Source: Corynebacterium urealyticum DSM 7109 (GTDB lineage Bacteria > Actinomycetota > Actinomycetes > Mycobacteriales > Mycobacteriaceae). Taken from it: 64,000 bases of DNA. Of the stretch, positions 1 through 64,000 are shown one piece after another. The position numbers and the translations under genes are program-made. The stretch is taken from NCBI RefSeq assembly GCF_000069945.1, contig NC_010545.1, positions 248,001 to 312,000 on the forward strand. Direction: 5' to 3'. Below the pieces are notes generated by a model that saw only the letters and a list, made by a program, of their open reading frames with translations, was not told where the DNA came from and ran no database searches. The first letter of the stretch is position 1; every line of letters starts with the position of its first letter.

Positions 1-1
1 C

Positions 2-583
2 GAAGGTTTAACGATGTCCAAGATTGAAACTGAGAAATTTAGCGACGACAGTCAGTGGCTTCTCAGTTTCGATCGGGTTGAAGTGGATCAATCAAGTGTA
101 ATTGGTGGCATCAGTTCGGGTTTGAAGGCACTGTTTCATGGCCTCAACCCGGAACGCATTCTCATGGCTGCTTTTTGTAATGGCATTGCCCTTCGCGCGC
201 TTGACTTAGCCGTCGCCTATGCAGAATCTCGCGAGGTTTGGGGTGCTCCTATATCCACCCATCAGGCTATTTCGCATCCACTCGCAGAGGTAAAAATAGA
301 TATAGAGTTGGCACGGAATATGACTTTTCGTGCGGCTTCAGATTTCGACTCCGGCGGGGACTGTGGCGCCAGTGCAAATTATTCTAAATTTGCTGCGGCC
401 AGGGCTGCAGTAAAGAGTGTTGATCGGGCGATCCAGACCCACGGTGGTAACGGATTTGTGAAGGATTATCGTGTCTCAGAATTATTCTGGCCGGCACGTT
501 TGTTTCGAACGGCGCCTGTCAGTGAGGAGATGATTCTGAACTACGTAGCCAACAATATTCTCGGTATGCGCCGATCCTACTAG
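2..583 (+). CDS. acyl-CoA dehydrogenase, C-terminal part (5' end outside window)
   Basis: The reading frame is open from base 2, so this is the 3' part of a longer gene; the ATG at 14 is internal to the middle beta-domain, not a start. The visible ~193 residues cover the end of that domain (LLSFDRVEV) and the C-terminal four-helix domain: an RILMAAF helix, the FAD-contacting REVWGAPISTHQAI segment and IQTHGGNGFVKDY. The product should be an FAD enzyme oxidising acyl-CoA thioesters. The tail (APVSEEMILNYVANN) is typical of one FadE-like subgroup. The substrate cannot be told. Its stop touches the malate synthase region. The first 120 bases are about 45% G+C by count, far below the genes that follow, so it may have a different history from its neighbours. 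Confidence 0.85.
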   Translation, partial: EGLTMSKIETEKFSDDSQWLLSFDRVEVDQSSVIGGISSGLKALFHGLNPERILMAAFCNGIALRALDLAVAYAESREVWGAPISTHQAISHPLAEVKIDIELARNMTFRAASDFDSGGDCGASANYSKFAAARAAVKSVDRAIQTHGGNGFVKDYRVSELFWPARLFRTAPVSEEMILNYVANNILGMRRSY

Positions 584-610
584 ATGTTTTCTGAAAAGGA
601 GTATTTTACA

Positions 611-2827
611 ATGATTTCTAATTCCGCTATTTCTCAAGGTGCCGAGCGCGTAACCGCTGGCGGCCTTCAGGTTGCCAAGACTCTCTATGACTTCGTTAAC
701 ACTGAGGTACTTCCCGTCATCGGCAAGGATTCCGCCGCGGAGCAGGAGAAGTTCTGGGATGGCTTCGGCAAGATCGTCGAGGAGTACACCCCGCGTAACC
801 GCGAGCTGCTGAACACTCGCGACGAGCTGCAGAAGAAGATGGACGCCTGGTATGAGGATCACAAGGGTGCTCAGGATCCGGAGGAGTACAAGGCCTTCCT
901 GAAGGAGATCGGCTACCTGGTTGACGAGCCGGGCGACTTTGAGATTACGACCCAGAATATAGATAGCGAGATCGCAGAGACTTCCGGCCCACAGCTGGTT
1001 ATTTCGGCGTTGAACGCCCGCTTCGCGCTGAACGCGGCGAATGCCCGCTGGGGTTCTCTGTACGACGCTTTGTACGGCACCGATGCTATCTCCGAGGAAA
1101 ACGGCCAGGAGAAGGGCACTGGTTACAACAAGGTCCGCGGTGACAAGGTCATCGAGTGGGGTCGCGAGTTCCTGGACCGCGTTGTACCGCTGGAGTCCGG
1201 TTCCCACAAGGACGTCACCAAGTACGCCGTCGAGTCTGGCCAGCTGACCGCCACCATCGACGGCAACGATGTGCACCTGCGCGAGCCCGAGGTTTACGTC
1301 GGCTTCGGCGGTGACAAGGCCAACCCGACCGACATTCTGCTGTACAACAACGGTCTGCATATCGACATCCAGATTGACCCGGAGTCCCCGATCGGCAAGA
1401 CCGACAAGGCCGGTGTGAAGGACCTGAACCTCGAATCCGCAGTGACGACAATTATCGATTTTGAAGACTCAGTGGCAGCTGTGGATGCAGAGGATAAAAC
1501 TCTGGGTTATCGCAACTGGCTTGGGCTAAATGTTGGTAATCTGACAAAAACTATTACCAAGTCGGGGCGAACCTTCACCCGTAAGCTCAACGAGGATCCT
1601 GTGTTTACCTCCCGTGATGGTGAGGAGCTGCGTCTGCATGGTCGTTCCCTGCTGTTCGTGCGTAACGTTGGCCACCTGATGCAGAACCCGGCGATCCTGG
1701 ATCAGAACGGCGAGGAGATCTTTGAGGGCATCATGGATGCCGTTATTACTTCGGCTGCTGCGATCCCGGGTCTGGATGAGAACAACCCGCTGCGCAACTC
1801 CCGCACCGGCTCCATCTACATCGTGAAGCCGAAGCAGCACGGCCCGGAGGAGGTTGCCTTCACCAACGAGCTGTTCGGTGCAGTGGAGGATCTGCTGGGT
1901 CTGGAGCGGTTCACTCTGAAGGTCGGCGTGATGGATGAGGAGCGTCGTACCACCGCCAACCTGGATGCCTGCATCGCAGAGGTTAAGGAGCGCCTGGCGT
2001 TCATTAACACCGGCTTCCTGGACCGCACCGGTGATGAGATCCACACCTCCATGCTGGCCGGCCCGATGGTTCGCAAGGCGGACCTGCAGACCGCGCCGTG
2101 GAAGATCGCCTACGAGGACAACAACGTCGACGCCGGCCTGGCACACGGCCTGCCGGGCAAGGCTCAGATCGGTAAGGGCATGTGGGCCAAGACCGAGCTG
2201 ATGGCGGACATGCTCGCACAGAAGATCGGTCAGCCAAAGGAGGGCGCATCCACCGCGTGGGTTCCGTCCCCGACCGGTGCGACCCTGCACGCGACCCACT
2301 ACCACGAGGTGGATGTCTTCGAGGTGCAGGACAAGCTGCGCACCGAGGGTCGTCGCGAGACCCTGGGCGACATCCTTACCCTGCCGGTGGCGGAGTCTGC
2401 TGATTGGTCTGCTGAGGAGATCGCCGAGGAGATCGACAATAACTCCCAGTCCATCCTGGGTTATGTGGTCCGCTGGGTGGAGCAGGGTGTTGGTTGCTCC
2501 AAGATCCCGGACATCCACGACATCGACCTGATGGAGGACCGCGCGACCTGCCGCATTAACTCCCAGCACCTGGCCAACTGGCTCAAGCACGGCGTGGTGA
2601 CCGAGGAGCAGGTCCTCGACTCCCTGCAGCGTATGGCTGCGAAGGTCGACCAGCAGAACGCTGGGGATGCTGCCTACCGCAACATGGCGCCGGACTTTGA
2701 CGAGTCTGTGGCTTTCCAGGCTGCGAAGGATCTGGTGTTTAAGGGTCTGGAGCAGCCGGCTGGTTATACCGAGCCGATCCTGCATGCACGTCGTTTGGAG
2801 TTCAAGGCTAAAAACGGCATCGCCTAA
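611..2827 (+). CDS. glcB: malate synthase G
   Basis: This 738-residue cytosolic enzyme condenses glyoxylate with acetyl-CoA to malate, the second step of the glyoxylate shunt. Length and sequence fit the monomeric G type: the [16 protein letters not shown] signature, [13 protein letters not shown] carrying the glyoxylate-binding Arg, VMDEERRT and LDRTGDEIH with the Mg2+-binding Glu and Asp, and [11 protein letters not shown] near the C-terminus. An in-frame ATG at 584 exists, but AAAAGGAG at 594-601 sits 9 nt before the ATG at 611, so 611 is the start. A terminator follows at 2879. Codon use is strongly biased except for an A+T-rich patch at about 1434-1560 (see findings). The enzyme would let the cell grow on acetate or fatty acids. 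Confidence 0.97.
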
Positions 2828-2878
2828 CACGGCTACCGACTCTCGCCAGCGCCCGTAAACGGGGCCGGTGAGTAAAAC

Positions 2879-2925
2879 AACGGGGCGGACACACCACAAC
2901 GGTGTGCCCGCCCCGTTTTCTTTTG
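2879..2925 (+). terminator. rho-independent terminator after malate synthase
   Basis: A 17-bp stem (2879-2895 with 2901-2917, one mismatch) with a 5-nt loop is followed by a T-rich run (TTTTCTTTT). Confidence 0.8.
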
Positions 2926-3028
2926 GGGGTGGTGGCGACGGTGAGGCGGCAGTGGGGTGTGCAGGAGGAAGCGCAAAGGGAGAGTCTGCCCGGCCACAAA
3001 CGGTGGCGGGGAACGTACTATCGGCAGC

Positions 3029-3862
3029 ATGAACCCTGGGAACGTGAACAAGCGACAGCCCGAGACGTCGACAAGCGGGCAGGGGAGCGGCACTGCAGAC
3101 GCAGACCTGCCCGACCTGTGCCTGCCCGATCTGTGGCAGTACGGCGCGATCCTCTTCGACCTCGACGGCGTGATTACCCCCACCGCCGACCTTCACCGGG
3201 AGGCCTGGGCTCACATGTTCAGCGAATACTTCCGCGAAATCAGCGCCACCGGGCAGAGCGTGGCCGAGTACACCGACCAGGACTACTACGACTACCTCGA
3301 CGGCCGCCCGCGGACCGAGGGCATCGCCGTGCTGCTGCACTCCCGCGGCATCGACCTGCCCGCCGGTAGCGAGGAAGACACGGCAGCTGAGAACACCGTC
3401 TACGGGCTGGGGGAGCGCAAGAATGCCGAGTTCCTCCGACTGCTGGACCAGGGCATTGCGGCCTACCCGGGCAGTGTCCAGCTGCTTGACGCACTGGCTG
3501 CACCGAAGGAGGGCGTGGCCTCGCCCCGGCTGGCGATCGTCTCCTCCTCCAAGAACGCCCGCCCCGTGCTCGAGGCGGCGGGCCTGCTCGACCGCTTCGA
3601 ACTCATCGTGGACGGCCTGGTCGCCGCGGAGCTCGAGCTGCCCGGCAAGCCCGCCCCGGACACCTACCTGCACGCGGCCACGTGGCTGGGAGTGCCAGCC
3701 GAGAAGGCCGTGGTGGTAGAAGACGCGCTCAGTGGAGTGGCCGCCGGGCGCAACGGCAAGTTTGGGCTCGTCGTAGGGGTGGACAGGGGAGCAGGCGAAC
3801 AGGAACTCCGCGACGCCGGGGCAGACACCGTGGTGGCCGACCTCGCGGACTTCGTGGGCTAG
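3029..3862 (+). CDS. HAD-family hydrolase, beta-phosphoglucomutase-like
   Basis: This 277-residue HAD phosphatase/mutase has the nucleophile motif FDLDGVITPTADLH at about residues 45-58, followed by the HREAW cap segment typical of beta-phosphoglucomutases. SSSKNA is motif II, KPAPDTYL carries the motif III Lys, and VVEDALSGVAAG is motif IV. An open frame extends upstream to 2957, but a -10-like TACTAT (3016-3021) lies 7 nt before the ATG at 3029, so I take the gene as leaderless from there. The next gene is a GH65 phosphorylase, which releases beta-glucose 1-phosphate. A mutase converting that to glucose 6-phosphate is the natural partner, so function is inferred from family plus neighbour. 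Confidence 0.85.
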   Translation: MNPGNVNKRQPETSTSGQGSGTADADLPDLCLPDLWQYGAILFDLDGVITPTADLHREAWAHMFSEYFREISATGQSVAEYTDQDYYDYLDGRPRTEGIAVLLHSRGIDLPAGSEEDTAAENTVYGLGERKNAEFLRLLDQGIAAYPGSVQLLDALAAPKEGVASPRLAIVSSSKNARPVLEAAGLLDRFELIVDGLVAAELELPGKPAPDTYLHAATWLGVPAEKAVVVEDALSGVAAGRNGKFGLVVGVDRGAGEQELRDAGADTVVADLADFVG

Positions 3863-3882
3863 CCCCGCCACAGTGCCACAGC

Positions 3883-3943
3883 GCTGGCTGTACCGCCTTG
3901 TGCGGCCGCGCAAAAGAGCCGCCGTGCAGCCGCACAAGCCAGC
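3883..3943. repeat. long bulged inverted repeat between HAD and GH65 genes
   Basis: The 15-nt arm at 3929-3943 pairs perfectly with GCTGGC (3883-3888) plus TTGTGCGGC (3898-3906); the 9 nt between these two segments bulge out. The loop is 22 nt. There is no T-tract, so this may be an RNA processing element or weak terminator rather than a classical terminator. Confidence 0.5.
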
Positions 3944-4023
3944 AACGTGACAACCCGAGCCCGCGATTCGGGGTAGTGCAACCCGCCCGCTAGACTGTGC
4001 GCGGCTCAGAAGAAAACCTCAAC

Positions 4024-6597
4024 ATGTGGGACATAATGACCTCAGCTTCGCAATCCGGCAACGCACAGCTCCAAGCCTTCCTCGCAGCCAAGCGCAACGG
4101 TGGCGCACAGGGGCCGAACCGCCCGATCGACGGTGCGGACTTGGCCACCGAAGGCTATCGGGCGGACCGCCACCACCACGGCGTCGACCCACTGGAGCTG
4201 ATCGACCGCGATAACAACCCCGTCTGGGAGTGGGGCTGGGCGGAAACCAAGCCCAACCGCACCGACCTCGGGGTCGCCGAGACACTCTTCGCGCAGTCCA
4301 ATGGCTATCTTGGCATGCGTGGCAATCCGCCGGAAGGCCGCGATTCCGCCGTCCACGGCACCTATATCAATGGTGTCTACGAGAACTGGAAGATCACCCA
4401 CGCCGAGGACGCCTACGGCCTGGCCCGCGATGGGCAGTCCATCATCGACGTCCCCGACGCGAAGGCGATGCGCCTATACATCGACGACGAGCCGCTGCGC
4501 CTCGGCAACGCAGATATCAGTGAGTACAGCCGCACCCTCGACTTCCGCGACGGCGTGCTGCGCCGCAGCATGATCTGGCGCACCCCCGGCGGCAAGCGTG
4601 TGCGCGTGACCACCGAGCGCATGGTCAGCTTCCAGGAACGCCACCTGGCGATCATGGCTCTCGAGGTGGAGCTGCTGGATTCGGACGCCGCCGTCGTTGT
4701 CTCCTCCCAGCTGCTCAACCGGCAGGACGGCGAGGGCGAGTTCCCGGATAACAACGGACCCGTCGCCGTCCAGGACGGGGAGCTGGACCCGCGGAAGGGC
4801 TCCACCTTCGACGAGCGTGTCCTGATCCCGAAGTACCAGTCCCAGCCCGAGCCCGAGCGGGCGACCCTGGGCTACCAGGTCAACCACTCCGGCATGACGG
4901 TCGCCGCCTCCATGGACCACGAGCTGCGCGTGGACAATCCGGCGACCGCGGACTCCGGCGACGTCGAGGTGACCACGGAGGTCGCGGAGGACGTCGCCAG
5001 CGTCGTCTACCACATCAACGGCGCGAAGGGCTGTCACCTGCGCCTGGAGAAGTTCGTTAGCTACCACTCCTCCCGCCACGTGGCCCCGAAGGAGCTGGCC
5101 TTCCGCTGCGACCGCACCATCAACCGGGCGAAGCAGGTGGGCTACAGCAGCTTGGTGGAAAATCAGCGCGAGTGGCTGGGTGCATTCTGGGAGCGCTCCG
5201 ATGTGCGCATCGGTGGCCAGCCAGAGCTGCAGCAGGCGGCCCGCTGGTGCATCTTCCAGCTGATCCAGGCTTCCGCGCGGGCCGAGACCACCGGCGTTCC
5301 CGCCAAGGGACTGACCGGTGCGGGCTATGGCGGGCACTACTTCTGGGACACGGAGATCTACGTGATGCCGTTCCTCAGCTACACGAACTCGAATTACGCC
5401 CGCAATGCCCTGCGCTTCCGCTACGAGATGCTGCCCTCCGCGCACGAGCGTGCCCTGGAACTTTCCCACGACGGCGTGCTCTTCCCGTGGCGCACGATTA
5501 ACGGGCACGAGTCCTCCGCGTACTACGCCGCCGGCACGGCGCAGTATCACATCGACGCGGACGTGGCCTTCGCGCTGATGAAGTACTTCTACGCCACCGG
5601 GGACAAGGAATTCCTCATGCGTGAGGGCGTGGAGATCCTGCTGGGTACGGCCCGGTTCTGGGTGTCCATCGGCTTCTTTAACTCCGCGCAAGACCGCTTC
5701 GAGATCCACGCGGTCACCGGTCCGGATGAGTACACCACGGTGGTGAATAACAACCTCTACACCAACGTGATGGCGCAATATAACCTGCGCATGGCTGCGA
5801 AGGTGCTGAAGACGATGCGCGCCGAGCGGCCGGATGACTACGCGGACCTGGCTGCTCAGCACAAGCTCAACGATGCCGAGCTGGACCGCTGGGAGCTGGC
5901 AGCCGAGCAGATGTACATCCCCTTCAACGAGGAGCTGGGGATCAATCCGCAGGATGATTTCTTCCTCAACCGCCAGATCTGGGACTTGGACGACCCGAAC
6001 GGTGAGCCGAAGCGCCCCCTGCTGCTGCACTATCACCCGCTGACGATCTACCGCTATCAGATCCTGAAGCAGGCGGACGTGGTGCTGGCGCTGTTCCTGC
6101 AGGGGAAGCAATTCTCCCAGGAGGTTAAGCGGGCTGACTATGATTACTACGACCTGTTGACGACGGGGGACTCCACCCTGTCGGCGGTGGTGCAGTCCAT
6201 CATGGCCGCGGAGCTTGGTTATGCGGATAAGGCGTTGGAGTTCTTCCACCGCGGGCTGTTTGTGGACCTGGCGGATATGCATGGCAATACCGCTGACGGC
6301 GTGCATATCGCCTCCTGCGGTGGAGTGTGGACTGCGCTGACCTATGGCTTCGGTGGTCTGCGCGATCACGAGGGGGAGTTCACCATTGATCCCCGCTTGC
6401 CAGAGGGCTGGGAGCACCTCAGCTACAACGTCACCATTCGGGATGTCCAGGTTCGCGTGACGGTTCGCCCGGGTGAGGTGGAGCTGGTTTCCGTTCGGAG
6501 GAAGGACGCCGGCGTGGTCACGGTGCTGGGTCAGGAGGTTCGGATCACCGGTGAGTCGCAGGTTGTCGTGGGGGAGACGGTTCTCGCGGCCGGCTAG
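4024..6597 (+). CDS. GH65 family disaccharide phosphorylase (maltose/trehalose/kojibiose type)
   Basis: This large cytosolic enzyme of about 857 residues phosphorolyses an alpha-glucoside to glucose plus beta-glucose 1-phosphate. It shows the GH65 layout: an N-terminal beta-sandwich, a linker, an (alpha/alpha)6 catalytic domain and a C-terminal beta domain. The catalytic acid is the Glu of VTGPDEYTTVVNNN, with GGHYFWDTEIYV and YHPLTIYRYQILKQADVV as further family motifs. Which disaccharide is used cannot be read from sequence. A GTG at 3997 is in frame but directly abuts a -10-like TAGACT (3991-3996), which would leave it outside the transcript. The ATG at 4024 follows a weak AGAAG; ATG 4036 is the other option. 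It pairs with the upstream beta-phosphoglucomutase-like gene. Confidence 0.9.
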   Translation: MWDIMTSASQSGNAQLQAFLAAKRNGGAQGPNRPIDGADLATEGYRADRHHHGVDPLELIDRDNNPVWEWGWAETKPNRTDLGVAETLFAQSNGYLGMRGNPPEGRDSAVHGTYINGVYENWKITHAEDAYGLARDGQSIIDVPDAKAMRLYIDDEPLRLGNADISEYSRTLDFRDGVLRRSMIWRTPGGKRVRVTTERMVSFQERHLAIMALEVELLDSDAAVVVSSQLLNRQDGEGEFPDNNGPVAVQDGELDPRKGSTFDERVLIPKYQSQPEPERATLGYQVNHSGMTVAASMDHELRVDNPATADSGDVEVTTEVAEDVASVVYHINGAKGCHLRLEKFVSYHSSRHVAPKELAFRCDRTINRAKQVGYSSLVENQREWLGAFWERSDVRIGGQPELQQAARWCIFQLIQASARAETTGVPAKGLTGAGYGGHYFWDTEIYVMPFLSYTNSNYARNALRFRYEMLPSAHERALELSHDGVLFPWRTINGHESSAYYAAGTAQYHIDADVAFALMKYFYATGDKEFLMREGVEILLGTARFWVSIGFFNSAQDRFEIHAVTGPDEYTTVVNNNLYTNVMAQYNLRMAAKVLKTMRAERPDDYADLAAQHKLNDAELDRWELAAEQMYIPFNEELGINPQDDFFLNRQIWDLDDPNGEPKRPLLLHYHPLTIYRYQILKQADVVLALFLQGKQFSQEVKRADYDYYDLLTTGDSTLSAVVQSIMAAELGYADKALEFFHRGLFVDLADMHGNTADGVHIASCGGVWTALTYGFGGLRDHEGEFTIDPRLPEGWEHLSYNVTIRDVQVRVTVRPGEVELVSVRRKDAGVVTVLGQEVRITGESQVVVGETVLAAG

Positions 6598-6617
6598 GTG
6601 CGGATTTTTCCATTCTT

Positions 6618-6662
6618 CTCCCCGCCCCGGTGACCTCGATGCCACCGGGGCGGGGAGTTTTG
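6618..6662 (+). terminator. rho-independent terminator after GH65 gene
   Basis: Perfect 15-bp stem (6618-6632 with 6643-6657), 10-nt loop, then TTTTG. Confidence 0.85.
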
Positions 6663-6689
6663 TGGCTGTTGCGACTGGTGTGATTTGAG

Positions 6690-6829
6690 GGTATTTACGC
6701 AACGAAGTTGTTGCGCAATAGGTGCGCTTCCTGTGATTTTGCCCTAAATAGGGTGTAAAAGCCCAGGGTGGACCATGGCAGTTAGTGACCAAGGTCTCCA
6801 AGCTCGTAGAGTTATTACGACACTGGAGG
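6690..6829 (+). promoter_or_regulatory. sdhC upstream control region
   Basis: The region carries CGCAAC (6698-6703) inverted against GTTGCG (6710-6715), a perfect TTGCGCAA palindrome at 6711-6718, and CCCTAAATAGGG at 6742-6753 with 5-bp arms. TAGAGT at 6807-6812 is a possible -10. GGAGG at 6825-6829 is the ribosome binding site for sdhC. No protein is assigned to the palindromes; sdh operons in Corynebacterium are known to be under several regulators. Confidence 0.4.
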
Positions 6830-6833
6830 TGCC

Positions 6834-7619
6834 ATGACTGTAAAGAATGACGAAAACCGGGACGCCCTTGTCCACGGGAAAATAACGACGAAAGCCCTGC
6901 GCGAAAAGCCGGGCATCCCAACCTGGGTTATGAAGCTGACGATGGCCATCACTGGCATCATCTTCGGCCTGTTTGTTCTGGTCCACATGCTCGGAAACCT
7001 GAAGGTATACACCGGCGCTGAGGGCTTCAATACTTACGCGGACTTCCTCCGCGAGGTCGGTTCGCCGATCCTGCCTGAGGGCGGCCTGCTGTGGATCTTC
7101 CGCATCGTGCTGCTCGTGGCAATCGTGCTGCACGTGTGGTTTGCGTTCGCACTGATCGGCCGCAGCCACCAGTCCCGCGGCCGCTTCCGCCGTAAGGGCA
7201 TGGTCAGCAACTGGAATACCTTCTCTGCACGCACCATGCCGGTCACCGGTATCGTGCTGCTGCTGTTCATCATCTTCCACATCCTGGACCTGACCCTGGG
7301 TGTCCAGCCGGCTGCATCCAGCGAGTTCACCGAGGCTGTTGACGGCAACCACGCTGCCTACCAGAACCTCGTGGCTTCCTTCGAGCGCCCGGCAGTTGCG
7401 ATCATCTACATCGTCGCGATGTTCATCCTGTTTGCCCACCTGTCTCACGGCATCTGGACCGCGTCCTCGGACCTGGGCATTACCGGCCACCGCTGGCGCC
7501 AGGTGATCCTGTGGATCTCCTACCTGGTCCCGGCCCTGATCCTCATCGGCAATATCTCTATCCCACTGGCTGTGCTGTTCGGGGGCATTGAGCAAGTGCC
7601 ATTCGTCCCAGGCGTTTAA
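6834..7619 (+). CDS. sdhC: succinate dehydrogenase cytochrome b subunit
   Basis: This 261-residue membrane anchor of complex II carries heme b and the menaquinone site. It has five hydrophobic helices, about residues 35-55, 82-105, 135-155, 185-205 and 225-250. Candidate axial histidines are in VHMLGN, LHVWFAF, FHILDL and HLSHGIW, the pattern of the fused di-heme SdhC type of Gram-positives. GGAGG lies 4 nt before the ATG. It is first of sdhC-sdhA-sdhB, 30 nt before sdhA. The long, palindrome-bearing upstream region (6662-6833) suggests regulated transcription. Confidence 0.95.
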   Translation: MTVKNDENRDALVHGKITTKALREKPGIPTWVMKLTMAITGIIFGLFVLVHMLGNLKVYTGAEGFNTYADFLREVGSPILPEGGLLWIFRIVLLVAIVLHVWFAFALIGRSHQSRGRFRRKGMVSNWNTFSARTMPVTGIVLLLFIIFHILDLTLGVQPAASSEFTEAVDGNHAAYQNLVASFERPAVAIIYIVAMFILFAHLSHGIWTASSDLGITGHRWRQVILWISYLVPALILIGNISIPLAVLFGGIEQVPFVPGV

Positions 7620-7649
7620 GCTCGCGAGTCTGTTAAGGAGTAAACGGCT

Positions 7650-9683
7650 ATGAGCGATGTTATTAACCACCCGCACAACCAAACTGCGGATTTCAACTAC
7701 GACGAGGCAGTCGCAGCTTTCACCGCGCCTGAGTCCTCCGTCGACGGCGTGACCGTCGGCAAGGTCCTGAAGGACAACGCCCCGCACGAGGTAGGCCAGG
7801 ATCAGCAGTGGACCTACGCCAAGGACCACTTCGGCCTGGTATCCCCGCTGAACCGCAACAAGTTCCGCGTCCTGATCGTCGGTACCGGCCTAGCCGGTGG
7901 CGCTGCCGCCGCAGCCCTCGGCGAGCTGGGCTACGACGTGAAGGTCTTCACGTACCACGATTCCCCACGCCGCGCGCACTCCATTGCTGCGCAGGGTGGT
8001 GTGAACTCCTCCCGCGGTAAGAAGCTGGATAACGACTCGACCTACCTCCACACCAAGGACACGGTCAAGGGCGGCGACTACCGCTGCCGCGAGAACGACT
8101 GCTGGCGCCTGGCGATGGAGTCCCCGAAGGTCATCGACCACATGAACGCCATCGGCGCACCGTTCTCCCGCGAGTACGGCGGCACCCTGGCAACCCGTTC
8201 CTTCGGTGGCGTGCAGGTCTCCCGCACCTACTACACCCGTGGTCAAACGGGTCAGCAGCTGCAGCTGGCGACGACCTCCGCGCTGTACCGCCAGATCGGC
8301 GCCGGCAACGTGGAGATCTTCACCCACGCAGACATGCAGGACGTCATCGTCGAGAACGGCGTCTGTAAGGGCGTCGTGATGCGCAACCTGATCACCGGTG
8401 AGCTGACCGCTCACACCGGCCACGCAACCGTGCTGGCCACCGGTGGTTACGGCAACGTGTACCACATGTCTACCCTGGCGAAGAACTCCAACGTCTCCGC
8501 CATCATGCGCGCCTACGACCAGGGTGCCTACATGGCATCCCCGTCCTTCGTGCAGTTCCACCCGACCGGCCTGCCGGTCAACTCGGACTGGCAGTCCAAG
8601 ACCATCCTGATGTCCGAGTCCCTGCGTAACGACGGCCGCATCTGGACCCCGAAGAAGAAGGGCGACGATCGCGACCCGAACAACATCCCGGACGACGAGC
8701 GCGACTACTTCCTGGAGCGTCGTTACCCGGCATTCGGCAACCTGGTCCCGCGTGACATCGCGTCCCGCGCGAACGCCCAGCAGATCAACGCCGGCTACGG
8801 CGTTGGCCCGAAGAAGAACTCCGTCTACCTGGACCTGGGTGACGCCATCAAGCGCCTCGGCAAGGACACCATCCGCGAGCGCTACGGCAACCTGATTCAG
8901 ATGTACGAGGAGGCCATCGGTGAGTCCGCGTACGAGACCCCGATGCGCATCGCACCGACCTGCCACTACACCATGGGTGGCCTGTGGACCGACTTCCACG
9001 AGATGACCTCCATTCCGGGGCTCTTCTGTGCCGGTGAGGCATCCTGGATGTACCACGGTGCAAACCGACTGGGTGCTAACTCCCTGCTCTCCTCCTCCGT
9101 CGAGGGCTGGTTCACCCTGCCGTTCACGATCCCGAACTACCTGGCGCCGCTGCTGGGCGAGGAGGTCTCTGCTGAGGACTCCCCGGCCGCACAGGAGGCC
9201 CTGGAGCGCTCTCAGAAGCGCATCGAGCGGATCATGAACGTCCGTGGCGAGGAGCCACACGGCGCGGCGTACTACCACCGTCAGCTCGGCGAGATCCTGT
9301 ACTTCTCCTGTGGCGTGTCCCGCAACGTCGAGGACATGAAGGACGGCATCGAGAAGATCCGCGCACTGCGTAAGGAATTCTGGGCCAACGTCCACGTCCC
9401 GGGCGAAGCCAACGAGATGAACCAGGAGCTGGAGTACGCACTGCGCGTGGCCGACTACCTGGACCTCGGCGAGCTCATGTGCGTCGACGCACTGGACCGC
9501 GACGAGTCTTGCGGTGCCCACTACCGCGATGACCACCTCTCCGAGGACGGCGAGGCCGAGCGTGACGATGACAACTGGTGCTTCGTTTCCGCTTGGGAGT
9601 CGAACGGCGATGAGAAGTTCATCCGCCACTCCGAGCCGCTGTACTTCGATCGAATCCCGCTGATGACAAGGAATTACAAGTAA
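7650..9683 (+). CDS. sdhA: succinate dehydrogenase flavoprotein subunit
   Basis: This 677-residue catalytic subunit oxidises succinate to fumarate with covalently bound FAD. VLIVGTGLAGGAAAAALGELG at about residues 75-95 is the dinucleotide fold, and the flavin-linking His is in the PRRAHSIAAQGGVN segment. FHPTGLP and the CHYTMGGLWTD region form the active site, and EASWMYHGANRLGANSLL binds FAD. It has the N-terminal extension and long length typical of the SdhCAB class in Actinobacteria. AAGGAG at 7633-7638 supports the ATG at 7650. The stop codon shares its last A with the sdhB start (TAATG), so the two are translationally coupled. Confidence 0.97.
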   Translation: MSDVINHPHNQTADFNYDEAVAAFTAPESSVDGVTVGKVLKDNAPHEVGQDQQWTYAKDHFGLVSPLNRNKFRVLIVGTGLAGGAAAAALGELGYDVKVFTYHDSPRRAHSIAAQGGVNSSRGKKLDNDSTYLHTKDTVKGGDYRCRENDCWRLAMESPKVIDHMNAIGAPFSREYGGTLATRSFGGVQVSRTYYTRGQTGQQLQLATTSALYRQIGAGNVEIFTHADMQDVIVENGVCKGVVMRNLITGELTAHTGHATVLATGGYGNVYHMSTLAKNSNVSAIMRAYDQGAYMASPSFVQFHPTGLPVNSDWQSKTILMSESLRNDGRIWTPKKKGDDRDPNNIPDDERDYFLERRYPAFGNLVPRDIASRANAQQINAGYGVGPKKNSVYLDLGDAIKRLGKDTIRERYGNLIQMYEEAIGESAYETPMRIAPTCHYTMGGLWTDFHEMTSIPGLFCAGEASWMYHGANRLGANSLLSSSVEGWFTLPFTIPNYLAPLLGEEVSAEDSPAAQEALERSQKRIERIMNVRGEEPHGAAYYHRQLGEILYFSCGVSRNVEDMKDGIEKIRALRKEFWANVHVPGEANEMNQELEYALRVADYLDLGELMCVDALDRDESCGAHYRDDHLSEDGEAERDDDNWCFVSAWESNGDEKFIRHSEPLYFDRIPLMTRNYK

Positions 9684-10432
9684 TGAAGCTGAATCTTGAA
9701 ATTTGGCGTCAGGCGGGCCCGAACGCCGAAGGCCACTTCGAGTCCGTCAAGGTTGACGACGCCGCAGAGCAGATGTCCATCCTGGAGCTGCTGGACCACG
9801 TCAACACCATGTACGTCGAGGCTGGCAAGGAGCCCTTCGCCTTCGCCTCTGACTGCCGCGAGGGTATCTGTGGTACCTGTGGCCTGATGGTGAACGACCG
9901 TCCGCACGGCCCAGACCAGAACAAGCCTGCTTGCCAGCAGCGCCTGGTTTCCTTCAACGATGGCGACACCATCAAGCTGGAGCCGCTGCGCTCCGCTGCA
10001 TACCCGGTCATCAAGGACATGGTCGTCGACCGTTCCGCGCTGGACCGCGTCATGGAGAAGGGCGGCTTCGTTTCCGTCCAGGCTGGTACCGCACCGGACG
10101 CCGACGACCTGCTGGTCAACCACTCTGACGCGGAGAAGGCTCTGGACCACGCGGCCTGCATCGGCTGTGGTGCGTGTGTCGCAGCCTGCCCGAACGGCGC
10201 TGCTCACCTGTTCACCGGCGCGAAGCTGGTTCACCTCACCCTGTCCCCGATGGGTCGCGAGGAGCGCGGCAAGCGCGCCCGCGCCATGGTCGACGAGGTG
10301 GAGACCAACTTCGGTCACTGCTCCCTGTACGGCGAGTGCGCGGACGTCTGCCCGGCTGGCATCCCGCTGACCGCCGTTGCCGCGATCACGAAGGAGCGCG
10401 CACGTGCTGCCTTCCGCGGTAAGGACGACTAG
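9683..10432 (+). CDS. sdhB: succinate dehydrogenase iron-sulfur subunit
   Basis: This 249-residue subunit passes electrons from the flavin to the quinone site. The [2Fe-2S] ligands are in DCREGICGTCGLMVN plus the Cys of ACQQRLV. The second domain has CIGCGACVAACPNG and CSLYGECADVCPAGIP for the other clusters. It overlaps the sdhA stop by one base. As in other bacterial SdhB proteins of this class, the N-terminal domain is ferredoxin-like and the C-terminal domain is alpha-helical. Confidence 0.97.
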   Translation: MKLNLEIWRQAGPNAEGHFESVKVDDAAEQMSILELLDHVNTMYVEAGKEPFAFASDCREGICGTCGLMVNDRPHGPDQNKPACQQRLVSFNDGDTIKLEPLRSAAYPVIKDMVVDRSALDRVMEKGGFVSVQAGTAPDADDLLVNHSDAEKALDHAACIGCGACVAACPNGAAHLFTGAKLVHLTLSPMGREERGKRARAMVDEVETNFGHCSLYGECADVCPAGIPLTAVAAITKERARAAFRGKDD

Positions 10433-10477
10433 GTTAAGCTGTAGATACATACAGGTTTTCCGGAAAGTAGGAAAGAA

Positions 10478-10792
10478 ATGGCTCTCGCTGAAAGCCTCCA
10501 GATGGAGCGTTACTACGAGGACGGCTTCGTCCCGTCGAGCTACGATGCGCCGCACTCTTCTCTGCACCGCTCTATCACCTGGGTCGCGATGGGCTCCATC
10601 CTGAGTTCCCTGGCCTTCTTTGGCATGGCGATCTACGGCCTGGCTGGTGCAGCCGGTAGCGACAATGCAACCGGTTTCGTTATCGCAGGTCTGATCGGTG
10701 CTGTGCTCCTTCTCTTCGGTGGTTTCGCCATGGTCCACATCGGTCGCGCGAACTACCGCGAGTACGTCAAGCGCAGTGGTCGCATCCACTAG
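10478..10792 (+). CDS. small conserved membrane protein downstream of sdhCAB
   Basis: This 104-residue protein has two hydrophobic segments (about residues 33-55 and 65-90) and charged ends. AGGAAAG (10469-10475) lies just upstream of the ATG. I recall a small membrane protein gene at the same place after sdhB in C. glutamicum, so it is probably conserved with complex II, as an accessory or assembly factor. That role is inference only. A terminator follows at 10867. Confidence 0.75.
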   Translation: MALAESLQMERYYEDGFVPSSYDAPHSSLHRSITWVAMGSILSSLAFFGMAIYGLAGAAGSDNATGFVIAGLIGAVLLLFGGFAMVHIGRANYREYVKRSGRIH

Positions 10793-10866
10793 AACTTGGC
10801 TAGCACGCGCGTGATGCACGCGCAGGGCACGCACCTCCAACGCAGCCCGCAAAGCTAGTACTTGAG

Positions 10867-10912
10867 GCCGCCCCGGTCCCGTCATTGAGGACGGTGACCG
10901 GGGCGGCTTTTT
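10867..10912 (+). terminator. rho-independent terminator of the sdh operon
   Basis: 12-bp stem (10867-10878 with 10896-10907) extended by an inner CCGTC/GACGG stem, then TTTTT. Confidence 0.85.
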
Positions 10913-11012
10913 GCATGCTGCTTCTCGGTCGCGCGACGGCATGGCAGGCTTGGGGCTGCGTCGCGGTGGGGGAGGGGAAGACCCCAAGGGCTAAAGCTGC
11001 GATACTGGTGGG

Positions 11013-12338
11013 GTGAGCCATCGCAGCATTGATAACCCCGCCCCAGCTAGCAGCAGCCTGCCGGTGCCCGGCCCCTCCCCGGAGTCCGAGGCCCAGCGGC
11101 GCCACGACCTGCGCAAGCACAAGGCCATCGCCTCGGGCCTGCTGATCTTCGCGGCGATCGTCTTCGTCATCTGCCGCATCGTGGATCACGGCGGCGATGC
11201 CCCGGCCTGGGTCGGCTACGTCCAGGCCGCCGCCGAGGCCGGCATGGTTGGTGGTATCGCGGACTGGTTCGCCGTCACCGCACTCTTCCGCCACCCACTG
11301 GGCCTGCCGATCCCACACACCGCGATCATCAAGCGGAAGAAGGACCAGGTCGGCCACTCGCTGTCGGAGTTCGTCGGCGAGAACTTCCTCAACGCCACCC
11401 TCATCTCCGAGAAGCTGCGGGCCGCCCACCTGCCTACACGGGCCGCCAAGTGGGTAGTGGAATCCGAGGGGGACCAGGTCATCAGCCGGGAGATCGGCAA
11501 GCTGATCCGGCTGACGGTCAACGGGGTGAACGCCAAGGAAGTCGAGGCCGTCCTGCGCGTGATGGTCATCGACCGCCTCCGCGAACCACAGTGGGGCCCA
11601 CCGATGGGGCGCGGCCTACAGCAGCTCATCGACGAGGGCCGCACCGAGCCACTGGTCGACGCGGCCGTCATCTGGATGGACGATAAGGCCCGGGAGTCAG
11701 AGGACTTCATCGTCAACCTCATCGACGAGCGCACCCCGCGCTGGGCGCCCCGCTTCGTCCGCGAGCTCGTCGGCGACCGCGTCTACCGCGAGGTCGTGGA
11801 CTTCACCGCTGCGGTGCGGGCCAACCCGAACCACGAGGCCCGCCAGCAGTTCCGCAGCTTCATCGCGGGTCTGGCCCGCGACCTTCAGCACGACCCGGTG
11901 ATGATCCAACGCATGGAGAACATCAAGGAGGACATCCTCAACTCCGGGCCCATTACCGCGCTTCCGGCGACCGTGTGGGAGAACACCCGGCACGTGCTCG
12001 CAGAGCAGGCCGAGGACCCAGAGTCCATGTTGCGCACCCGCATCGCGGCCTGGGTCAGCGAATTCGCCGAGCGAGTGCTCGAGGAACCACAGCTGCGCGA
12101 AAACCTGGAAGACCGGCTGGTTGGGGCGGCGTCCTACCTGGCGGAAAACTACGCAGGTGAGGTCACTAGCATCATCGGTGAGACCGTGGAGCGGTGGGAC
12201 GCTGAGGAGGCAAGCGACCGCATCGAGCTGATGGTGGGCAAGGACCTGCAGTTCATCCGCGTCAATGGCACCGTCGTGGGCGCCTTGGCGGGGCTGGCTA
12301 TCTACTCGCTGGCGCAGCTGATCGGCTGGCTCTTCTAG
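11013..12338 (+). CDS. DUF445 family membrane protein
   Basis: This 441-residue protein has the DUF445 layout: a hydrophobic helix at about 30-50, the conserved GGIADWFAVTALFRHPLGLPIPHTAII segment at about 68-95, a long helical middle region, and a C-terminal hydrophobic helix (ALAGLAIYSLAQLIGWLF). No enzymatic function is established for the family. The GTG at 11013 lies 6 nt after a GATACT -10-like box (11001-11006) with no ribosome binding site, so it is probably leaderless. It is monocistronic or shares transcription with the DUF2516 gene 61 nt downstream, which has its own -10. Confidence 0.85.
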   Translation: MSHRSIDNPAPASSSLPVPGPSPESEAQRRHDLRKHKAIASGLLIFAAIVFVICRIVDHGGDAPAWVGYVQAAAEAGMVGGIADWFAVTALFRHPLGLPIPHTAIIKRKKDQVGHSLSEFVGENFLNATLISEKLRAAHLPTRAAKWVVESEGDQVISREIGKLIRLTVNGVNAKEVEAVLRVMVIDRLREPQWGPPMGRGLQQLIDEGRTEPLVDAAVIWMDDKARESEDFIVNLIDERTPRWAPRFVRELVGDRVYREVVDFTAAVRANPNHEARQQFRSFIAGLARDLQHDPVMIQRMENIKEDILNSGPITALPATVWENTRHVLAEQAEDPESMLRTRIAAWVSEFAERVLEEPQLRENLEDRLVGAASYLAENYAGEVTSIIGETVERWDAEEASDRIELMVGKDLQFIRVNGTVVGALAGLAIYSLAQLIGWLF

Positions 12339-12399
12339 CGGAAGGGACGGTGGCCTGCCGCTCCCGCTGCGTGTCCGGGGCGTGCACTAGGATGAGGCC

Positions 12400-12720
12400 A
12401 TGATGAATCCCGCAATACTCATCGGCTTCCAGGTGGCTTTCTACCTGTATATGTCCCTGTCCGTGATCGTTCTGATCCTGGGGGTTGCTGCCGCTGCCCA
12501 GGTGGCAATGACCCGCGATGATGCCTTCGAGGTCATCAACCGCAAGAAGCAGAACTGGCTGCTGCTTGGGGGCGGGGCAGCGCTGACTGGCCTATTCGGC
12601 ATCTTCGGTGGCGGTGCCTTCCCACTGTGGATCATCGGTGCGGTGATCGTCGGTATCTACTGGCAGGATGTTCGCCCGGCGATCCGCGACATCCTCGATA
12701 ACGCCTCCGGGGCGTGGTAG
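12400..12720 (+). CDS. DUF2516 family membrane protein
   Basis: This 106-residue protein has three hydrophobic segments separated by a polar loop ([16 protein letters not shown]), typical of DUF2516, an actinobacterial family of unknown function. TAGGAT (12388-12393) lies 6 nt before the ATG, suggesting a leaderless mRNA; the next codon is also ATG. The gene end overlaps the deoC start region. Confidence 0.8.
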
Positions 12721-13433
12721 CCGTGGCTGCTTCCCAGAACTCGTCAGGGTCCGTGTCCCCGAGCCGCGAGTCGGTCGCTCAGATTATGGACGCCACCCTG
12801 CTGGCCACCGACGCCAGCCGGGAGGACGTGCGGGCTCTGCTCCGCGAGGCCCAGGAACTCGGCTGTGGTGCGGTGTGCGTATCCCCGTCCATGCTGCCGA
12901 TCTCGGGGGATTACCCCGGGCTGCGCGTGGCCACGGTGGCGGGATTTCCCTCCGGTAAGCACCAGAGCCTCATCAAGGCGACCGAGGCCCGCTTTTCGGT
13001 GGAACAGGGCGCCGATGAGGTGGACATGGTCATTGACGTGGCCAATGCTGTGGCCGCCGATGAGAATGCCATGCTCTCGGAGATCATGGCCGTGCGCGAG
13101 GCGCTACCCGCGCCAGCGGTGCTGAAGGTAATCCTGGAATCCGCGGTGCTTTCCGAGGAGCAGCTGCGCGCTGCAGTGCGTTCGGCCGCTCGCGCCGGCG
13201 CGGATTTCGTGAAGACCTCCACTGGCTTCCATCCGGCGGGAGGCGCCAGCGTCGAGGCTGTGCGGATCATGGCCGATGAGCTGGATCGGATGGGCAAGCG
13301 CGGCCGGGTGGGGATCAAGGCCTCCGGCGGCATTCGCACCTGGGAGCAAGCCGTGGCCATGATCGAGGCGGGGGCGACCCGCCTGGGGGTTTCTGCCGCC
13401 CGCGCCATTTTGGAGGGCGCGCCGCAGCAGTAG
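12714..13433 (+). CDS. deoC: deoxyribose-phosphate aldolase
   Basis: This 239-residue class I aldolase cleaves 2-deoxyribose 5-phosphate to glyceraldehyde 3-phosphate and acetaldehyde. The Schiff-base Lys is in FVKTSTGF (Lys167) and the second catalytic Lys in [10 protein letters not shown] (Lys202), with EVDMVID upstream. It starts at GTG 12714, overlapping the previous stop, or at GTG 12723; neither has a clear ribosome binding site, so coupling to the upstream gene is likely. The order DUF2516-deoC is one I associate with Actinobacteria. Confidence 0.93.
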
Positions 13434-13449
13434 TCGGGGGTGAAGGGGA

Positions 13450-14439
13450 TTAAGCCGCGGCCCGGTTGAAGATCTCGCCGCCGGAGCCCACTGCTCCCGG
13501 GCGGTCCTCCTCGGCCGGGGTGTTGTCCCCGGTACCGTCGTTGCCGCGATCCGTGCGCGGGCTTTCCTGCCCGCCCTGCTGGGATTGCCCCGCCTCATTG
13601 AGGGAGCTCTGCAGCTCGTTGAGATCGACATCCGTGCCGTGCAGGGAGATCTGCAGGCCGTTGTTGGTGACGCGCACATCGCGGGCCTCAAGGCCACCTG
13701 GCGTGTTCTGCTCCACGGACTGTTCGACAGCGCCGCCGAGCGCCTCAGCAAGGACATCCGGCAGCTCCTGACCGAAGACCTTCACGGCCGAGACTTCCAT
13801 CGTCAGCTGGCCTTTCTCGATCTTCGGGCTCATCACGATGCTGGCCAGCCCGCCGCTGAACTGCACTTCGAGGGTCTGATCCTGGGGGTTCGGCACAACG
13901 TCATCGACCTGAAGGAGGCTGTTCAGCAGGTCATCGTCCGACTGGCCGGACTGATTGGCGATCATCTCGGCCTTCATGACCTCCTTCGGCAGCTCCGCGT
14001 CGACGGTCAGCTCGCCGAAACGCATGTCCTGCGGAGTCTCGCCCATCGAGAGCTTCTTTCCGGTGATGTGGGTTCGCGGCATGCCGGTGACGACCGGGCG
14101 GTTGGGGTCGTTGTCCTCATAAGAGACGTCGATGCTGGAGGGGACCTCCACCTCCAGGTGTGGCAGCGATCGCTGCACCAACCCCAGGAGCACCGGGGTG
14201 GTGCCCAGCGATACCTTCGGGTCCTCGACCGTGCGCGAATTCGAAGCCTCGGTCAGGGAGTTCTTGATCTCATGCTTGATGTACCAGCGCGCGCCGAACT
14301 CGGCGATCAGAGCGAGCAGAAGCACGATGATCACGATGATGGCCAGGACCTTCGGCGCCTTCGACTTCTTCTCCGGGGCCTGCTGGGCCGGGAAGCCGGA
14401 GAACTGGGGCTGCTGGGGATAGTAATTTTGAGAGCTCAC
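13450..14439 (-). CDS. DUF2993 (LmeA-like) membrane-anchored protein
   Basis: This 329-residue protein has a short Gln/Pro-rich cytosolic N-terminus (SSQNYYPQQPQF), one transmembrane helix at about 30-48 and an extracytoplasmic DUF2993 domain (ARWYIKHEIKNSLTEA through LQISLHGTDVDL). The tail is acidic and disordered. Mycobacterial relatives include LmeA, a phospholipid-binding protein needed for lipomannan maturation, so an envelope lipid role is reasonable but not shown. The start is GTG 14439, with a CACTAT box (14445-14450, minus strand) 5 nt upstream, probably leaderless. It converges on deoC, 16 nt apart. Confidence 0.75.
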   Translation of the reverse strand: MSSQNYYPQQPQFSGFPAQQAPEKKSKAPKVLAIIVIIVLLLALIAEFGARWYIKHEIKNSLTEASNSRTVEDPKVSLGTTPVLLGLVQRSLPHLEVEVPSSIDVSYEDNDPNRPVVTGMPRTHITGKKLSMGETPQDMRFGELTVDAELPKEVMKAEMIANQSGQSDDDLLNSLLQVDDVVPNPQDQTLEVQFSGGLASIVMSPKIEKGQLTMEVSAVKVFGQELPDVLAEALGGAVEQSVEQNTPGGLEARDVRVTNNGLQISLHGTDVDLNELQSSLNEAGQSQQGGQESPRTDRGNDGTGDNTPAEEDRPGAVGSGGEIFNRAAA

Positions 14440-14566
14440 CCAACATAGTGTTCCGCAAAGCCAGCAAGATTTCTATAAAACCGCGCTCCGGTGGCAGTTG
14501 CGGGCAATCCAGCGGGAGACCCCACCCGCAGCGGAAGGATGCCCACCGGGGCGCCGCGGAAGGGGA

Positions 14567-15406
14567 TTAGATCCGGATGTCGCTCACGAGTTCCCAAGGG
14601 ACAGTGAGCAGATTGTCCTGCATCCGCCGCCGCGGGTTGAGCTTCGCCAGCTCGGCCGGAAGCTGGCTCAACAGGTCCGCGCGGGCGAAGCGCCAGCGCA
14701 CCCGCGGGCCGTAGGGTGCATAACCCGCAGCCCGGTCCCAGGCCGCATCCGCAGCCTGTAGCAGCGCGAAAATCTTGTGGCCCTCGGTGTTCTCGTGGAT
14801 CAGAGCCTTCGGCAGCCGCTCCGCCACATCCGAGGGCTTGTCAACATCGGCCGGATCCCAGGCCAGCGTCAGCGTCTGGGGGCCAGACTCGTCCAGGAGC
14901 ACCCAGGCCGCCCGCCGTCCGACCTCATCGCAGGTCCCCTCGATGATCTGCCCGCCGGGGCTCAGCCCCGCGATCATCATCTGCCAGGCCGCGAGCACCT
15001 CGGAGACGTCGTACTGGCGCAGCACGTTGAAGGCCCGCACCAATTCGGCGCGGTGGCCCGCCAGCTCGAAGCCGCCCAGGGCGAACTCCACGCCATCGCG
15101 GGGCGGCAGCACCCGCGAGGGCTCGATCTCGAGCCCGAGCACGCGCACCTTGGGGTCTACCCGGCGCAGCCATCCGGCCCACTCCACCGTGGTGGTGTGA
15201 GAAGCCCCGTAGCCCACATCCACGGCGAGCGGGCGACGTCCGGATGAAGAAGCAGCATCGAAGGCGGCGCGCACCGCGGGGTGATGAGCGAGCCACCGGT
15301 CGGCCTTGCGCAGCCGGTTGAAGCCGGTTGTGCCGCGGGTGGGTACGCCAACGGGCCCGTCCTGCGACCAGGAACGGGCCCGTAGATTGTGGGCGTGATC
15401 AGCCAC
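14567..15406 (-). CDS. putative SAM-dependent methyltransferase
   Basis: This 279-residue protein has a Rossmann motif I (LAVDVGYGASHTTTVEW, about residues 60-76), motif II-like VRVLGLEIEP and LSPGGQIIEGTCDEVGRRAAWVLL. These resemble class I methyltransferases, although VDVGYG is a variant of the usual DxGxG. The substrate is unknown. It lies 6 nt after the stop of the DUF2505 gene and is probably co-transcribed with it. The GTG start at 15406 has no strong ribosome binding site. Confidence 0.7.
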   Translation of the reverse strand: MADHAHNLRARSWSQDGPVGVPTRGTTGFNRLRKADRWLAHHPAVRAAFDAASSSGRRPLAVDVGYGASHTTTVEWAGWLRRVDPKVRVLGLEIEPSRVLPPRDGVEFALGGFELAGHRAELVRAFNVLRQYDVSEVLAAWQMMIAGLSPGGQIIEGTCDEVGRRAAWVLLDESGPQTLTLAWDPADVDKPSDVAERLPKALIHENTEGHKIFALLQAADAAWDRAAGYAPYGPRVRWRFARADLLSQLPAELAKLNPRRRMQDNLLTVPWELVSDIRI

Positions 15407-15412
15407 GGAAGT

Positions 15413-15913
15413 TTAGGCGTTCTCCTTGAGATACTTCTCGATCAGGGAGGACTCGTGGGCGATGAACTGCTCGACCCACGCCATGATCTTCGGCTCCAGC
15501 ATGGAACCCATCATGGGGATCTTAACGTCCACCGCGGACTTGGCGTTCAGGGTGGTCGCACCATCGGCGTCCTGCAGCACCAGGTCGGCATTGAACTTCA
15601 CCGGCAGGCCCGAGACCTCGGCGGTGACAGTGCCGGTCGCGCGGCCGCCCTCGATCGGGCCCAGGGTGACGGTGCGGGCCAGCTCGAGGGCAGCCGGAAC
15701 CATCGCGCGGAAGGACTCCGGGACGGCGTCAATCGGCAGCTTCTCGGCCAGCTCAGCCTTGACGTTCGGGCCGCCGGTGAAGCTGCGGACTTCGCCGGGC
15801 TCGTCACCGATGTTCTTCGCCTCGTACTCCCAGTACTCCTGGGAGGACAGCGCGGCGTGGACATCGGCGAGCGGGAAGCCGATGCTGTGGGTGTTCTCAC
15901 TGTTAGTCGTCAT
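15413..15913 (-). CDS. DUF2505 domain protein (SRPBCC fold)
   Basis: This 166-residue protein matches the DUF2505 family of the START/SRPBCC superfamily, which usually binds hydrophobic ligands. Visible features are the N-terminal SIGFPLADVHAALSSQEYWEYEA, a central beta-rich part and a C-terminal amphipathic helix (EQFIAHESSLIEKYLKENA). No transmembrane segment or signal peptide is present. The ATG start lies 6 nt after TAGCCT on the minus strand, so the gene is probably leaderless and divergent from murB with only 23 bp between them. Confidence 0.75.
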   Translation of the reverse strand: MTTNSENTHSIGFPLADVHAALSSQEYWEYEAKNIGDEPGEVRSFTGGPNVKAELAEKLPIDAVPESFRAMVPAALELARTVTLGPIEGGRATGTVTAEVSGLPVKFNADLVLQDADGATTLNAKSAVDVKIPMMGSMLEPKIMAWVEQFIAHESSLIEKYLKENA

Positions 15914-15936
15914 GGCTACAGGCTACCGTTAGAGGC
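15914..15936. promoter_or_regulatory. divergent leaderless promoter pair, DUF2505 gene / murB
   Basis: The whole intergenic region is 23 bp. On the minus strand TAGCCT (15925-15920) is followed by 6 nt and ATG. On the plus strand TACCGT (15924-15929) is followed by 7 nt and GTG. The two hexamers share the TA at 15924-15925, so polymerase can probably occupy only one direction at a time. Confidence 0.6.
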
Positions 15937-17184
15937 GTGACACAAAAGCAGAATCACGCCAATACTTTTCCGGCCGCAACTACCGGCCCCGCCGCCGTGC
16001 CGACGCTCGACGAGGTGGCCGCCGCCGTCGCCCCCACCGGTGCCACCGTGGACCGGCGACCACTCGCGGAACTGACCACGCTGCGCATCGGTGGGCAGCC
16101 GGCCGCCGTGGTGGAATGCACCACCGCCGAGCAGCTGGCCGGTGTGCTGGAGGCCGTCGACGCCGCGGGCTGGCGCGTGCTGATCGTCGGTGGGGGATCG
16201 AACCTGTTGATCGGGGAGGGTCCGGAGGTTTCCGAGCTGGTTGTCGTGCACGCCGCGGACACTCCGGGCGCGGCCATTAGCATTGATCCGGAGACGGGCG
16301 TGTGCTCGGCCTTCGCGGGAGTGGAGTGGGATCGTTTCGTCGCCGCGACCGTGGCCGCCGGCCTGGGTGGGCTGGAGTGCCTCAGCGGTATCCCGGGCTG
16401 CGTTGGAGCCACCCCGGTGCAAAACGTGGGCGCCTACGGGGCGGAAGTATCCCAGGTGCTGCGCAGGGTGCGGCTCTACGACCGCGCCCGCCGGGTCGCG
16501 GAGTGGGTGGCGCCCGAGAGCCTGGATCTGGCCTACCGCTACTCGAACCTGAAGTTCACCGACCGTGCGGCGGTGCTGGAGGTGGAGTTCCAGCTGGACC
16601 CGGCGGGGCTCTCTCTGCCGCTGCGCTTCGGTGAGCTAGCCCGGCGCCTGGGCGTGGCCCGCCCGGCTGAGGGGGAGGAGGCCGACCAGATCCGCCGCCC
16701 GGCCGCAGAGGTTCGCCAGGCGGTGCTGGAACTGCGCGCTGGCAAGGGCATGGTTCTTAATGCCGAGGACCAGGACACCTGGTCCGCCGGTTCCTTCTTC
16801 ACCAATCCGGTCGTCGCTGGAGACGCGGCACGGGATGCGGTGGTCGCCGCCGTTCGCGAGCGCGTCGGTGAGGCGGAGGCCGAGGCCATGCCACTGTTCT
16901 CCGTCGGAACGCCGGAGAAGCCGGAGTTCAAGTTCTCCGCGGCCTGGCTCATTGAGCGGGCGGGCTTCCACAAGGGCTGGCAGGTGCCAGGCCGGGAGCA
17001 TGCCGGGCTGTCCACCAAGCACACCCTGGCGCTGACCAACCGGGGAGGGGCGAGCAGCGCGGACGTGGTGGCGCTGGCCACCGCGGTGCGCGACGGGGTC
17101 TTCGAGGCTTTCGGCGTGGAGCTGGTGCCCGAGCCGGTGTGGATCGGGGCGGAGCTGCCGCAGGTCAACAGCGCAACTGACTAG
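15937..17184 (+). CDS. murB: UDP-N-acetylenolpyruvoylglucosamine reductase
   Basis: This 415-residue FAD enzyme makes UDP-MurNAc from the enolpyruvyl intermediate in peptidoglycan synthesis. FAD-binding motifs are TTLRIGGQPAAVV, LIVGGGSNLLIGE and SGIPGCVGATPVQNVGAYG. The proton-donating Ser is in WSAGSFFTNPVV, and the C-terminal part (AAWLIERAGFHKG, HTLALTNRGG) is the type I substrate domain. The extra length relative to E. coli MurB comes from insertions typical of Actinobacteria. The start is a leaderless-looking GTG, divergent from the DUF2505 gene. Confidence 0.96.
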   Translation: MTQKQNHANTFPAATTGPAAVPTLDEVAAAVAPTGATVDRRPLAELTTLRIGGQPAAVVECTTAEQLAGVLEAVDAAGWRVLIVGGGSNLLIGEGPEVSELVVVHAADTPGAAISIDPETGVCSAFAGVEWDRFVAATVAAGLGGLECLSGIPGCVGATPVQNVGAYGAEVSQVLRRVRLYDRARRVAEWVAPESLDLAYRYSNLKFTDRAAVLEVEFQLDPAGLSLPLRFGELARRLGVARPAEGEEADQIRRPAAEVRQAVLELRAGKGMVLNAEDQDTWSAGSFFTNPVVAGDAARDAVVAAVRERVGEAEAEAMPLFSVGTPEKPEFKFSAAWLIERAGFHKGWQVPGREHAGLSTKHTLALTNRGGASSADVVALATAVRDGVFEAFGVELVPEPVWIGAELPQVNSATD

Positions 17185-17190
17185 GCACTA

Positions 17191-17260
17191 AAAGAACAAC
17201 GCCCTTGGCGCGAGCTTCGCGACCCCCAAAGCTGGGGTCAGTCTCGGCCTAGGGCGTTGT
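17191..17260 (-). terminator. terminator-like stem between murB and acyl-CoA synthetase
   Basis: An outer 10-bp stem (17196-17205 with 17251-17260) encloses an inner GACCCC/GGGGTC hairpin (17221-17239). Read on the minus strand it ends in TTCTTTT, so it best serves the acyl-CoA synthetase gene, but it may act in both directions. Confidence 0.6.
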
Positions 17261-17342
17261 GCGTGTTCGGTATCGCCGGGCGAGTACCTGAGGCGGGTGA
17301 GTGCCCGTCTCAGGCATCGAACCCGGCGACCCGGGTGGAGGC

Positions 17343-19124
17343 TTAGCCCTCCTCGGCGACGATCTTTTCGACCATGTCCTTGATCTCGCGGCGGCGGATC
17401 TTACCGATCAGGTCCGTCGGCAGCTCGTCGACGACGAAGAAACGACGTGGCACCTTGTAGCGGGTCATCTCGTGGCGTGCCCACTCCTTGACCTTCTCCT
17501 CCTCGAAGTCCTCCTTCTTGACGTGCTCGTCGAGCACCACGGCGGCGACGACCTCGTCGGAGCCGTCCTCCTTGGCCAGGCCCACCACGCCAGCCTTCGC
17601 AATCATCGGGTGATCCGCCAGGACTTCCTCGACCTCCGCCGGGTAGACGTTGAAGCCACCCGTGATGATCATCTCCTTGATGCGGGAGACGATGCGCAGG
17701 AATCCATCCTCCTCCATGACGGCCATGTCACCGGTCTTGAACCAGTCCTCGAAGAACGGCTGCTCGTCATCGGCGACGTTGATATAGCCGCTGAACACCT
17801 GCGGACCACGGATCAACAGCTCGCCGGCCTCGCCGTCCGGCATGGTGCGGGAGAGATCCTCCGGATCAGCGACCCGAACCTCGGTGCTCGGGAACGGGAT
17901 GCCGATATAGCCTGCACGCGCGTGCTCCGAAATAGGGTTCGCAGTGGCGATCGGGGAGGTCTCGGTCAGGCCGTAGCCCTCGATGATGGAGCCACCCGTG
18001 CGCCCCTGCCACTGGTGCGAGATGGACACCGGCAGTGGCGCCGCGCCGGAGAGCGCGTTCTTCACGCCGTTGATGTCCAGGTTGTGCTCCTCCGCAGCCT
18101 CCAGGATCTTGTCGTACAGCGTCGGCACGCCCGGCATGTACGTCGGAACCTGCTTCTTCATCTGATCCACGATCAGCGGGATCTCCGGCTTCGGCAGCAG
18201 GCAGAGCTTGCCGCCAGTCGCCACGCCGAGTGCTGCGGTCAGGGTCAGACCGAAGATGTGGAACATCGGCAGTGCGGCCAGGTAAATCTCCTGCTCGCCC
18301 TCGCCGAGCTCACCCACCCAGGCCAGACCCTGGGCCACGTTCGCCATGATGTTGCGGTGCGTCAGCATCGCGCCCTTCGGCTTGCCGGTGGTGCCGGAGG
18401 TAAAGAGGATGAAGGCCTCGTCATCCAGGCTGCGCTCCGGCACCGGACTGAGGTAGGCGCCGTCGCCGCCGATGGTGCCGTCGACCAGCTTCTGGAAAGG
18501 CACCGTGCCCGGTGCCGGGGAGTGCAGCTGTTCCCGCTTTTCCTTCAGGGAGGAGATCGGCAGCTTCAGTGCGAGCTGCTTGATCTTCGGCATCGCCTCG
18601 ATCATGTTGACGGTGACGACGGTATGCAGCTGCGTGCGGTTGACCAGCTCCTCGCACAGCGGGGCGATCTTGTCCCAGGCGATGATGACCTTCGCGCCGT
18701 GGTCGATGAATGGTCCCTGCAGCTCGCGGGCGGTGTACAGCGGATTGTGTTCCACCACCGTCGCACCCAGGTATAGCACCGCGAAAATCGAGATCAGGTG
18801 CTGCGGGCAGTTCGGCAGGCAGATGGCGACGCGGTCGCCAGGGCGGACTCCGAGCGCCTTCAGTCCAGCGGCTACCTTACGGACCTGAACGTGCGCCTGG
18901 GCATAGGTCGTTGTGCCGCCGAAGAAATCGAGCATCACATCCTTGCCGTGCTCGCTGCTGGCCTTGATGAACATGTCCACCAAGGTGTCGCCGCTGAGTT
19001 CGATCTCCGCAGGAGTCCAGGAGTTGTAGTACTTCAGGTACGGCTTCTCCCGCCAAGCGCGGCCTTCAGGCTTCTTGCCTTCCTCGTTCGCCGCGGAAGA
19101 GTTGGGGGCGAGGGTTTCGGTCAT
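17343..19124 (-). CDS. long-chain fatty acid-CoA ligase (FadD-like)
   Basis: This 593-residue ANL-superfamily enzyme activates fatty acids to acyl-CoA through an acyl-adenylate. Motifs are FTSGTTGKPKGAMLTH (ATP loop), EGYGLTETSP, DWFKTGDMAVME and the C-terminal LIGKIRRREIKDM with the catalytic Lys. A 30-residue in-frame extension exists upstream, but AAGGAGG about 9 nt before the ATG at 19124 fixes the start. It lies alone between murB (convergent) and mshA (divergent). It could feed beta-oxidation and, with malate synthase G, growth on fatty acids. Confidence 0.93.
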   Translation of the reverse strand: MTETLAPNSSAANEEGKKPEGRAWREKPYLKYYNSWTPAEIELSGDTLVDMFIKASSEHGKDVMLDFFGGTTTYAQAHVQVRKVAAGLKALGVRPGDRVAICLPNCPQHLISIFAVLYLGATVVEHNPLYTARELQGPFIDHGAKVIIAWDKIAPLCEELVNRTQLHTVVTVNMIEAMPKIKQLALKLPISSLKEKREQLHSPAPGTVPFQKLVDGTIGGDGAYLSPVPERSLDDEAFILFTSGTTGKPKGAMLTHRNIMANVAQGLAWVGELGEGEQEIYLAALPMFHIFGLTLTAALGVATGGKLCLLPKPEIPLIVDQMKKQVPTYMPGVPTLYDKILEAAEEHNLDINGVKNALSGAAPLPVSISHQWQGRTGGSIIEGYGLTETSPIATANPISEHARAGYIGIPFPSTEVRVADPEDLSRTMPDGEAGELLIRGPQVFSGYINVADDEQPFFEDWFKTGDMAVMEEDGFLRIVSRIKEMIITGGFNVYPAEVEEVLADHPMIAKAGVVGLAKEDGSDEVVAAVVLDEHVKKEDFEEEKVKEWARHEMTRYKVPRRFFVVDELPTDLIGKIRRREIKDMVEKIVAEEG

Positions 19125-19297
19125 GTCTTTATCCTCCTTGGGGTCCGAAACAAGGAATGTGATGCGGGTCTCACTAACGCTAGCTGCTCCAGGGACATTT
19201 GTGTGTGAAAACAAATAACTCGCAAGGAATACTAACGCCGGCGGGGAGGCGTCCTCAAAGGGGCTGGAGCGAGTGGGGGAACGTAGGATCGGGAAGC

Positions 19298-20572
19298 ATG
19301 CGCATCGCGATGATCTCTATGCACACTTCTCCGCTGGAACAGGCGGGAACCGGCGACGCCGGCGGAATGAACGTCTACATCCGAAACACCGCCGAACAGC
19401 TGGCCAAACTGGGCTTAAGTGTGGACATCTTCACCCGCGCCACCCGGCCGCTGCAGGGGGAGGTCGTGGAACTCGGTGACGGGGTGCGGGTGATCAATTG
19501 CGTGGCCGGACCCTATGAGGGGCTGAGCAAGGAGGAGCTGCCGACTCAGCTGGCCGCGTTCACCGGCTCCGTGCTCGCCTTCACCCGGCAACACGGGCTG
19601 AGCTATGACCTCATCCACTCCCACTACTGGCTCTCTGGCCAGGTCGCGTGGCTGCTGCGAGACCTGTGGAATATTCGCTGGGTCCACACCCCGCACACGC
19701 TGGCCGCAGTGAAGAATAACTACCTCTCCGAGGGGGATCACCGGGAGCCGGAGTCCCGTCGCATCTGTGAGCAGCAGATCGTGGACAACGCCGACGTCCT
19801 CATCGTCAACACCGACGCCGAGGTCGCGGACGTCGAGGAGGGCTACGACTCCCATAAGGCCCGCATCGCGGTGGTCACCCCTGGCGCCGATATTGAAAAA
19901 TTCACCCCCGGCACCGAACGCGCCACCGAGAACGCCCGCCGAGCTCTGGGAATCCCGCTCTCTGCGAAAGTGATCGGCTTCGTGGGGCGCCTCCAGCGAC
20001 TCAAGGGGCCTCACGTGCTGCTGCAGGCCGCCGCGACCCTCATCGAGCGCTACCCGGATATGCCGATCCGCGTGCTGATCTGCGGCGGGCCGAGCGGTTC
20101 CGGGCTGGAGCGCCCGAAGTGCCTGGAGGAGCTCGCCGAGGAGCTGGGAATTTCGCGCGCGGTGCGCTTCTTGAAGCCCCGCCCGCCCGAGGAGCTCGTC
20201 TCGATCTACCAGGCCGCGGACGTGGTGGCGATGCCGAGCGCGAATGAATCCTTCGGTCTGGTCGCCCTGGAGGCGCAAGCCACCGGCACGCCCGTGGTCG
20301 CCACCCGCATCGGAGGGCTGCAGGCCGCGGTCGCGGAGGGGAAGTCTGGTCTGCTGGTCGACGGCCAGGATCCGCAAGCCTGGGCCGATGCGCTGGGCCA
20401 GTTGCTTTCCGACGACGACCAGCGCATCGCGATGGCGGAGTACGCGCCCCAGCACGCCGCCCGCTATAGCTGGGAGAATACGGCCAAACAGCTGGTGGAG
20501 CTCTACCGAAGCCTCCCGACGATGCCGGAGGAAGGTCCCGCGGAGCGTCACCCTGCGGGCAGCGCGAATTAA
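19298..20572 (+). CDS. mshA: D-inositol-3-phosphate glycosyltransferase (mycothiol synthesis)
   Basis: This 424-residue GT4-family enzyme transfers GlcNAc to inositol 3-phosphate, the first step of mycothiol synthesis. Signatures are [24 protein letters not shown] at the N-terminus, the SHYWLSGQV and HTPHTLA segments, [29 protein letters not shown] and [22 protein letters not shown]. An in-frame extension back to 19199 lacks family similarity. TAGGAT (19284-19289) lies 8 nt before the ATG at 19298, so I take that start. The mshA-YbjN-gpmA order matches that of Mycobacterium. Confidence 0.95.
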
Positions 20573-20616
20573 TGCTCGGGCCTTCCGCGGCCCGGCTGCG
20601 GGGGTAGGTTGGGGGC

Positions 20617-21216
20617 ATGAACCTCGAAAAGATCTCTGCGCTCTTAGATGAAGCCGACGTCGACTACGTCGAATCCGGCGGCAACCTGGTTGTCGTCCTC
20701 CCTGGGGAACGCAGGCTCAAGACCAACTGCCTCTTCATCCCGCAGGAGGGCATGTTCCGGGTCGAGGCCTTTGTGTGCCGCGCGGTGGAGGAGGCCCAGG
20801 AGGAGGTCTACCGGCTGCTGCTGCAGGCCAACCGCCGGACCTACGGGGTGCATTACACCCTCGATGGCAATAACGACATCTACTTGGTCGGGCAGTTCGG
20901 TGAATCCACCACTGCCGAGGATATCCAGCGGATCCTGGGGCAGGTGCTGGAGCGCGCGGATGGGGACTTCAACCGCATCCTGGAACGCGGCTTCGAATCC
21001 TCCATCCGCCACGAATGGGCCTGGCGGCTCTCCCGCGGCGAGCCGACCTTCAACCTGGGCGCCTTCCAGCGCCTGCGTCCCACCGACGAGGAGGTCGACC
21101 GGCTGGCACCCATGCCCGGCAAGTCCCCGCGCGAGGTCGTGGCTGAACAGGCTGCCGCCGCGCCAGCCGGGTCTGAGGAGGAAAGCAAGGAGACCACCGA
21201 GCAGGACGCTGAGTAG
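20617..21216 (+). CDS. YbjN domain protein
   Basis: This 199-residue protein has a YbjN (type III secretion chaperone-like fold) domain over about residues 1-150 (LDEADVDYVESGG, FIPQEGMFRVEAFVCR, GVHYTLDGNNDIYLVG). The tail is Glu/Ala-rich and disordered. The family role is unknown. It is conserved between mshA and gpmA in related Actinobacteria. TAGGTT (20605-20610) is 6 nt before the ATG, consistent with a leaderless start. Confidence 0.8.
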   Translation: MNLEKISALLDEADVDYVESGGNLVVVLPGERRLKTNCLFIPQEGMFRVEAFVCRAVEEAQEEVYRLLLQANRRTYGVHYTLDGNNDIYLVGQFGESTTAEDIQRILGQVLERADGDFNRILERGFESSIRHEWAWRLSRGEPTFNLGAFQRLRPTDEEVDRLAPMPGKSPREVVAEQAAAAPAGSEEESKETTEQDAE

Positions 21217-21306
21217 CCAGCCGCGCGTCGGGGCAGCGTGGGAGTGAGCCCCGCGAACGGGGTCACTGGCCGCCGGGGTCGCAACGTTTCATGGCAAAAT
21301 GGAAGC

Positions 21307-22059
21307 ATGAGCAACACTGAAGGAACACTGATCCTCCTCCGCCACGGGCAGAGCGAATGGAACGCAACGAATCAGTTCACCGGCTGGGTGGACGTCAGCC
21401 TCACCGACCAGGGCAAGGCCGAGGCCAAGCGCGCTGGCCAGCTGATTAAGGACGCCGCCGTCGAGCCGACCGTCCTGTTCACCTCTCTGCTGCGCCGCGC
21501 GATCATGACCGCGAATATCGCGCTGAACGAGGCGGACCGCCACTGGATCCCGGTGCAGCGCGACTGGCGCCTCAACGAGCGCCACTACGGTGCGCTGCAG
21601 GGCCTGAACAAGGCAGAGACTCGCGACAAGTACGGCGAAGAGCAGTTCATGTCCTGGCGTCGCAGCTACGACACCCCGCCGCCGCAGATCGACGTGGATA
21701 GCGAGTACGCGCAGACCAACGACGTGCGCTACGCCGATCTGCCGGAGGTCCCGCGCACCGAGTGCCTGCAGGACGTCGTTAATCGCCTCGTCCCGTACTA
21801 CGAGGCCGAGATCGAGCCGCGCCTGAAGGCCGGGGAGACCGTCCTCGTTGTCGCGCACGGCAACTCCCTGCGCGCGCTGGTCAAGCACCTGGACGAGATC
21901 TCCGATGAGGACATCGCCCAGCTCAACCTGCCGACCGGTATGCCGCTGGTCTACAAGTTCGACAGCAATGGTGCGGTCAAGGTCAAGGGTGGCGAGTACC
22001 TCGACCCGGAGGCAGCAGCAGCCGGTGCGGCCGCCGTAGCCGCCGAGGGTAAGAAGTAA
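21307..22059 (+). CDS. gpmA: 2,3-bisphosphoglycerate-dependent phosphoglycerate mutase
   Basis: This 250-residue glycolytic enzyme interconverts 3- and 2-phosphoglycerate. [12 protein letters not shown] holds the phospho-His (His13), followed by [25 protein letters not shown] and [15 protein letters not shown]. The in-frame extension to 21238 looks spurious. CAAAAT (21295-21300) is 6 nt before the ATG, a weaker version of the leaderless pattern in this window. The C-terminal Ala-rich tail ([15 protein letters not shown]) is species-specific. Confidence 0.96.
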
Positions 22060-22089
22060 CACCTTTCACAAAGCTCACCACATAAGCGA

Positions 22090-22121
22090 AACGCCCCAGG
22101 AAGATTTTCCTGGGGCGTTCT
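22090..22121 (+). terminator. hairpin after gpmA
   Basis: 13-bp stem (22090-22102 with 22107-22119) with GATT loop, followed by a short pyrimidine stretch. A clear transcription end, although the T-run is weak. Confidence 0.65.
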
Positions 22122-22193
22122 TGCGTCGCGTGCAGCGCGACCGCGCCCAGTCCGGGTGGGCGTTCCCCACTCAATCGCGATCGTGGGGGGGAG

Positions 22194-24151
<1,958 letters not shown>

Positions 24152-24200
24152 TTTCCCAGCGCCATTAGGGTGTGGAATGAACAAAACCAAAAAATGGCGC

Positions 24201-24217
24201 TTCGTATACTATGCGAA
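24201..24217 (+). promoter_or_regulatory. imperfect palindrome over a -10 box upstream of the Ala/Lys-rich protein gene
   Basis: The 17-bp element matches its reverse complement at 14 of 17 positions and contains TATACT (24205-24210), a good -10. A protein bound here would cover the promoter. An 8-bp inverted repeat (24158-24165 with 24194-24201) lies just upstream and may end ppx transcription. Confidence 0.4.
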
Positions 24218-24260
24218 ACAGTTATTTGTATGTTCACGTGGACATTGATGGGAACATTCG

Positions 24261-25520
24261 ATGAGTGAGAAGCTTACGGTCGCGGAACTGCTCGCCCGCA
24301 GCGGTCGCACCTCTTCTGGTAGCGGCCGCCGCCGGCGCCGTCGCAGCCTCGACGAGGGTGGCATTTCCGTTGCCGAGCTGACCGGCGCGATCCCCGTCGT
24401 CGAGGACACCGAGAGCGAAGCTTCCACCGCGCCCGCGCCGGGGGATGACAAGCGTGAGCAGCCCACGGCGGATCGGGCTGAGGCCGGGGCCAAGCAGGCC
24501 GAGAAGGCCGAAAAGCCCCAGCAGTCTAAGGCTGCCGAGGAAAAGGCCGCGGCGAAGAAGGCGGCCGAAGAGGCTGCTGCCAAGAAGGCAGCCGAAGAGA
24601 AGGCCAAGAAGGCTGCAGAGGAAAAGGCTGCGGCGAAGAAGGCGGCCGAAGAGAAAGCCAAGAAGGCTGAAGCCGAGAAGACGAAGCAGCTAGAGGCCGA
24701 GAAGGCTAAGAAGGCCAAGGAAGCCGCTGCCAAGAAGGCTGCAGAAGACAAGGCCAAGAAGACCGCGGCCCAGAAGGCTGAACAGAAGAAGCCTGGGCCA
24801 AAGACCGCGGCTGCCGCTGGCTCCGCCATCGTCGACCGCCGCGAGGTTCCGGCGCAGCGTCCGGAAGAAAAGACCTCCGAGATCCCGGCTGTCACAGATA
24901 AGGCCGCGCCGGCAAAGAAGAACACCGAGCCGTCCACCGAGCAGACGGCCCTGATCACAAAGGTCACCGCGGATCAGGCTGAGGGCACCGAGGCTGCGCA
25001 GAAGCCTGCGGCGAAGGACGCTTCGGCTACGAAGGCTCCAGCCAAGGACGCTGACCGCAAGGATGCTGAGTACAAGGGCTCCGGTGCTGGAGCTACTGTG
25101 GCTGCTGCCGCCGCCGGTGCTGCCGGGACTGCCGCCGCCACGCGGGGTCCTGAAGCGGAGCAGAAGCGCGAGCAGCCCGCGCCGGAGGAGTTCCACAGCC
25201 CTGAAGAGCTCGAAGAGCTGCAGCGCACGCTCGGCGAGGACGAGGTCATCGAGTACGAGGATGACACCATCTCCTGGCCATCCCTCATCGGCCAGGCCAT
25301 CGCGGCCATCCTGGTCGGCATTGGCGTGTTCCTCGGATTCAAACTCCTGTGGGGTTCCCTGCCAGCGGTGCTGGTGCTGGTGCTCGCCCTCGCGGTGACC
25401 CTCGTGATGGTCGGCGTGGTGCACGCGCTGCTGCGCCACCGCGACAAACTCATCATGATCCTCACCTTCGTGGTGGGGTTGGTGCTCACCATCGGCCCAC
25501 GGCTGATCATGAGCATCTAA
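24261..25520 (+). CDS. Ala/Lys/Glu-rich repeat protein with C-terminal membrane domain
   Basis: This 419-residue protein begins with SEKLTVAELLARSGR and an Arg block, then GGISVAELTGAIPVV. Residues about 70-180 are a TolA-like low-complexity region of AEEKAAAKKA repeats that should form a long charged helix. More Ala/Lys-rich disorder follows to about 300. EELEELQRTLGEDEVIEYEDD precedes three hydrophobic helices at about 335-415. The N-terminal signature recurs in actinobacterial proteins between ppx and proC, such as the mycobacterial Rv0497 type, of unknown function. I place the repeat region in the cytoplasm because no signal peptide precedes it. A terminator follows. Confidence 0.75.
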   Translation: MSEKLTVAELLARSGRTSSGSGRRRRRRSLDEGGISVAELTGAIPVVEDTESEASTAPAPGDDKREQPTADRAEAGAKQAEKAEKPQQSKAAEEKAAAKKAAEEAAAKKAAEEKAKKAAEEKAAAKKAAEEKAKKAEAEKTKQLEAEKAKKAKEAAAKKAAEDKAKKTAAQKAEQKKPGPKTAAAAGSAIVDRREVPAQRPEEKTSEIPAVTDKAAPAKKNTEPSTEQTALITKVTADQAEGTEAAQKPAAKDASATKAPAKDADRKDAEYKGSGAGATVAAAAAGAAGTAAATRGPEAEQKREQPAPEEFHSPEELEELQRTLGEDEVIEYEDDTISWPSLIGQAIAAILVGIGVFLGFKLLWGSLPAVLVLVLALAVTLVMVGVVHALLRHRDKLIMILTFVVGLVLTIGPRLIMSI

Positions 25521-25526
25521 GTTTCT

Positions 25527-25552
25527 GCGCGCCGCGAGGCGCGCTTTTTTTT
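25527..25552 (+). terminator. rho-independent terminator
   Basis: GCGCGCC/GGCGCGC stem (25527-25533 with 25538-25544), 4-nt loop, eight T residues. Confidence 0.85.
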
Positions 25553-25692
25553 GGGACACTCGCCACGCTGTGGTGGGAGTGCTGGGGCGCTAGCGGGCGA
25601 CGTCCTGACAGACGGGACGGAAAGACCACCGAAATCGGGGGAGTGGTACGCAAGCGCTGCAATCAGCGCGCCGGGCTGGCAACCTGGAGGGC

Positions 25693-26529
25693 ATGACTCG
25701 AATCGCAATCATCGGCGGCGGGAACATCGGCGAAGCATTGATCGCCGGGCTCGTCGCAGACGGAATTGACCCGAAGAATATCATCGTCGCGAACCGCAGC
25801 GAGGACCGCCTCACCGAGCTGGCGGACCGCTATGGCGTGCTGACCGCGGAGGACTCGGTCACCGCCGCGGTGGAAGCGGATGTCCTCTTCAACTGTGTGA
25901 AGCCCGACGGCACGCTGTCCGTGTTCGACGAGGTCGCGGAACAGCTGGACGATAACGACGCCACGACGGTCGCGGTGTCCGTTGCTGCCGGCGTGACCAT
26001 CGGTGCGATGGAGAACGTGCTGCCCGCCGGCACTCCGGTGGTGCGCGTGATGCCGAATACTCCGATGCTGGTCGGCAAAGGAACCAGCGCGATCGCGGGT
26101 GGCCGCTTCGCGACCAAGGAGCAGCTGGAAACGGTGCGTGAGCTGCTGGCCAAGGTGGGCACCGCGGTGGTCGTCAAGGAGAAGGACATCGACGCGGTCA
26201 CGGCGGTGTCCGGCTCGGGACCGGCCTATTTCTTCCTCGTCGCCGAGGCGATGGTGGACGCGGGGGTGAACCTGGGGCTGCCTCGCGCGCTGGCCGAGCA
26301 GCTTGCCATCGGCACCGCGGAGGGCGCGGCCCAGATGATGGCCAATGGTCTCGCCGAGGGTGGCGACGGTCCGGTGGAGCTGCGGGCGAAGGTCTCCAGT
26401 CCGGGTGGGACGACGTCCATGGCGACCCGCACCCTGGAGGAGGAGGGGCTGCGCCGCGCCTTCTTCCGTGCGATGGAGGCGTGCCGCGATCGATCCGTGG
26501 AACTGGGTGCCCCACCGAAGGGGGACTAG
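25693..26529 (+). CDS. proC: pyrroline-5-carboxylate reductase
   Basis: This 278-residue NAD(P)H enzyme makes the last step of proline synthesis. [16 protein letters not shown] is the Rossmann motif; [15 protein letters not shown] and [17 protein letters not shown] are active-site segments, and [16 protein letters not shown] is the C-terminal family signature. The ATG at 25693 has GGAGG only 2 nt away, too close for normal initiation. CAACCT about 7 nt upstream could be a -10, so it may be leaderless too. Confidence 0.96.
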
Positions 26530-26686
26530 CGGCAAAGGAGGCGCTGGGGGCGGCGCATCGGAAGGTGCGCGGGAGGTAGCGAGTGGGGGGCGAAAATCGG
26601 TGCGCGAGAGGGCGCATCGCGGGGCCTGACGCAGTGCGCGGCAGGCCCTATTTTTGTAATTTCAAGACTGACGGGACGGAGAGAGT

Positions 26687-26703
26687 CTCAAGTGAAACTT
26701 GAG
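26687..26703. repeat. perfect inverted repeat in the proC-HTH interval
   Basis: CTCAAGT and ACTTGAG, 7 bp each, separated by GAA. It lies about 115 bp upstream of the TATAGT -10 box of the HTH gene and could be a regulator site. I see no gene in 26530-26907. Confidence 0.5.
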
Positions 26704-26817
26704 GTGGCTGCGCCAGGGTCCGTGGCGTTTGCACTGGTCAACCCAAGTCACAAAAAGAAACAAATGGCACTTTCGACATATTCGTCCCTGAATGCGCAAG
26801 CGTCACTTGGTTCACGT

Positions 26818-26873
26818 TATAGTGGTGAGGAAAGCGCGGCCGCGTGACGTCCTGCAGAAGGGGAAGTCTGCAG
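26818..26873 (+). promoter_or_regulatory. promoter and hairpin leader of the HTH gene
   Basis: TATAGT (26818-26823) is a good -10. The deduced leader of about 75 nt contains a perfect CTGCAGA/TCTGCAG stem (26852-26858 with 26867-26873), whose 8-nt loop AGGGGAAG is purine-rich, flanked by a further CCGCG/CGCGG pair. No -35 of consensus type was found. Confidence 0.5.
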
Positions 26874-26907
26874 CGCGGGGCCGTGTGAAGAAAGAGATAA
26901 GACTTTT

Positions 26908-27126
26908 ATGGCTAACCCAATGGGTGGAAACGACAAAGGAACCTTTCTGACCGTCGCTGAGGTCGCAGAGCTGATGCGCGTGTCGAAGATGACCGTGTAT
27001 CGCCTGGTGCACGCTGGCGACCTGCCAGCGGTGCGCGTGGGCCGCTCCTTCCGCGTCCACGAGCAGGCAGTGAGCGAGTACCTCGGTGCGTCCGTCTACG
27101 ACGCCTCCGAGGGGCAGACTGGTTAG
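26908..27126 (+). CDS. excisionase-type helix-turn-helix DNA-binding protein
   Basis: This 72-residue protein is a single MerR/Xis-like winged helix: TFLTVAEVAELMRVSKMTVYRLVHAGDLPAVRVGRSFRVHEQAVSEYL. It matches the small HTH gene between proC and bS22 in Mycobacterium and Corynebacterium. Its targets are not known to me. It is not linked here to any prophage or integrase gene, so it is likely a chromosomal regulator rather than an excisionase. Its long structured leader suggests post-transcriptional control. Confidence 0.85.
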   Translation: MANPMGGNDKGTFLTVAEVAELMRVSKMTVYRLVHAGDLPAVRVGRSFRVHEQAVSEYLGASVYDASEGQTG

Positions 27127-27197
27127 AAACCCTCCCCGGCCAAGGCTGCCGCGCCATGGCAGTCGGGGTTTAGTGCCGCCATCGCGGCGTAGAAAAC

Positions 27198-27219
27198 CGG
27201 CCCTTATGGGCCGCTTTTT
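27198..27219 (+). terminator. rho-independent terminator after HTH gene
   Basis: CGGCCC/GGGCCG stem (27198-27203 with 27208-27213), loop TTAT, then C and five T. Confidence 0.75.
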
Positions 27220-27247
27220 GTGTGCTCAGCCACTGGAGCGGTAGAAT
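27218..27247 (+). promoter_or_regulatory. promoter of the bS22 gene
   Basis: TTGTGT (27218-27223) and TAGAAT (27242-27247) are separated by 18 bp. The -35 overlaps the T-tract of the preceding terminator. The resulting leader to the ATG at 27418 is about 165 nt, long for a 33-codon gene. Confidence 0.55.
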
Positions 27248-27417
27248 TTAATAATTCGTGTCCTATGTGAGCTCCCGGGCCACCCGGCCATAAAGCGCTG
27301 AAGCGTAGGGCTCGCCTTGTTCGCTGACTTCCGGGCGGCAGCTGCCTACCGGGGCTGCGGAACCGTCGCGATGGCGCGGCATACGAGTTTTCAACAATTT
27401 GAAGTGAGGTGCCCACG

Positions 27418-27519
27418 ATGGGTTCTGTGATTAAGAAGCGCCGCAAGCGCATGTCCAAGAAGAAGCACCGCAAGATGCTGAAGCGTACCCGCGTGCAGCG
27501 TCGCAAGCTGGGCAAGTAA
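27418..27519 (+). CDS. 30S ribosomal protein bS22 (AURKAIP1/COX24 domain)
   Basis: This is a 33-residue, extremely basic protein starting [19 protein letters not shown] and ending in RKLGK. Sequence, size and position after the excisionase-type HTH gene match bS22, a small-subunit protein described in mycobacterial ribosomes and encoded at the same place (Rv0500B type). AGTGAGGT lies about 8-14 nt upstream of the ATG. The codons are G+C-balanced and highly biased (AAG, CGC), as expected for ribosomal genes. Confidence 0.9.
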
Positions 27520-27706
27520 GCCGTACCGGGCCACGCGCCCGATCCGCGGCTCGCGAGGCTACTCTCGCGACGAGACGGCTGCGATGCCGTCGCACGAGCC
27601 CCAGTGGGAGCCAACCGGCCCCGCTGGGGCTTTGTGCTGCTTTAAGTGCCGGATGCTGGATAGCCCGCGCTGACGGGATCCCGCGACGGCAGCGGGTACC
27701 GGGGAT

Positions 27707-28675
27707 CTAGCGCCGGGAGAGTGCGCCGGTGAGGGAGGGGAGGAGAAACCACCCCACCGCCCCGGCTGCCAGCATGCCCGCTGCCGTCGCGCTGGCCTCG
27801 GCCGCCCGCAGCGTGAGCTTCGGATCGTGCTTTCGGTACTCCACCGTTGGCCAGCCCTGTACCCGAGCCGCATGCGCCAGGCGGGGGTCTGCATTGACTG
27901 CGACGGCTCGCCCGACCAACGAGAGCAGGGGCATGTCGTTATAGGAATCCGAGTAGGCCACGCAGTGCGAAAGGTCGTAGCCTTGCTGCTCCGCGAGGGC
28001 GGCCACGGCATCCCGCTTCTCAGGCCCGTGCAGGATATCTCCCACCAGCCGGCCGGTGAATTTCCCATCGGAGACTTCCGCCACCGTGCCCAACGCCCCG
28101 GTGAAACCCAGGGCGCGGGCGATGACCTGCGCCAGCTGTACCGGAGCTGCGGTCACCAGCCACACGCTGTGGCCTGCCTCCAGGTGCTCCTCGGCGAGCT
28201 CGCGAGCGCCCGGGAAGATCCGCTGGGCAATCGTGTTCTCCCAGATCTCCTCCGTGAGTGCCACGACCTCTGCCTCGCTGCGGCCGCGCACGATCTCGAG
28301 CGCCCGCTGCTTGCCAGAAGCGATATCCGGCTGGCTTTCAGTGCCGGAGAGGATGAACTTCGCCTGCTTCCACGCGAAGCCCGCGACGTCCCCCACGGTG
28401 AAGAAGCGCCGGGAGGCTAGACCCAACGCCAGCCAGAGGGTCGAGGCCCCCTTGATGATCGTGTTGTCCAGGTCAAAGAATGCTGCTGTGCTGGGATTCT
28501 GCGGCACATCCGCCTTTGGCGGGCACAGTCGCAGCGTGCCGCCAGCGGCCAACCATGCCCCATGGACGGAGGCTCGGCCGCTTTCTAACTGTGCTGGGGT
28601 GACGGGGGAAAGGTTGTGTTGGATCGGTTGGAGGGATTCGCTGACACGGAAAGCTGTTGACTTAATCTCGCCCAC
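27707..28675 (-). CDS. HAD-IB family hydrolase (SerB-like phosphatase)
   Basis: This 322-residue protein has AAFFDLDNTIIKGAST as the DxD nucleophile motif (about residues 65-80), VWLVTAAP as motif II and VAYSDSYNDMPLLSLVG as the metal-binding motif. These place it with HAD-IB phosphatases, often annotated SerB; the substrate is not certain. A hydrophobic C-terminus (AAGAVGWFLLPSLTG) may be a membrane tail. The frame is open upstream to 28972, but that would run over the glutaredoxin gene. GTG 28675 lies 7 nt after TACCTT on the minus strand, so the gene is taken as leaderless from there. Confidence 0.85.
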   Translation of the reverse strand: MGEIKSTAFRVSESLQPIQHNLSPVTPAQLESGRASVHGAWLAAGGTLRLCPPKADVPQNPSTAAFFDLDNTIIKGASTLWLALGLASRRFFTVGDVAGFAWKQAKFILSGTESQPDIASGKQRALEIVRGRSEAEVVALTEEIWENTIAQRIFPGARELAEEHLEAGHSVWLVTAAPVQLAQVIARALGFTGALGTVAEVSDGKFTGRLVGDILHGPEKRDAVAALAEQQGYDLSHCVAYSDSYNDMPLLSLVGRAVAVNADPRLAHAARVQGWPTVEYRKHDPKLTLRAAEASATAAGMLAAGAVGWFLLPSLTGALSRR

Positions 28676-28699
28676 GGCTACCAAGGTACCTTTGAATCC
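28676..28699. promoter_or_regulatory. symmetric divergent leaderless promoter, HAD hydrolase / glutaredoxin
   Basis: The intergenic region is 24 bp and centred on the perfect palindrome AAGGTACCTT (28683-28692). Read on each strand it gives an identical TACCTT -10 box followed by a 7-nt spacer and a GTG start (28675 minus, 28700 plus). The two -10 boxes share the central TA. Confidence 0.65.
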
Positions 28700-28951
28700 G
28701 TGACTGATGATGAGAAGAAAACCGTGACCCTCCTGACCCGTGCAACCTGCGGCTCCTGCGCCCGGGTCTGGGAGCAGATCCGCCCGGTCGTCGCGGCGAA
28801 AAACGCCACGCTGGAGCGGGTAGACGTCGACGAGGACCCGGAGTTGAAGATGGAATTCGGCGACCGCGTGCCCGTCGTCCTCATTGACGACGAGGAATTC
28901 GCCTGCTGGGAAGTCGACAACGAGGAGCTCGCGGCCGCGCTCGAGCGCTAA
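28700..28951 (+). CDS. glutaredoxin-like protein
   Basis: This 83-residue thioredoxin-fold protein has the active site TCGSC at about residues 16-20 and RVPVVLIDDEEF, which contains the cis-Pro. It belongs to the glutaredoxin-like DUF836 type commonly found just upstream of hemA in Corynebacterium and Mycobacterium. A role in thiol redox balance, possibly with mycothiol, is inference. The GTG start is leaderless-looking. Confidence 0.88.
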   Translation: MTDDEKKTVTLLTRATCGSCARVWEQIRPVVAAKNATLERVDVDEDPELKMEFGDRVPVVLIDDEEFACWEVDNEELAAALER

Positions 28952-29013
28952 AACGGGAGCGCGGCGCGCCAAAGAGTATGGGGTTCGGGCTGAGCACCGC
29001 GCCCAACCTCAGG

Positions 29014-29052
29014 CCCCTATAACAGTCGGCTATGCCTGTTTTGTCATAGGGG
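29014..29052. promoter_or_regulatory. candidate operator upstream of hemA
   Basis: CCCCTATAACA (29014-29024) is inverted against TGTCATAGGGG (29042-29052), 10 of 11 positions matching, with 17 nt between the arms. The right arm overlaps the proposed -35 TTGTCA (29041-29046); TACCGT (29065-29070) at 18 bp is the matching -10. The regulator is unknown. Confidence 0.5.
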
Positions 29053-29085
29053 TCGGTTAAGGGATACCGTAGGTAGCTATTGAAG

Positions 29086-29181
29086 AGCCGATGACAAGCG
29101 TCGGCAGGGGAGCTGCGCCCATCGGCAGCATCTGGCTACCGACCTTGTCGGCTGCGGTGCATCACCCCCACCACCTGGGGG
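29086..29181 (+). promoter_or_regulatory. structured 5' leader of hemA
   Basis: AGCC, GACAAG and GTCGG (29086-29104) can pair with CCGAC, CTTGTC and GGCT (29139-29153) in a bulged stem of about 15 bp. A GCTGC/GCAGC hairpin (29112-29116 with 29125-29129) sits at the tip. A second hairpin CCCCCA/TGGGGG follows at 29165-29181. No known riboswitch class is recognised. I see no gene in 28952-29254. Confidence 0.4.
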
Positions 29182-29254
29182 CGCATTCGGCCCACCGTCG
29201 GCGGCCCCAAGACCCGGTGAATACCCCGGGTTCGCGAGGAGGCACGCAAGACCG

Positions 29255-30739
29255 ATGGCTGGGCACGTCCATACCGGTTCCGCCGCTGTGCTGCTCGTCG
29301 GGCTTTCTTTCCGATCCGCTCCGGTTTCCCTCCTCGAGCAGGTCTCCACGGTCGACACCGACCTTCCCAAGCTGGAAAACGCCCTGCTCGATCACGACTC
29401 CCTCTCCGAGGCGCTGGTGCTATCTACCTGCAACCGGATGGAGTTCTACACGGTCGCCAACGCCTTCCACCCCGGCCTCGACCACATCGTGGACACCATC
29501 GCCACCTACTCCGGCCTTGACGATAGTGAGCTGGAACCGCACCTCTACGTTCACTACTCCGACGCCGCGGTGGAGCACATGCTCAACGTGGCCTCCGGCC
29601 TGGACTCCATGGTGCTGGGGGAGCAGCAGATCATCGGTCAGCTCCGTGGCGCCTATGAGGAATCGAAGGGGGCCGGCACGGTCGGGCGTACCCTCCACGA
29701 CCTGACCCAGCGAGCCCTGCGCACTGGCAAACGCGTCCACAGCGAGACGGAGATCGACTCCGCCGGCTCCTCGATGGTGAGCTTCGCCCTCGACCGGGCA
29801 CTGACCGTGCTGGGGATCCCGGAGGCCAGCAGCGACGCGTTGAGCGGGCGCCGCGCCGTCGTCATCGGGGCCGGGGCGATGGCCTCCCTCGCATCCACCC
29901 ACCTCGGACGCCTCGGTATCGAGCACGTGACCGTTGCCAACCGCACCGTCGACCGCGCCGAGCAGCTGGCCTCCCACGCTGTGGAGGCCGGTGTGCCGGC
30001 CCGCGGCATCGGCTTGGACGAACTGCCTGCGGCACTGACGGGGGCGGATATCGTCGTCTCCGCGACGGGTGCGGTGGGCACCGTCGTCAGCGCGGCGGAC
30101 ATCAAGGCCGCGCAACAGGTCCGCGATGGTCGCCAGCAGGTCCTCATCGACCTGTCCATGCCCCGCGATATCGAACAGGCCACGGCCGACGTGCCGGGGG
30201 TCGCGCTGCTCAACATCGAAGAACTCACCGGGATGACCGAGGACACCATCGAGGACGAGGACGCCGCCCGCGGCATCGTCGCCGAGGAGCTCGAAAGCTT
30301 CCTGGAGCAGCAGCGCGCCCAGGCTGTTGTCCCCACCGTCAAGGCGCTGCGCCAGCAGGCCATGGATGCGCTCAGCAATGAGATGCTCGCGCTGCAGCGA
30401 CAGACGCCGGGGATGTCCGATGAGGACCGCGAGGCCGTGAACCGCTCGATGCGCCGCCTCGTCGAGAAGCTGCTGCACACCCCGACGGTGCAGGCCAAGA
30501 AGCTTTCTGCCGCGGGCCAGTCCGTCAGCTACCCCGATGCCCTGGCAGCGCTGTTCAACCTGCCGACCGGCATGACCCAGCAGGTCAGCGCGGTGAAAGG
30601 TGCGAACGCGGGCAGCGGGCAGCGGAAGAAGCAAAAACCGCAAGAAAATCGAGTATCCACCGCGCGGGCCGTGTACCGCTCGACATACCAGGACCTGACT
30701 CAGGCCTCGACCCCAGGAGGGAAAGACGATGACCAATAA
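29255..30739 (+). CDS. hemA: glutamyl-tRNA reductase
   Basis: This 494-residue NADPH enzyme reduces glutamyl-tRNA to glutamate-1-semialdehyde, the committed C5 step of heme synthesis. VGLSFRSAPVSLLE is at the N-terminus, the catalytic Cys59 is in LSTCNRMEFY, followed by GLDSMVLGEQQIIGQ and a Rossmann core (AVVIGAGAMASLAS). The C-terminal dimerisation helix is followed by a Lys/Gln-rich tail. GAGGAGG (29236-29242) supports the ATG at 29255. hemC starts inside the last codons, an 11-nt overlap, so they are co-translated. Confidence 0.96.
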   Translation: MAGHVHTGSAAVLLVGLSFRSAPVSLLEQVSTVDTDLPKLENALLDHDSLSEALVLSTCNRMEFYTVANAFHPGLDHIVDTIATYSGLDDSELEPHLYVHYSDAAVEHMLNVASGLDSMVLGEQQIIGQLRGAYEESKGAGTVGRTLHDLTQRALRTGKRVHSETEIDSAGSSMVSFALDRALTVLGIPEASSDALSGRRAVVIGAGAMASLASTHLGRLGIEHVTVANRTVDRAEQLASHAVEAGVPARGIGLDELPAALTGADIVVSATGAVGTVVSAADIKAAQQVRDGRQQVLIDLSMPRDIEQATADVPGVALLNIEELTGMTEDTIEDEDAARGIVAEELESFLEQQRAQAVVPTVKALRQQAMDALSNEMLALQRQTPGMSDEDREAVNRSMRRLVEKLLHTPTVQAKKLSAAGQSVSYPDALAALFNLPTGMTQQVSAVKGANAGSGQRKKQKPQENRVSTARAVYRSTYQDLTQASTPGGKDDDQ

Positions 30740-31679
30740 TCGCCGTTTGCTCGTCGGTACGCGTGGCTCCACGCTGGCTACGACGCAGGCAGGCCATGTC
30801 CGCCAGGGCATGATCGACGCCGGCTACGACGCCGAGCTGCATATCGTCCACACCCCGGGGGACGCCTCCCAGGCCTCCCAGATCCCGGTCGCAAAGGTCG
30901 GTGTGGGCGTGTTCACCGAGACGCTGCGCACCGCGCTGGACGAGCGCGAATGCGATGTGGCGGTTCACTCCTTCAAGGACCTGCCGACCGCCCCGGACGC
31001 CCGCTTCCGCGCGGTGGTCCCGAAGCGCGTGGACTCCCGCGAGGTTCTGATCAGCGTGGATAACAAGAAGCTGATGGAGCTGCCGGAAGGAGCGAAGGTC
31101 GGCACCTCCGCGCCGCGCCGCGTCTCCCAGCTGCGCGCCCTGCGCCCGGACCTGCAGATCCTGCCGCTGCGCGGGAACATTGGCACCCGCATGGGCCGGG
31201 TCGGGGACGACCTGGATGCCGTGATCCTCGCCCGCGCTGGGCTGGAGCGCGTCGGATGGCTGGACAAGGCCGCTGAGTCCATCGACCCAGAGCTCATCCT
31301 GCCCGCACCGGCACAAGGTGCACTGTGCGTAGAGGTTCGCGCGGACGACGAGGAAGCCTGGAACTCCGTGGCTGATCAGAACCACACCCCGAGCTACGCC
31401 TGCGTGGTCAGCGAGCGCACCGTGCTCTCCACCCTGGAAGCGGGCTGCTCCGCCCCGGTCGCAGCACACGCGACCCTCAACGAGCAGCAGAACCAGCTGA
31501 CCGTCACCGGTGGTGTGTTTGCCATTGACGGCTCCCGCAAACTGCTGGAGACCCGCACCGTGGACATCGACCTGGCAGGCGACTGGCGCGCAGCCGCCGC
31601 CGGCGTCGGCGCCGAGATCGGCCGGATCCTGCTGGACGCCGGAGCCGCAGAACTCGTGGCGGAGGCCCGCGAGAGTTAA
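30729..31679 (+). CDS. hemC: hydroxymethylbilane synthase
   Basis: This 316-residue enzyme polymerises four porphobilinogens. VGTRGSTLATTQAGHV is at the N-terminus, AVHSFKDLPT carries substrate-binding residues, and the dipyrromethane cofactor attaches to Cys240 in LEAGCSAPVAAHA. The second of the heme block genes, it overlaps hemA; AGGAGGGAAAGACG gives a strong ribosome binding site before the ATG. Confidence 0.97.
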   Translation: MTNNRRLLVGTRGSTLATTQAGHVRQGMIDAGYDAELHIVHTPGDASQASQIPVAKVGVGVFTETLRTALDERECDVAVHSFKDLPTAPDARFRAVVPKRVDSREVLISVDNKKLMELPEGAKVGTSAPRRVSQLRALRPDLQILPLRGNIGTRMGRVGDDLDAVILARAGLERVGWLDKAAESIDPELILPAPAQGALCVEVRADDEEAWNSVADQNHTPSYACVVSERTVLSTLEAGCSAPVAAHATLNEQQNQLTVTGGVFAIDGSRKLLETRTVDIDLAGDWRAAAAGVGAEIGRILLDAGAAELVAEARES

Positions 31680-31769
31680 CCGGGGGATCGCAGAACCCCA
31701 GGGTGGGGAACAGCGAGCCCTCACCCAGCCACCCGAAAGAGCGTTCCTCCGGAACCGCCCCGAAATGAC

Positions 31770-33554
31770 ATGGAAAAGATCAGTATGACTACCTCCGGAC
31801 TTACCCCGCAGGGGACAGGCCGCGTCCTGTTCGTTGGTGCCGGCCCCGGAAATCCGGAACTGCTGACCGTTCGCGCCCAGAAGGCTCTGGAGAGCACCGC
31901 CCACGCGTGGGTGGACCCCGACGTCCTGGAAGGCGTGCGTGCCCTGGTGGGGGCCCAGGTGCCCGTCCCACAGCACAAGATCGATGCTGCCGAGGCCGAG
32001 TGGCAGGCCAAGGTCGCCGCGGCGAAGGAGGCCGGCGCTCGCCGGAAGCCACCCCGCCCCGCGCCGCCGACCGCCGCTGAGATCCGGATCGCTGCGCCCT
32101 TCGTCGGGGAGGGTGCAGTGGCAGAGGGGGAGACCGAGCCGGTCCACCAGCTGACCGCGAGTCAGATCGCCGAGGAGATGGCCGCGCTGGCCCGCGAGGG
32201 CGAGGATGTCATCCGCCTGGTGGCGGGCAACCCGCTGTCCAACCAGGCCGTGATGTTGGAGCTGCAGGAGGTTGCAAACCTGGGCGTGGACTTCCAGGTC
32301 GTTCCTGGCATGACCGGCTCGGTCGCAGTGCCCGCGTTCACGGGCATCGGCGTGGGCTCGGACTTCACGGAGGCCGATGTGCGCGGTGGCGCGGACTGGG
32401 ACCAGCTGGCCTCCGCGGGACTACCGCTGATCCTCACCGCCGCGCCGGGGGACCTGGCCACCATCGCCAACGAGCTGAAGGAACGCAATATCCCGGGCTC
32501 GACGGCGGCGACCGTCACCCTGCATGGCACGACCCGCAAGCAGCGCAGCTACGACGTCACCCTGGACACCCTGAAGTCTGTCGCAGCGGCCTCCGGGCCC
32601 GCGGCGAAGGAAGGCGAGCTGCCGGAGCAGCTGTTGGTCACGATCGGTTCCCAGGCGGGCAACCGCAGCAAGTACTCCTGGTGGGAGAACCGCGCCCTCT
32701 ACGGCTGGACCGTGCTGGTGCCGCGCCCGAAGGCGCAGGCCGCGCCGATGAGCACCCGCCTGGCAAGTCACGGCGCGATCCCGGTTGAGGTGCCAACGAT
32801 CTCCGTTGAGCCGCCACGCACCCCGGCGCAGATGGAGCGCGCCATCAAGAACCTCGTGGATGGCCACTACTGCTGGGTGGTCTTCACCTCCGTCAACGCG
32901 GTGAAGGCGACCTGGGAGAAGCTCCAGGACTTCGGCCTCGACGCCCGCGCCCTGGCTGGTGTGCGCGTGGCCGCGGTGGGGCCGAAGACCGCCAGCGCGG
33001 TGCAGGCCCTGGGCATCACCCCGGAACTGCTGCCCAAGGACGACGCCCGCAACGCCTCCGGCATCGTCGATGTGTTCCCGGCCCGCGACCCGGACCTGGA
33101 CCTGGTAGACCGGGTGCTGCTGCCGCGCGCGGACATTGCGACGGAGGTGCTGGTCGAGGGACTGCTGAAGCTGGGCTGGAAGGTCGACGACGTCGTCGCC
33201 TACCGCACCGTCCGCGCCGCCCCTCCGGCCCCGGAGATCCGCGACATGATCAAGTCCGGTGGCTTCGACGCGGTATGCTTCACCTCCTCCTCGACGGTGA
33301 AGAACCTGGTGGGTATCGCCGGTAAGCCACACTCGCGGACCATCATCGCCTGCATCGGCCCGATGGCGGCCCAGACCGCCCGGGAGCACGGGCTTCGGGT
33401 GGACGTTATGCCGGAGGTCGCCGGCGTACCGGAGCTGGTGGATGCGCTGGCCGCCCACGTGGCGGACCTGCGTGCGAAGGGGCAGCTGCCACCGCCGCGC
33501 AAGCGCCGTCGTCGTCGGAAGAAGACGAGCGAGCAGAGCGCAACGGCGAAGTAA
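31770..33554 (+). CDS. hemD: uroporphyrinogen-III synthase fused to a degenerate methyltransferase domain
   Basis: This protein of about 594 residues has an N-terminal tetrapyrrole methylase-like domain (RVLFVGAGPGNPELLTVRAQKAL) and a C-terminal uroporphyrinogen-III synthase domain from about residue 320 (VLVPRPKAQAAPMSTRLASHGAIPVEVP, AVCFTSSSTVKNLV). The C-terminal domain closes hydroxymethylbilane to uroporphyrinogen III. In the methylase domain the usual RLKGGDPFVFGRGGEE motif is RLVAGNPLSNQAVMLE, so methylation of uroporphyrinogen is doubtful. A Lys/Arg-rich tail (RKRRRRRKK) ends the protein. ATG 31785 is an alternative start. A stem without a T-tract follows. Confidence 0.9.
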   Translation: MEKISMTTSGLTPQGTGRVLFVGAGPGNPELLTVRAQKALESTAHAWVDPDVLEGVRALVGAQVPVPQHKIDAAEAEWQAKVAAAKEAGARRKPPRPAPPTAAEIRIAAPFVGEGAVAEGETEPVHQLTASQIAEEMAALAREGEDVIRLVAGNPLSNQAVMLELQEVANLGVDFQVVPGMTGSVAVPAFTGIGVGSDFTEADVRGGADWDQLASAGLPLILTAAPGDLATIANELKERNIPGSTAATVTLHGTTRKQRSYDVTLDTLKSVAAASGPAAKEGELPEQLLVTIGSQAGNRSKYSWWENRALYGWTVLVPRPKAQAAPMSTRLASHGAIPVEVPTISVEPPRTPAQMERAIKNLVDGHYCWVVFTSVNAVKATWEKLQDFGLDARALAGVRVAAVGPKTASAVQALGITPELLPKDDARNASGIVDVFPARDPDLDLVDRVLLPRADIATEVLVEGLLKLGWKVDDVVAYRTVRAAPPAPEIRDMIKSGGFDAVCFTSSSTVKNLVGIAGKPHSRTIIACIGPMAAQTAREHGLRVDVMPEVAGVPELVDALAAHVADLRAKGQLPPPRKRRRRRKKTSEQSATAK

Positions 33555-33572
33555 GGGGAACGAGCCCATGAC

Positions 33573-33599
33573 ACCCGTCGGTACTGAGTACCGGCGGGT
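33573..33599 (+). terminator. hairpin between hemD and nirK
   Basis: 12-bp arms (33573-33584 with 33588-33599, one G-T pair) and a 3-nt loop. There is no T-run, so termination is probably partial. Confidence 0.5.
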
Positions 33600-33624
33600 T
33601 GCTCGTCTCAGTAGGCTGAAAAGC

Positions 33625-36405
33625 ATGGCGAAAGACCGAACCGCGTTTCATAGTGGGCGGCAGTCGTGGCACCGGCGAGCCGGCCGTCCGGTCAATATCT
33701 GGCTGAGCCTCCTGCTGGTCGCGGGGTTGGTGCATCCCGCTCTGCCCGAATACCGCTGGGTGCTCATTCACCTACTTACGCTGGGCGCGGTGACCAACTC
33801 CATCGTCGTGTGGTCCCAACGCTTCACCGAGCAGTTGCTGGACCAACGATGCCCGGATTCCGCCCGGCCTCGCCAGCTGAGGCGCATCTGGGTGCTCAAC
33901 GCAGGCATTGCGTTGACGATGATCGGTCAGCTCGGCAAGGGGGCTGAGGATGCTTTCGACGCCGCGCTGACGATCGCGCACAGCATCACGGTTGTTGGTG
34001 CTGCGGTCGTGGGACTGAGCTTGAGCTCGCATGCACTAAGCCTGCTGCGTCAGGCTCAACGAGCCCGGGCCAGCATGGAGCGCACTCGGCCACTGGTGGC
34101 CGTTAGCGCCTACATTCTTGCGGCGCTATTCCTACCAATCGGCGCGATCGCGGGTGCGCTCCTGGCAGTGGGGATGCCCTCACCGTGGCAGGAACGACTC
34201 CTCCTGGCGCACACCGCGGTGAACGTTCTGGGCTTTTTGGGCTTCGCCGCGTCCGCGAGCCTGACATTCCTTGCCCCACAGCTGCAGGGCGCGCTGGGCA
34301 GTGGCAAGAGGCACGACGGGCACCCCGGCTTGGACGATGGGGCAGGTCGACTGTGGTTTGTGATCGTCCTGCAGGGGATCGGGGTCCTCACCATCGGCGG
34401 TGGTGCACTTGTTGACCAGCGATTCGTGGTTCTCGGCGGGCTCGTCGCCTATGTGGCCGCCTGGGTGACCCTGTTGACTGCCTATGCCCCGGCACTGCTG
34501 CGTGGGATTTTCAGTGGGGACGCGCCGGTGTTTGCGGGCACGGCTATGGTGGCTGCGCCGATGTGGCTTATTGGCGGACTGCTGTGGCTCGCAGGCCAGA
34601 TCGCCAGCGGAACCCCGGCCAGCGAGGTCACGCTGCCTACGCTGGCTTTGACCGTGGGCTTTGCAGCCCAGCTGCTGTTGGGGGTGATGAGCTATCTGCT
34701 GTCGAGCACAATCGGTGGCCCACGTCCCGCCGTCAATGCAGGTTTGAGGGCTTTGGATTGGGCTGGGCCTTTCCGCACGGTGCTGCTGAACCTGGGCTTG
34801 GCAGTGTGGCTGCTGCCGATTAGTAGCTGGCTGAAGGTCGCGGTATCGGTGCTGACCCTTCTGCCACTCGCTCTCGTGGTGCCACTGATTCCCAGGGCTG
34901 TGAAGGCTCAAGGCGCACGCTTGGCCGCCTTCGCGCGCGAGCGCCAGCAGAGAGCGGCCGATCACCCCGAGAACGAAGGCGCAGAGCAGCCCGACGAGGC
35001 GACGGCAGGGGTATCACACACCCGCGAGAACCTGGTGGCCAGCACGCGACGCGGTGGCGTCGCCGAAGTAGCCGCTGCCATCGCGACGATTGCCCTGGTG
35101 CTTGCAAGCGGGGCAGCCCTTGGGGGATCCGGCAGTGCCACGAACCCGACCGCCGATTCGCAGGTCGTCCCCACGGGCAACACCGTGCGGGTGGAAGTTT
35201 CCGCCAAGGACATGGCCTTCCACCCCAGCAGCGTGACCGTGGCGCCCGGGGACAAACTCGAGCTCGTGCTCACCAACGATGACAAGCAGGATCACGATCT
35301 GAAGCTCGCCAACGGAGCAGAGACGGGACGCGTGTCCCCCGGCGAAACCCGGGTACTCGACGCCGGAGTCATCAGCGCGGACGTGGAAGGGTGGTGCACC
35401 ATCGCGGGCCACCGCATGCAGGGCATGATCTTCATGGTCCACACCAGCGGTGATGGCAATGGGGCGCAGACTCCTGGCGGAGGAACCCGGTCGGGAAACA
35501 CTGCTGATGCTGCCGGTTCCGGGAACACCGGCGAGGAGGTGCCCAACACGCCGCTCGACCCGACTTGGATACGGGACCCGGAACTCGCACCGGCGAGCGC
35601 GAACCGCACCCACCGGATCACGATCGACGTCCAGCAGGTCCAGGGAACCCCGCACGAGGGCGGAGACATCCGCGGTTGGTGGACCTTCAACGGCAAACCG
35701 ATGGGGCCCACCCTGCGTGGCAAGGTCGGGGATACCTTCGAAATCGTGCTGAAGAACTCCGGCACGATGAACCACTCCATCGACTTCCATGCGGGCATCA
35801 TCTCCCCGGACGAACCCATGCGAGACATCGCCCCGGGGGAGCAGCTGACATACCGCTTCACCGCGGGTAACGCCGGGATTTGGATGTACCACTGTGCGAC
35901 CATGCCGATGAGTTTGCACGTGGCTGCCGGCATGTTCGGCGCAGTGATCATCGATCCGCCGAACCTGGACCCGGTGGATAAGGAATTCCTGTTGGTTCAG
36001 TCGGAGGTCTACGGCCTGGTCTCTGACTCGGAGCAGCCGGTGGATGAGGAGCTCCTGCAGGCCGCCCAGCCGAGCGCAGTGGTGTTCAACGGGTTGGAGA
36101 ACCAGTACGTTCAGTCCCCGTTGCGCCTGGAGCCAGGGCAGCGAGCACGGTTCTGGTTACTCAACGCGGGCCCGAATATCGCCGAGAGTTTCCATATCGT
36201 GGGGACACAATTCCCGGTGATGTACAAGGAAGGGGCCTATACGGTGCGCAACGAGCCGAGCGGTGCGGGGCAGGCACTCGACCTTCAGCCCGCGCAGGGC
36301 GGATTCGTGGAGGCGGAGTTCCCGGAGGCGGGGACGTATCCCTTCGTCAACCACCGCTTTGTGGACGCCGAGCGCGGCGCGATGGGGCATGTTGTGGTGA
36401 AGTAG
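33625..36405 (+). CDS. nirK: membrane-anchored copper nitrite reductase (fusion protein)
   Basis: This 926-residue fusion should reduce nitrite to NO at the outer face of the membrane. Residues about 20-450 hold roughly eleven hydrophobic helices, including HLLTLGAVTNSIVVWSQRF. Residues about 520-605 are a cupredoxin with blue-copper ligands His557, Cys591, His596 and Met601. Residues about 658-926 are a complete CuNIR: type 1 ligands His717, Cys757, His765 and Met770; type 2 ligands His722, His756 and His910; catalytic Asp720 and His857. An in-frame extension to 33442 overlaps hemD. TAGGCT (33612-33617) is 7 nt before the ATG at 33625, so a leaderless start is preferred. The neighbouring gene starts 5 nt after the stop. 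Confidence 0.88.
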   Translation: MAKDRTAFHSGRQSWHRRAGRPVNIWLSLLLVAGLVHPALPEYRWVLIHLLTLGAVTNSIVVWSQRFTEQLLDQRCPDSARPRQLRRIWVLNAGIALTMIGQLGKGAEDAFDAALTIAHSITVVGAAVVGLSLSSHALSLLRQAQRARASMERTRPLVAVSAYILAALFLPIGAIAGALLAVGMPSPWQERLLLAHTAVNVLGFLGFAASASLTFLAPQLQGALGSGKRHDGHPGLDDGAGRLWFVIVLQGIGVLTIGGGALVDQRFVVLGGLVAYVAAWVTLLTAYAPALLRGIFSGDAPVFAGTAMVAAPMWLIGGLLWLAGQIASGTPASEVTLPTLALTVGFAAQLLLGVMSYLLSSTIGGPRPAVNAGLRALDWAGPFRTVLLNLGLAVWLLPISSWLKVAVSVLTLLPLALVVPLIPRAVKAQGARLAAFARERQQRAADHPENEGAEQPDEATAGVSHTRENLVASTRRGGVAEVAAAIATIALVLASGAALGGSGSATNPTADSQVVPTGNTVRVEVSAKDMAFHPSSVTVAPGDKLELVLTNDDKQDHDLKLANGAETGRVSPGETRVLDAGVISADVEGWCTIAGHRMQGMIFMVHTSGDGNGAQTPGGGTRSGNTADAAGSGNTGEEVPNTPLDPTWIRDPELAPASANRTHRITIDVQQVQGTPHEGGDIRGWWTFNGKPMGPTLRGKVGDTFEIVLKNSGTMNHSIDFHAGIISPDEPMRDIAPGEQLTYRFTAGNAGIWMYHCATMPMSLHVAAGMFGAVIIDPPNLDPVDKEFLLVQSEVYGLVSDSEQPVDEELLQAAQPSAVVFNGLENQYVQSPLRLEPGQRARFWLLNAGPNIAESFHIVGTQFPVMYKEGAYTVRNEPSGAGQALDLQPAQGGFVEAEFPEAGTYPFVNHRFVDAERGAMGHVVVK

Positions 36406-36410
36406 GAGCC

Positions 36411-36953
36411 ATGGCAGCGAAGAAGAAGCGTGGCGGTTCCAACCCAGCTGGTGGTACACCGCCGCAGGACACCAGCAACGTCGTCCCGGTACGAGCGCTC
36501 ACGGAGTTCGACGGCCTTCCCGAGGCCTTCGCCCAGGGGGAGGACGCCCCGATCCTCGCGACGAGTGCGTGGGGCGGGCCCAAGGGGCAGAAGCAGCAGA
36601 TCGGGCTGGCAGCCTGGGGCGAGCTGCCCGCGGTGAACGCCGCGGACCCGTTGGTGATCGCCAGCCCGCACGTGCCCAGCGAGGTTCGGCTGCACGTGCG
36701 CGGCGAGGTGGGCACCCCTGACTTCAAGGAACCGCGCGAGCCGCTGCTCATCGCGGAGGCTGGCGAGGCGCGCGCCGGGGCCGAGGTGCGGCGCACGCTG
36801 CTCGGCACGATGATTCACCCGCCGGCGGAGCTGCTCGCCGAGCAGGAAGGTTCGGCGGGGTTGCGGGTGACCATCGAGGCCCTGTGGATCACGGACGAAG
36901 GCGACGAGACCGTGACCTGGGCCGTGCGCCTGGCCGAGGAAAACACCGACTAA
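36411..36953 (+). CDS. conserved hypothetical protein in the heme block
   Basis: This 180-residue soluble protein has a Lys-rich N-terminus (AAKKKRGGSNPAGG), then a compact mixed alpha/beta region with no motif I recognise. It starts 5 nt after nirK, with TAGGAG upstream of the ATG, and precedes hemB by 126 nt. I recall a small unknown gene between hemD and hemB in C. glutamicum, so this may be the conserved partner and nirK the insert. No signal peptide or membrane segment. Confidence 0.65.
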   Translation: MAAKKKRGGSNPAGGTPPQDTSNVVPVRALTEFDGLPEAFAQGEDAPILATSAWGGPKGQKQQIGLAAWGELPAVNAADPLVIASPHVPSEVRLHVRGEVGTPDFKEPREPLLIAEAGEARAGAEVRRTLLGTMIHPPAELLAEQEGSAGLRVTIEALWITDEGDETVTWAVRLAEENTD

Positions 36954-37079
36954 AACCCACCCGGTGGGCTCAACGGGCCCCGGGAATCCACCACGCAGCA
37001 GCCAGCAACCGCGCAGCCTGTCGGGGCGCGAGGGGCGGGGCCAAAAGTGGTGTCTGCCCCGTGGCGTACCATCGGTGTT

Positions 37080-38105
37080 ATGTCTGAATCCGCACAGAAT
37101 TCCCAGCTGCAGTTCAATATCCCCCGCCGCCCGCGCCGCCTGCGCACCAACCCGGTGATGCGCGATTTCACGGCGGAGACCAGCCTGAACCCGAGCCAGC
37201 TCGTCCTGCCGATGTTCGTTGCGGACGGCCTGACCGACGCGAAGCCGATCAGCTCCCTTCCTGGGGTTTATCAGCACACCACCGACTCTCTGTTACGCGC
37301 CGTCGAGGAAGCTGCGGAGGCGGGAGTGGGCTCCATCGACCTCTTCGGTGTTCCGCTGGACGAGGATAAGGACGCCACCGGCTCCGTGGGGGTGGACCCG
37401 GAGGGGATCCTGAACAAGAACCTCCGAGCTATCCGCAAGGAGTTCGGCAACGACATCCTCGTCATGGCTGATACCTGCCTCGATGAGTTCACCGACCACG
37501 GCCACTGCGGGGTGCAGGGCGAGGACGCCTTCGGCCATCAGATCGTGGACAACGACGCCACTCTGGAGCAGTATGCCGCCCTCGCGGTCGCCCAGGCGGA
37601 CGCCGGCGCCCACATCGTCAGCCCGTCCGGAATGATGGACGGCCAGGTCGCGGTTATCCGCGCGGCCCTGGACGCTTCCGGCCACGAGGACGTATCCATC
37701 ATGGCCTACTCCGCGAAGTACGCCTCCGCCTTCTACGGCCCGTTCCGTGAGGCCGTCGGCTCCAGCCTGACCGGCGACCGCCGCACCTATCAGCAGGACC
37801 CCCGCAACCGTCGGGAGTCCCTGCTGGAGACCCAGATGGACATCGACGAGGGCGCGGACATGGTGATGGTCAAGCCCGCGATGCCGTACCTGGACGTGCT
37901 GCGGGAGGTCGCGGACATGTCCCCGGTTCCGGTCGCCGCTTATCAGGTGTCCGGTGAATATGCGATGATCAGTGCAGCAGCCCAGAACGGTTGGATCGAT
38001 CTGGAGCCGGCGATCATGGAGTCCCTGACCGGGATTCGTCGCGCCGGTGCGGACATCATCCTGACCTATTGGGCGACGACCGCCGCGAAGATGCTGCGCG
38101 GCTAG
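37080..38105 (+). CDS. hemB: delta-aminolevulinic acid dehydratase (porphobilinogen synthase)
   Basis: This 341-residue enzyme joins two 5-aminolevulinates into porphobilinogen. The two Schiff-base Lys are Lys213 (YSAKYASAFYGPFR) and Lys265 (VMVKPAMPYLDV). The metal-site stretch reads DTCLDEFTDHGHCG, so Cys133, Asp135 and Cys143 take the places of the three zinc Cys of the E. coli enzyme. TACCAT (37067-37072) is 7 nt before the ATG at 37080, so an upstream in-frame GTG at 37047 is rejected. A terminator follows at 38115. Confidence 0.96.
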   Translation: MSESAQNSQLQFNIPRRPRRLRTNPVMRDFTAETSLNPSQLVLPMFVADGLTDAKPISSLPGVYQHTTDSLLRAVEEAAEAGVGSIDLFGVPLDEDKDATGSVGVDPEGILNKNLRAIRKEFGNDILVMADTCLDEFTDHGHCGVQGEDAFGHQIVDNDATLEQYAALAVAQADAGAHIVSPSGMMDGQVAVIRAALDASGHEDVSIMAYSAKYASAFYGPFREAVGSSLTGDRRTYQQDPRNRRESLLETQMDIDEGADMVMVKPAMPYLDVLREVADMSPVPVAAYQVSGEYAMISAAAQNGWIDLEPAIMESLTGIRRAGADIILTYWATTAAKMLRG

Positions 38106-38114
38106 CCGAAGGAT

Positions 38115-38150
38115 GTGCCGACAATTCCGCTGATTGTCGGCACGTATTTT
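38115..38150 (+). terminator. rho-independent terminator after hemB
   Basis: Perfect 11-bp stem (38115-38125 with 38133-38143), 7-nt loop, then GTATTTT. Confidence 0.75.
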
Positions 38151-38178
38151 CTCCCCACGACCCCTTGATCTGCGATTT

Positions 38179-39102
38179 ATGAGCAATTCTTCTTCTCCCA
38201 CTCCCTCCGGGCAGTCCCGTCCGCCGCGGCCGCGCGGCCAGCAGGGCCGGCAATGGGAGGCCAGCCCCGATAACGGGCACATCCCCGGCTACCCCAAGCC
38301 GGAGGACGGCGGCCCGGTCGGGCCCGGTTGGAACAACCCTCAGGGGCGGGGCAATCAGTGGCAGTCCGGCAATGGCTCGAAGAATCAGGGAAGCCCGAAC
38401 CCGGGCACGCCCCCGGAGCTGCCGAAGCCACCGAAGGTGGGGCGCCCGGATGGCCTGGCGCCGAGCCTCAAGGGGGCCCCGGAGAACGTCCGCCTGGGCG
38501 TGCGCGCCTGGCTGGCAGTCAGCGGCCTGCAGATCCTCTACGCCCTGGTGCAGTTCGCCGCGAACTTGAGCGACGACCGCGACCTGCGCCGCACCGTCAC
38601 CAAGACGATCGAGGATGGGGCCGGCGTCCCCGACGAGGTGAAGCAGAACGTCTCCATCGACACCCTCGTGCTGGGGACGAATGCCCTGACGACCGCTTGG
38701 CTCGTCGTCGCCGCCCTGATCTGCGCGTGGCTCACGCTGCGCGCCGGGCGCGGCGCGGTGTATTCCCGCATGTTCCTCAACGTCGGCTCGGTCTACCTCA
38801 TGCTCACCGCGGTGCTCATGAGCCTGTCCTCCGGGCCGCCGACGATGGCGGTGGGCTTCGTCCTGGCCCTTGGCGTGCTCAGCATCCTGGCCGGCGTGAC
38901 CGCGGGCGTGGGCATGTGGTTCATGTCCCGCCCCGGCAACGAGGAGTGGTTCGGCATCCCGAGCCGCGAAGAGGTCGAGCGCTATGCCGCGGAATATGAG
39001 CAGGCCCGCCGCGCGCGCGATAAGCACAAGGGCGGAAAGAAGTCTCTCCTCCCCTGGGGGAAGTCCCAGGATGAGAACGCTGATAGCGAAGATAAGGCCT
39101 AA
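38179..39102 (+). CDS. membrane protein with Pro/Gly-rich N-terminus
   Basis: This 307-residue protein begins with about 95 residues of Pro/Gly/Asn-rich disordered sequence (SNSSSPTPSGQSRPPRPRGQ), then LGVRAWLAVSGLQILYALVQF and three further hydrophobic helices up to about residue 255. The C-terminus is Lys/Glu-rich. No family is recognised. It is only 9 nt upstream of the degenerate P-type ATPase gene and is probably co-transcribed with it, so the two may work together. The start region has no clear ribosome binding site. Confidence 0.65.
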   Translation: MSNSSSPTPSGQSRPPRPRGQQGRQWEASPDNGHIPGYPKPEDGGPVGPGWNNPQGRGNQWQSGNGSKNQGSPNPGTPPELPKPPKVGRPDGLAPSLKGAPENVRLGVRAWLAVSGLQILYALVQFAANLSDDRDLRRTVTKTIEDGAGVPDEVKQNVSIDTLVLGTNALTTAWLVVAALICAWLTLRAGRGAVYSRMFLNVGSVYLMLTAVLMSLSSGPPTMAVGFVLALGVLSILAGVTAGVGMWFMSRPGNEEWFGIPSREEVERYAAEYEQARRARDKHKGGKKSLLPWGKSQDENADSEDKA

Positions 39103-39111
39103 GCTGAGCCG

Positions 39112-41919
39112 ATGGCTGGAAAATTCTCCACACCTCAACCCGGGCGGGGCGACGACATCCAGGAACTCGACCTGGCGATCGCGCAGGCCCGCAGCGCGGC
39201 CGAAGCGGCCGGCGTGGACGTCGAAAATTTCGACGCCGAAGAACACAGTGACGTGCTCAGCACGGGCAACGGGCTGACGTCCTACGCCTTCCACCTGGAA
39301 AACCTGGAGTCGGCGGCGCAGGCCACCTCCCTGGAATACGAACTCAACGCCATCGACGGGGTCGAGGCAGTGGTGGTGTACTCCGCCAACATGGTGTGGA
39401 TCTCCGCGCTGGATAGCGTTCGGCCCGACGAGGTGCAGCGCCACCTCGAGGATGCCGGGATCCGTGGCCACCTCACCGCCTCCTCGCTGCGCCGCCGCGC
39501 CACGCGCCTGACGAAGCAGGACCCCCGCATCCGCTCCCGCCGCGAATCTGCCCGCGAGCGCGCCATCATGGCCGCCCGGCGCCGCAAGCAGGGTACGGGG
39601 GCACGCCGCCGTGGGGAGGCCCGCGCCGGTGAAGTGCTGCACACCGCCCGCGAGCTGGTGACCGCCTGGCGACTCATCATCGCGGTCGTCTTCGGCCTGC
39701 CCGTCGTGGCGATGCAGATGATCCCCTCCCTGCAGTTCGACTGGTGGCAGTGGGTGTGCCTGGCGCTGTCCACGGTCGTGGTTGGCTGGTCAGCCTGGCC
39801 TTTCCACCGCGCGATGGTCGCCGGTGTGCGCCGCAGCATGTCCGCCCTCGACGGGGCAAGCAGCCTGGCGATCCTGCTGGCCTACGGCTTCTCCGTGCTC
39901 TCCCTGATCACGACCTCCGCCTCCGACCCGACGTGGCGAGCCAACACCGTGTGGCTGGCCCGCACCTGGTCCGATCCGAGTTTCGAGGGTGCGATCTTTT
40001 TCGACGTCGCGTGTGGCGTGACGATCCTGCTGCTTTTTGGTCGCCTGCTGTCCCGGCGGAACCAGATCCGGACCCGGGCCGTGTTGGCGGTGCTGCAACC
40101 GCCGAAGAACGAGCCGATCACCGTCATTCGGAAGAACAAGTCGAAGAAGAAGGTCATCTCCACCGCGGAGATCAGGCGCGGCGACGACGTCCTGCTGGAA
40201 ACGGATATGACGTGCCCGGTGGACGGTGAGATCATCAGCGGCCGCGGGGTCGTGGACATGGGGCCGGTCGGGGGAGTGGACCGCAAGAAGGAGCTCACGG
40301 TCGGCGACCGGATTTACGCCGGGGCAACGAATCACGGGCAAACACTCAAGGTGCGCACCTCCGCCACTGGCTCGCACACCCGCCTGGCCGCGATGGGGCG
40401 CTGGTTCAACCATGCCGCGCAGGACGAGAACCGGATGGCCCAGATCACCAACCGCTCGGCCAGCCTGCTGGTGCCGTGGGCCTTCGCCATCGCGGTGGTG
40501 AACTTCTGCATGTGGTTGATCTTCAACGGCTCCCTGGACGCCGCTGTGGCGACCAGCCTTTCTGTCCTCGCTGCGGTGGGGCCGGTGGCGCTGGCCCTCT
40601 CCGCGCCCCTGGCTCTGCGCCTAGGGCTCGCACGAGCGGCGAATTACGGCATGCTGCTGCGCGATAGCGCGACGATCCACCGACTCTCCGGCGTGGATTC
40701 GATCATTTTCAACCGGCTGGGAACGCTCACCCGGGCACCGATGAACGTGGTGAACGTGACGGCCGCACACGGAGAGCACCCGGAGCTGGTGCTGCGAGTC
40801 GCGGCGTCGTTGATGATGGAGTCCGATCACGCGGTCTCCAAGGCGATCGTCCGCGCGGACCGCGAGACCCGCGACGCGAACTCCGGCTTCGACACCATCC
40901 CCGTGTGGCTGGAAACCGGCGAGGTGAAGGTCAACGCGGAGGGCACGTTCGTGGGCTCTATCGACGTCCCGGTCCCGCCGAAGGGGAAGAACTTTAAGGA
41001 CGTGGTGCGCCGCGACCGGCACGAGCTGCCGGCGTCCCCGGACCTGACGGATGACGAGAACGTCCGTCGCGTCACCGCCCGGGTCTGGCGACCAAAGGAC
41101 CTGGGCGAGGTGCGCGACCCGCACCTGGCCTCCGCGGCGCTGTCCGGTGGCAGCCCCGTCGTCGTGTCCTGGAAGGGTAAGGACCGCGGCGTGATCAACG
41201 TCGCCGATGCCTTTAAGGACGACGCCGCCCTCGCGATCGAGGAGCTGGAGTCGATGGGCGTGGAGACGCTGATGATGTCCCGCGACATGTACCCGGTGGC
41301 CCGCCACCTGGCGGATTCCATCGGGGCGTCTACGGTGCTGGCCGGCGTGGTGCCGGGCAAGAAGGCCAAGGCCGTGCGCGGCGTGCATGCCCGCGGGCAC
41401 CGGGTAGCGATGGTGGGCGATCAGGATTCGATCGGCGCGCTGCGGGTGGCGGATGTCGGCATCCTCATGGGGTCCCCGAGCCGCACGGACGCCGATAGTG
41501 CGGACGTGGTCCTGCTTCGGGACGACGTCATGGCGATCCCCACCCTGATTAACTTCGTCCGCCACGTGCGCAATACCGTGGACTGGAATGTGTGGCTGGC
41601 CTGGGCGTATAACGCCATCGCGATCACCCTGGCGGTGGCGGGCGTGATGAACCCGATGGCCGCCACGGTGGTGATGCTGCTGAGCTCCACCGTCATCGAG
41701 TGGCGCAGCTCCCGCATCCTGCGGCACAACTACAACGCCGCCACGATGCGGCATACGCACACCTGGCAGGGCTGGGTCGAGCGGCTGCGCAGCCGCCGGG
41801 AGCGCCGCCGTCGCGCGGAGCAGCGGGAGCAGTTCGTGGAGAGCGCGCGCCTGAATGCCACGGAGGATGGCCGGGAGCTGCAGGAGCACATCACCGGTCC
41901 CGGCGTCGCCGGCCGCTAG
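39112..41919 (+). CDS. degenerate (pseudo) P-type ATPase homologue in the heme cluster
   Basis: This 935-residue protein has P1B-ATPase architecture: an HMA-like N-terminal domain (about 50-135) without CxxC, a basic linker, membrane helices, an A-domain, helices carrying the usual CPC position, then P- and N-domains. Catalytic signatures are lost. The phosphorylation motif reads FNRLGTLT, with Asn534 for the essential Asp. TGES is GGVD (387-390), CPC is GPV (490-492), the HP pair is His573-Ala574, TGD is SRD and GDGxND is GDQDS (769-773). The frame is intact and codon use normal, so it is not a decaying pseudogene. It should not pump by the usual cycle. A heme- or metal-related binding, sensing or scaffold role is inference. 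Confidence 0.8.
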   Translation: MAGKFSTPQPGRGDDIQELDLAIAQARSAAEAAGVDVENFDAEEHSDVLSTGNGLTSYAFHLENLESAAQATSLEYELNAIDGVEAVVVYSANMVWISALDSVRPDEVQRHLEDAGIRGHLTASSLRRRATRLTKQDPRIRSRRESARERAIMAARRRKQGTGARRRGEARAGEVLHTARELVTAWRLIIAVVFGLPVVAMQMIPSLQFDWWQWVCLALSTVVVGWSAWPFHRAMVAGVRRSMSALDGASSLAILLAYGFSVLSLITTSASDPTWRANTVWLARTWSDPSFEGAIFFDVACGVTILLLFGRLLSRRNQIRTRAVLAVLQPPKNEPITVIRKNKSKKKVISTAEIRRGDDVLLETDMTCPVDGEIISGRGVVDMGPVGGVDRKKELTVGDRIYAGATNHGQTLKVRTSATGSHTRLAAMGRWFNHAAQDENRMAQITNRSASLLVPWAFAIAVVNFCMWLIFNGSLDAAVATSLSVLAAVGPVALALSAPLALRLGLARAANYGMLLRDSATIHRLSGVDSIIFNRLGTLTRAPMNVVNVTAAHGEHPELVLRVAASLMMESDHAVSKAIVRADRETRDANSGFDTIPVWLETGEVKVNAEGTFVGSIDVPVPPKGKNFKDVVRRDRHELPASPDLTDDENVRRVTARVWRPKDLGEVRDPHLASAALSGGSPVVVSWKGKDRGVINVADAFKDDAALAIEELESMGVETLMMSRDMYPVARHLADSIGASTVLAGVVPGKKAKAVRGVHARGHRVAMVGDQDSIGALRVADVGILMGSPSRTDADSADVVLLRDDVMAIPTLINFVRHVRNTVDWNVWLAWAYNAIAITLAVAGVMNPMAATVVMLLSSTVIEWRSSRILRHNYNAATMRHTHTWQGWVERLRSRRERRRRAEQREQFVESARLNATEDGRELQEHITGPGVAGR

Positions 41920-42098
41920 GGGTCGAGATATTCGCGCGCCGAGGTGAACAGCCACGCCCGGCGCAGTCGGCTTGCTAGGCCAGAGGCCTGCTGGCCAGGC
42001 GGGCCCACGGGCCGGCAGGGGTGTCCGGGGCCATCGGTAGGATGAGAGCGTAGTGCATGAAACCCACGAGGATCTTTAAAGAAAGGGCGATGTAGGCG

Positions 42099-43442
42099 AT
42101 GGCTTCGACCAACACCAACGTCAACGCGGCAGCCGAGGAGCGCCACCACGAGAGCGCGGCGGCGATGGAGCGGGCACGCCGCTTCATCCCAGGGGGTGTG
42201 AACTCCCCGGTGCGCGCCTTCGGCTCTGTCGGCGGGACCTCCCCGTTCATCACCTCCGCCTCCGGCTCCCAGCTGCAGGATGCCGATGGCCTCAGCTACG
42301 TGGACCTGGTGTGCTCCTGGGGGCCGATGATCCACGGGCACGCCCACCCGGAGATCGTCGAGGCCGTGAAGTCGACCGCCTCCCGCGGCCTGTCCTTCGG
42401 CGCCCCGACCTCCCTGGAGGTCGACCTGGCTGAGGAGATCGTCAACCGCACGAGCGTGGAGAAGGTCCGCCTGGTCAACTCCGGCACCGAGGCCACCATG
42501 TCCGCCGTGCGCCTGGCCCGTGGCTTCACCGGTCGCGACAAGATCCTGAAGTTCGAGGGCTGCTACCACGGCCACGTGGACTCCCTGCTCGTCGCCGCCG
42601 GCTCTGGCGTGGCCACCTTCGGCCTGCCGGACTCCCCGGGCATCACCAAAGCCGCCGCCAGCGACACCGTCGTGGTGCCGTACCGCGACATCGAGGCCGT
42701 CAAGAAGGCATTTGCGGAGAACGAGGGCCAGATCGCCGCCATCATCACCGAGGCCACCCCGGGCAACATGGGCACCGTTTCCTCCATCACCGCGGACGGC
42801 ACCAGCTTCAACGCCCAGCTCAAGGAGATTGCGCACGCCAACGGCGCGCTGCTCATCGTCGACGAGGTCATGACCGGCTTCCGCGTGGGCTACCAGGGCT
42901 GGTTCGGCAAGGACGGCGTGGCCGGCGACCTCACGACCTTCGGCAAGGTCGTCTCCGGTGGCCTGCCTGCCGCGGCCTTCGGCGGCCGTGCCGACATCAT
43001 GGACCACCTGGCCCCGGTCGGCCCGGTGTACCAGGCCGGCACCCTCTCCGGTAACCCGGTCGCGATGGCCAGCGGGCTGGCGTCGTTGAAGCTGGCGGAC
43101 GAGGACGCCTACCGCACCCTGGACGCCAACGCTGAGCGCCTGATCGGCCTGATCACCGAAGCACTGAACCGCGAATCCGTGGAGCACCATATCCAGCGTG
43201 CCGGGACGATGTTCTCCGTGCGCTTCGCAGACGGCGAAGGCACCAACTTCGGGGAGATGAAGGCCGCGGACACCTTCCGCTACCCGGCCTTCTTCCACGA
43301 GCTGCTGGACAACGGCATCTTCGCCCCGCCGAGCGTATTCGAGACCTGGTTCGTCTCCACCGCGCTGACGGACGCGGACTTCGAGCGTTTCGAGGCCGCC
43401 CTCGTGCCAGCAGCGAAGGCCGCCGCAGCCGCGGAGGCTTAG
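42099..43442 (+). CDS. hemL: glutamate-1-semialdehyde 2,1-aminomutase
   Basis: This 447-residue PLP enzyme makes 5-aminolevulinate from glutamate-1-semialdehyde, the step after Hem[14 protein letters not shown] is at the N-terminus, then [30 protein letters not shown], the PLP Lys in [12 protein letters not shown] and [20 protein letters not shown] (42038-42043) is a likely -10, giving a leader of about 50 nt, with AGAAAGGG before the ATG. hemE and hemY, which I recall just upstream in C. glutamicum, are absent here. Confidence 0.97.
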
Positions 43443-43476
43443 GCACAAGCGGGGTCGGGCGGTAAGGTCGACAAGC

Positions 43477-44082
43477 ATGACAACCATCGTGCACTTGGTT
43501 CGCCACGGCGAGGTTCACAACCCGGATCGGATCCTCTACGGACGCCTGCCCGGCTACCGGCTCTCCGCCCGCGGCGAGAACATGGCTCACGCCACGGCCG
43601 CCGACCTGGCCGACCACCACGTCACCCACCTGGTGGCTTCCCCGCTGCAGCGCGCGCAGGAGACGGCCCGGCCCTTCGCCGAGAAACTCGGCCTGGAGAT
43701 CCAGACCGATGAGCGGGTCATCGAGGCGGGCAACGACCTCGAAGGCCTGCACATCAAGGGGGTGCGCTCCGCGCTGTGGAACCCCAAGCGCTGGCACATG
43801 CTGCGCCACCCGGCCGAGCCGAGCTGGGGTGAGCCCTATTCCGAGATCCGCGACCGCATGTGGGAGGCCGTGGAATCAGCCCGCGCTGCCGCCCGCGGCT
43901 CCGAGGCCGTGATCGTGAGCCACCAGCTGCCGATCGTGATGATCCAGCGGGACGTGCGCGGCCAGAAGCTGGCCCACAACCCGGCTGCCCGCCAGTGCAA
44001 CCTCGCCAGCGTGACTTCCCTGATCTTCGAGGGCAAGGAGCTGGTGGACATGATCTACTCCGAGCCCGCAGCCGATATTTAA
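43477..44082 (+). CDS. histidine phosphatase family protein (phosphoglycerate mutase-like)
   Basis: This 201-residue protein has HLVRHGEVHNP with the phospho-His, SPLQRAQETA, and IVSHQLPIVMIQRDV with the second His. The family includes broad phosphatases and phosphoglycerate mutase-like enzymes; the substrate is unknown. It stands between hemL and the thiol-disulfide gene resA, as in Mycobacterium and Corynebacterium. TAAGGT (43463-43468) is 8 nt before the ATG, leaderless-looking. Confidence 0.88.
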   Translation: MTTIVHLVRHGEVHNPDRILYGRLPGYRLSARGENMAHATAADLADHHVTHLVASPLQRAQETARPFAEKLGLEIQTDERVIEAGNDLEGLHIKGVRSALWNPKRWHMLRHPAEPSWGEPYSEIRDRMWEAVESARAAARGSEAVIVSHQLPIVMIQRDVRGQKLAHNPAARQCNLASVTSLIFEGKELVDMIYSEPAADI

Positions 44083-44128
44083 CGGGTCGCAACCCGAGCT
44101 AATAGCAACAGAAAGGTAGGCCAAGCCC

Positions 44129-44809
44129 ATGTCGCGACGAGGCGCCCATCTGAGGAGCACCCGTCCCAACCTCCGCTCGCGCAGCCGCGCCGCGCTGGCC
44201 GCGCTGCTCACCGCCGCCGTCTCCATCGGCGGGCTTACTGCCTGCGGGGAGGCCGCTACCGGCGACGATGCCGTCGCGGTCGGTGGCACCTTCGAGTTCG
44301 TCTCCCCAGGCGGGCAGACCTCCATCAGCTACCCGCAGGAGGAGCGTAAGGAAGTCGCCAACCTCACCGGCGAGTCCCTCATGGAGGAAGGTGAGCAGAT
44401 CAACCTGGAGGACTACGCCGGCAAGGCCGTCGTCCTGAATACGTGGGGCCAGTGGTGCGGGCCGTGCCGCTCCGAGGCGGATGACCTGGAGCGCGTCCAC
44501 GAGAAGCTGGAAAAGCGCGGCGACGGCACCGTCTTGGGCATCAACGTCCGCGACCCGTCGCGGGAGAAGCCGAAGAACTTCGTGCGCACCTACGGCATCA
44601 CCTACCCCTCCATCTACGACCCACCGTTCAAGTCCGCGCTGCGGCTGGGTGGTATCCCGGCGTCCGTCGTCCCGACGACGATCGTGCTGGATAAGCAGCA
44701 CCGTCCGGCCCACATCTTCCTCAAGGAAATCACCGACGATGAACTGTGGAAGGTTCTGGAGCCCATCCTCAACGAGGATGACGGAGCCGCAGCTGGGGAG
44801 GGAGCTTAA
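44129..44809 (+). CDS. resA: thiol-disulfide oxidoreductase, lipoprotein (ResA/TlpA-like)
   Basis: This 226-residue protein has a lipoprotein signal: basic N-terminus, hydrophobic core and lipobox LTAC with the Cys at about residue 39. A thioredoxin-like domain follows with the active site WCGPC and the cis-Pro in GIPASVVPTTIVLD. It should sit outside the membrane and reduce apocytochrome c thiols before heme attachment. GAAAGG precedes the ATG. The ccdA start codon follows the stop directly. Confidence 0.9.
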   Translation: MSRRGAHLRSTRPNLRSRSRAALAALLTAAVSIGGLTACGEAATGDDAVAVGGTFEFVSPGGQTSISYPQEERKEVANLTGESLMEEGEQINLEDYAGKAVVLNTWGQWCGPCRSEADDLERVHEKLEKRGDGTVLGINVRDPSREKPKNFVRTYGITYPSIYDPPFKSALRLGGIPASVVPTTIVLDKQHRPAHIFLKEITDDELWKVLEPILNEDDGAAAGEGA

Positions 44810-45634
44810 GTGCTGAGCCCGGAGCAGGCTGTGTTCACCCTGGCTGCGGGGGACATCGGTCAGCGTTTCGCGGATACGGTCTCCGCCGGTCCGCTGGTTC
44901 TCGCGCTGCTGGCGGCAGCGCTGGCAGGCCTGGTCTCCTTCGCATCGCCGTGCGTGATCCCGCTGGTGCCGGGCTATATCTCTTATCTCGCGGGCGTGGC
45001 CGGCGCTGATACCGAGTTCACCGAGCAGGGAACGAAGGTCGCGAATAAGAAGGGGCGAGTGGGCGCTGCGGCGCTGCTGTTCGTCGCCGGTTTCACAGTG
45101 ATCTTCCTGCTCGCCACGGTCACGGTCTTCGGCCTGATCAGCACCCTGATGATCAACCAACAGCTGCTGATGCGCATCGGCGGCGCGGTGACGATCCTCA
45201 TGGGGGTGGTCTTCATGGGTTTCATCACCCCGCTGCAGGCCGACACCCGGATGGCGCCGAAGCGCTGGACGACCCTGGCAGGAGCCCCGCTGCTCGGCGG
45301 GATCTTCGCCTTGGGTTGGACGCCCTGCCTGGGCCCGACGCTCGCGGCGATCATCTCCGTCTCCGCGGGAACCGAGGGCACGACCGCCGCGCGCGGGGTG
45401 CTGCTGATCATCGCCTACTGCATCGGCTTGGGTTTGCCGTTCATCCTTTTGGCCTTGGGTTCGCGCCGGGCGCTGGCAGGCGTTGGCTTCCTGCGCCGCC
45501 ATTCCCGCAGCATCCAGGTAGCCGGCGGCATCCTCCTGGTGATTGTTGGAATTTTGCTGCTCACCGGGCAGTGGGCAATATTTGTGGAGTGGATCCGGGA
45601 CGCGTTCATCAGTGATACAACGTTGCCGATCTAA
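44810..45634 (+). CDS. ccdA: cytochrome c biogenesis protein CcdA
   Basis: This 274-residue polytopic membrane protein has about six helices. The two redox Cys are in FASPCVIPLVPGY and GWTPCLGPTL. It carries reducing equivalents from cytoplasmic thioredoxin to ResA. The GTG at 44810 is immediately after the resA stop, so the two are coupled. Confidence 0.93.
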   Translation: MLSPEQAVFTLAAGDIGQRFADTVSAGPLVLALLAAALAGLVSFASPCVIPLVPGYISYLAGVAGADTEFTEQGTKVANKKGRVGAAALLFVAGFTVIFLLATVTVFGLISTLMINQQLLMRIGGAVTILMGVVFMGFITPLQADTRMAPKRWTTLAGAPLLGGIFALGWTPCLGPTLAAIISVSAGTEGTTAARGVLLIIAYCIGLGLPFILLALGSRRALAGVGFLRRHSRSIQVAGGILLVIVGILLLTGQWAIFVEWIRDAFISDTTLPI

Positions 45635-45679
45635 CGGGTGAGTAGAGCGTGTGTGGGAAGAACGTGAAAGGGCATTCTC

Positions 45680-47395
45680 ATGACTGAGCACAAGGCCGGT
45701 ACGAAGCCAGGCGGCGGGAAGAACCCCGCTCGGCTGATTCTGGCCCTGCCCAAGCGTGGGTGGCAGTGGCTGACCAAGATGAAGACGGCCCTGGTGCTGC
45801 TCTTCCTATTGGCCCTTGCTGCGATTCCCGGCGCCCTGCTGCCGCAGCGCTCGCTGAACCGGGACAAGGTGGCCGACTACATCGCCGCCAACGGTAAGAC
45901 CGCCGAGGTCTTCGACAAGCTGGGCCTGTTCGATGTCTTCAGCTCCTCGTGGTTCATGGCGATCTACGTGCTGCTGTTCATCTCGCTCGTGGGCTGCATC
46001 CTGCCACGCAGCTGGGATCACTACCAGGCGCTGCGCTCCACCCCACCGCGGGCGCCGAAGGTGCTCACGCGGATGCCGAACCACATCTCCGGCACCGTGG
46101 ACACCGACCCGGAGGCGATGAAGGAGCTGCTGCGCCGCGAGTTCAAGGGCTGGCACATCGCGGAAACCTCCGCTGAGGACGACCGCGCGGGTCGTTGGTC
46201 CATTTCTGCGGAGCGCGGTTATCTGCGTGAGTTCGCGAACCTCGTCTTCCACCTGGCCCTGGTGGGCATCCTCGTGGCCGTCGGCGTCGGCCGACTCAGC
46301 TACTACGAGGGTCAGGCGATCATCATCGCTGATACGGAGAACTCCGAGTTCTGTAACTCCGCGGTCGGTAACTTCGACTCCTTCCGCAACGGGCAGCTCT
46401 TCGACGGCACCGGCCTGCACCCGTTCTGCATCAACGTCAAGAACTTTAAAGCGGAGTATCTGCCCAACGGGCAGGCGGTGGACTTCGAATCGGACATTGA
46501 TTACGCCGTCGGTGACGCTGCTTACGAGCCGCACGAGAAGTGGGAAAAGACCACCCTGAAGGTCAACCACCCGCTGCGCCTGGAGGGCGATCGCATCTAC
46601 CTGCAGGGGCACGGCTACGCGCCGACCTTCACGATCAAGTGGCCGAACGGTGAGACGGTGACGGAAACCACGCAGTTCCGCCCGGACGACCTGATCAACT
46701 TCCTCTCCTCGGGTGCGATGCGCTGGGACCCGCCGGCAGATATGTTCGACACGGAGCTGGAGCGTCGCAATAACCAGGTCGCCATCCAGGGGCTATTCGC
46801 CCCCACCGCGGAGTTCACCGGTGAGAAGGGCGCGCTGCTGACCTCCCGCTACCCGGCGATGACGGACCCGGCGGTGGCCATCGACGTCTACCGTGGCCAG
46901 ACGGGGCTGGACGCTGGCTCCGCGCAGTCCGTCTTCTCCCTGCACCCAGAGCAGATGCACAACGGCCTGCTGGAGAAGCTGGACCGCGTGAACCTGCGCG
47001 TCGGCGAGAAGGTGACCCTGGACGACGGCACCGAGATCACCTTCGACGGCGCCAAGGAGTTCATCAACATCCAGATCGGCCACGATCCGAGCCTGTACTG
47101 GGTATTCATTTTCTCCATGCTGATGCTGGGATCCCTGGTGGTGTCTCTGGCGATTAAGCGCCGCCGCCTGTGGGTGCGCCTGGCGCCTCGGGAGGACGGC
47201 CAGCCGGGAACCGTGGTCGAGATCGCGGGTCTGGCGCGCACCGACTCCGCCGGTTGGGGTGCGGAATTCAGCCGCACCGCGGAGCGCATCCTGGGCCTCG
47301 AGGAAGAGGATCTGGACGATGAGCACAACGTTTCCAGCGGTAGCTGGGAAGAGGATTTCGGCGACGGACTTGACGAACAGCTCCGCGATCGCTAA
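45680..47395 (+). CDS. resB: cytochrome c biogenesis protein ResB (CcsB)
   Basis: This 571-residue protein has ResB layout: two N-terminal helices (MKTALVLLFLLALAAIPGALLPQ and SWFMAIYVLLFISLVGCILPRS), a third helix (LVFHLALVGILVAVGVGRL), a large external domain, then a final helix (YWVFIFSMLMLGSLVVSLAI). With CcsA it forms the heme export and ligation complex of system II. The C-terminal tail is acidic and cytosolic. Confidence 0.93.
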   Translation: MTEHKAGTKPGGGKNPARLILALPKRGWQWLTKMKTALVLLFLLALAAIPGALLPQRSLNRDKVADYIAANGKTAEVFDKLGLFDVFSSSWFMAIYVLLFISLVGCILPRSWDHYQALRSTPPRAPKVLTRMPNHISGTVDTDPEAMKELLRREFKGWHIAETSAEDDRAGRWSISAERGYLREFANLVFHLALVGILVAVGVGRLSYYEGQAIIIADTENSEFCNSAVGNFDSFRNGQLFDGTGLHPFCINVKNFKAEYLPNGQAVDFESDIDYAVGDAAYEPHEKWEKTTLKVNHPLRLEGDRIYLQGHGYAPTFTIKWPNGETVTETTQFRPDDLINFLSSGAMRWDPPADMFDTELERRNNQVAIQGLFAPTAEFTGEKGALLTSRYPAMTDPAVAIDVYRGQTGLDAGSAQSVFSLHPEQMHNGLLEKLDRVNLRVGEKVTLDDGTEITFDGAKEFINIQIGHDPSLYWVFIFSMLMLGSLVVSLAIKRRRLWVRLAPREDGQPGTVVEIAGLARTDSAGWGAEFSRTAERILGLEEEDLDDEHNVSSGSWEEDFGDGLDEQLRDR

Positions 47396-47439
47396 ATCGT
47401 TTTTGCTGGTCGCTCCCACTATCCGACGCCGTTGGAGTG

Positions 47440-47468
47440 TTGGATTTCCCGCTAGGCAGGGATAATCT
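47440..47468 (+). promoter_or_regulatory. possible promoter of ccsA
   Basis: TTGGAT (47440-47445) and TAATCT (47463-47468) are separated by 17 bp, upstream of the GAGGAA ribosome binding site of ccsA. Confidence 0.4.
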
Positions 47469-47534
47469 TAGATGTGCAAGAGATGCGCCTTAGTCGGCGT
47501 ATGCCTTTAGTCCGTTGAGGAATCGAAATAATCC

Positions 47535-48650
47535 ATGCAGATTAATCAAGATCTCGCGCTGTTTTCTGACCTGGCGTACAAGACCACGGTGGTGCTGTAC
47601 CTGCTCGCCCTGGCGGTGTCCCTGTTTTACTACGGGCTCGTCCGCTTGGCGAACGACGCTCGCCGTGAGCGTGCCCGGGTGCTGAAGAACGAGGCGACCC
47701 CGCAGGAGGTGAAGCGCCGCCAGAAGGTGGCGGTGGGTGCTGGCGCATCCGGTGCAGCCACCACCGATGCCGCTGCCGATGAGGTCGGGGACGACGGCGC
47801 GGCCGACGTGTCCGGGATCGCGACCTCCTCCCTGGACGAGGAGAACCTGCCGACGGGACTGCGCGCCGAGACGATCCTGCAGCGCGTGAAGCGCGCGGAT
47901 ACCTTCGGCGGGATTACCCAGGCGCTGGTGTGGCTGGCTATTGCCGTGCACGCCGTATTCCTGGTGCTGCGTGGCGTGTCCGCGAACCGCTTCCCGTGGG
48001 GAAACCTCTTCGAGTACGTCGCGGTGGTCACTCTATTCGCCATGGTGGCTGCGGCCGTGGTGATCAACCGCCGCTCGATGCGCGTGATGTGGCCGTGGGT
48101 CCTGACCCCGGTGACCCTGCTGCTGTTCTACGGCGGCACGAAGCTCTACGCGGAGACCGCCCCGGTCGTCCCGGCCCTGCAGTCCAACTGGTTCGTTATC
48201 CACGTCTCCACCGTCTCCATCGGCGGCGGCATTGGCCTGCTTTCCGGCATGGCTTCCCTGATGTACCTGCTGCGCCGCTGGCACCCAAAGGGTCAGGAGA
48301 AGGGCTTCTTCGGCGCCATCGCCTCCCCGCTGCCGGATGCGTCCAAGCTGGACGCTCTGGCTTACCGCAGCGCGATCTGGACCCTGCCGATCTTCGGCCT
48401 GGGCATCATCTTCGGCGCGATCTGGGCTGACGCTGCCTGGGGTCGTTTCTGGGGCTGGGACCCGAAGGAGACGGTCTCCTTCATCACCTGGATCCTCTAC
48501 GCCGCGTACCTGCACGCCCGCGCAACCCCGGGCTGGCGCGGCCGCAAGGCTGCCTGGATCAACGTCATCGCATTCGCGACGATGGTCTTCAACCTCTTCT
48601 TCATCAACATGGTGGTCTCCGGCCTGCACTCCTACGCTGGCCTGAACTAA
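47535..48650 (+). CDS. ccsA: cytochrome c biogenesis protein CcsA (ResC)
   Basis: This 371-residue heme-handling membrane protein has the tryptophan-rich motif WGRFWGWDPKETVSFITW at about residues 309-326 and conserved His in HVSTVSIGGGIG, the N-terminal AVHAVFLVLRGVS and the C-terminal SGLHSYAGLN. Residues about 40-110 form an Ala/Asp-rich cytosolic loop that is longer than in Bacillus ResC. It completes resA-ccdA-resB-ccsA, the system II set that attaches heme to c-type cytochromes. Confidence 0.94.
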   Translation: MQINQDLALFSDLAYKTTVVLYLLALAVSLFYYGLVRLANDARRERARVLKNEATPQEVKRRQKVAVGAGASGAATTDAAADEVGDDGAADVSGIATSSLDEENLPTGLRAETILQRVKRADTFGGITQALVWLAIAVHAVFLVLRGVSANRFPWGNLFEYVAVVTLFAMVAAAVVINRRSMRVMWPWVLTPVTLLLFYGGTKLYAETAPVVPALQSNWFVIHVSTVSIGGGIGLLSGMASLMYLLRRWHPKGQEKGFFGAIASPLPDASKLDALAYRSAIWTLPIFGLGIIFGAIWADAAWGRFWGWDPKETVSFITWILYAAYLHARATPGWRGRKAAWINVIAFATMVFNLFFINMVVSGLHSYAGLN

Positions 48651-48691
48651 AACCACCGATTAAAAACATGCTTGGAGTGTGACGCTTCCTC

Positions 48692-49795
48692 GTGACCGCT
48701 CAAACCGCTGACCAAGCGGCAGCGCCCCACCGCCGGTTGACCCACGTGCTGGTCACCGGCGGTGCCGGTTTTATTGGGGCGAATTTCGTTCACCGCACGC
48801 TGGCCACCCGCCCGGATGTCCACGTGCATATCGTGGACGCGATGACCTATGCCGCCAACCCGCTGAACCTGCGCACCACCGACGGCACGCCGCTGGAGCA
48901 GGCCTATCCGGGGCGTTTCCGCTTCACGCAGCTGGATCTCGCGGACCGGGAGGCGGTGCTCGCCCTGGTCGATGAGGTCGCCGCCGAGGTTCCGGACGTC
49001 GACGGGCTGGCCATCGTGCACTTCGCGGCGGAGTCGCACAACGATAATTCCCTGCTGGACCCGGCGCTGTTCGTGCGCAGCAACGTGGATGGGACGGTGC
49101 ACCTCGCCGAGGCCGCGGTGCGCCACGGCATCTACCTGCACCACGTCTCCACGGACGAGGTCTTCGGGGACCTGGAACTGGATGACCCGCAGCGTTTTAC
49201 TCCGACGACCCCCTACCAGCCGTCCTCGCCCTACTCGGCGTCCAAGGCAGCGGCGGACCACATGGTGCGAGCCTTCGTCCGCAGCCTGGGGTTGAAGGCC
49301 ACGATCAGTAACTGCTCGAATAACTACGGCCCGCGCCAGCACCCGGAGAAGTTCATCCCACGCCAGATCACCGGCCTGCTGCAGGGACAGCGACCGCGGC
49401 TCTACGGCAAGGGGGATAATGTTCGGGACTGGATTCACGTCGACGATCACAACGATGCGGTCTGGGCGATTATGGAGCGCGGCGAGCTGGGGCAGACGTA
49501 CCTCATCGGCGCGGACGGGGAGCGCAATAACCTGCAGGTTGTGCGGGCCCTACTGGTTGCTTTCGGCCGTGAGCCCGATGACTTCGACTGGGTGAGCGAC
49601 CGTCCGGGCCATGACCGCCGCTACGCGATCGACCCGTCCTCGATGGAAGGACTGGGCTGGCAGCCGCGGTACACAGACTTCGCCGCGGGCCTGATGGCGA
49701 CGATCGATTGGTACCGCGATAACCAGCAGTGGTGGGAGGAAACCCGTGCGGCGGCGGAACGCCGCTACGGCCAAACGGAAAAGCTGCTGGGATAA
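48692..49795 (+). CDS. rmlB: dTDP-glucose 4,6-dehydratase
   Basis: This 367-residue short-chain dehydrogenase-fold enzyme performs the second step of dTDP-rhamnose synthesis. VLVTGGAGFIGANFV binds NAD+, HFAAESHNDNS and VSTDEVFGDL carry substrate and catalytic residues, and the YxxxK pair is in PYSASKAAADHM. The GTG at 48692 is the most upstream plausible start after ccsA; no strong ribosome binding site is present. dTDP-rhamnose forms the linker between peptidoglycan and arabinogalactan in this group. Confidence 0.95.
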   Translation: MTAQTADQAAAPHRRLTHVLVTGGAGFIGANFVHRTLATRPDVHVHIVDAMTYAANPLNLRTTDGTPLEQAYPGRFRFTQLDLADREAVLALVDEVAAEVPDVDGLAIVHFAAESHNDNSLLDPALFVRSNVDGTVHLAEAAVRHGIYLHHVSTDEVFGDLELDDPQRFTPTTPYQPSSPYSASKAAADHMVRAFVRSLGLKATISNCSNNYGPRQHPEKFIPRQITGLLQGQRPRLYGKGDNVRDWIHVDDHNDAVWAIMERGELGQTYLIGADGERNNLQVVRALLVAFGREPDDFDWVSDRPGHDRRYAIDPSSMEGLGWQPRYTDFAAGLMATIDWYRDNQQWWEETRAAAERRYGQTEKLLG

Positions 49796-49796
49796 G

Positions 49797-49826
49797 AAAA
49801 ACCCCGCAAGCTCATGGCTTGCGGGG
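49797..49826 (-). terminator. terminator between rmlB and MHS transporter
   Basis: 10-bp stem (49802-49811 with 49817-49826). On the minus strand it is followed by TTTTT, so it ends the transporter gene. On the plus strand there is no T-run. Confidence 0.75.
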
Positions 49827-49843
49827 CAGGCGGTCGGAGTGTT

Positions 49844-51133
49844 TTAGAGCTCGGCGTCCGCGAGGTTACGGGGGGTGCGCAGCAGCGCAAAAACGGAGAT
49901 CAGGCAGATCACCATAAGGTAGACGCCAACCGTCCAGATCATCCCGGTGCGGTTGAAGAGCATCTGGGAGATCATCGGCGCGAAGGCACCACCCAGGATG
50001 GAACCCAGGGCATAGGCCACGGAGACGCCGGAGAAGCGCACTTCGCGGGGGAACATCTCCGCGTAGAGGGCAGACTGCGGGCCGTAGGACAGCGCCAGGC
50101 CCGGGATGAACAGCAGCATGCCGATGCCGAAGATCCACAGCGAGCCGGAGTCGATGAGGAACCACACCGGCACCGCGATCACGATGAGCATGCCGTAGCC
50201 CCAGAGGAAGGTCTGCACCCGGCCGATGCGGTCGGAAAGCCCGCCGGAGTACATCGTCAGCGCGATCCAGGCCAGGGCTGCGATGACCACGCACAGGAAG
50301 ACGCTGACCTGGTCGTGGCCCAGCTCCTTGGTGGCATAGGAGCCCATGAAGGCGATGATCATATATCCGGAGGCGTTATTACCGGCGAAGATCAGCGCCG
50401 CGCGGATGACGAGGCGCCAGTGGTCGCGCAACAGCACGCCCAGCGGGGCGCTGGACTCGGCGGCACGCTCACGCATTTCCTGGAAGACCGGGGATTCGGC
50501 GACCTTGGCTCGCACGATGACACCCACGATCACCAGCACGAAGCTCAACAGGAACGGGATGCGCCAACCCCAGTCGAGGTAGGCGTCCTGCCCAATGATC
50601 GCGGTGATGGCGAGCAAGACCACGGTGGACAGGGCGAGCCCGGTGGGCACGCCGATCTGCGGATAGGAGCCGAAGTGGCCACGGCGGCTCTTCGGTGCGT
50701 GCTCCACGGCGAGCAGCGCGGCCCCGCCCCATTCGCCGCCCGCGGACAGGCCCTGCAGGATGCGGAGGAAGACGAGCAGCAGGGGAGCGGCGATGCCGAT
50801 GGCCGCAAAGGTCGGGAGCACGCCGATCAGGGTGGTGGCCACACCCATGAGGATCAGGGTGCCGGCGAGCACCTTCTTGCGCCCGATGCGGTCGCCCAGG
50901 TGGCCGGCGATGGCGGCGCCGAGAGGGCGGAAGAGGAAGCTGATGCCCAGCGATGCCCAGGCGAAGACCTGCGCGAGGCTGGGGTTATCGCTGCTGGCGG
51001 GGGCGAAGAACTGCGTACCGAACACGAGGCCGGCGGCTTGAGCGTAGATGAAGAAGTCGTACCACTCGATGGTCGTGCCGACGAGGGTGGCGCCAAGAAT
51101 GCGCCGGTCTTCTGAACGGTTGGGAGAATCCAT
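49844..51133 (-). CDS. MFS transporter, metabolite:H+ symporter (MHS) type
   Basis: This 429-residue protein has 12 predicted helices. GTTIEWYDFFIYAQAAGLVFG is the MHS N-terminal signature, LGDRIGRKKVLAG is the cytoplasmic loop 2-3 motif, and LQGLSAGGEWGGAALLAVEHAP is the MHS motif after it. This branch moves organic acids, betaines or shikimate-like compounds with protons; the substrate cannot be told. A much longer open frame extends upstream over rmlC, but the ATG at 51133 sits 7 nt after TAACTT on the minus strand. It lies within the rml genes on the opposite strand. Confidence 0.88.
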   Translation of the reverse strand: MDSPNRSEDRRILGATLVGTTIEWYDFFIYAQAAGLVFGTQFFAPASSDNPSLAQVFAWASLGISFLFRPLGAAIAGHLGDRIGRKKVLAGTLILMGVATTLIGVLPTFAAIGIAAPLLLVFLRILQGLSAGGEWGGAALLAVEHAPKSRRGHFGSYPQIGVPTGLALSTVVLLAITAIIGQDAYLDWGWRIPFLLSFVLVIVGVIVRAKVAESPVFQEMRERAAESSAPLGVLLRDHWRLVIRAALIFAGNNASGYMIIAFMGSYATKELGHDQVSVFLCVVIAALAWIALTMYSGGLSDRIGRVQTFLWGYGMLIVIAVPVWFLIDSGSLWIFGIGMLLFIPGLALSYGPQSALYAEMFPREVRFSGVSVAYALGSILGGAFAPMISQMLFNRTGMIWTVGVYLMVICLISVFALLRTPRNLADAEL

Positions 51134-51265
51134 GCGCTGAAAGTTAGCAAAGGCTAAACACTTCGGGGAAGTTATGGAAAAATTCGCGCGTGCGACAGCG
51201 CGGGAGCGCGGCCTGGCGCGCACCGCACCGGCTGTGTGTCCGGGCCGGGCGCTAAAGTATGGGCT

Positions 51266-51970
51266 ATGAGTACCGCAGAGCTGCCTGTTGACTTGCGTCC
51301 CCTGGACTCGGCCACCGAGCCGGCCATCGTCGACCTTCCCATCGCCGGTGCCTGGCTCTTCGCCCCACGGGTTTTCGGGGACGCTCGGGGCAGCTTCCAC
51401 GAGGGCTTCCACGCCGCCCAGTTCACCGAGCATCTGGGATACCCCTTCGACGTCGCTCAGGCGAACGTCTCCCGCAGCAGCAGGGATGTCGTTCGGGGCA
51501 TCCACCTGGCCGAGGTACCGCCGGGGCAGGCAAAGTTCGTCAGCTGCCTGGCCGGGGAGGTGGTCGACGTGCTGGTGGACTTGCGGGTCGGTTCCCCGAC
51601 CTTCGGCAAGCACGTCAAGGTCGCCCTCAGCGAGTCCAATAACTACGCGGTGCACGTGCCGATCGGGGTGGGGCACGGCTTCGTCGCCCGCTCCGAGACC
51701 GCGGTGCTGAACTACCTGGTCACCGAGGCTTATAACCCGGACCGGGAGTTCGGAGTGGACCCCTTCGACCCGGAGTTGGGCATCGACTGGGGCGTGGACC
51801 GCGCCGATGCGGTTCTTTCCGATAAGGACGCCGCCGCCCCGGCGCTGGCGGAGGTTCACGCGCGCTTGGCTGATTGGCAGGAGGCGCGTGGCTGGGAGCA
51901 GGAGCTGCGCCGGGAGTGGTCCGAGGCTCTCGACTTCGCCGATAGCTACGGCGAGCACGGGGAGGGCTAG
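51266..51970 (+). CDS. rmlC: dTDP-4-dehydrorhamnose 3,5-epimerase
   Basis: This 234-residue cupin-fold enzyme has FGDARGSFHEGFH, SRSSRDVVRGIHLAEVPPGQAKFVSCLAGEV with the catalytic His, and HVPIGVGHGFVA and LNYLVTEAYNPDREFGVDPFDPELGIDW with the catalytic Tyr. The C-terminal 40 residues are an extra helical tail. In C. glutamicum I recall RmlC fused to RmlD; here it is a single domain and no rmlD is in the window. TAAAGT (51253-51258) is 7 nt before the ATG. rmlA starts 7 nt after the stop. Confidence 0.92.
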   Translation: MSTAELPVDLRPLDSATEPAIVDLPIAGAWLFAPRVFGDARGSFHEGFHAAQFTEHLGYPFDVAQANVSRSSRDVVRGIHLAEVPPGQAKFVSCLAGEVVDVLVDLRVGSPTFGKHVKVALSESNNYAVHVPIGVGHGFVARSETAVLNYLVTEAYNPDREFGVDPFDPELGIDWGVDRADAVLSDKDAAAPALAEVHARLADWQEARGWEQELRREWSEALDFADSYGEHGEG

Positions 51971-51976
51971 GCAATC

Positions 51977-52855
51977 ATGCGCGGAATCATTCTGGCCGGT
52001 GGCACCGGTTCGCGGCTGTGGCCCATCACCTTCAGCGTGTCCAAGCAGCTGGTGCCGGTCTACGACAAGCCGATGATCTACTACCCACTGTCCACGCTGA
52101 TCTTGGCGGGGATCACCGAGATTCTCGTGATCACCACGGAGCGCGACGAGCGGGCCTTCCAGGAGCTGCTGGGGGATGGCAGCCGCTTCGGCGTGAGTAT
52201 CGAGTACGCCACGCAGGAAGCCCCACGCGGGTTGGCGGAAGCCTTCATCATCGGTGAGGAGTTCATCGGCGACGAACCGGTCGCGCTGGTGCTGGGCGAC
52301 AATATCTTCTACGGCTCGGGTCTAGGCACCCAGCTGCGCCGCTTCAACGAGCCCGACGGCGGGGTGATCTTCGGCTACGCCGTCGCCGACCCAACCGCCT
52401 ACGGGGTGGTGGATTTCGATGAGACCGGCAAGGCGATCTCCATCGAGGAGAAGCCCGCCACGCCGCGTTCCCCATACGCGGTGCCGGGGCTGTACTTCTA
52501 TGGCCCGGACGTGGTGGATATCGCCAAGCAGCTTCAGCCCTCCGAGCGCGGCGAGCTCGAAATCACTGGCATCAACCAGGCATACCTGGAACAGGGGAGG
52601 CTGCACGTGGAAGTGCTGCCCCGTGGTACCGCCTGGCTGGACACTGGCACGATCGACGATCTCAACGGTGCCAGCGACTTTGTTGGCGCGATCGAGAAGC
52701 GACAGGGCCTGAAGGTCGGCTGCCCCGAGGAGGTCGCGTGGCGCATGGGGCTGATCAGCGACCAGCAGCTGCGGGATAACGCCGACGCGCACGGATCCAG
52801 CCCCTATGGTCAATACCTGAGGCAATTGTGCGCCCAGGCGGAATGGGAAAAGTGA
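51977..52855 (+). CDS. rmlA: glucose-1-phosphate thymidylyltransferase
   Basis: This 292-residue enzyme makes dTDP-glucose from glucose 1-phosphate and d[19 protein letters not shown] is the nucleotide-binding loop, [19 protein letters not shown] follows, and [11 protein letters not shown] carries the metal-binding Asp. [18 protein letters not shown] and [12 protein letters not shown] complete the active site. It is co-transcribed with rmlC and probably with the APH-fold kinase 11 nt downstream. Confidence 0.96.
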
Positions 52856-52865
52856 GGTAACGAGA

Positions 52866-54044
52866 ATGACAGAGCAGCAGGACGGCTTTTCTTCCGGGAA
52901 CTTCCAACCCATCGGCAAGCTGAGCGCGGAGGACATCCGCACCGGCAACATCGACCGGGCGGAAGTAGCGCACGACTACACCCGCGAGGACCTGCGCCCG
53001 GAGACCCTGCCGATCTTCATCAAGCTGATCTGGCAGGACCTGGCCTGGGAGAACATCCTTCTGCCGAAGCAGGGCATGGACCACGCCGTCATCCTGCTCG
53101 AGGGAGTGCGCAGCGACGAGGGAGAGTTCGCGGACATGGTCCCGAACCGCGTCATCGTCCGCGCACCCTACACCGAGGCCTACCGCCTGCAGGCCTCTCG
53201 GGAATCCGGGGTGATCGCGGCGTTGGGGCACCGTTCCAACGCCCGCCTGCCGCAGACGGTACGCCAGGCCCACGTGCCGCGCCGCTTCACCGGCAACCAG
53301 CGTCGCATCCGGGTGACCCTGCTGTCCGTCATCGACGGCACCCCGCTGGACGCGAACGTCTGGCAGCAGATGAACACCGAGCAGCAGGAACTCGTCGTCG
53401 AACAGCTGGGCAGCCTGCTGGCGGCGATGCACACGATGAACTCCAGCCTCCCGCCGGCCAGCAACCTCGAGAGCTGGTGGGCCGACGGCCCGGGGCAGAG
53501 TAACGCGACGGGTGCCCACGAGGTCGGCGGGGTGCCGATCAGCCCGGCCACCGAGGGGGAGCAGCACGGGCTGAACTACACGGAACGCACCCTGCCGGGC
53601 AAGCACGAGGTGATGCGCCGCCGCATGGTTGAGGTTCTGAAACCTGAGCTCTCGGCGGCGGAGTACACCCGCGCCGAAGGGATCATGGCCGAGATGGACG
53701 ACATGCTGGCCCGCACGGACCTGCGGCGCTGCCTCACCCACGGCGACCTCTCGCGGGAGCACCTGCTGTGGCTACCCGACCAGGGCGTAGGCGTGCTGGA
53801 CTTCTCCGACATGACGGTGGGGGACCCGGCGCTGGACTACGCCCACTTCGAGATGATCGCGCCGGGGCTGACGAAGCGGATCTTTGACCACGCCGGGGTG
53901 GCCGCGGAGGACGTGGCAGATCCGCAGGTGGTCTTCGAAGACGAGGACCTGCTGGAACGGGCGAAGCTCTACAAGCGCTGGGATAACCTTTTCCTGCTCA
54001 TCGACCACTACCGCACGGGGCGTTCCCCGCGGATCGAGATTTAA
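52866..54044 (+). CDS. APH-fold phosphotransferase, unknown substrate
   Basis: This 392-residue protein has the aminoglycoside phosphotransferase fold: LTHGDLSREHLLW as the catalytic loop (Asp in HGD), GVLDFSDMTVGDPALDYAHF as the metal loop, and an N-lobe with VIVRAPYTEAYRLQASRE carrying the likely nucleotide Lys/Arg region. The last position of the catalytic loop is His where most APH enzymes have Asn. I recall His there in macrolide kinases. The N-terminal 60 residues are unusual. Being in the rmlC-rmlA operon, it may phosphorylate an envelope sugar rather than a drug; that is inference. Confidence 0.75.
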   Translation: MTEQQDGFSSGNFQPIGKLSAEDIRTGNIDRAEVAHDYTREDLRPETLPIFIKLIWQDLAWENILLPKQGMDHAVILLEGVRSDEGEFADMVPNRVIVRAPYTEAYRLQASRESGVIAALGHRSNARLPQTVRQAHVPRRFTGNQRRIRVTLLSVIDGTPLDANVWQQMNTEQQELVVEQLGSLLAAMHTMNSSLPPASNLESWWADGPGQSNATGAHEVGGVPISPATEGEQHGLNYTERTLPGKHEVMRRRMVEVLKPELSAAEYTRAEGIMAEMDDMLARTDLRRCLTHGDLSREHLLWLPDQGVGVLDFSDMTVGDPALDYAHFEMIAPGLTKRIFDHAGVAAEDVADPQVVFEDEDLLERAKLYKRWDNLFLLIDHYRTGRSPRIEI

Positions 54045-54056
54045 ACGGGCCGGGCG

Positions 54057-54368
54057 CTAGCCCTGGGCGGGTGGGTCCTGCTGGTCCTCGTCCCGCTGGC
54101 GGCGGAGGCGCTCCCGCTCCTCGCGCTGAGCCTCCTCCTCAGCCAGGCGTTCCTGTTCGCGGCGTTTCTTGAAACGCTCCTTCTCGATATTCCACAGGAA
54201 GTCCGGGTCGTCGTCCGGCCCCTTCGCCCGCGGCTGTTGCTCGAGCTGCTTATTCTGCCGGCGCCCCAGCTGGCCTACTGCAGGCGTGTTGCCGCTGCCC
54301 GGCCCGAAGGCTTTCCACAACATCACGATCGTGATGATGACCAGGATCAGGATAATGAGGCGACCCAA
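54057..54368 (-). CDS. small membrane-anchored coiled-coil protein
   Basis: This 103-residue protein has one N-terminal helix (GRLIILILVIITIVMLWKAFG), then a charged region that should form a helix or coiled coil (KERFKKRREQERLAEEEAQREERERLRR). AAGGAG about 10 nt upstream of TTG 54368 fixes the start. No family is recognised. It converges on the APH-fold kinase gene, 12 nt apart. Confidence 0.65.
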   Translation of the reverse strand: MGRLIILILVIITIVMLWKAFGPGSGNTPAVGQLGRRQNKQLEQQPRAKGPDDDPDFLWNIEKERFKKRREQERLAEEEAQREERERLRRQRDEDQQDPPAQG

Positions 54369-54547
54369 GGGTGCGATGCTCCTTCAAGGCAGAAAAGTTC
54401 GGCGAAATGTCTTCCCCCGACTCTAGCCACCTCATGGGGTTAGTGGGTAGAGGAAAAGTGGCGGGGATACGGCGGCGGGCCGGGGTGACGTCCTAAAAAT
54501 GAAGCGCAATTGGTGCCTAGCGAAGCAGTGACCGTAGGCTGGACGGC

Positions 54548-54916
54548 GTGACTAATAAGCAGAATCCGCAAGACCCATCCCAGGTTGAACCATCGCTGCC
54601 GGGGCCTCCCGGGCAGAAGCTGAAGCTCGGCTCGAAGGCCTGGCGGGACGTCCTGCTATACGGATTCCTGCGGCTGGTGCTGTTCCTGGTGCTGACGTTC
54701 GTGATCCACTCGATCGTGATTCTGCTGGGGATGGCGAACTTCTTCCCGCTGCTGATGAGCGCGCTGCTGGCTCTCATCCTCGCGTTGCCGCTGTCCATGA
54801 TGATGTTTAAGAACCTGCGGCTGCGGGTGACCGCGCAGATGGCGGAGTGGGACTCCGCGCGACGCGAGCACAAGCGCCAGCTGCAGGAGCAGCTGCAGGA
54901 CCGCTTGCACGACTAA
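54548..54916 (+). CDS. DUF4229 family membrane protein
   Basis: This 122-residue protein has a disordered Pro-rich N-terminus, two hydrophobic helices (about residues 35-60 and 62-85) and a charged C-terminal helix (EWDSARREHKRQLQEQLQDRLHD), the DUF4229 layout of Actinobacteria. TAGGCT (54535-54540) is 7 nt before the GTG start, so it is probably leaderless. It lies next to menA, with which DUF4229 genes are often linked. Confidence 0.75.
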   Translation: MTNKQNPQDPSQVEPSLPGPPGQKLKLGSKAWRDVLLYGFLRLVLFLVLTFVIHSIVILLGMANFFPLLMSALLALILALPLSMMMFKNLRLRVTAQMAEWDSARREHKRQLQEQLQDRLHD

Positions 54917-54935
54917 CAGGACGGCCGGGGTTGGG

Positions 54936-55007
54936 ACTGGCTGTGGGGGATAGCTGTGGTGACCGGCCGGGGGGACTGGCTGTGGCGACCGGCCGGGGGG
55001 GGGGGGG
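54936..55007. repeat. G-rich direct repeats and G13 tract between DUF4229 gene and menA
   Basis: GACTGGCTGTGG recurs at 54936 and about 54974, each followed by GACCGGCCGGGG-like sequence, and the interval ends in thirteen consecutive G (54995-55007). It lies between two convergent 3' ends. Confidence 0.7.
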
Positions 55008-55054
55008 CTGGGGGTCGGCGTTGAGGGCCGGCCGTGTTGGTGGAGCGTGCGCGG

Positions 55055-55936
55055 CTAGATAAACGCCGCGTTCAGCATCATCACCGACCACAGCAACATG
55101 CCGCGGCCGGTAAGCCCAAGTACCGGGATCAGATCCTTGCCCTGTGCGCCCTTGCGCACGGGCCCGGAGGCCAGCACCCACAGCGGTACTGCCAGCAGGC
55201 CCAGCAGGGCAGCGAGCTGACCGAGTGCCAGCGCGATGGTGAGCACGACGGAGCCGCCGACCAGGCTCAGCCATAGCGCGCGGGTGCCCGCATCCCCCAG
55301 GCGCACGGCGAGGGTGATCTTGCCGGTGACCGAGTCGGTGGGGATGTCACGGAGGTTATTGGCCAGGTTCACGGACGAGGAGAGCGCGCCGATCGTCACA
55401 GCCAGGCCGAGCCCGCGCCAGGTGATCTGCCCGGACTGCGTGAACTCCGTGCCCAGCACCGCGACCAGACCAAAGAAGATGAACACCGCGACCTCGCCAA
55501 GACCCCGGTAGCCATAGGGGTTTTCACCGCCGGTGTAGAACCAGGCGCCCGCGATGCAGACTGCGCCGACGAGGATCAACCACCAGGTGCTCAGCAGGCT
55601 CAGCGCGATTCCGGCGACCCCAGCCACGCCGAAGCAGGCGAAGGCGGCGTACTTCACGAGCGTGGGCTCCACCAGTCCGGAGCCGGTCAGGCGCAGGGGG
55701 CCGGAGCGGTCGTCGTCGGTGCCGCGGATGCCGTCGGAGTAATCGTTCGCGTAGTTCACGCCGATGATCAGCGCGAGCGCGACCACGAGAGCGAGTAGTG
55801 CCCGCGGGAAGGACGCCCCGCCGGTGGTTACCGCGGCTGCTGTTCCAGCCAGGACCGGGGCGATGGCGTTAGCCCAGGTGTGTGGGCGGGCGCCTTCGAG
55901 CCAATCGGCGGCGGTGGCGGTGTTGGTGGCAGACAT
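55055..55936 (-). CDS. menA: 1,4-dihydroxy-2-naphthoate polyprenyltransferase
   Basis: This 293-residue UbiA-family membrane enzyme attaches the prenyl chain in menaquinone synthesis. Two Asp-rich motifs are present: NYANDYSDGIRGTDDDR at about residues 60-76 and NNLRDIPTDSVTGK at about 192-205. It has eight to nine hydrophobic helices. GAAGGAAGG lies about 13 nt upstream of the ATG. Menaquinone is the electron acceptor of the complex II encoded at 6.8 kb. Confidence 0.95.
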   Translation of the reverse strand: MSATNTATAADWLEGARPHTWANAIAPVLAGTAAAVTTGGASFPRALLALVVALALIIGVNYANDYSDGIRGTDDDRSGPLRLTGSGLVEPTLVKYAAFACFGVAGVAGIALSLLSTWWLILVGAVCIAGAWFYTGGENPYGYRGLGEVAVFIFFGLVAVLGTEFTQSGQITWRGLGLAVTIGALSSSVNLANNLRDIPTDSVTGKITLAVRLGDAGTRALWLSLVGGSVVLTIALALGQLAALLGLLAVPLWVLASGPVRKGAQGKDLIPVLGLTGRGMLLWSVMMLNAAFI

Positions 55937-56180
55937 ACGCGACGGTCAACCTTCCTTCGAGCAGGGGCGGATGCAAACTGTTTACTCTACTCGCTTGGGC
56001 GCGGGGGCTATGTCGGGGCTGCTTCAGCACGCGGGACGGGCGCGTGACGCGGGGGAATCGGTGGTTATTTCGCCCTTTACGGTGGGAAAGGGGGGTGACG
56101 GGGGTAGGTGAAAAGGCCCTCGGGGAGAGGTTTTCCACGGGTAAATTGTGTCCCAAATACAAATGGGTGATTGTTATGCC

Positions 56181-56843
56181 ATGAGAAAAACTGTCATTTC
56201 GCTGGCGGCGGCGCTTGCCGTGCTGACCGGCGGCCTCACCCCAGTCTCCCAGGCGGCTCCTGCTTCGCCTGCGGCTCTCATTCAAGCCAATGAAGACTCG
56301 GCGAACACTAGCAACCCCGACGGGCAGTCCGGCCTGTTCGACTCCTCCTCGAGCCAGGGCAACACCGACGACACCACCACCGGGTCCGTGGGATCCTCCT
56401 CCGAGGATGAGGAGAAGGAAGGGCTCTCCAAGGGCGCGATCGCAGGCATTCTCATTGGCAGCATCGCGGCCATCGCTGCGGTTATCGGCGGCGGCCTGTG
56501 GGCGATCCAGGCTGGCATGGTGCCCAACCCGCTGCCTGGCATTATCCCGGGCCCGGCACCGGCGCCGAAGCCTGCCCCAAAGCCGGCTGCGAAGCCAGCC
56601 GCTAAGCAGGCCCCGAAGCAGGCGGCAAAGCCGAAGCCGGCACCACAGCGCGCTGCCCCAAAGCCAGCGCCGAAGCGAACTGCGCCGAAACCTGCGCCGC
56701 GTCCGGCACAGTCCCGCTACTACCAGAACTGCCGTGCAGTATGGAACGACTTGGGCCGCCCGATCCGCCGCGGTGAGCCGGGCTATGCTTCCCACCTCGA
56801 CCGCGACAATGACGGCGTGGGCTGCGAGCGTCGCCCACGTTAA
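56181..56843 (+). CDS. secreted or membrane protein with C-terminal Excalibur domain
   Basis: This 220-residue protein has a signal peptide (RKTVISLAAALAVLTGG, ending near SQAAPA), an acidic Ser/Asp-rich stretch, a hydrophobic segment (GAIAGILIGSIAAIAAVIGGGLWAI) and a long Lys/Pro/Ala linker of KPAPKPA repeats. It ends in an Excalibur calcium-binding domain (YYQNCRAVWNDLGRP through LDRDNDGVGCERRPR), whose Asp-x-Asp-x-Asp-Gly loop is intact. It probably spans the cell wall with the domain exposed. An in-frame ATG at 56148 is less likely because the signal peptide starts at 56181. Confidence 0.8.
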   Translation: MRKTVISLAAALAVLTGGLTPVSQAAPASPAALIQANEDSANTSNPDGQSGLFDSSSSQGNTDDTTTGSVGSSSEDEEKEGLSKGAIAGILIGSIAAIAAVIGGGLWAIQAGMVPNPLPGIIPGPAPAPKPAPKPAAKPAAKQAPKQAAKPKPAPQRAAPKPAPKRTAPKPAPRPAQSRYYQNCRAVWNDLGRPIRRGEPGYASHLDRDNDGVGCERRPR

Positions 56844-56866
56844 ACCTCTGTACTCCGTTTCCTCCT

Positions 56867-56894
56867 AGCCCTGGCCCACAAGGTCAGGGCTTTT
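56867..56894 (+). terminator. rho-independent terminator
   Basis: AGCCCTG/CAGGGCT stem (56867-56873 with 56885-56891), then TTTC. Confidence 0.65.
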
Positions 56895-56943
56895 CTTGTC
56901 TCGCTGATCAGTCATGTCCTGGACAGTCCGTAGGGTGGGGAAC

Positions 56944-58932
56944 ATGAGCAGTATTGAGCGCAGGATCGCGATTATCGGGGCCGGGCCGCGGGGGATTTCC
57001 GTGCTGGAGCGGATCGTGGCCACCTACCGGGAGCTGGCGGAGCAGGGGGCGGCACCCGAGCGCCTGGCCGTGGCCGTGGTGGACGACGTCCAGCCCGGTG
57101 CGGGACGCATCTGGCGCACCGACCAGTACTTCGACCTGTGCATGAACACGCTGGCCGACGCGGTGACCCTGTTCCCGGAGCCTGGCTCCAGCGTGGCATC
57201 CCCGGTTCTCGAAGGCCCGACCATGTACGAGTGGATCATGCTGCTCCGCGGCGAGGAGCTGGGCGAGCAGCGCGACCCGCGTGGGGTGAAGGTGGAGCTG
57301 TTTTCCCGCCACCCGGTCCAGCCCCTGGACCACCGGGCACAGGACATCGAGCAGACCGAACCGAATACGCACCCGCCGCGGGGCCTGTACGGCGAGTACC
57401 TGCGCTGGGTCTTCTCCGCGGTGCTGGGCATGGTTCCGGAGGCCATCGAGGTGACGGTGCACCGCTCGAAGGCGGTGGGGATCGAAGCGGCGGCAGACGG
57501 CACGGACACCATCGAACTTGCGGACGGCACCCGCCTGCGCGCACACGCGACCGTGCTCGCGCTGGGCTGGCTGGATACTGAGCTGGCCCCGGAGGAGCAG
57601 GAGCTCGCGGCAGCCGCGGCCAAGCACGAGCAGCTGGAGTGGATTGCGCCTAATAACCCGGCTGATCAGGAATTCTCCGCCATCCCCAGCTGGGCGGAAT
57701 CCGGCCAGGAGATCCTGATCCGGGGCTTGGGCATGGGATTTTTCGACGCCATGTCCATGCTCACGGTCGGCCGTGGCGGGGCCTTCATTCCGGACGCCAC
57801 CGCGCCGGCAGGATTGCGCTATCAACCTTCGGGCCGGGAACCGCGGATCCTGGCGATGGCGGGACGCGGCTACCCACATCAGCCCCGCCCGGAGTTTTCG
57901 GGCATGCCGCCGCGCGCGGAGCTACGCCGCCTCGACGAGGCGATCGCCCAGCTCGATACTCCGCTGGACCCCAATAGCCTGGACTTCGGGGAAACGCTGT
58001 GGCCAGCACTGCTGCGCGACGCACAAGAGGCCTACTACCGGGTTCTGCTGGCGGCCGAACCTGACGTCCTAAAAAAGGTCGGTGAGATCATCGACGACCC
58101 GGCCACCGACCCGCTGAACATGCACGAGGACACCCGCCTGGACGGGCTGGTGGACCCGGAAAAACGATTCAACATCCCCTGGGAGAACAACCCGGTCTCT
58201 CATCTGGAGGACAAGGCGGAGGAAGCGGGCGAGGAGTTGACCATCGACTCCTTTACCCGGACCCTGTTCGACCACCTCCTTGCAGACTGGCAGGAGGCGC
58301 AGCGCGGCGAAAAGTCCCCGGTGAAGATGGGGCTCTTCAGCTTCGGCGCGGCGATGAAACGGATCGCCCTGGTCGACGAGCCGGGGCGGTTTACGCAGGC
58401 GTCCCGCGAGGAGGAATACGCGTTTTTCGGCAGCATCGCCCAGATGGTGAGCGTCGGCCCGCCCGCCTTCCGCACCGCCGAGCTGCTCGCTCTCATCGAC
58501 GCTGGGCTGGTGCGCTTCCTTGGCGCGAAACCGGAGCTCACCGTGGACGAGGAGACCCCGGCGTTTCGGGTCCGTTCCGCGACGACGGGGGAGGAAGTGT
58601 GCGCGTCTGTGCTGATCGAGGCGCTGATCCATGACCCGGATGTGCGGCACACGGCCTGCCCGCTGAGCAGGCAGTTGCTGGCACAGTCCCGGATGCGGGC
58701 TTGGGCCTGGGGCGATGGCTCCCTGTCTGGCGCCCCGGAGGTGGACCGGGAAACGGGCCTGCTTATTGGCCAGTCGGGTCAGCGCGACCCCCGGGTGCAC
58801 ATGCTGGGTGTGCCGTTGCGGGAGGTTCGGGCCGATATGACCAACTCGCCGAAGGTGGGGGAGGACCCGGTGATTTTCCAAGAGACGGACGCCGCTGCCC
58901 GTTCTGCGCTGCGGATCGCCGCGTCCCACTAG
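56944..58932 (+). CDS. FAD/NAD(P)-binding protein of unknown substrate
   Basis: This 662-residue protein has an N-terminal dinucleotide motif (RIAIIGAGPRGISVLERI), RTDQYFDLCMNT, GLYGEYLRWVF, a second nucleotide motif near ILIRGLGMGFFDAMSML and a C-terminal part ending GLLIGQSGQRDPRVHMLGVPLREVRADM. It matches the FAD-NAD(P)-binding family found as single large flavoproteins in Actinobacteria; no reaction is known to me. TAGGGT (56931-56936) is 7 nt before the ATG at 56944, suggesting a leaderless start. Confidence 0.8.
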   Translation: MSSIERRIAIIGAGPRGISVLERIVATYRELAEQGAAPERLAVAVVDDVQPGAGRIWRTDQYFDLCMNTLADAVTLFPEPGSSVASPVLEGPTMYEWIMLLRGEELGEQRDPRGVKVELFSRHPVQPLDHRAQDIEQTEPNTHPPRGLYGEYLRWVFSAVLGMVPEAIEVTVHRSKAVGIEAAADGTDTIELADGTRLRAHATVLALGWLDTELAPEEQELAAAAAKHEQLEWIAPNNPADQEFSAIPSWAESGQEILIRGLGMGFFDAMSMLTVGRGGAFIPDATAPAGLRYQPSGREPRILAMAGRGYPHQPRPEFSGMPPRAELRRLDEAIAQLDTPLDPNSLDFGETLWPALLRDAQEAYYRVLLAAEPDVLKKVGEIIDDPATDPLNMHEDTRLDGLVDPEKRFNIPWENNPVSHLEDKAEEAGEELTIDSFTRTLFDHLLADWQEAQRGEKSPVKMGLFSFGAAMKRIALVDEPGRFTQASREEEYAFFGSIAQMVSVGPPAFRTAELLALIDAGLVRFLGAKPELTVDEETPAFRVRSATTGEEVCASVLIEALIHDPDVRHTACPLSRQLLAQSRMRAWAWGDGSLSGAPEVDRETGLLIGQSGQRDPRVHMLGVPLREVRADMTNSPKVGEDPVIFQETDAAARSALRIAASH

Positions 58933-58956
58933 AACTGGGGCGGATTACGCTGCCTC

Positions 58957-59018
58957 GCTAGGGCTTAGGCAGCCCGTTGTCCCGCTAGAGCTTGGGCAGC
59001 CCGTTGTCCCGCTAGGGG
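58957..59018. repeat. short tandem repeat
   Basis: A 27-bp unit (58957-58983 and 58984-59010, two differences) is followed by a partial third copy GCTAGGGG. It lies between the convergent ends of the flavoprotein gene and the ABC transporter operon. Confidence 0.75.
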
Positions 59019-59062
59019 TCCGCGGTGGGAGGCGGACGGGAGGGTCGCCAGCGTCCGCGACC

Positions 59063-60799
59063 CTAAAGCCCCAGGTTGAACACGCCCTCGCGGTAACGCT
59101 GGCCCGGGATGGCCCGCAGCAGCTCCCGGGTGAACTCGTGCTCCGGATCGTAGAAGATCTCCTCAGTGAAGCCCAGCTCCACCTGGCGGCCCTTGCTCAT
59201 CACGCTGACCGTGTCGCTGATCTCCCGGACGACGGCCAGGTCGTGGGAGATGAACAGGTATGTCAGGTCCAGTTCCTCTTGCAGCTCGTTGAGCAGCTCC
59301 AGGATGCGGGCCTGGACGGTGACGTCCAGCGCGGATACGGCCTCGTCGAGAACCAACAGCTCTGGCTCCAGGACCAGCGCGCGGGCGATGGCCACGCGCT
59401 GGCGCTGCCCGCCGGAGAGCTCACCGGCACGCCGGTTGGCCAGTGCCTCGGGGAGGCTGACCTGATCCAAGACCTCGGTGACCTTTGCGCGGATCTGTGT
59501 CCGCGTCAGCGAGCTGAGGTTTCGCAGCGGCTCGGCGATCGCCGAACCGATGGACTGGCGCGGGTCCAGCGAGCCATAGGGGTTTTGGTAGACCATCTGC
59601 AGCCGACGGCGCAGCTGGCGCGGGTCCTTCGCCGCGAGATCGTTGATGGCAGCGCCCTCGAGGTAGGCGGCGCCCGTGCTGGGCTCCTCGAAGGCGCAGA
59701 TCATGCGGGCGAGGGTGGATTTGCCGGAACCCGATTGCCCGACGATCGCGTGCGTGGTGCCGCGGGCGACGGAGAAGCTCACCCCATCGACTGCGGTGAA
59801 TGCTTCTTGGCCGCGCGCGGGCTGGAACTGCTTGCTCATCGAGCTGACGCGCAGCAGCGGGGGAGTGGACTCCTCGGAGTCGCGTGCCGCCGGGGTAGCG
59901 GGGGTCTTCTCTTCGGGGTTCACCTCGCCGCCAGGAGCGTCGGCCGCCGGGGCACTGGCTGCCTTATGCTTCCGGGCGCGCTCCGGTTGGCGCACCGGGT
60001 TGGTGAGGCCAGGCGCATCATCGAGCAGCCGACGGGTGTAGGGATGCCGCGGATCGCCGAGGATGCGACCGGTGAGCCCGGCCTCCTTGACCTGGCCGGA
60101 CTGCATAACCACCAGCTCGTCGGCCCGGTCGCTGGCCACGGCGAGGTCGTGCGTGATGAGCAGCACGCCGATGCCGCGGTCTTCCCGCAGTTGGTCGATG
60201 AGGTCCAGGATTGTCTGCTGCACCGTTACGTCCAACGCACTGGTGGGCTCGTCGGCGATGATGAGGTCCGGTTCGGTGGCCAGCGCGGCGGCGATGAGGG
60301 CCCGCTGCCGCATACCGCCGGAGAGCTCGTGCGGATACTGGTCATAACGCAGCTCGGGATTATCGATGCCCACGGCATCCAGGAGCTCGATGACGGTTGC
60401 CCGGCGTTCCTGTTTGCTGGGGTTGCCGAGGGCCTGGCGGTGAATGCGCAGCACCTCACCAACCGATTCGCCGATGGTTTTCACGGGGTTCAGCGAGGTT
60501 CCGGGGTCCTGCGGGATGAGCCCGATCTTCAGGCCGCGGACGCCGCGCCACTGCTGCTGCGTGATGCGGTTCAGGTCCTGGCCGTTGAGCTCGATTTTTC
60601 CGGACGCCGCCGCGTTGGCAGGCAGCAGCCCCATCGTCGCCATGGCGGAGGTGGATTTTCCGGAACCGGATTCTCCCACGATGGCGGTGACCCGCCCGGG
60701 AGCGACGGAGAAGGATACGTCCGTCACCGCGTGCACGGGGCCGTGGGCGGAGTTGTACGTGACCGCGAGGTCGGTGACCTTCAGCAATGGGGTGGTCAT
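59063..60799 (-). CDS. ABC transporter ATPase with two fused nucleotide-binding domains (peptide/nickel type)
   Basis: This 578-residue protein has two complete ATPase domains, DppD-like then DppF-like. The first has GESGSGKST and LSGGMRQRALIAAAL with DLIIADEPTSALD; the second has GQSGSGKST, LSGGQRQRVAIARALV and LLVLDEAVSALD. A Pro/Ala/Glu-rich linker of about 60 residues joins them. Both Walker A, signature and Walker B motifs are intact; in the second domain the residue after Glu is Ala-Val where Pro-Thr is usual. ATG 60799 overlaps the permease stop by 4 nt (ATGA). It powers the transporter encoded by the next three genes. Confidence 0.93.
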   Translation of the reverse strand: MTTPLLKVTDLAVTYNSAHGPVHAVTDVSFSVAPGRVTAIVGESGSGKSTSAMATMGLLPANAAASGKIELNGQDLNRITQQQWRGVRGLKIGLIPQDPGTSLNPVKTIGESVGEVLRIHRQALGNPSKQERRATVIELLDAVGIDNPELRYDQYPHELSGGMRQRALIAAALATEPDLIIADEPTSALDVTVQQTILDLIDQLREDRGIGVLLITHDLAVASDRADELVVMQSGQVKEAGLTGRILGDPRHPYTRRLLDDAPGLTNPVRQPERARKHKAASAPAADAPGGEVNPEEKTPATPAARDSEESTPPLLRVSSMSKQFQPARGQEAFTAVDGVSFSVARGTTHAIVGQSGSGKSTLARMICAFEEPSTGAAYLEGAAINDLAAKDPRQLRRRLQMVYQNPYGSLDPRQSIGSAIAEPLRNLSSLTRTQIRAKVTEVLDQVSLPEALANRRAGELSGGQRQRVAIARALVLEPELLVLDEAVSALDVTVQARILELLNELQEELDLTYLFISHDLAVVREISDTVSVMSKGRQVELGFTEEIFYDPEHEFTRELLRAIPGQRYREGVFNLGL

Positions 60800-61704
60800 G
60801 AGCGGGCTCCTTCCCGGTCGCGGAGGACCGTGCTGAGGTGGTTGGTCGCCAGGACGACGAGGACGATGGCCAGGCCCGGCAGGACGGTCAGCCACCAGGA
60901 CGTGGCGATGAAGTCCCGGCCCTCGGCGATGATCAGGCCCCACTCTGGCGTCGGCGGCGGGGCGCCGTAGCCCAGGAAGCTCAGGGTGGACAGCTGCAGG
61001 ATGGCGCTGCCGAACTGGAGGGCCGCCAGCGCGAGCACCGGGGTCAGCGAGTTCGGCAGGACGTGCCGCCACAGCACGGAGGCGCGGGTGCCGCCGGAGG
61101 CGTAGGCGGCCTCGACATAATCGGAGGACGCCACGCCCAGCACCTCGGAGCGGGCGAGGCGGGCGAACATCGCGACGTTGGTGATACCCACGGCGATGGC
61201 GGCGTTGATGGATCCGTAACCCAGCACGATGATCACCGAGAGGCTGAGCAACAGGGCCGGGATGGCGAGCAGAACGTCCACGATGCGCATGATCAGCGTG
61301 TCCACCCAGCTGCCCTTGCGGCCGTCTGTTCCGGAGCCGCGCCGGGCGCGGGAGGAGCCGGCGATCACACCGAGCAGGGTGCCGATGATCATGCCGAGCA
61401 GAACTGCGACGAGCGCCCCGAGCAGGGACTGCCGGGTGCCCCACACCACGCGGGTGTAGAGGTCGCGGCCGACGGCGTCGGTGCCGAACCAGTGCTCGGT
61501 GCTGGGCGGCAGAAGTGGGGCGGTGCTACCCGAGTTCACGGGGTCGCCCGAGGCGAACAGCCCTGGCACGAACGCCCAGGCCAGCGCGATGACAACGATG
61601 AGCCCAGAGACGACCGCGCCCCAACCCGCCTTCTGCGGGCGGGGGAGGGACCGGCCGGTCAGCCGGGAGCGCAGCGAGGACCTCGAGGTGAGTTTGGTGG
61701 TCAT
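60796..61704 (-). CDS. ABC transporter permease, DppC type
   Basis: This 302-residue membrane protein has an N-terminal cytosolic part, one helix (AVVSGLIVVIALAWAFVPGLF), the conserved FGTDAVGRDLYTRVVWGTRQSL, and five more helices with the EAA loop (EAAYASGGTRASVLWRHVLPNSLTPVL). It forms the channel with the DppB-type permease. The start is 3 nt after the previous gene's stop, so the operon is tightly packed. Confidence 0.92.
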   Translation of the reverse strand: MTTKLTSRSSLRSRLTGRSLPRPQKAGWGAVVSGLIVVIALAWAFVPGLFASGDPVNSGSTAPLLPPSTEHWFGTDAVGRDLYTRVVWGTRQSLLGALVAVLLGMIIGTLLGVIAGSSRARRGSGTDGRKGSWVDTLIMRIVDVLLAIPALLLSLSVIIVLGYGSINAAIAVGITNVAMFARLARSEVLGVASSDYVEAAYASGGTRASVLWRHVLPNSLTPVLALAALQFGSAILQLSTLSFLGYGAPPPTPEWGLIIAEGRDFIATSWWLTVLPGLAIVLVVLATNHLSTVLRDREGARS

Positions 61705-61707
61705 GGT

Positions 61708-62685
61708 TTAGCCCCTCCCATTCGTTGTGGCGGGTTGTGCGCTCCGGCTGCGCAGTCGGGGGTCGAGCACCGGGTACAGCAGATCGACGGCCAGGTTGAC
61801 CAGCACGTAGACCGCGGCACTGATGACGACCACGGCCATGAGCACCGGGGTATCGCGGTTGGATACGGCGTCCACGGTCATCGCGCCGATGCCAGCGCGG
61901 CTGAACACGGCCTCGGTGACCACGGCGCCGCCGATGAGCTCACCGAAGGTCAGCCCGGCGATGGTCAGTGCGGGAAGCATCGCGTTGCGCAGGACATTGC
62001 GCCACAGCACCCAGTGGTGGCTGGCCCCACGGGCCCGCACCACGGTGACGAAGGGCTGGGCCGAGGCGTCCTGAATCCCGCGGAGCAACACTTGGGCCAT
62101 CGGCGCGGACAGCGGCAGGGCGATCGCGATGGCGGGCAGGATGATCGACTGGGTCGGGGAGGCGTCGATGACGGGGATCCACCCCAGCGTGAAGCTGAAC
62201 ATCTGGATCAGGATGATGCCCAGCCAGAACGCGGGCAGCGCGACCAGCAGGGAGGGCACGCTCGCCAGAGCGTTAGCCAGCCAGCGGCTGACACGGTTGC
62301 TGCGGCCCGGGGCGGCGAGCGTGGCGAGGACTAGGGCGATCACGCTGGCGAGTAGAAAAGCCACGAGCGCCAGGGCGAGCGTGTTGGGCAGGGCAGCGCC
62401 CAGGGCGCTGGTCACGGACTCGCCGTTCATCAGGGAGTTGCCGAAGTCCCCGCGCAGCGCGCCGGTCAGGGAGTTGATGTAGCGCACGAGGATGGGCTCG
62501 TCGGCGCCGTATACGTCGCGCATCTGTTGGATCTGCGCCGGGGAAAGCCCGAGTTCGGGGTCGGCGTAGCGGGTGGCTACGGCATCCCCGGGCAGCGCGG
62601 TGAGCAGGATAAACGCGAGGGTGAAGGTGGCCCACAGGACGAGGATCGCCTGGCCGATGCGGGCGAGGATTTGGCGACCGGTCAT
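61708..62685 (-). CDS. ABC transporter permease, DppB type
   Basis: This 325-residue permease has an N-terminal helix (RIGQAILVLWATFTLAFILLTALPGD), the external loop with YGADEPILVRYINSLTGALRGDFGNSL, and an EAA loop (TVVRARGASHHWVLWRNVLRNAMLPAL). Its start overlaps the binding-protein stop by 4 nt (ATGA). Confidence 0.92.
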   Translation of the reverse strand: MTGRQILARIGQAILVLWATFTLAFILLTALPGDAVATRYADPELGLSPAQIQQMRDVYGADEPILVRYINSLTGALRGDFGNSLMNGESVTSALGAALPNTLALALVAFLLASVIALVLATLAAPGRSNRVSRWLANALASVPSLLVALPAFWLGIILIQMFSFTLGWIPVIDASPTQSIILPAIAIALPLSAPMAQVLLRGIQDASAQPFVTVVRARGASHHWVLWRNVLRNAMLPALTIAGLTFGELIGGAVVTEAVFSRAGIGAMTVDAVSNRDTPVLMAVVVISAAVYVLVNLAVDLLYPVLDPRLRSRSAQPATTNGRG

Positions 62686-64000
62686 GGCTGGGCCTCCTTC
62701 CGGGTCAGGTAGAACCAGGGTCGGCCGATGCTCTCGGCGCGGAAGCCGTGGACGTGTGGGTGCACGCCGAAGACCTGTGGTTCCTCGAAGAAGGGCAGGA
62801 CGTAGGCGTTATCGGTCAGATGCTTCTGCACCGCCTTGGATGCTTCGGCGCGCTCGGCCTCAGTGGGGGACTGGGCGACGTCGAGCAGGAGCTGCTGAAG
62901 TTTCTCATCGCCGATGGACTCGTCGGGGTGCATGTTCAGCAGCGCGTTGCGGTTGTCGGAGTAGTACTGGCTTTTAATGACGTCGTAGTCGGCGCGGCCC
63001 ACCATCGTGAGGTTGAGCTGCACCTGGTTCTCGTCCGTCTGGGCTGCCTTTTGGGCAGCGACGTCGCCGGGGTGCAGCTGCGCGTCGATGCCGACGGCAC
63101 GCAGTTGTTGCTGCAGCATCGTGACGACCTCCCGGGTGCGGGGTTGCTGTGGGGCGTCGTTGACGACGAGGCGCAGGCGCTTGCCGTCCTTGGTGCGGAT
63201 GCCGTCGTGCCCGACGGTCCAGCCGGCCTCGTCGAGGAGCGCGCGAGCCTTATCCGGGTTGAACTCGTAGGCGCCCTTCTGTTCCTCGTAGCCCTGCGCG
63301 GTGCGCGCGAGGGTAGAGGTGGCCAGCGGGTAGGAGTCGGAGAACAGGGTGCGCAGGATCTTCTCGCGGTCCACGCCGGCGATGATCGCCTGGCGCACCC
63401 GGATGTCCTGCAGCAGCGGGTGGCGGAAGCGGAAGGCCAGGCCGTTGTTCACGCCGTTGGTCGGTGCTGCGTGGATGTTGATTCCGGCCTTGGCGAGGTG
63501 CTTTTCTTCCGGGGCCTCGATTTGGCGGGCGATGTCCGCCTGCCCGGCCTTGAGTCCACCGACGCGGACGCTGTCCTCCTTGGCGACAACGACGCGAACG
63601 GTGTCCAGCTCCGGACGCCCGGTGTTCAGGCCGCGCTCGGCGAAGACCGGTGGCGCCCAGTCGTAGTCCTCCCGCGCGCTCAAGGTCAGTTCGCGGTTCC
63701 GCTTCTCGCCGGTGATGACGAAGGGACCGGAGCCAATGACCTTGCGGGCCGAACCAGGGGCGAAACCCTCGTCCGTCATCTCCAGGGAGGCGTTGGCCAG
63801 CAGCCCGGCGTTGATGGAGCTGGCAGCCTGGGGGAAGCCGGGCTCGGGCTCGCTGAAGTGGAAGCGGACGGTGGAATCGTCGATAACCTCGCCACGCTCG
63901 TAGGAGCTGATCTGTTCGGAGGCGGTGAGCTTGTTGTCCGTGTTCCCGAGGCCGAAGAGGTCGAAGTTCTTGACGACGTTCTCCGCGTCCAGCGGGGTGC
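62682..64000 (-). CDS. ABC transporter substrate-binding protein, family 5 (5' end outside window)
   Basis: The frame is open to base 63998, so the start lies beyond the window; the ATG at 63779 is internal. The visible ~438 residues are the family 5 solute-binding fold: TPLDAENVVKNFDLFGLGN, GSGPFVITGEKRNRELTL, RFRHPLLQDIRVRQAIIAGVDREKIL and PFFEEPQVFGVHPHVHGF near the end. The cluster order is binding protein, DppB, DppC and fused DppDF, a peptide- or nickel-type importer. The signal peptide is not visible. Confidence 0.92.
   Translation of the reverse strand, partial: TPLDAENVVKNFDLFGLGNTDNKLTASEQISSYERGEVIDDSTVRFHFSEPEPGFPQAASSINAGLLANASLEMTDEGFAPGSARKVIGSGPFVITGEKRNRELTLSAREDYDWAPPVFAERGLNTGRPELDTVRVVVAKEDSVRVGGLKAGQADIARQIEAPEEKHLAKAGINIHAAPTNGVNNGLAFRFRHPLLQDIRVRQAIIAGVDREKILRTLFSDSYPLATSTLARTAQGYEEQKGAYEFNPDKARALLDEAGWTVGHDGIRTKDGKRLRLVVNDAPQQPRTREVVTMLQQQLRAVGIDAQLHPGDVAAQKAAQTDENQVQLNLTMVGRADYDVIKSQYYSDNRNALLNMHPDESIGDEKLQQLLLDVAQSPTEAERAEASKAVQKHLTDNAYVLPFFEEPQVFGVHPHVHGFRAESIGRPWFYLTRKEAQP

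Follow-up and report, generated by a model that had tools for sequence, protein, structure and literature searches.

A putative pseudo-P1B-ATPase in the hem locus of Corynebacterium urealyticum

The genus Corynebacterium carries a P1B-type ATPase that, on good sequence support, is catalytically dead and yet conserved; it is genus-wide in its distribution though lost in some lineages. The C. urealyticum DSM 7109 copy (hereafter the pseudo-pump) was studied in a 64,000-nucleotide stretch (the window) of a genome of 2.37 Mb. It occupies positions 39112–41919 of the forward strand, and the intact 935-codon frame given in the initial annotation was borne out: the ORF is open throughout and encodes a CopA-like P1B-ATPase of 935 amino acids. 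The annotated location between hemB (37047–38105, start uncertain) and hemL (42099–43442), on the same strand as both, was also correct. The protein matches the Pfam families E1-E2_ATPase (above the cut-off) and Hydrolase (HAD) and scores 309 bits, below the cut-off of 346, against NCBIfam TIGR01525 (heavy-metal P-type ATPase). Its nearest named relative, 98% identical, is also from C. urealyticum.

Pumping by P-type ATPases requires phosphorylation of a catalytic Asp. At this site the protein reads FNRLGTLT, and alignment places Asn534-Arg535 (40711–40716) at the Asp-Lys of DKTGT; in the same alignment Asn and Arg occupy these positions in all 81 dead proteins, and Asp and Lys in all 49 active ones. 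The other motif changes reported earlier (GGVD, GPV, His573-Ala574, SRD and GDQDS) are all present as well. Sequence and alignment put GGVD (residues 387–390; 40270–40281) at the TGES site of the A-domain; the alignment is gapped here, so the exact correspondence is uncertain. None of the 81 aligned dead proteins has a TGE[SPA] string at this site, the two that contain one having it far away. The TGD motif is aligned with SRD (residues 723–725; 41278–41286), its middle Gly being Arg724 in 81 of 81 dead proteins. According to string counts, GDGxND, here GDQDS (residues 769–773; 41416–41430), is found at none of 80 dead loci. Asp725, Lys751 and Gly769 are invariant in dead and active sets alike. 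At the HP motif, aligned with His573-Ala574 (40828–40833), the family keeps His in 78 of 81 proteins and Pro in 52, so that HA in place of HP is, by this alignment, a feature of part of the dead family.

The copper-binding motifs are similarly altered. GPV (residues 490–492; 40579–40587) stands at the CPC metal site: string counts find CPC, SPC or TPC in TM4 at 0 of 80 dead loci versus 52 of 52 active ones, and Pro491 is retained in all 81 dead proteins. The HMA-like N-terminal domain (residues 53–127; 39268–39492) shows a strand-helix-strand-strand-helix-strand order in the model and lacks CxxC; a GMxCxxC-like string is found at none of the 80 dead loci versus 50 of 52 active pump loci. For the CPC and CxxC strings, 52 of the 59 pump loci of the active control were tallied. 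A new Cys301 (40012–40014), near the start of the predicted fourth membrane helix (297–326), is present in 81 of 81 dead proteins at a position where active pumps mostly have Ala (37 of 49), and Asp298 is present in 79 of 81. Tyr833 is kept in all 81 dead proteins and Met855 in 77, and Asn834 in at least 93% of both sets; we take the YN of TM5 and the Met of MxxSS in TM6 to be features of P1B-1 Cu+ pumps, and both are present in the dead family. Judged on these residues, the pseudo-pump is without the hallmarks of a functional P-type ATPase (DKTGT Asp, TGES, TGD, GDGxND), and of those of a P1B-1 Cu+ pump it lacks CPC and the HMA GMxCxxC but has YN and Met.

Spread of the altered phosphorylation site

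Conservation of the Asn had been proposed as a check on the initial annotation, with an intact DKTGT at the same locus taken to indicate a strain-specific loss. No such homologue was found among the loci read. Asn-Arg replaces Asp-Lys in 121 of 121 aligned proteins (the query and 120 listed of 305 matches) and at all 80 pseudo-pump loci fetched from other species, with DKTG at all 59 related pump loci that served as the control set. The organisms named among the listed homologues are all Corynebacterium; the C. callunae orthologue (P0090) likewise has Asn. DKTGT is intact in each of the four remaining E1-E2 ATPases encoded by the window's genome. At 79 of the 80 fetched loci the family profile is covered from end to end by one open frame, and at the 80th for the most part; the stops counted in the genus-wide match listing thus lie mostly at match ends. 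A strain-specific loss, a sequencing error and a pseudogene were rejected on the combined grounds of the fixed Asn-Arg, the open frames and a low dN/dS (below).

In a search of 242 Corynebacterium species genomes, 186 match the pseudo-pump at E 1e-60. Since one of them (G169) matches only at 430 bits, in the active-pump range, we count 185 carriers; by sequence match, then, about three quarters of the species carry the gene. The motif was read in 126 carriers (the window, 80 fetched loci, 30 weak matches and 15 more), and 59 are assigned by score alone. Among the 186 matches 36 are weak: 31 were re-searched by profile, three had already been read (L044, L056 and L057) and two (G179 and G180) are unread. 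The re-search identified 30 members with Asn-Arg and one ordinary pump, G169, and no intermediate form among the 31. Two weakly matching copies, L264 (G236) and L265 (G191), are split over several frames in assemblies less than 90% complete, the Asn-Arg of L265 sitting in the second of two frames, and a third, L262 (G142), has one stop inside the match.

Outside the genus, we searched 251 genomes of the family. The 16 Corynebacterium carriers among them score at least 657 bits, and no pseudo-pump was detected in the 229 non-Corynebacterium genomes, where the best match reaches 328 bits and 35% identity; three candidates per genome were scored, so a very diverged dead relative might be missed. 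The best 14 matches from other genera all have DKTGT. A plasmid search limited to 5000 records gave only matches below 60% identity, and the five listed are all ordinary pumps of less than 30% identity.

Selection and origin

The claim that the gene is maintained was upheld by its dN/dS (Nei-Gojobori), which is far below 1: 0.016–0.076 in eight of nine close pairs and 0.169 in the ninth, the pairs being partly non-independent, since in three of them the window, L006 and L007 are compared with one another. In the same pairs the values are 0.009–0.056 for hemB and 0.016–0.089 for hemL (unmeasurable in one pair). At about 58% protein identity the pseudo-pump has an omega of 0.32–0.41 versus 0.12–0.23 for hemB and hemL, and therefore evolves about twice as fast as these genes at larger distance. 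With its catalytic residues lost and purifying selection over the whole protein, the pseudo-pump is, on sequence grounds, a pseudoenzyme.

A quick tree of 73 rows places all dead proteins on one side of a branch with an SH-aLRT of 100, and the stem of the dead clade is 1.26 changes per column long. The exact sister group is unsure, because two distant pumps on long branches lie close to the dead clade and the program cautions against false groupings. The simplest account would be a single loss of activity in or before the genus ancestor, followed by rapid change and then by constraint.

Remodelling of the N-domain and the predicted fold

The N-domain (residues 546–680, bounds set by us; 40747–41151) has a set of fixed or nearly fixed residues of its own. 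Arg584, Pro597, Gly611 and Pro661 are each present in 81 of 81 dead proteins, Trp599 is found in 78, and Trp659 takes the place of a Gly in 78. Glu568, present in 49 of 49 active pumps, has given way to Ala, Ser or Met in 71 of 81 dead proteins, and there is no conserved GxG. Pairwise identity of the N-domain is 0.587 in the dead family versus 0.452 in active pumps, whereas that of the whole protein is 0.519 versus 0.634; the 52 active proteins comprise 50 distinct sequences, with two identical pairs, and include paralogues, so that their identities are not strict-ortholog values. Of 703 circular shifts, counting the observed one, 6 gave a contrast as large. The N-domain is thus the least conserved domain of active pumps and among the most conserved in the dead family, where its lead in identity is narrow (0.587 versus 0.572 for the P-domain). 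By column entropy it ranks third there, at 1.42; helices 1 and 2 (1.26) and the second stretch of the P-domain (1.32) come ahead of it. Conservation of the membrane helices goes the other way: TM5-6 identity is 0.511 in the dead family versus 0.838 in active pumps.

The P1B fold is predicted to be intact: the AlphaFold2 model has the full CopA fold, with the P1B membrane core and the A, P and N domains, and aligns to CopA (7r0g), ATP7B and HMA4. The model, made of the pseudo-pump alone, resembles E1 structures, and we read nothing into that likeness.

Genes surrounding the pseudo-pump

Of the 80 fetched loci, 78 have hemB upstream and 74 have hemL downstream, each on the strand of the pseudo-pump; in the stretches fetched, two loci showed no hemB and six no hemL. 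At 29 of the 74 loci hemL is within 1.2 kb, and at 45 it is farther away. In the window, a terminator-like hairpin of 14 pairs (38113–38145, forward strand) follows just after hemB and may separate the hemB transcript from that of the ATPase and the small membrane protein before it (MP1, below) in C. urealyticum. The signal is weak, two overlapping terminator-like sites having been found versus a mean of 3.0 in shuffled sequences.

Between the hairpin and the ATPase lies a gene for a small membrane protein, MP1 (38179–39102, forward strand, ATG start assumed), which ends 9 bp before the ATPase start. MP1 has no Pfam match; its predicted model is a helical bundle (pLDDT 75.8), for which a structure search returned no match with E < 0.001, a result that does not make the fold a new one. 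Its homologues with an organism in the listed name are hypothetical proteins of Corynebacterium. An MP1 match is present at 65 of the 80 pseudo-pump loci, and the dN/dS of MP1 in the three closest pairs (0.18–0.28) is looser than that of the pseudo-pump. At 42 or more of the 80 loci (L125–L204) the genes for MP1 and the pseudo-pump are separated by that for MP2, another small membrane protein, which has four helices and an MFP sequence close to the N-terminus; MP2 is missing from the window. Further downstream, the window encodes a histidine-phosphatase-family protein, a ResA-like redoxin, a CcdA-like protein, ResB and a cytochrome c assembly protein.

Absence of the pseudo-pump in part of the genus

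In 56 of the 242 Corynebacterium genomes there is no pseudo-pump match. A profile re-search of these genomes yielded hits in 12, all with DKTGT and none closer to hemL than 42 kb where the two share a contig; the other hits are on separate contigs. In 40 of the 56 the roughly 7 kb upstream of hemL were searched, and no trace of the ATPase was found in any of these 40. All 56 have hemL, so heme can be made without the pseudo-pump. A hemL tree of 114 rows, of which 74 carry the gene and 40 do not, requires five changes, and 34 of the 40 absences fall in one clade, which argues for few losses rather than general decay.

An MP1-like gene is still present in genomes that have lost the ATPase. This weakens the case for MP1 as an obligate partner, and with it, together with the frequent insertion of MP2, the initial suggestion that the pseudo-pump is a partner of the adjacent membrane protein. 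At three of the four ATPase-free loci listed, the membrane-protein gene is followed, directly or past a small ORF, by ORFs that on inspection look like hemE and hemY and that stand ahead of hemL; at the fourth it is hemL that comes next. The window's genome, by comparison, has its hemE (the sole URO-D match) far from the cluster, at C1:1093179–1094219. Among genomes without the pseudo-pump, five pump loci (L073–L075, L078 and L230, of which L073 and L230 are identical) have DKTGT and CPC and leave the TGE[SPA] pattern unmatched, perhaps owing to a variant A-domain loop.

Discussion

We propose, tentatively and with a probability of roughly 0.4, that the genus-specific pseudo-pump has been kept as a membrane-anchored binding protein acting through its N- and P-domains, perhaps in heme or cytochrome supply. 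A CopA-type copper P1B-ATPase would have lost its phosphorylation, dephosphorylation and ATP motifs and its copper-ligand Cys residues once, before or early in the Corynebacterium radiation, and the dead pump would then have been retained for binding. This is the most likely way for it to work since the usual phosphorylation, nucleotide and copper thiol motifs are gone, yet the fold is kept and the N-domain has tightened. The cytoplasmic N- and P-domains would bind a ligand or a partner protein, because the N-domain moved from last place in conservation to near the top, with other fixed residues now standing where its nucleotide motifs were; the membrane part may serve as an anchor or as a conformational relay. 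It is solely gene position, the steady place after hemB and before hemL, that suggests heme synthesis or cytochrome supply as the process to which the ligand or partner belongs. The hairpin after hemB, hinting at a separate transcript, counts against the proposal, as do the lack of the pseudo-pump in genomes with hemL, its faster change than hemB and hemL at larger distance, and the narrow lead of its N-domain.

The initial annotation had listed heme or metal sensing, a scaffold for heme enzymes and a partnership with the neighbouring membrane protein as candidate non-pumping roles. A dead and maintained protein stands. The absence of the HMA CxxC and of CPC-type motifs at 80 of 80 loci weakens the case for metal sensing through the classical sites. 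As a scaffold or regulator at the membrane, the pseudo-pump might act in the manner of HemX of Bacillota, to which it is presumably unrelated in sequence. The likeness is one of role, both being membrane proteins encoded at hem genes. HemX, encoded in hem operons, is described in the accessible part of one report as lowering the level of glutamyl-tRNA reductase post-transcriptionally by a mechanism that is unknown (PMC10991733).

In a bolder and, in our judgement, unlikely version of the proposal, a whole P-type pump would have become a membrane receptor throughout the genus. The former ATP pocket of the N-domain, with its now fixed Trp and Arg, would bind something new, perhaps a hem enzyme or a tetrapyrrole, and the conformational change of the pump would be reused to control heme synthesis at the membrane.

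It is rather improbable that the dead protein serves as a regulatory partner or decoy of an active CopA paralogue, tuning copper export or the copper supply to the oxidase. It resembles the CopA type and keeps Tyr833, Asn834, Met855 and Pro491 of the membrane path, CopA-type pumps are matched in 60 of the 61 Corynebacterium genomes searched, and inactive homologues sometimes regulate active cousins, as stated in the available text of PMC11266112. However, the pseudo-pump and copA are not neighbours in the window's genome, a CopA-type match persists in genomes that lack the pseudo-pump (G001, G043 and G097, for example), and the membrane helices of the dead family show less conservation than those of active pumps.

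We consider it doubtful that the protein passively binds metal or heme on the outside, with a remodelled outer site of the membrane domain (Asp298, Cys301, Met855 and Tyr833-Asn834, which from CopA structures we presume to cluster) holding copper or heme ready for the cytochrome c and oxidase assembly factors encoded downstream. The new invariant Cys301, the nearly invariant Asp298 and the redoxin, CcdA-like, ResB and cytochrome c assembly genes downstream fit such a site, but every classical Cu motif is gone. A transporter or ATPase still working by an unusual mechanism is very improbable: the predicted fold, several path residues and the shared Asp725, Lys751 and Gly769 are kept, but the phospho-Asp, its Lys, the TGD Gly, GDGxND, the N-domain Glu and GxG, CPC and CxxC were lost together, and the TGE or TGD strings present in 5 of 81 dead proteins are never at the motif sites. 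Decay of a gene on its way out, in favour of which one could cite the several lineage losses, the long stem, the many genus-match rows counting a stop within the matched span and, of 30 weak relatives read, the two split copies and one internal stop, is scarcely credible and for the genus as a whole is refuted by the low dN/dS, the fixed Asn-Arg and new invariant residues, and the open frames.

The pseudo-pump differs from CopA-type Cu+ P1B-1 ATPases (CopA 7r0g and 3a1c; ATP7B) in having Asn for the phospho-Asp, in the loss of TGES, TGD, GDGxND, CPC, the HMA CxxC and GxG, and in an N-domain whose conservation exceeds that of most of the protein instead of falling below it. The many database names that call it a ‘metal-transporting’ or ‘heavy metal translocating’ ATPase are contradicted by its sequence. 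The nearest printed parallel that we found is the degenerate P4-ATPase domain of Plasmodium guanylate cyclase beta, described in the consulted portion of PMC6592433; that domain is eukaryotic, of the P4 type and fused to a cyclase, whereas the pseudo-pump is a free-standing bacterial P1B protein. For the Plasmodium protein group the same text gives a regulatory role of the ATPase domain, but reports the beta cyclase to work without it. In the open literature searched, with most subscription papers outside its scope, we found no description of the pseudo-pump family, and a free-standing pseudo-P-type ATPase appears to be undescribed there; the text searched of a review of unsolved P-type ATPase questions (PMC10654040) has no passage on inactive members under the words used. 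The HrrA targets of C. glutamicum include hemE and hemY according to the part of PMC7337898 consulted, which gave no match for cg0513, cg0514, ATPase or hemB; nor did the terms searched match in the available part of a paper on the DtxR and HrrA regulons (PMC12327846). The ‘cation transport ATPases’ in the accessible text of a paper on indole (PMC7764795) refer to another gene, copB.

The pseudo-pump offers a natural system for asking what the pump fold does without pumping. Corynebacterium, which has both industrial and clinical members, may have in it a missing regulator of its heme supply. Elsewhere in the window, an ORF of 987 amino acids at 33442–36405 has a hydrophobic N-terminal part followed by Pfam matches to cupredoxin-like and multicopper oxidase domains, and perhaps encodes a membrane-anchored copper enzyme.
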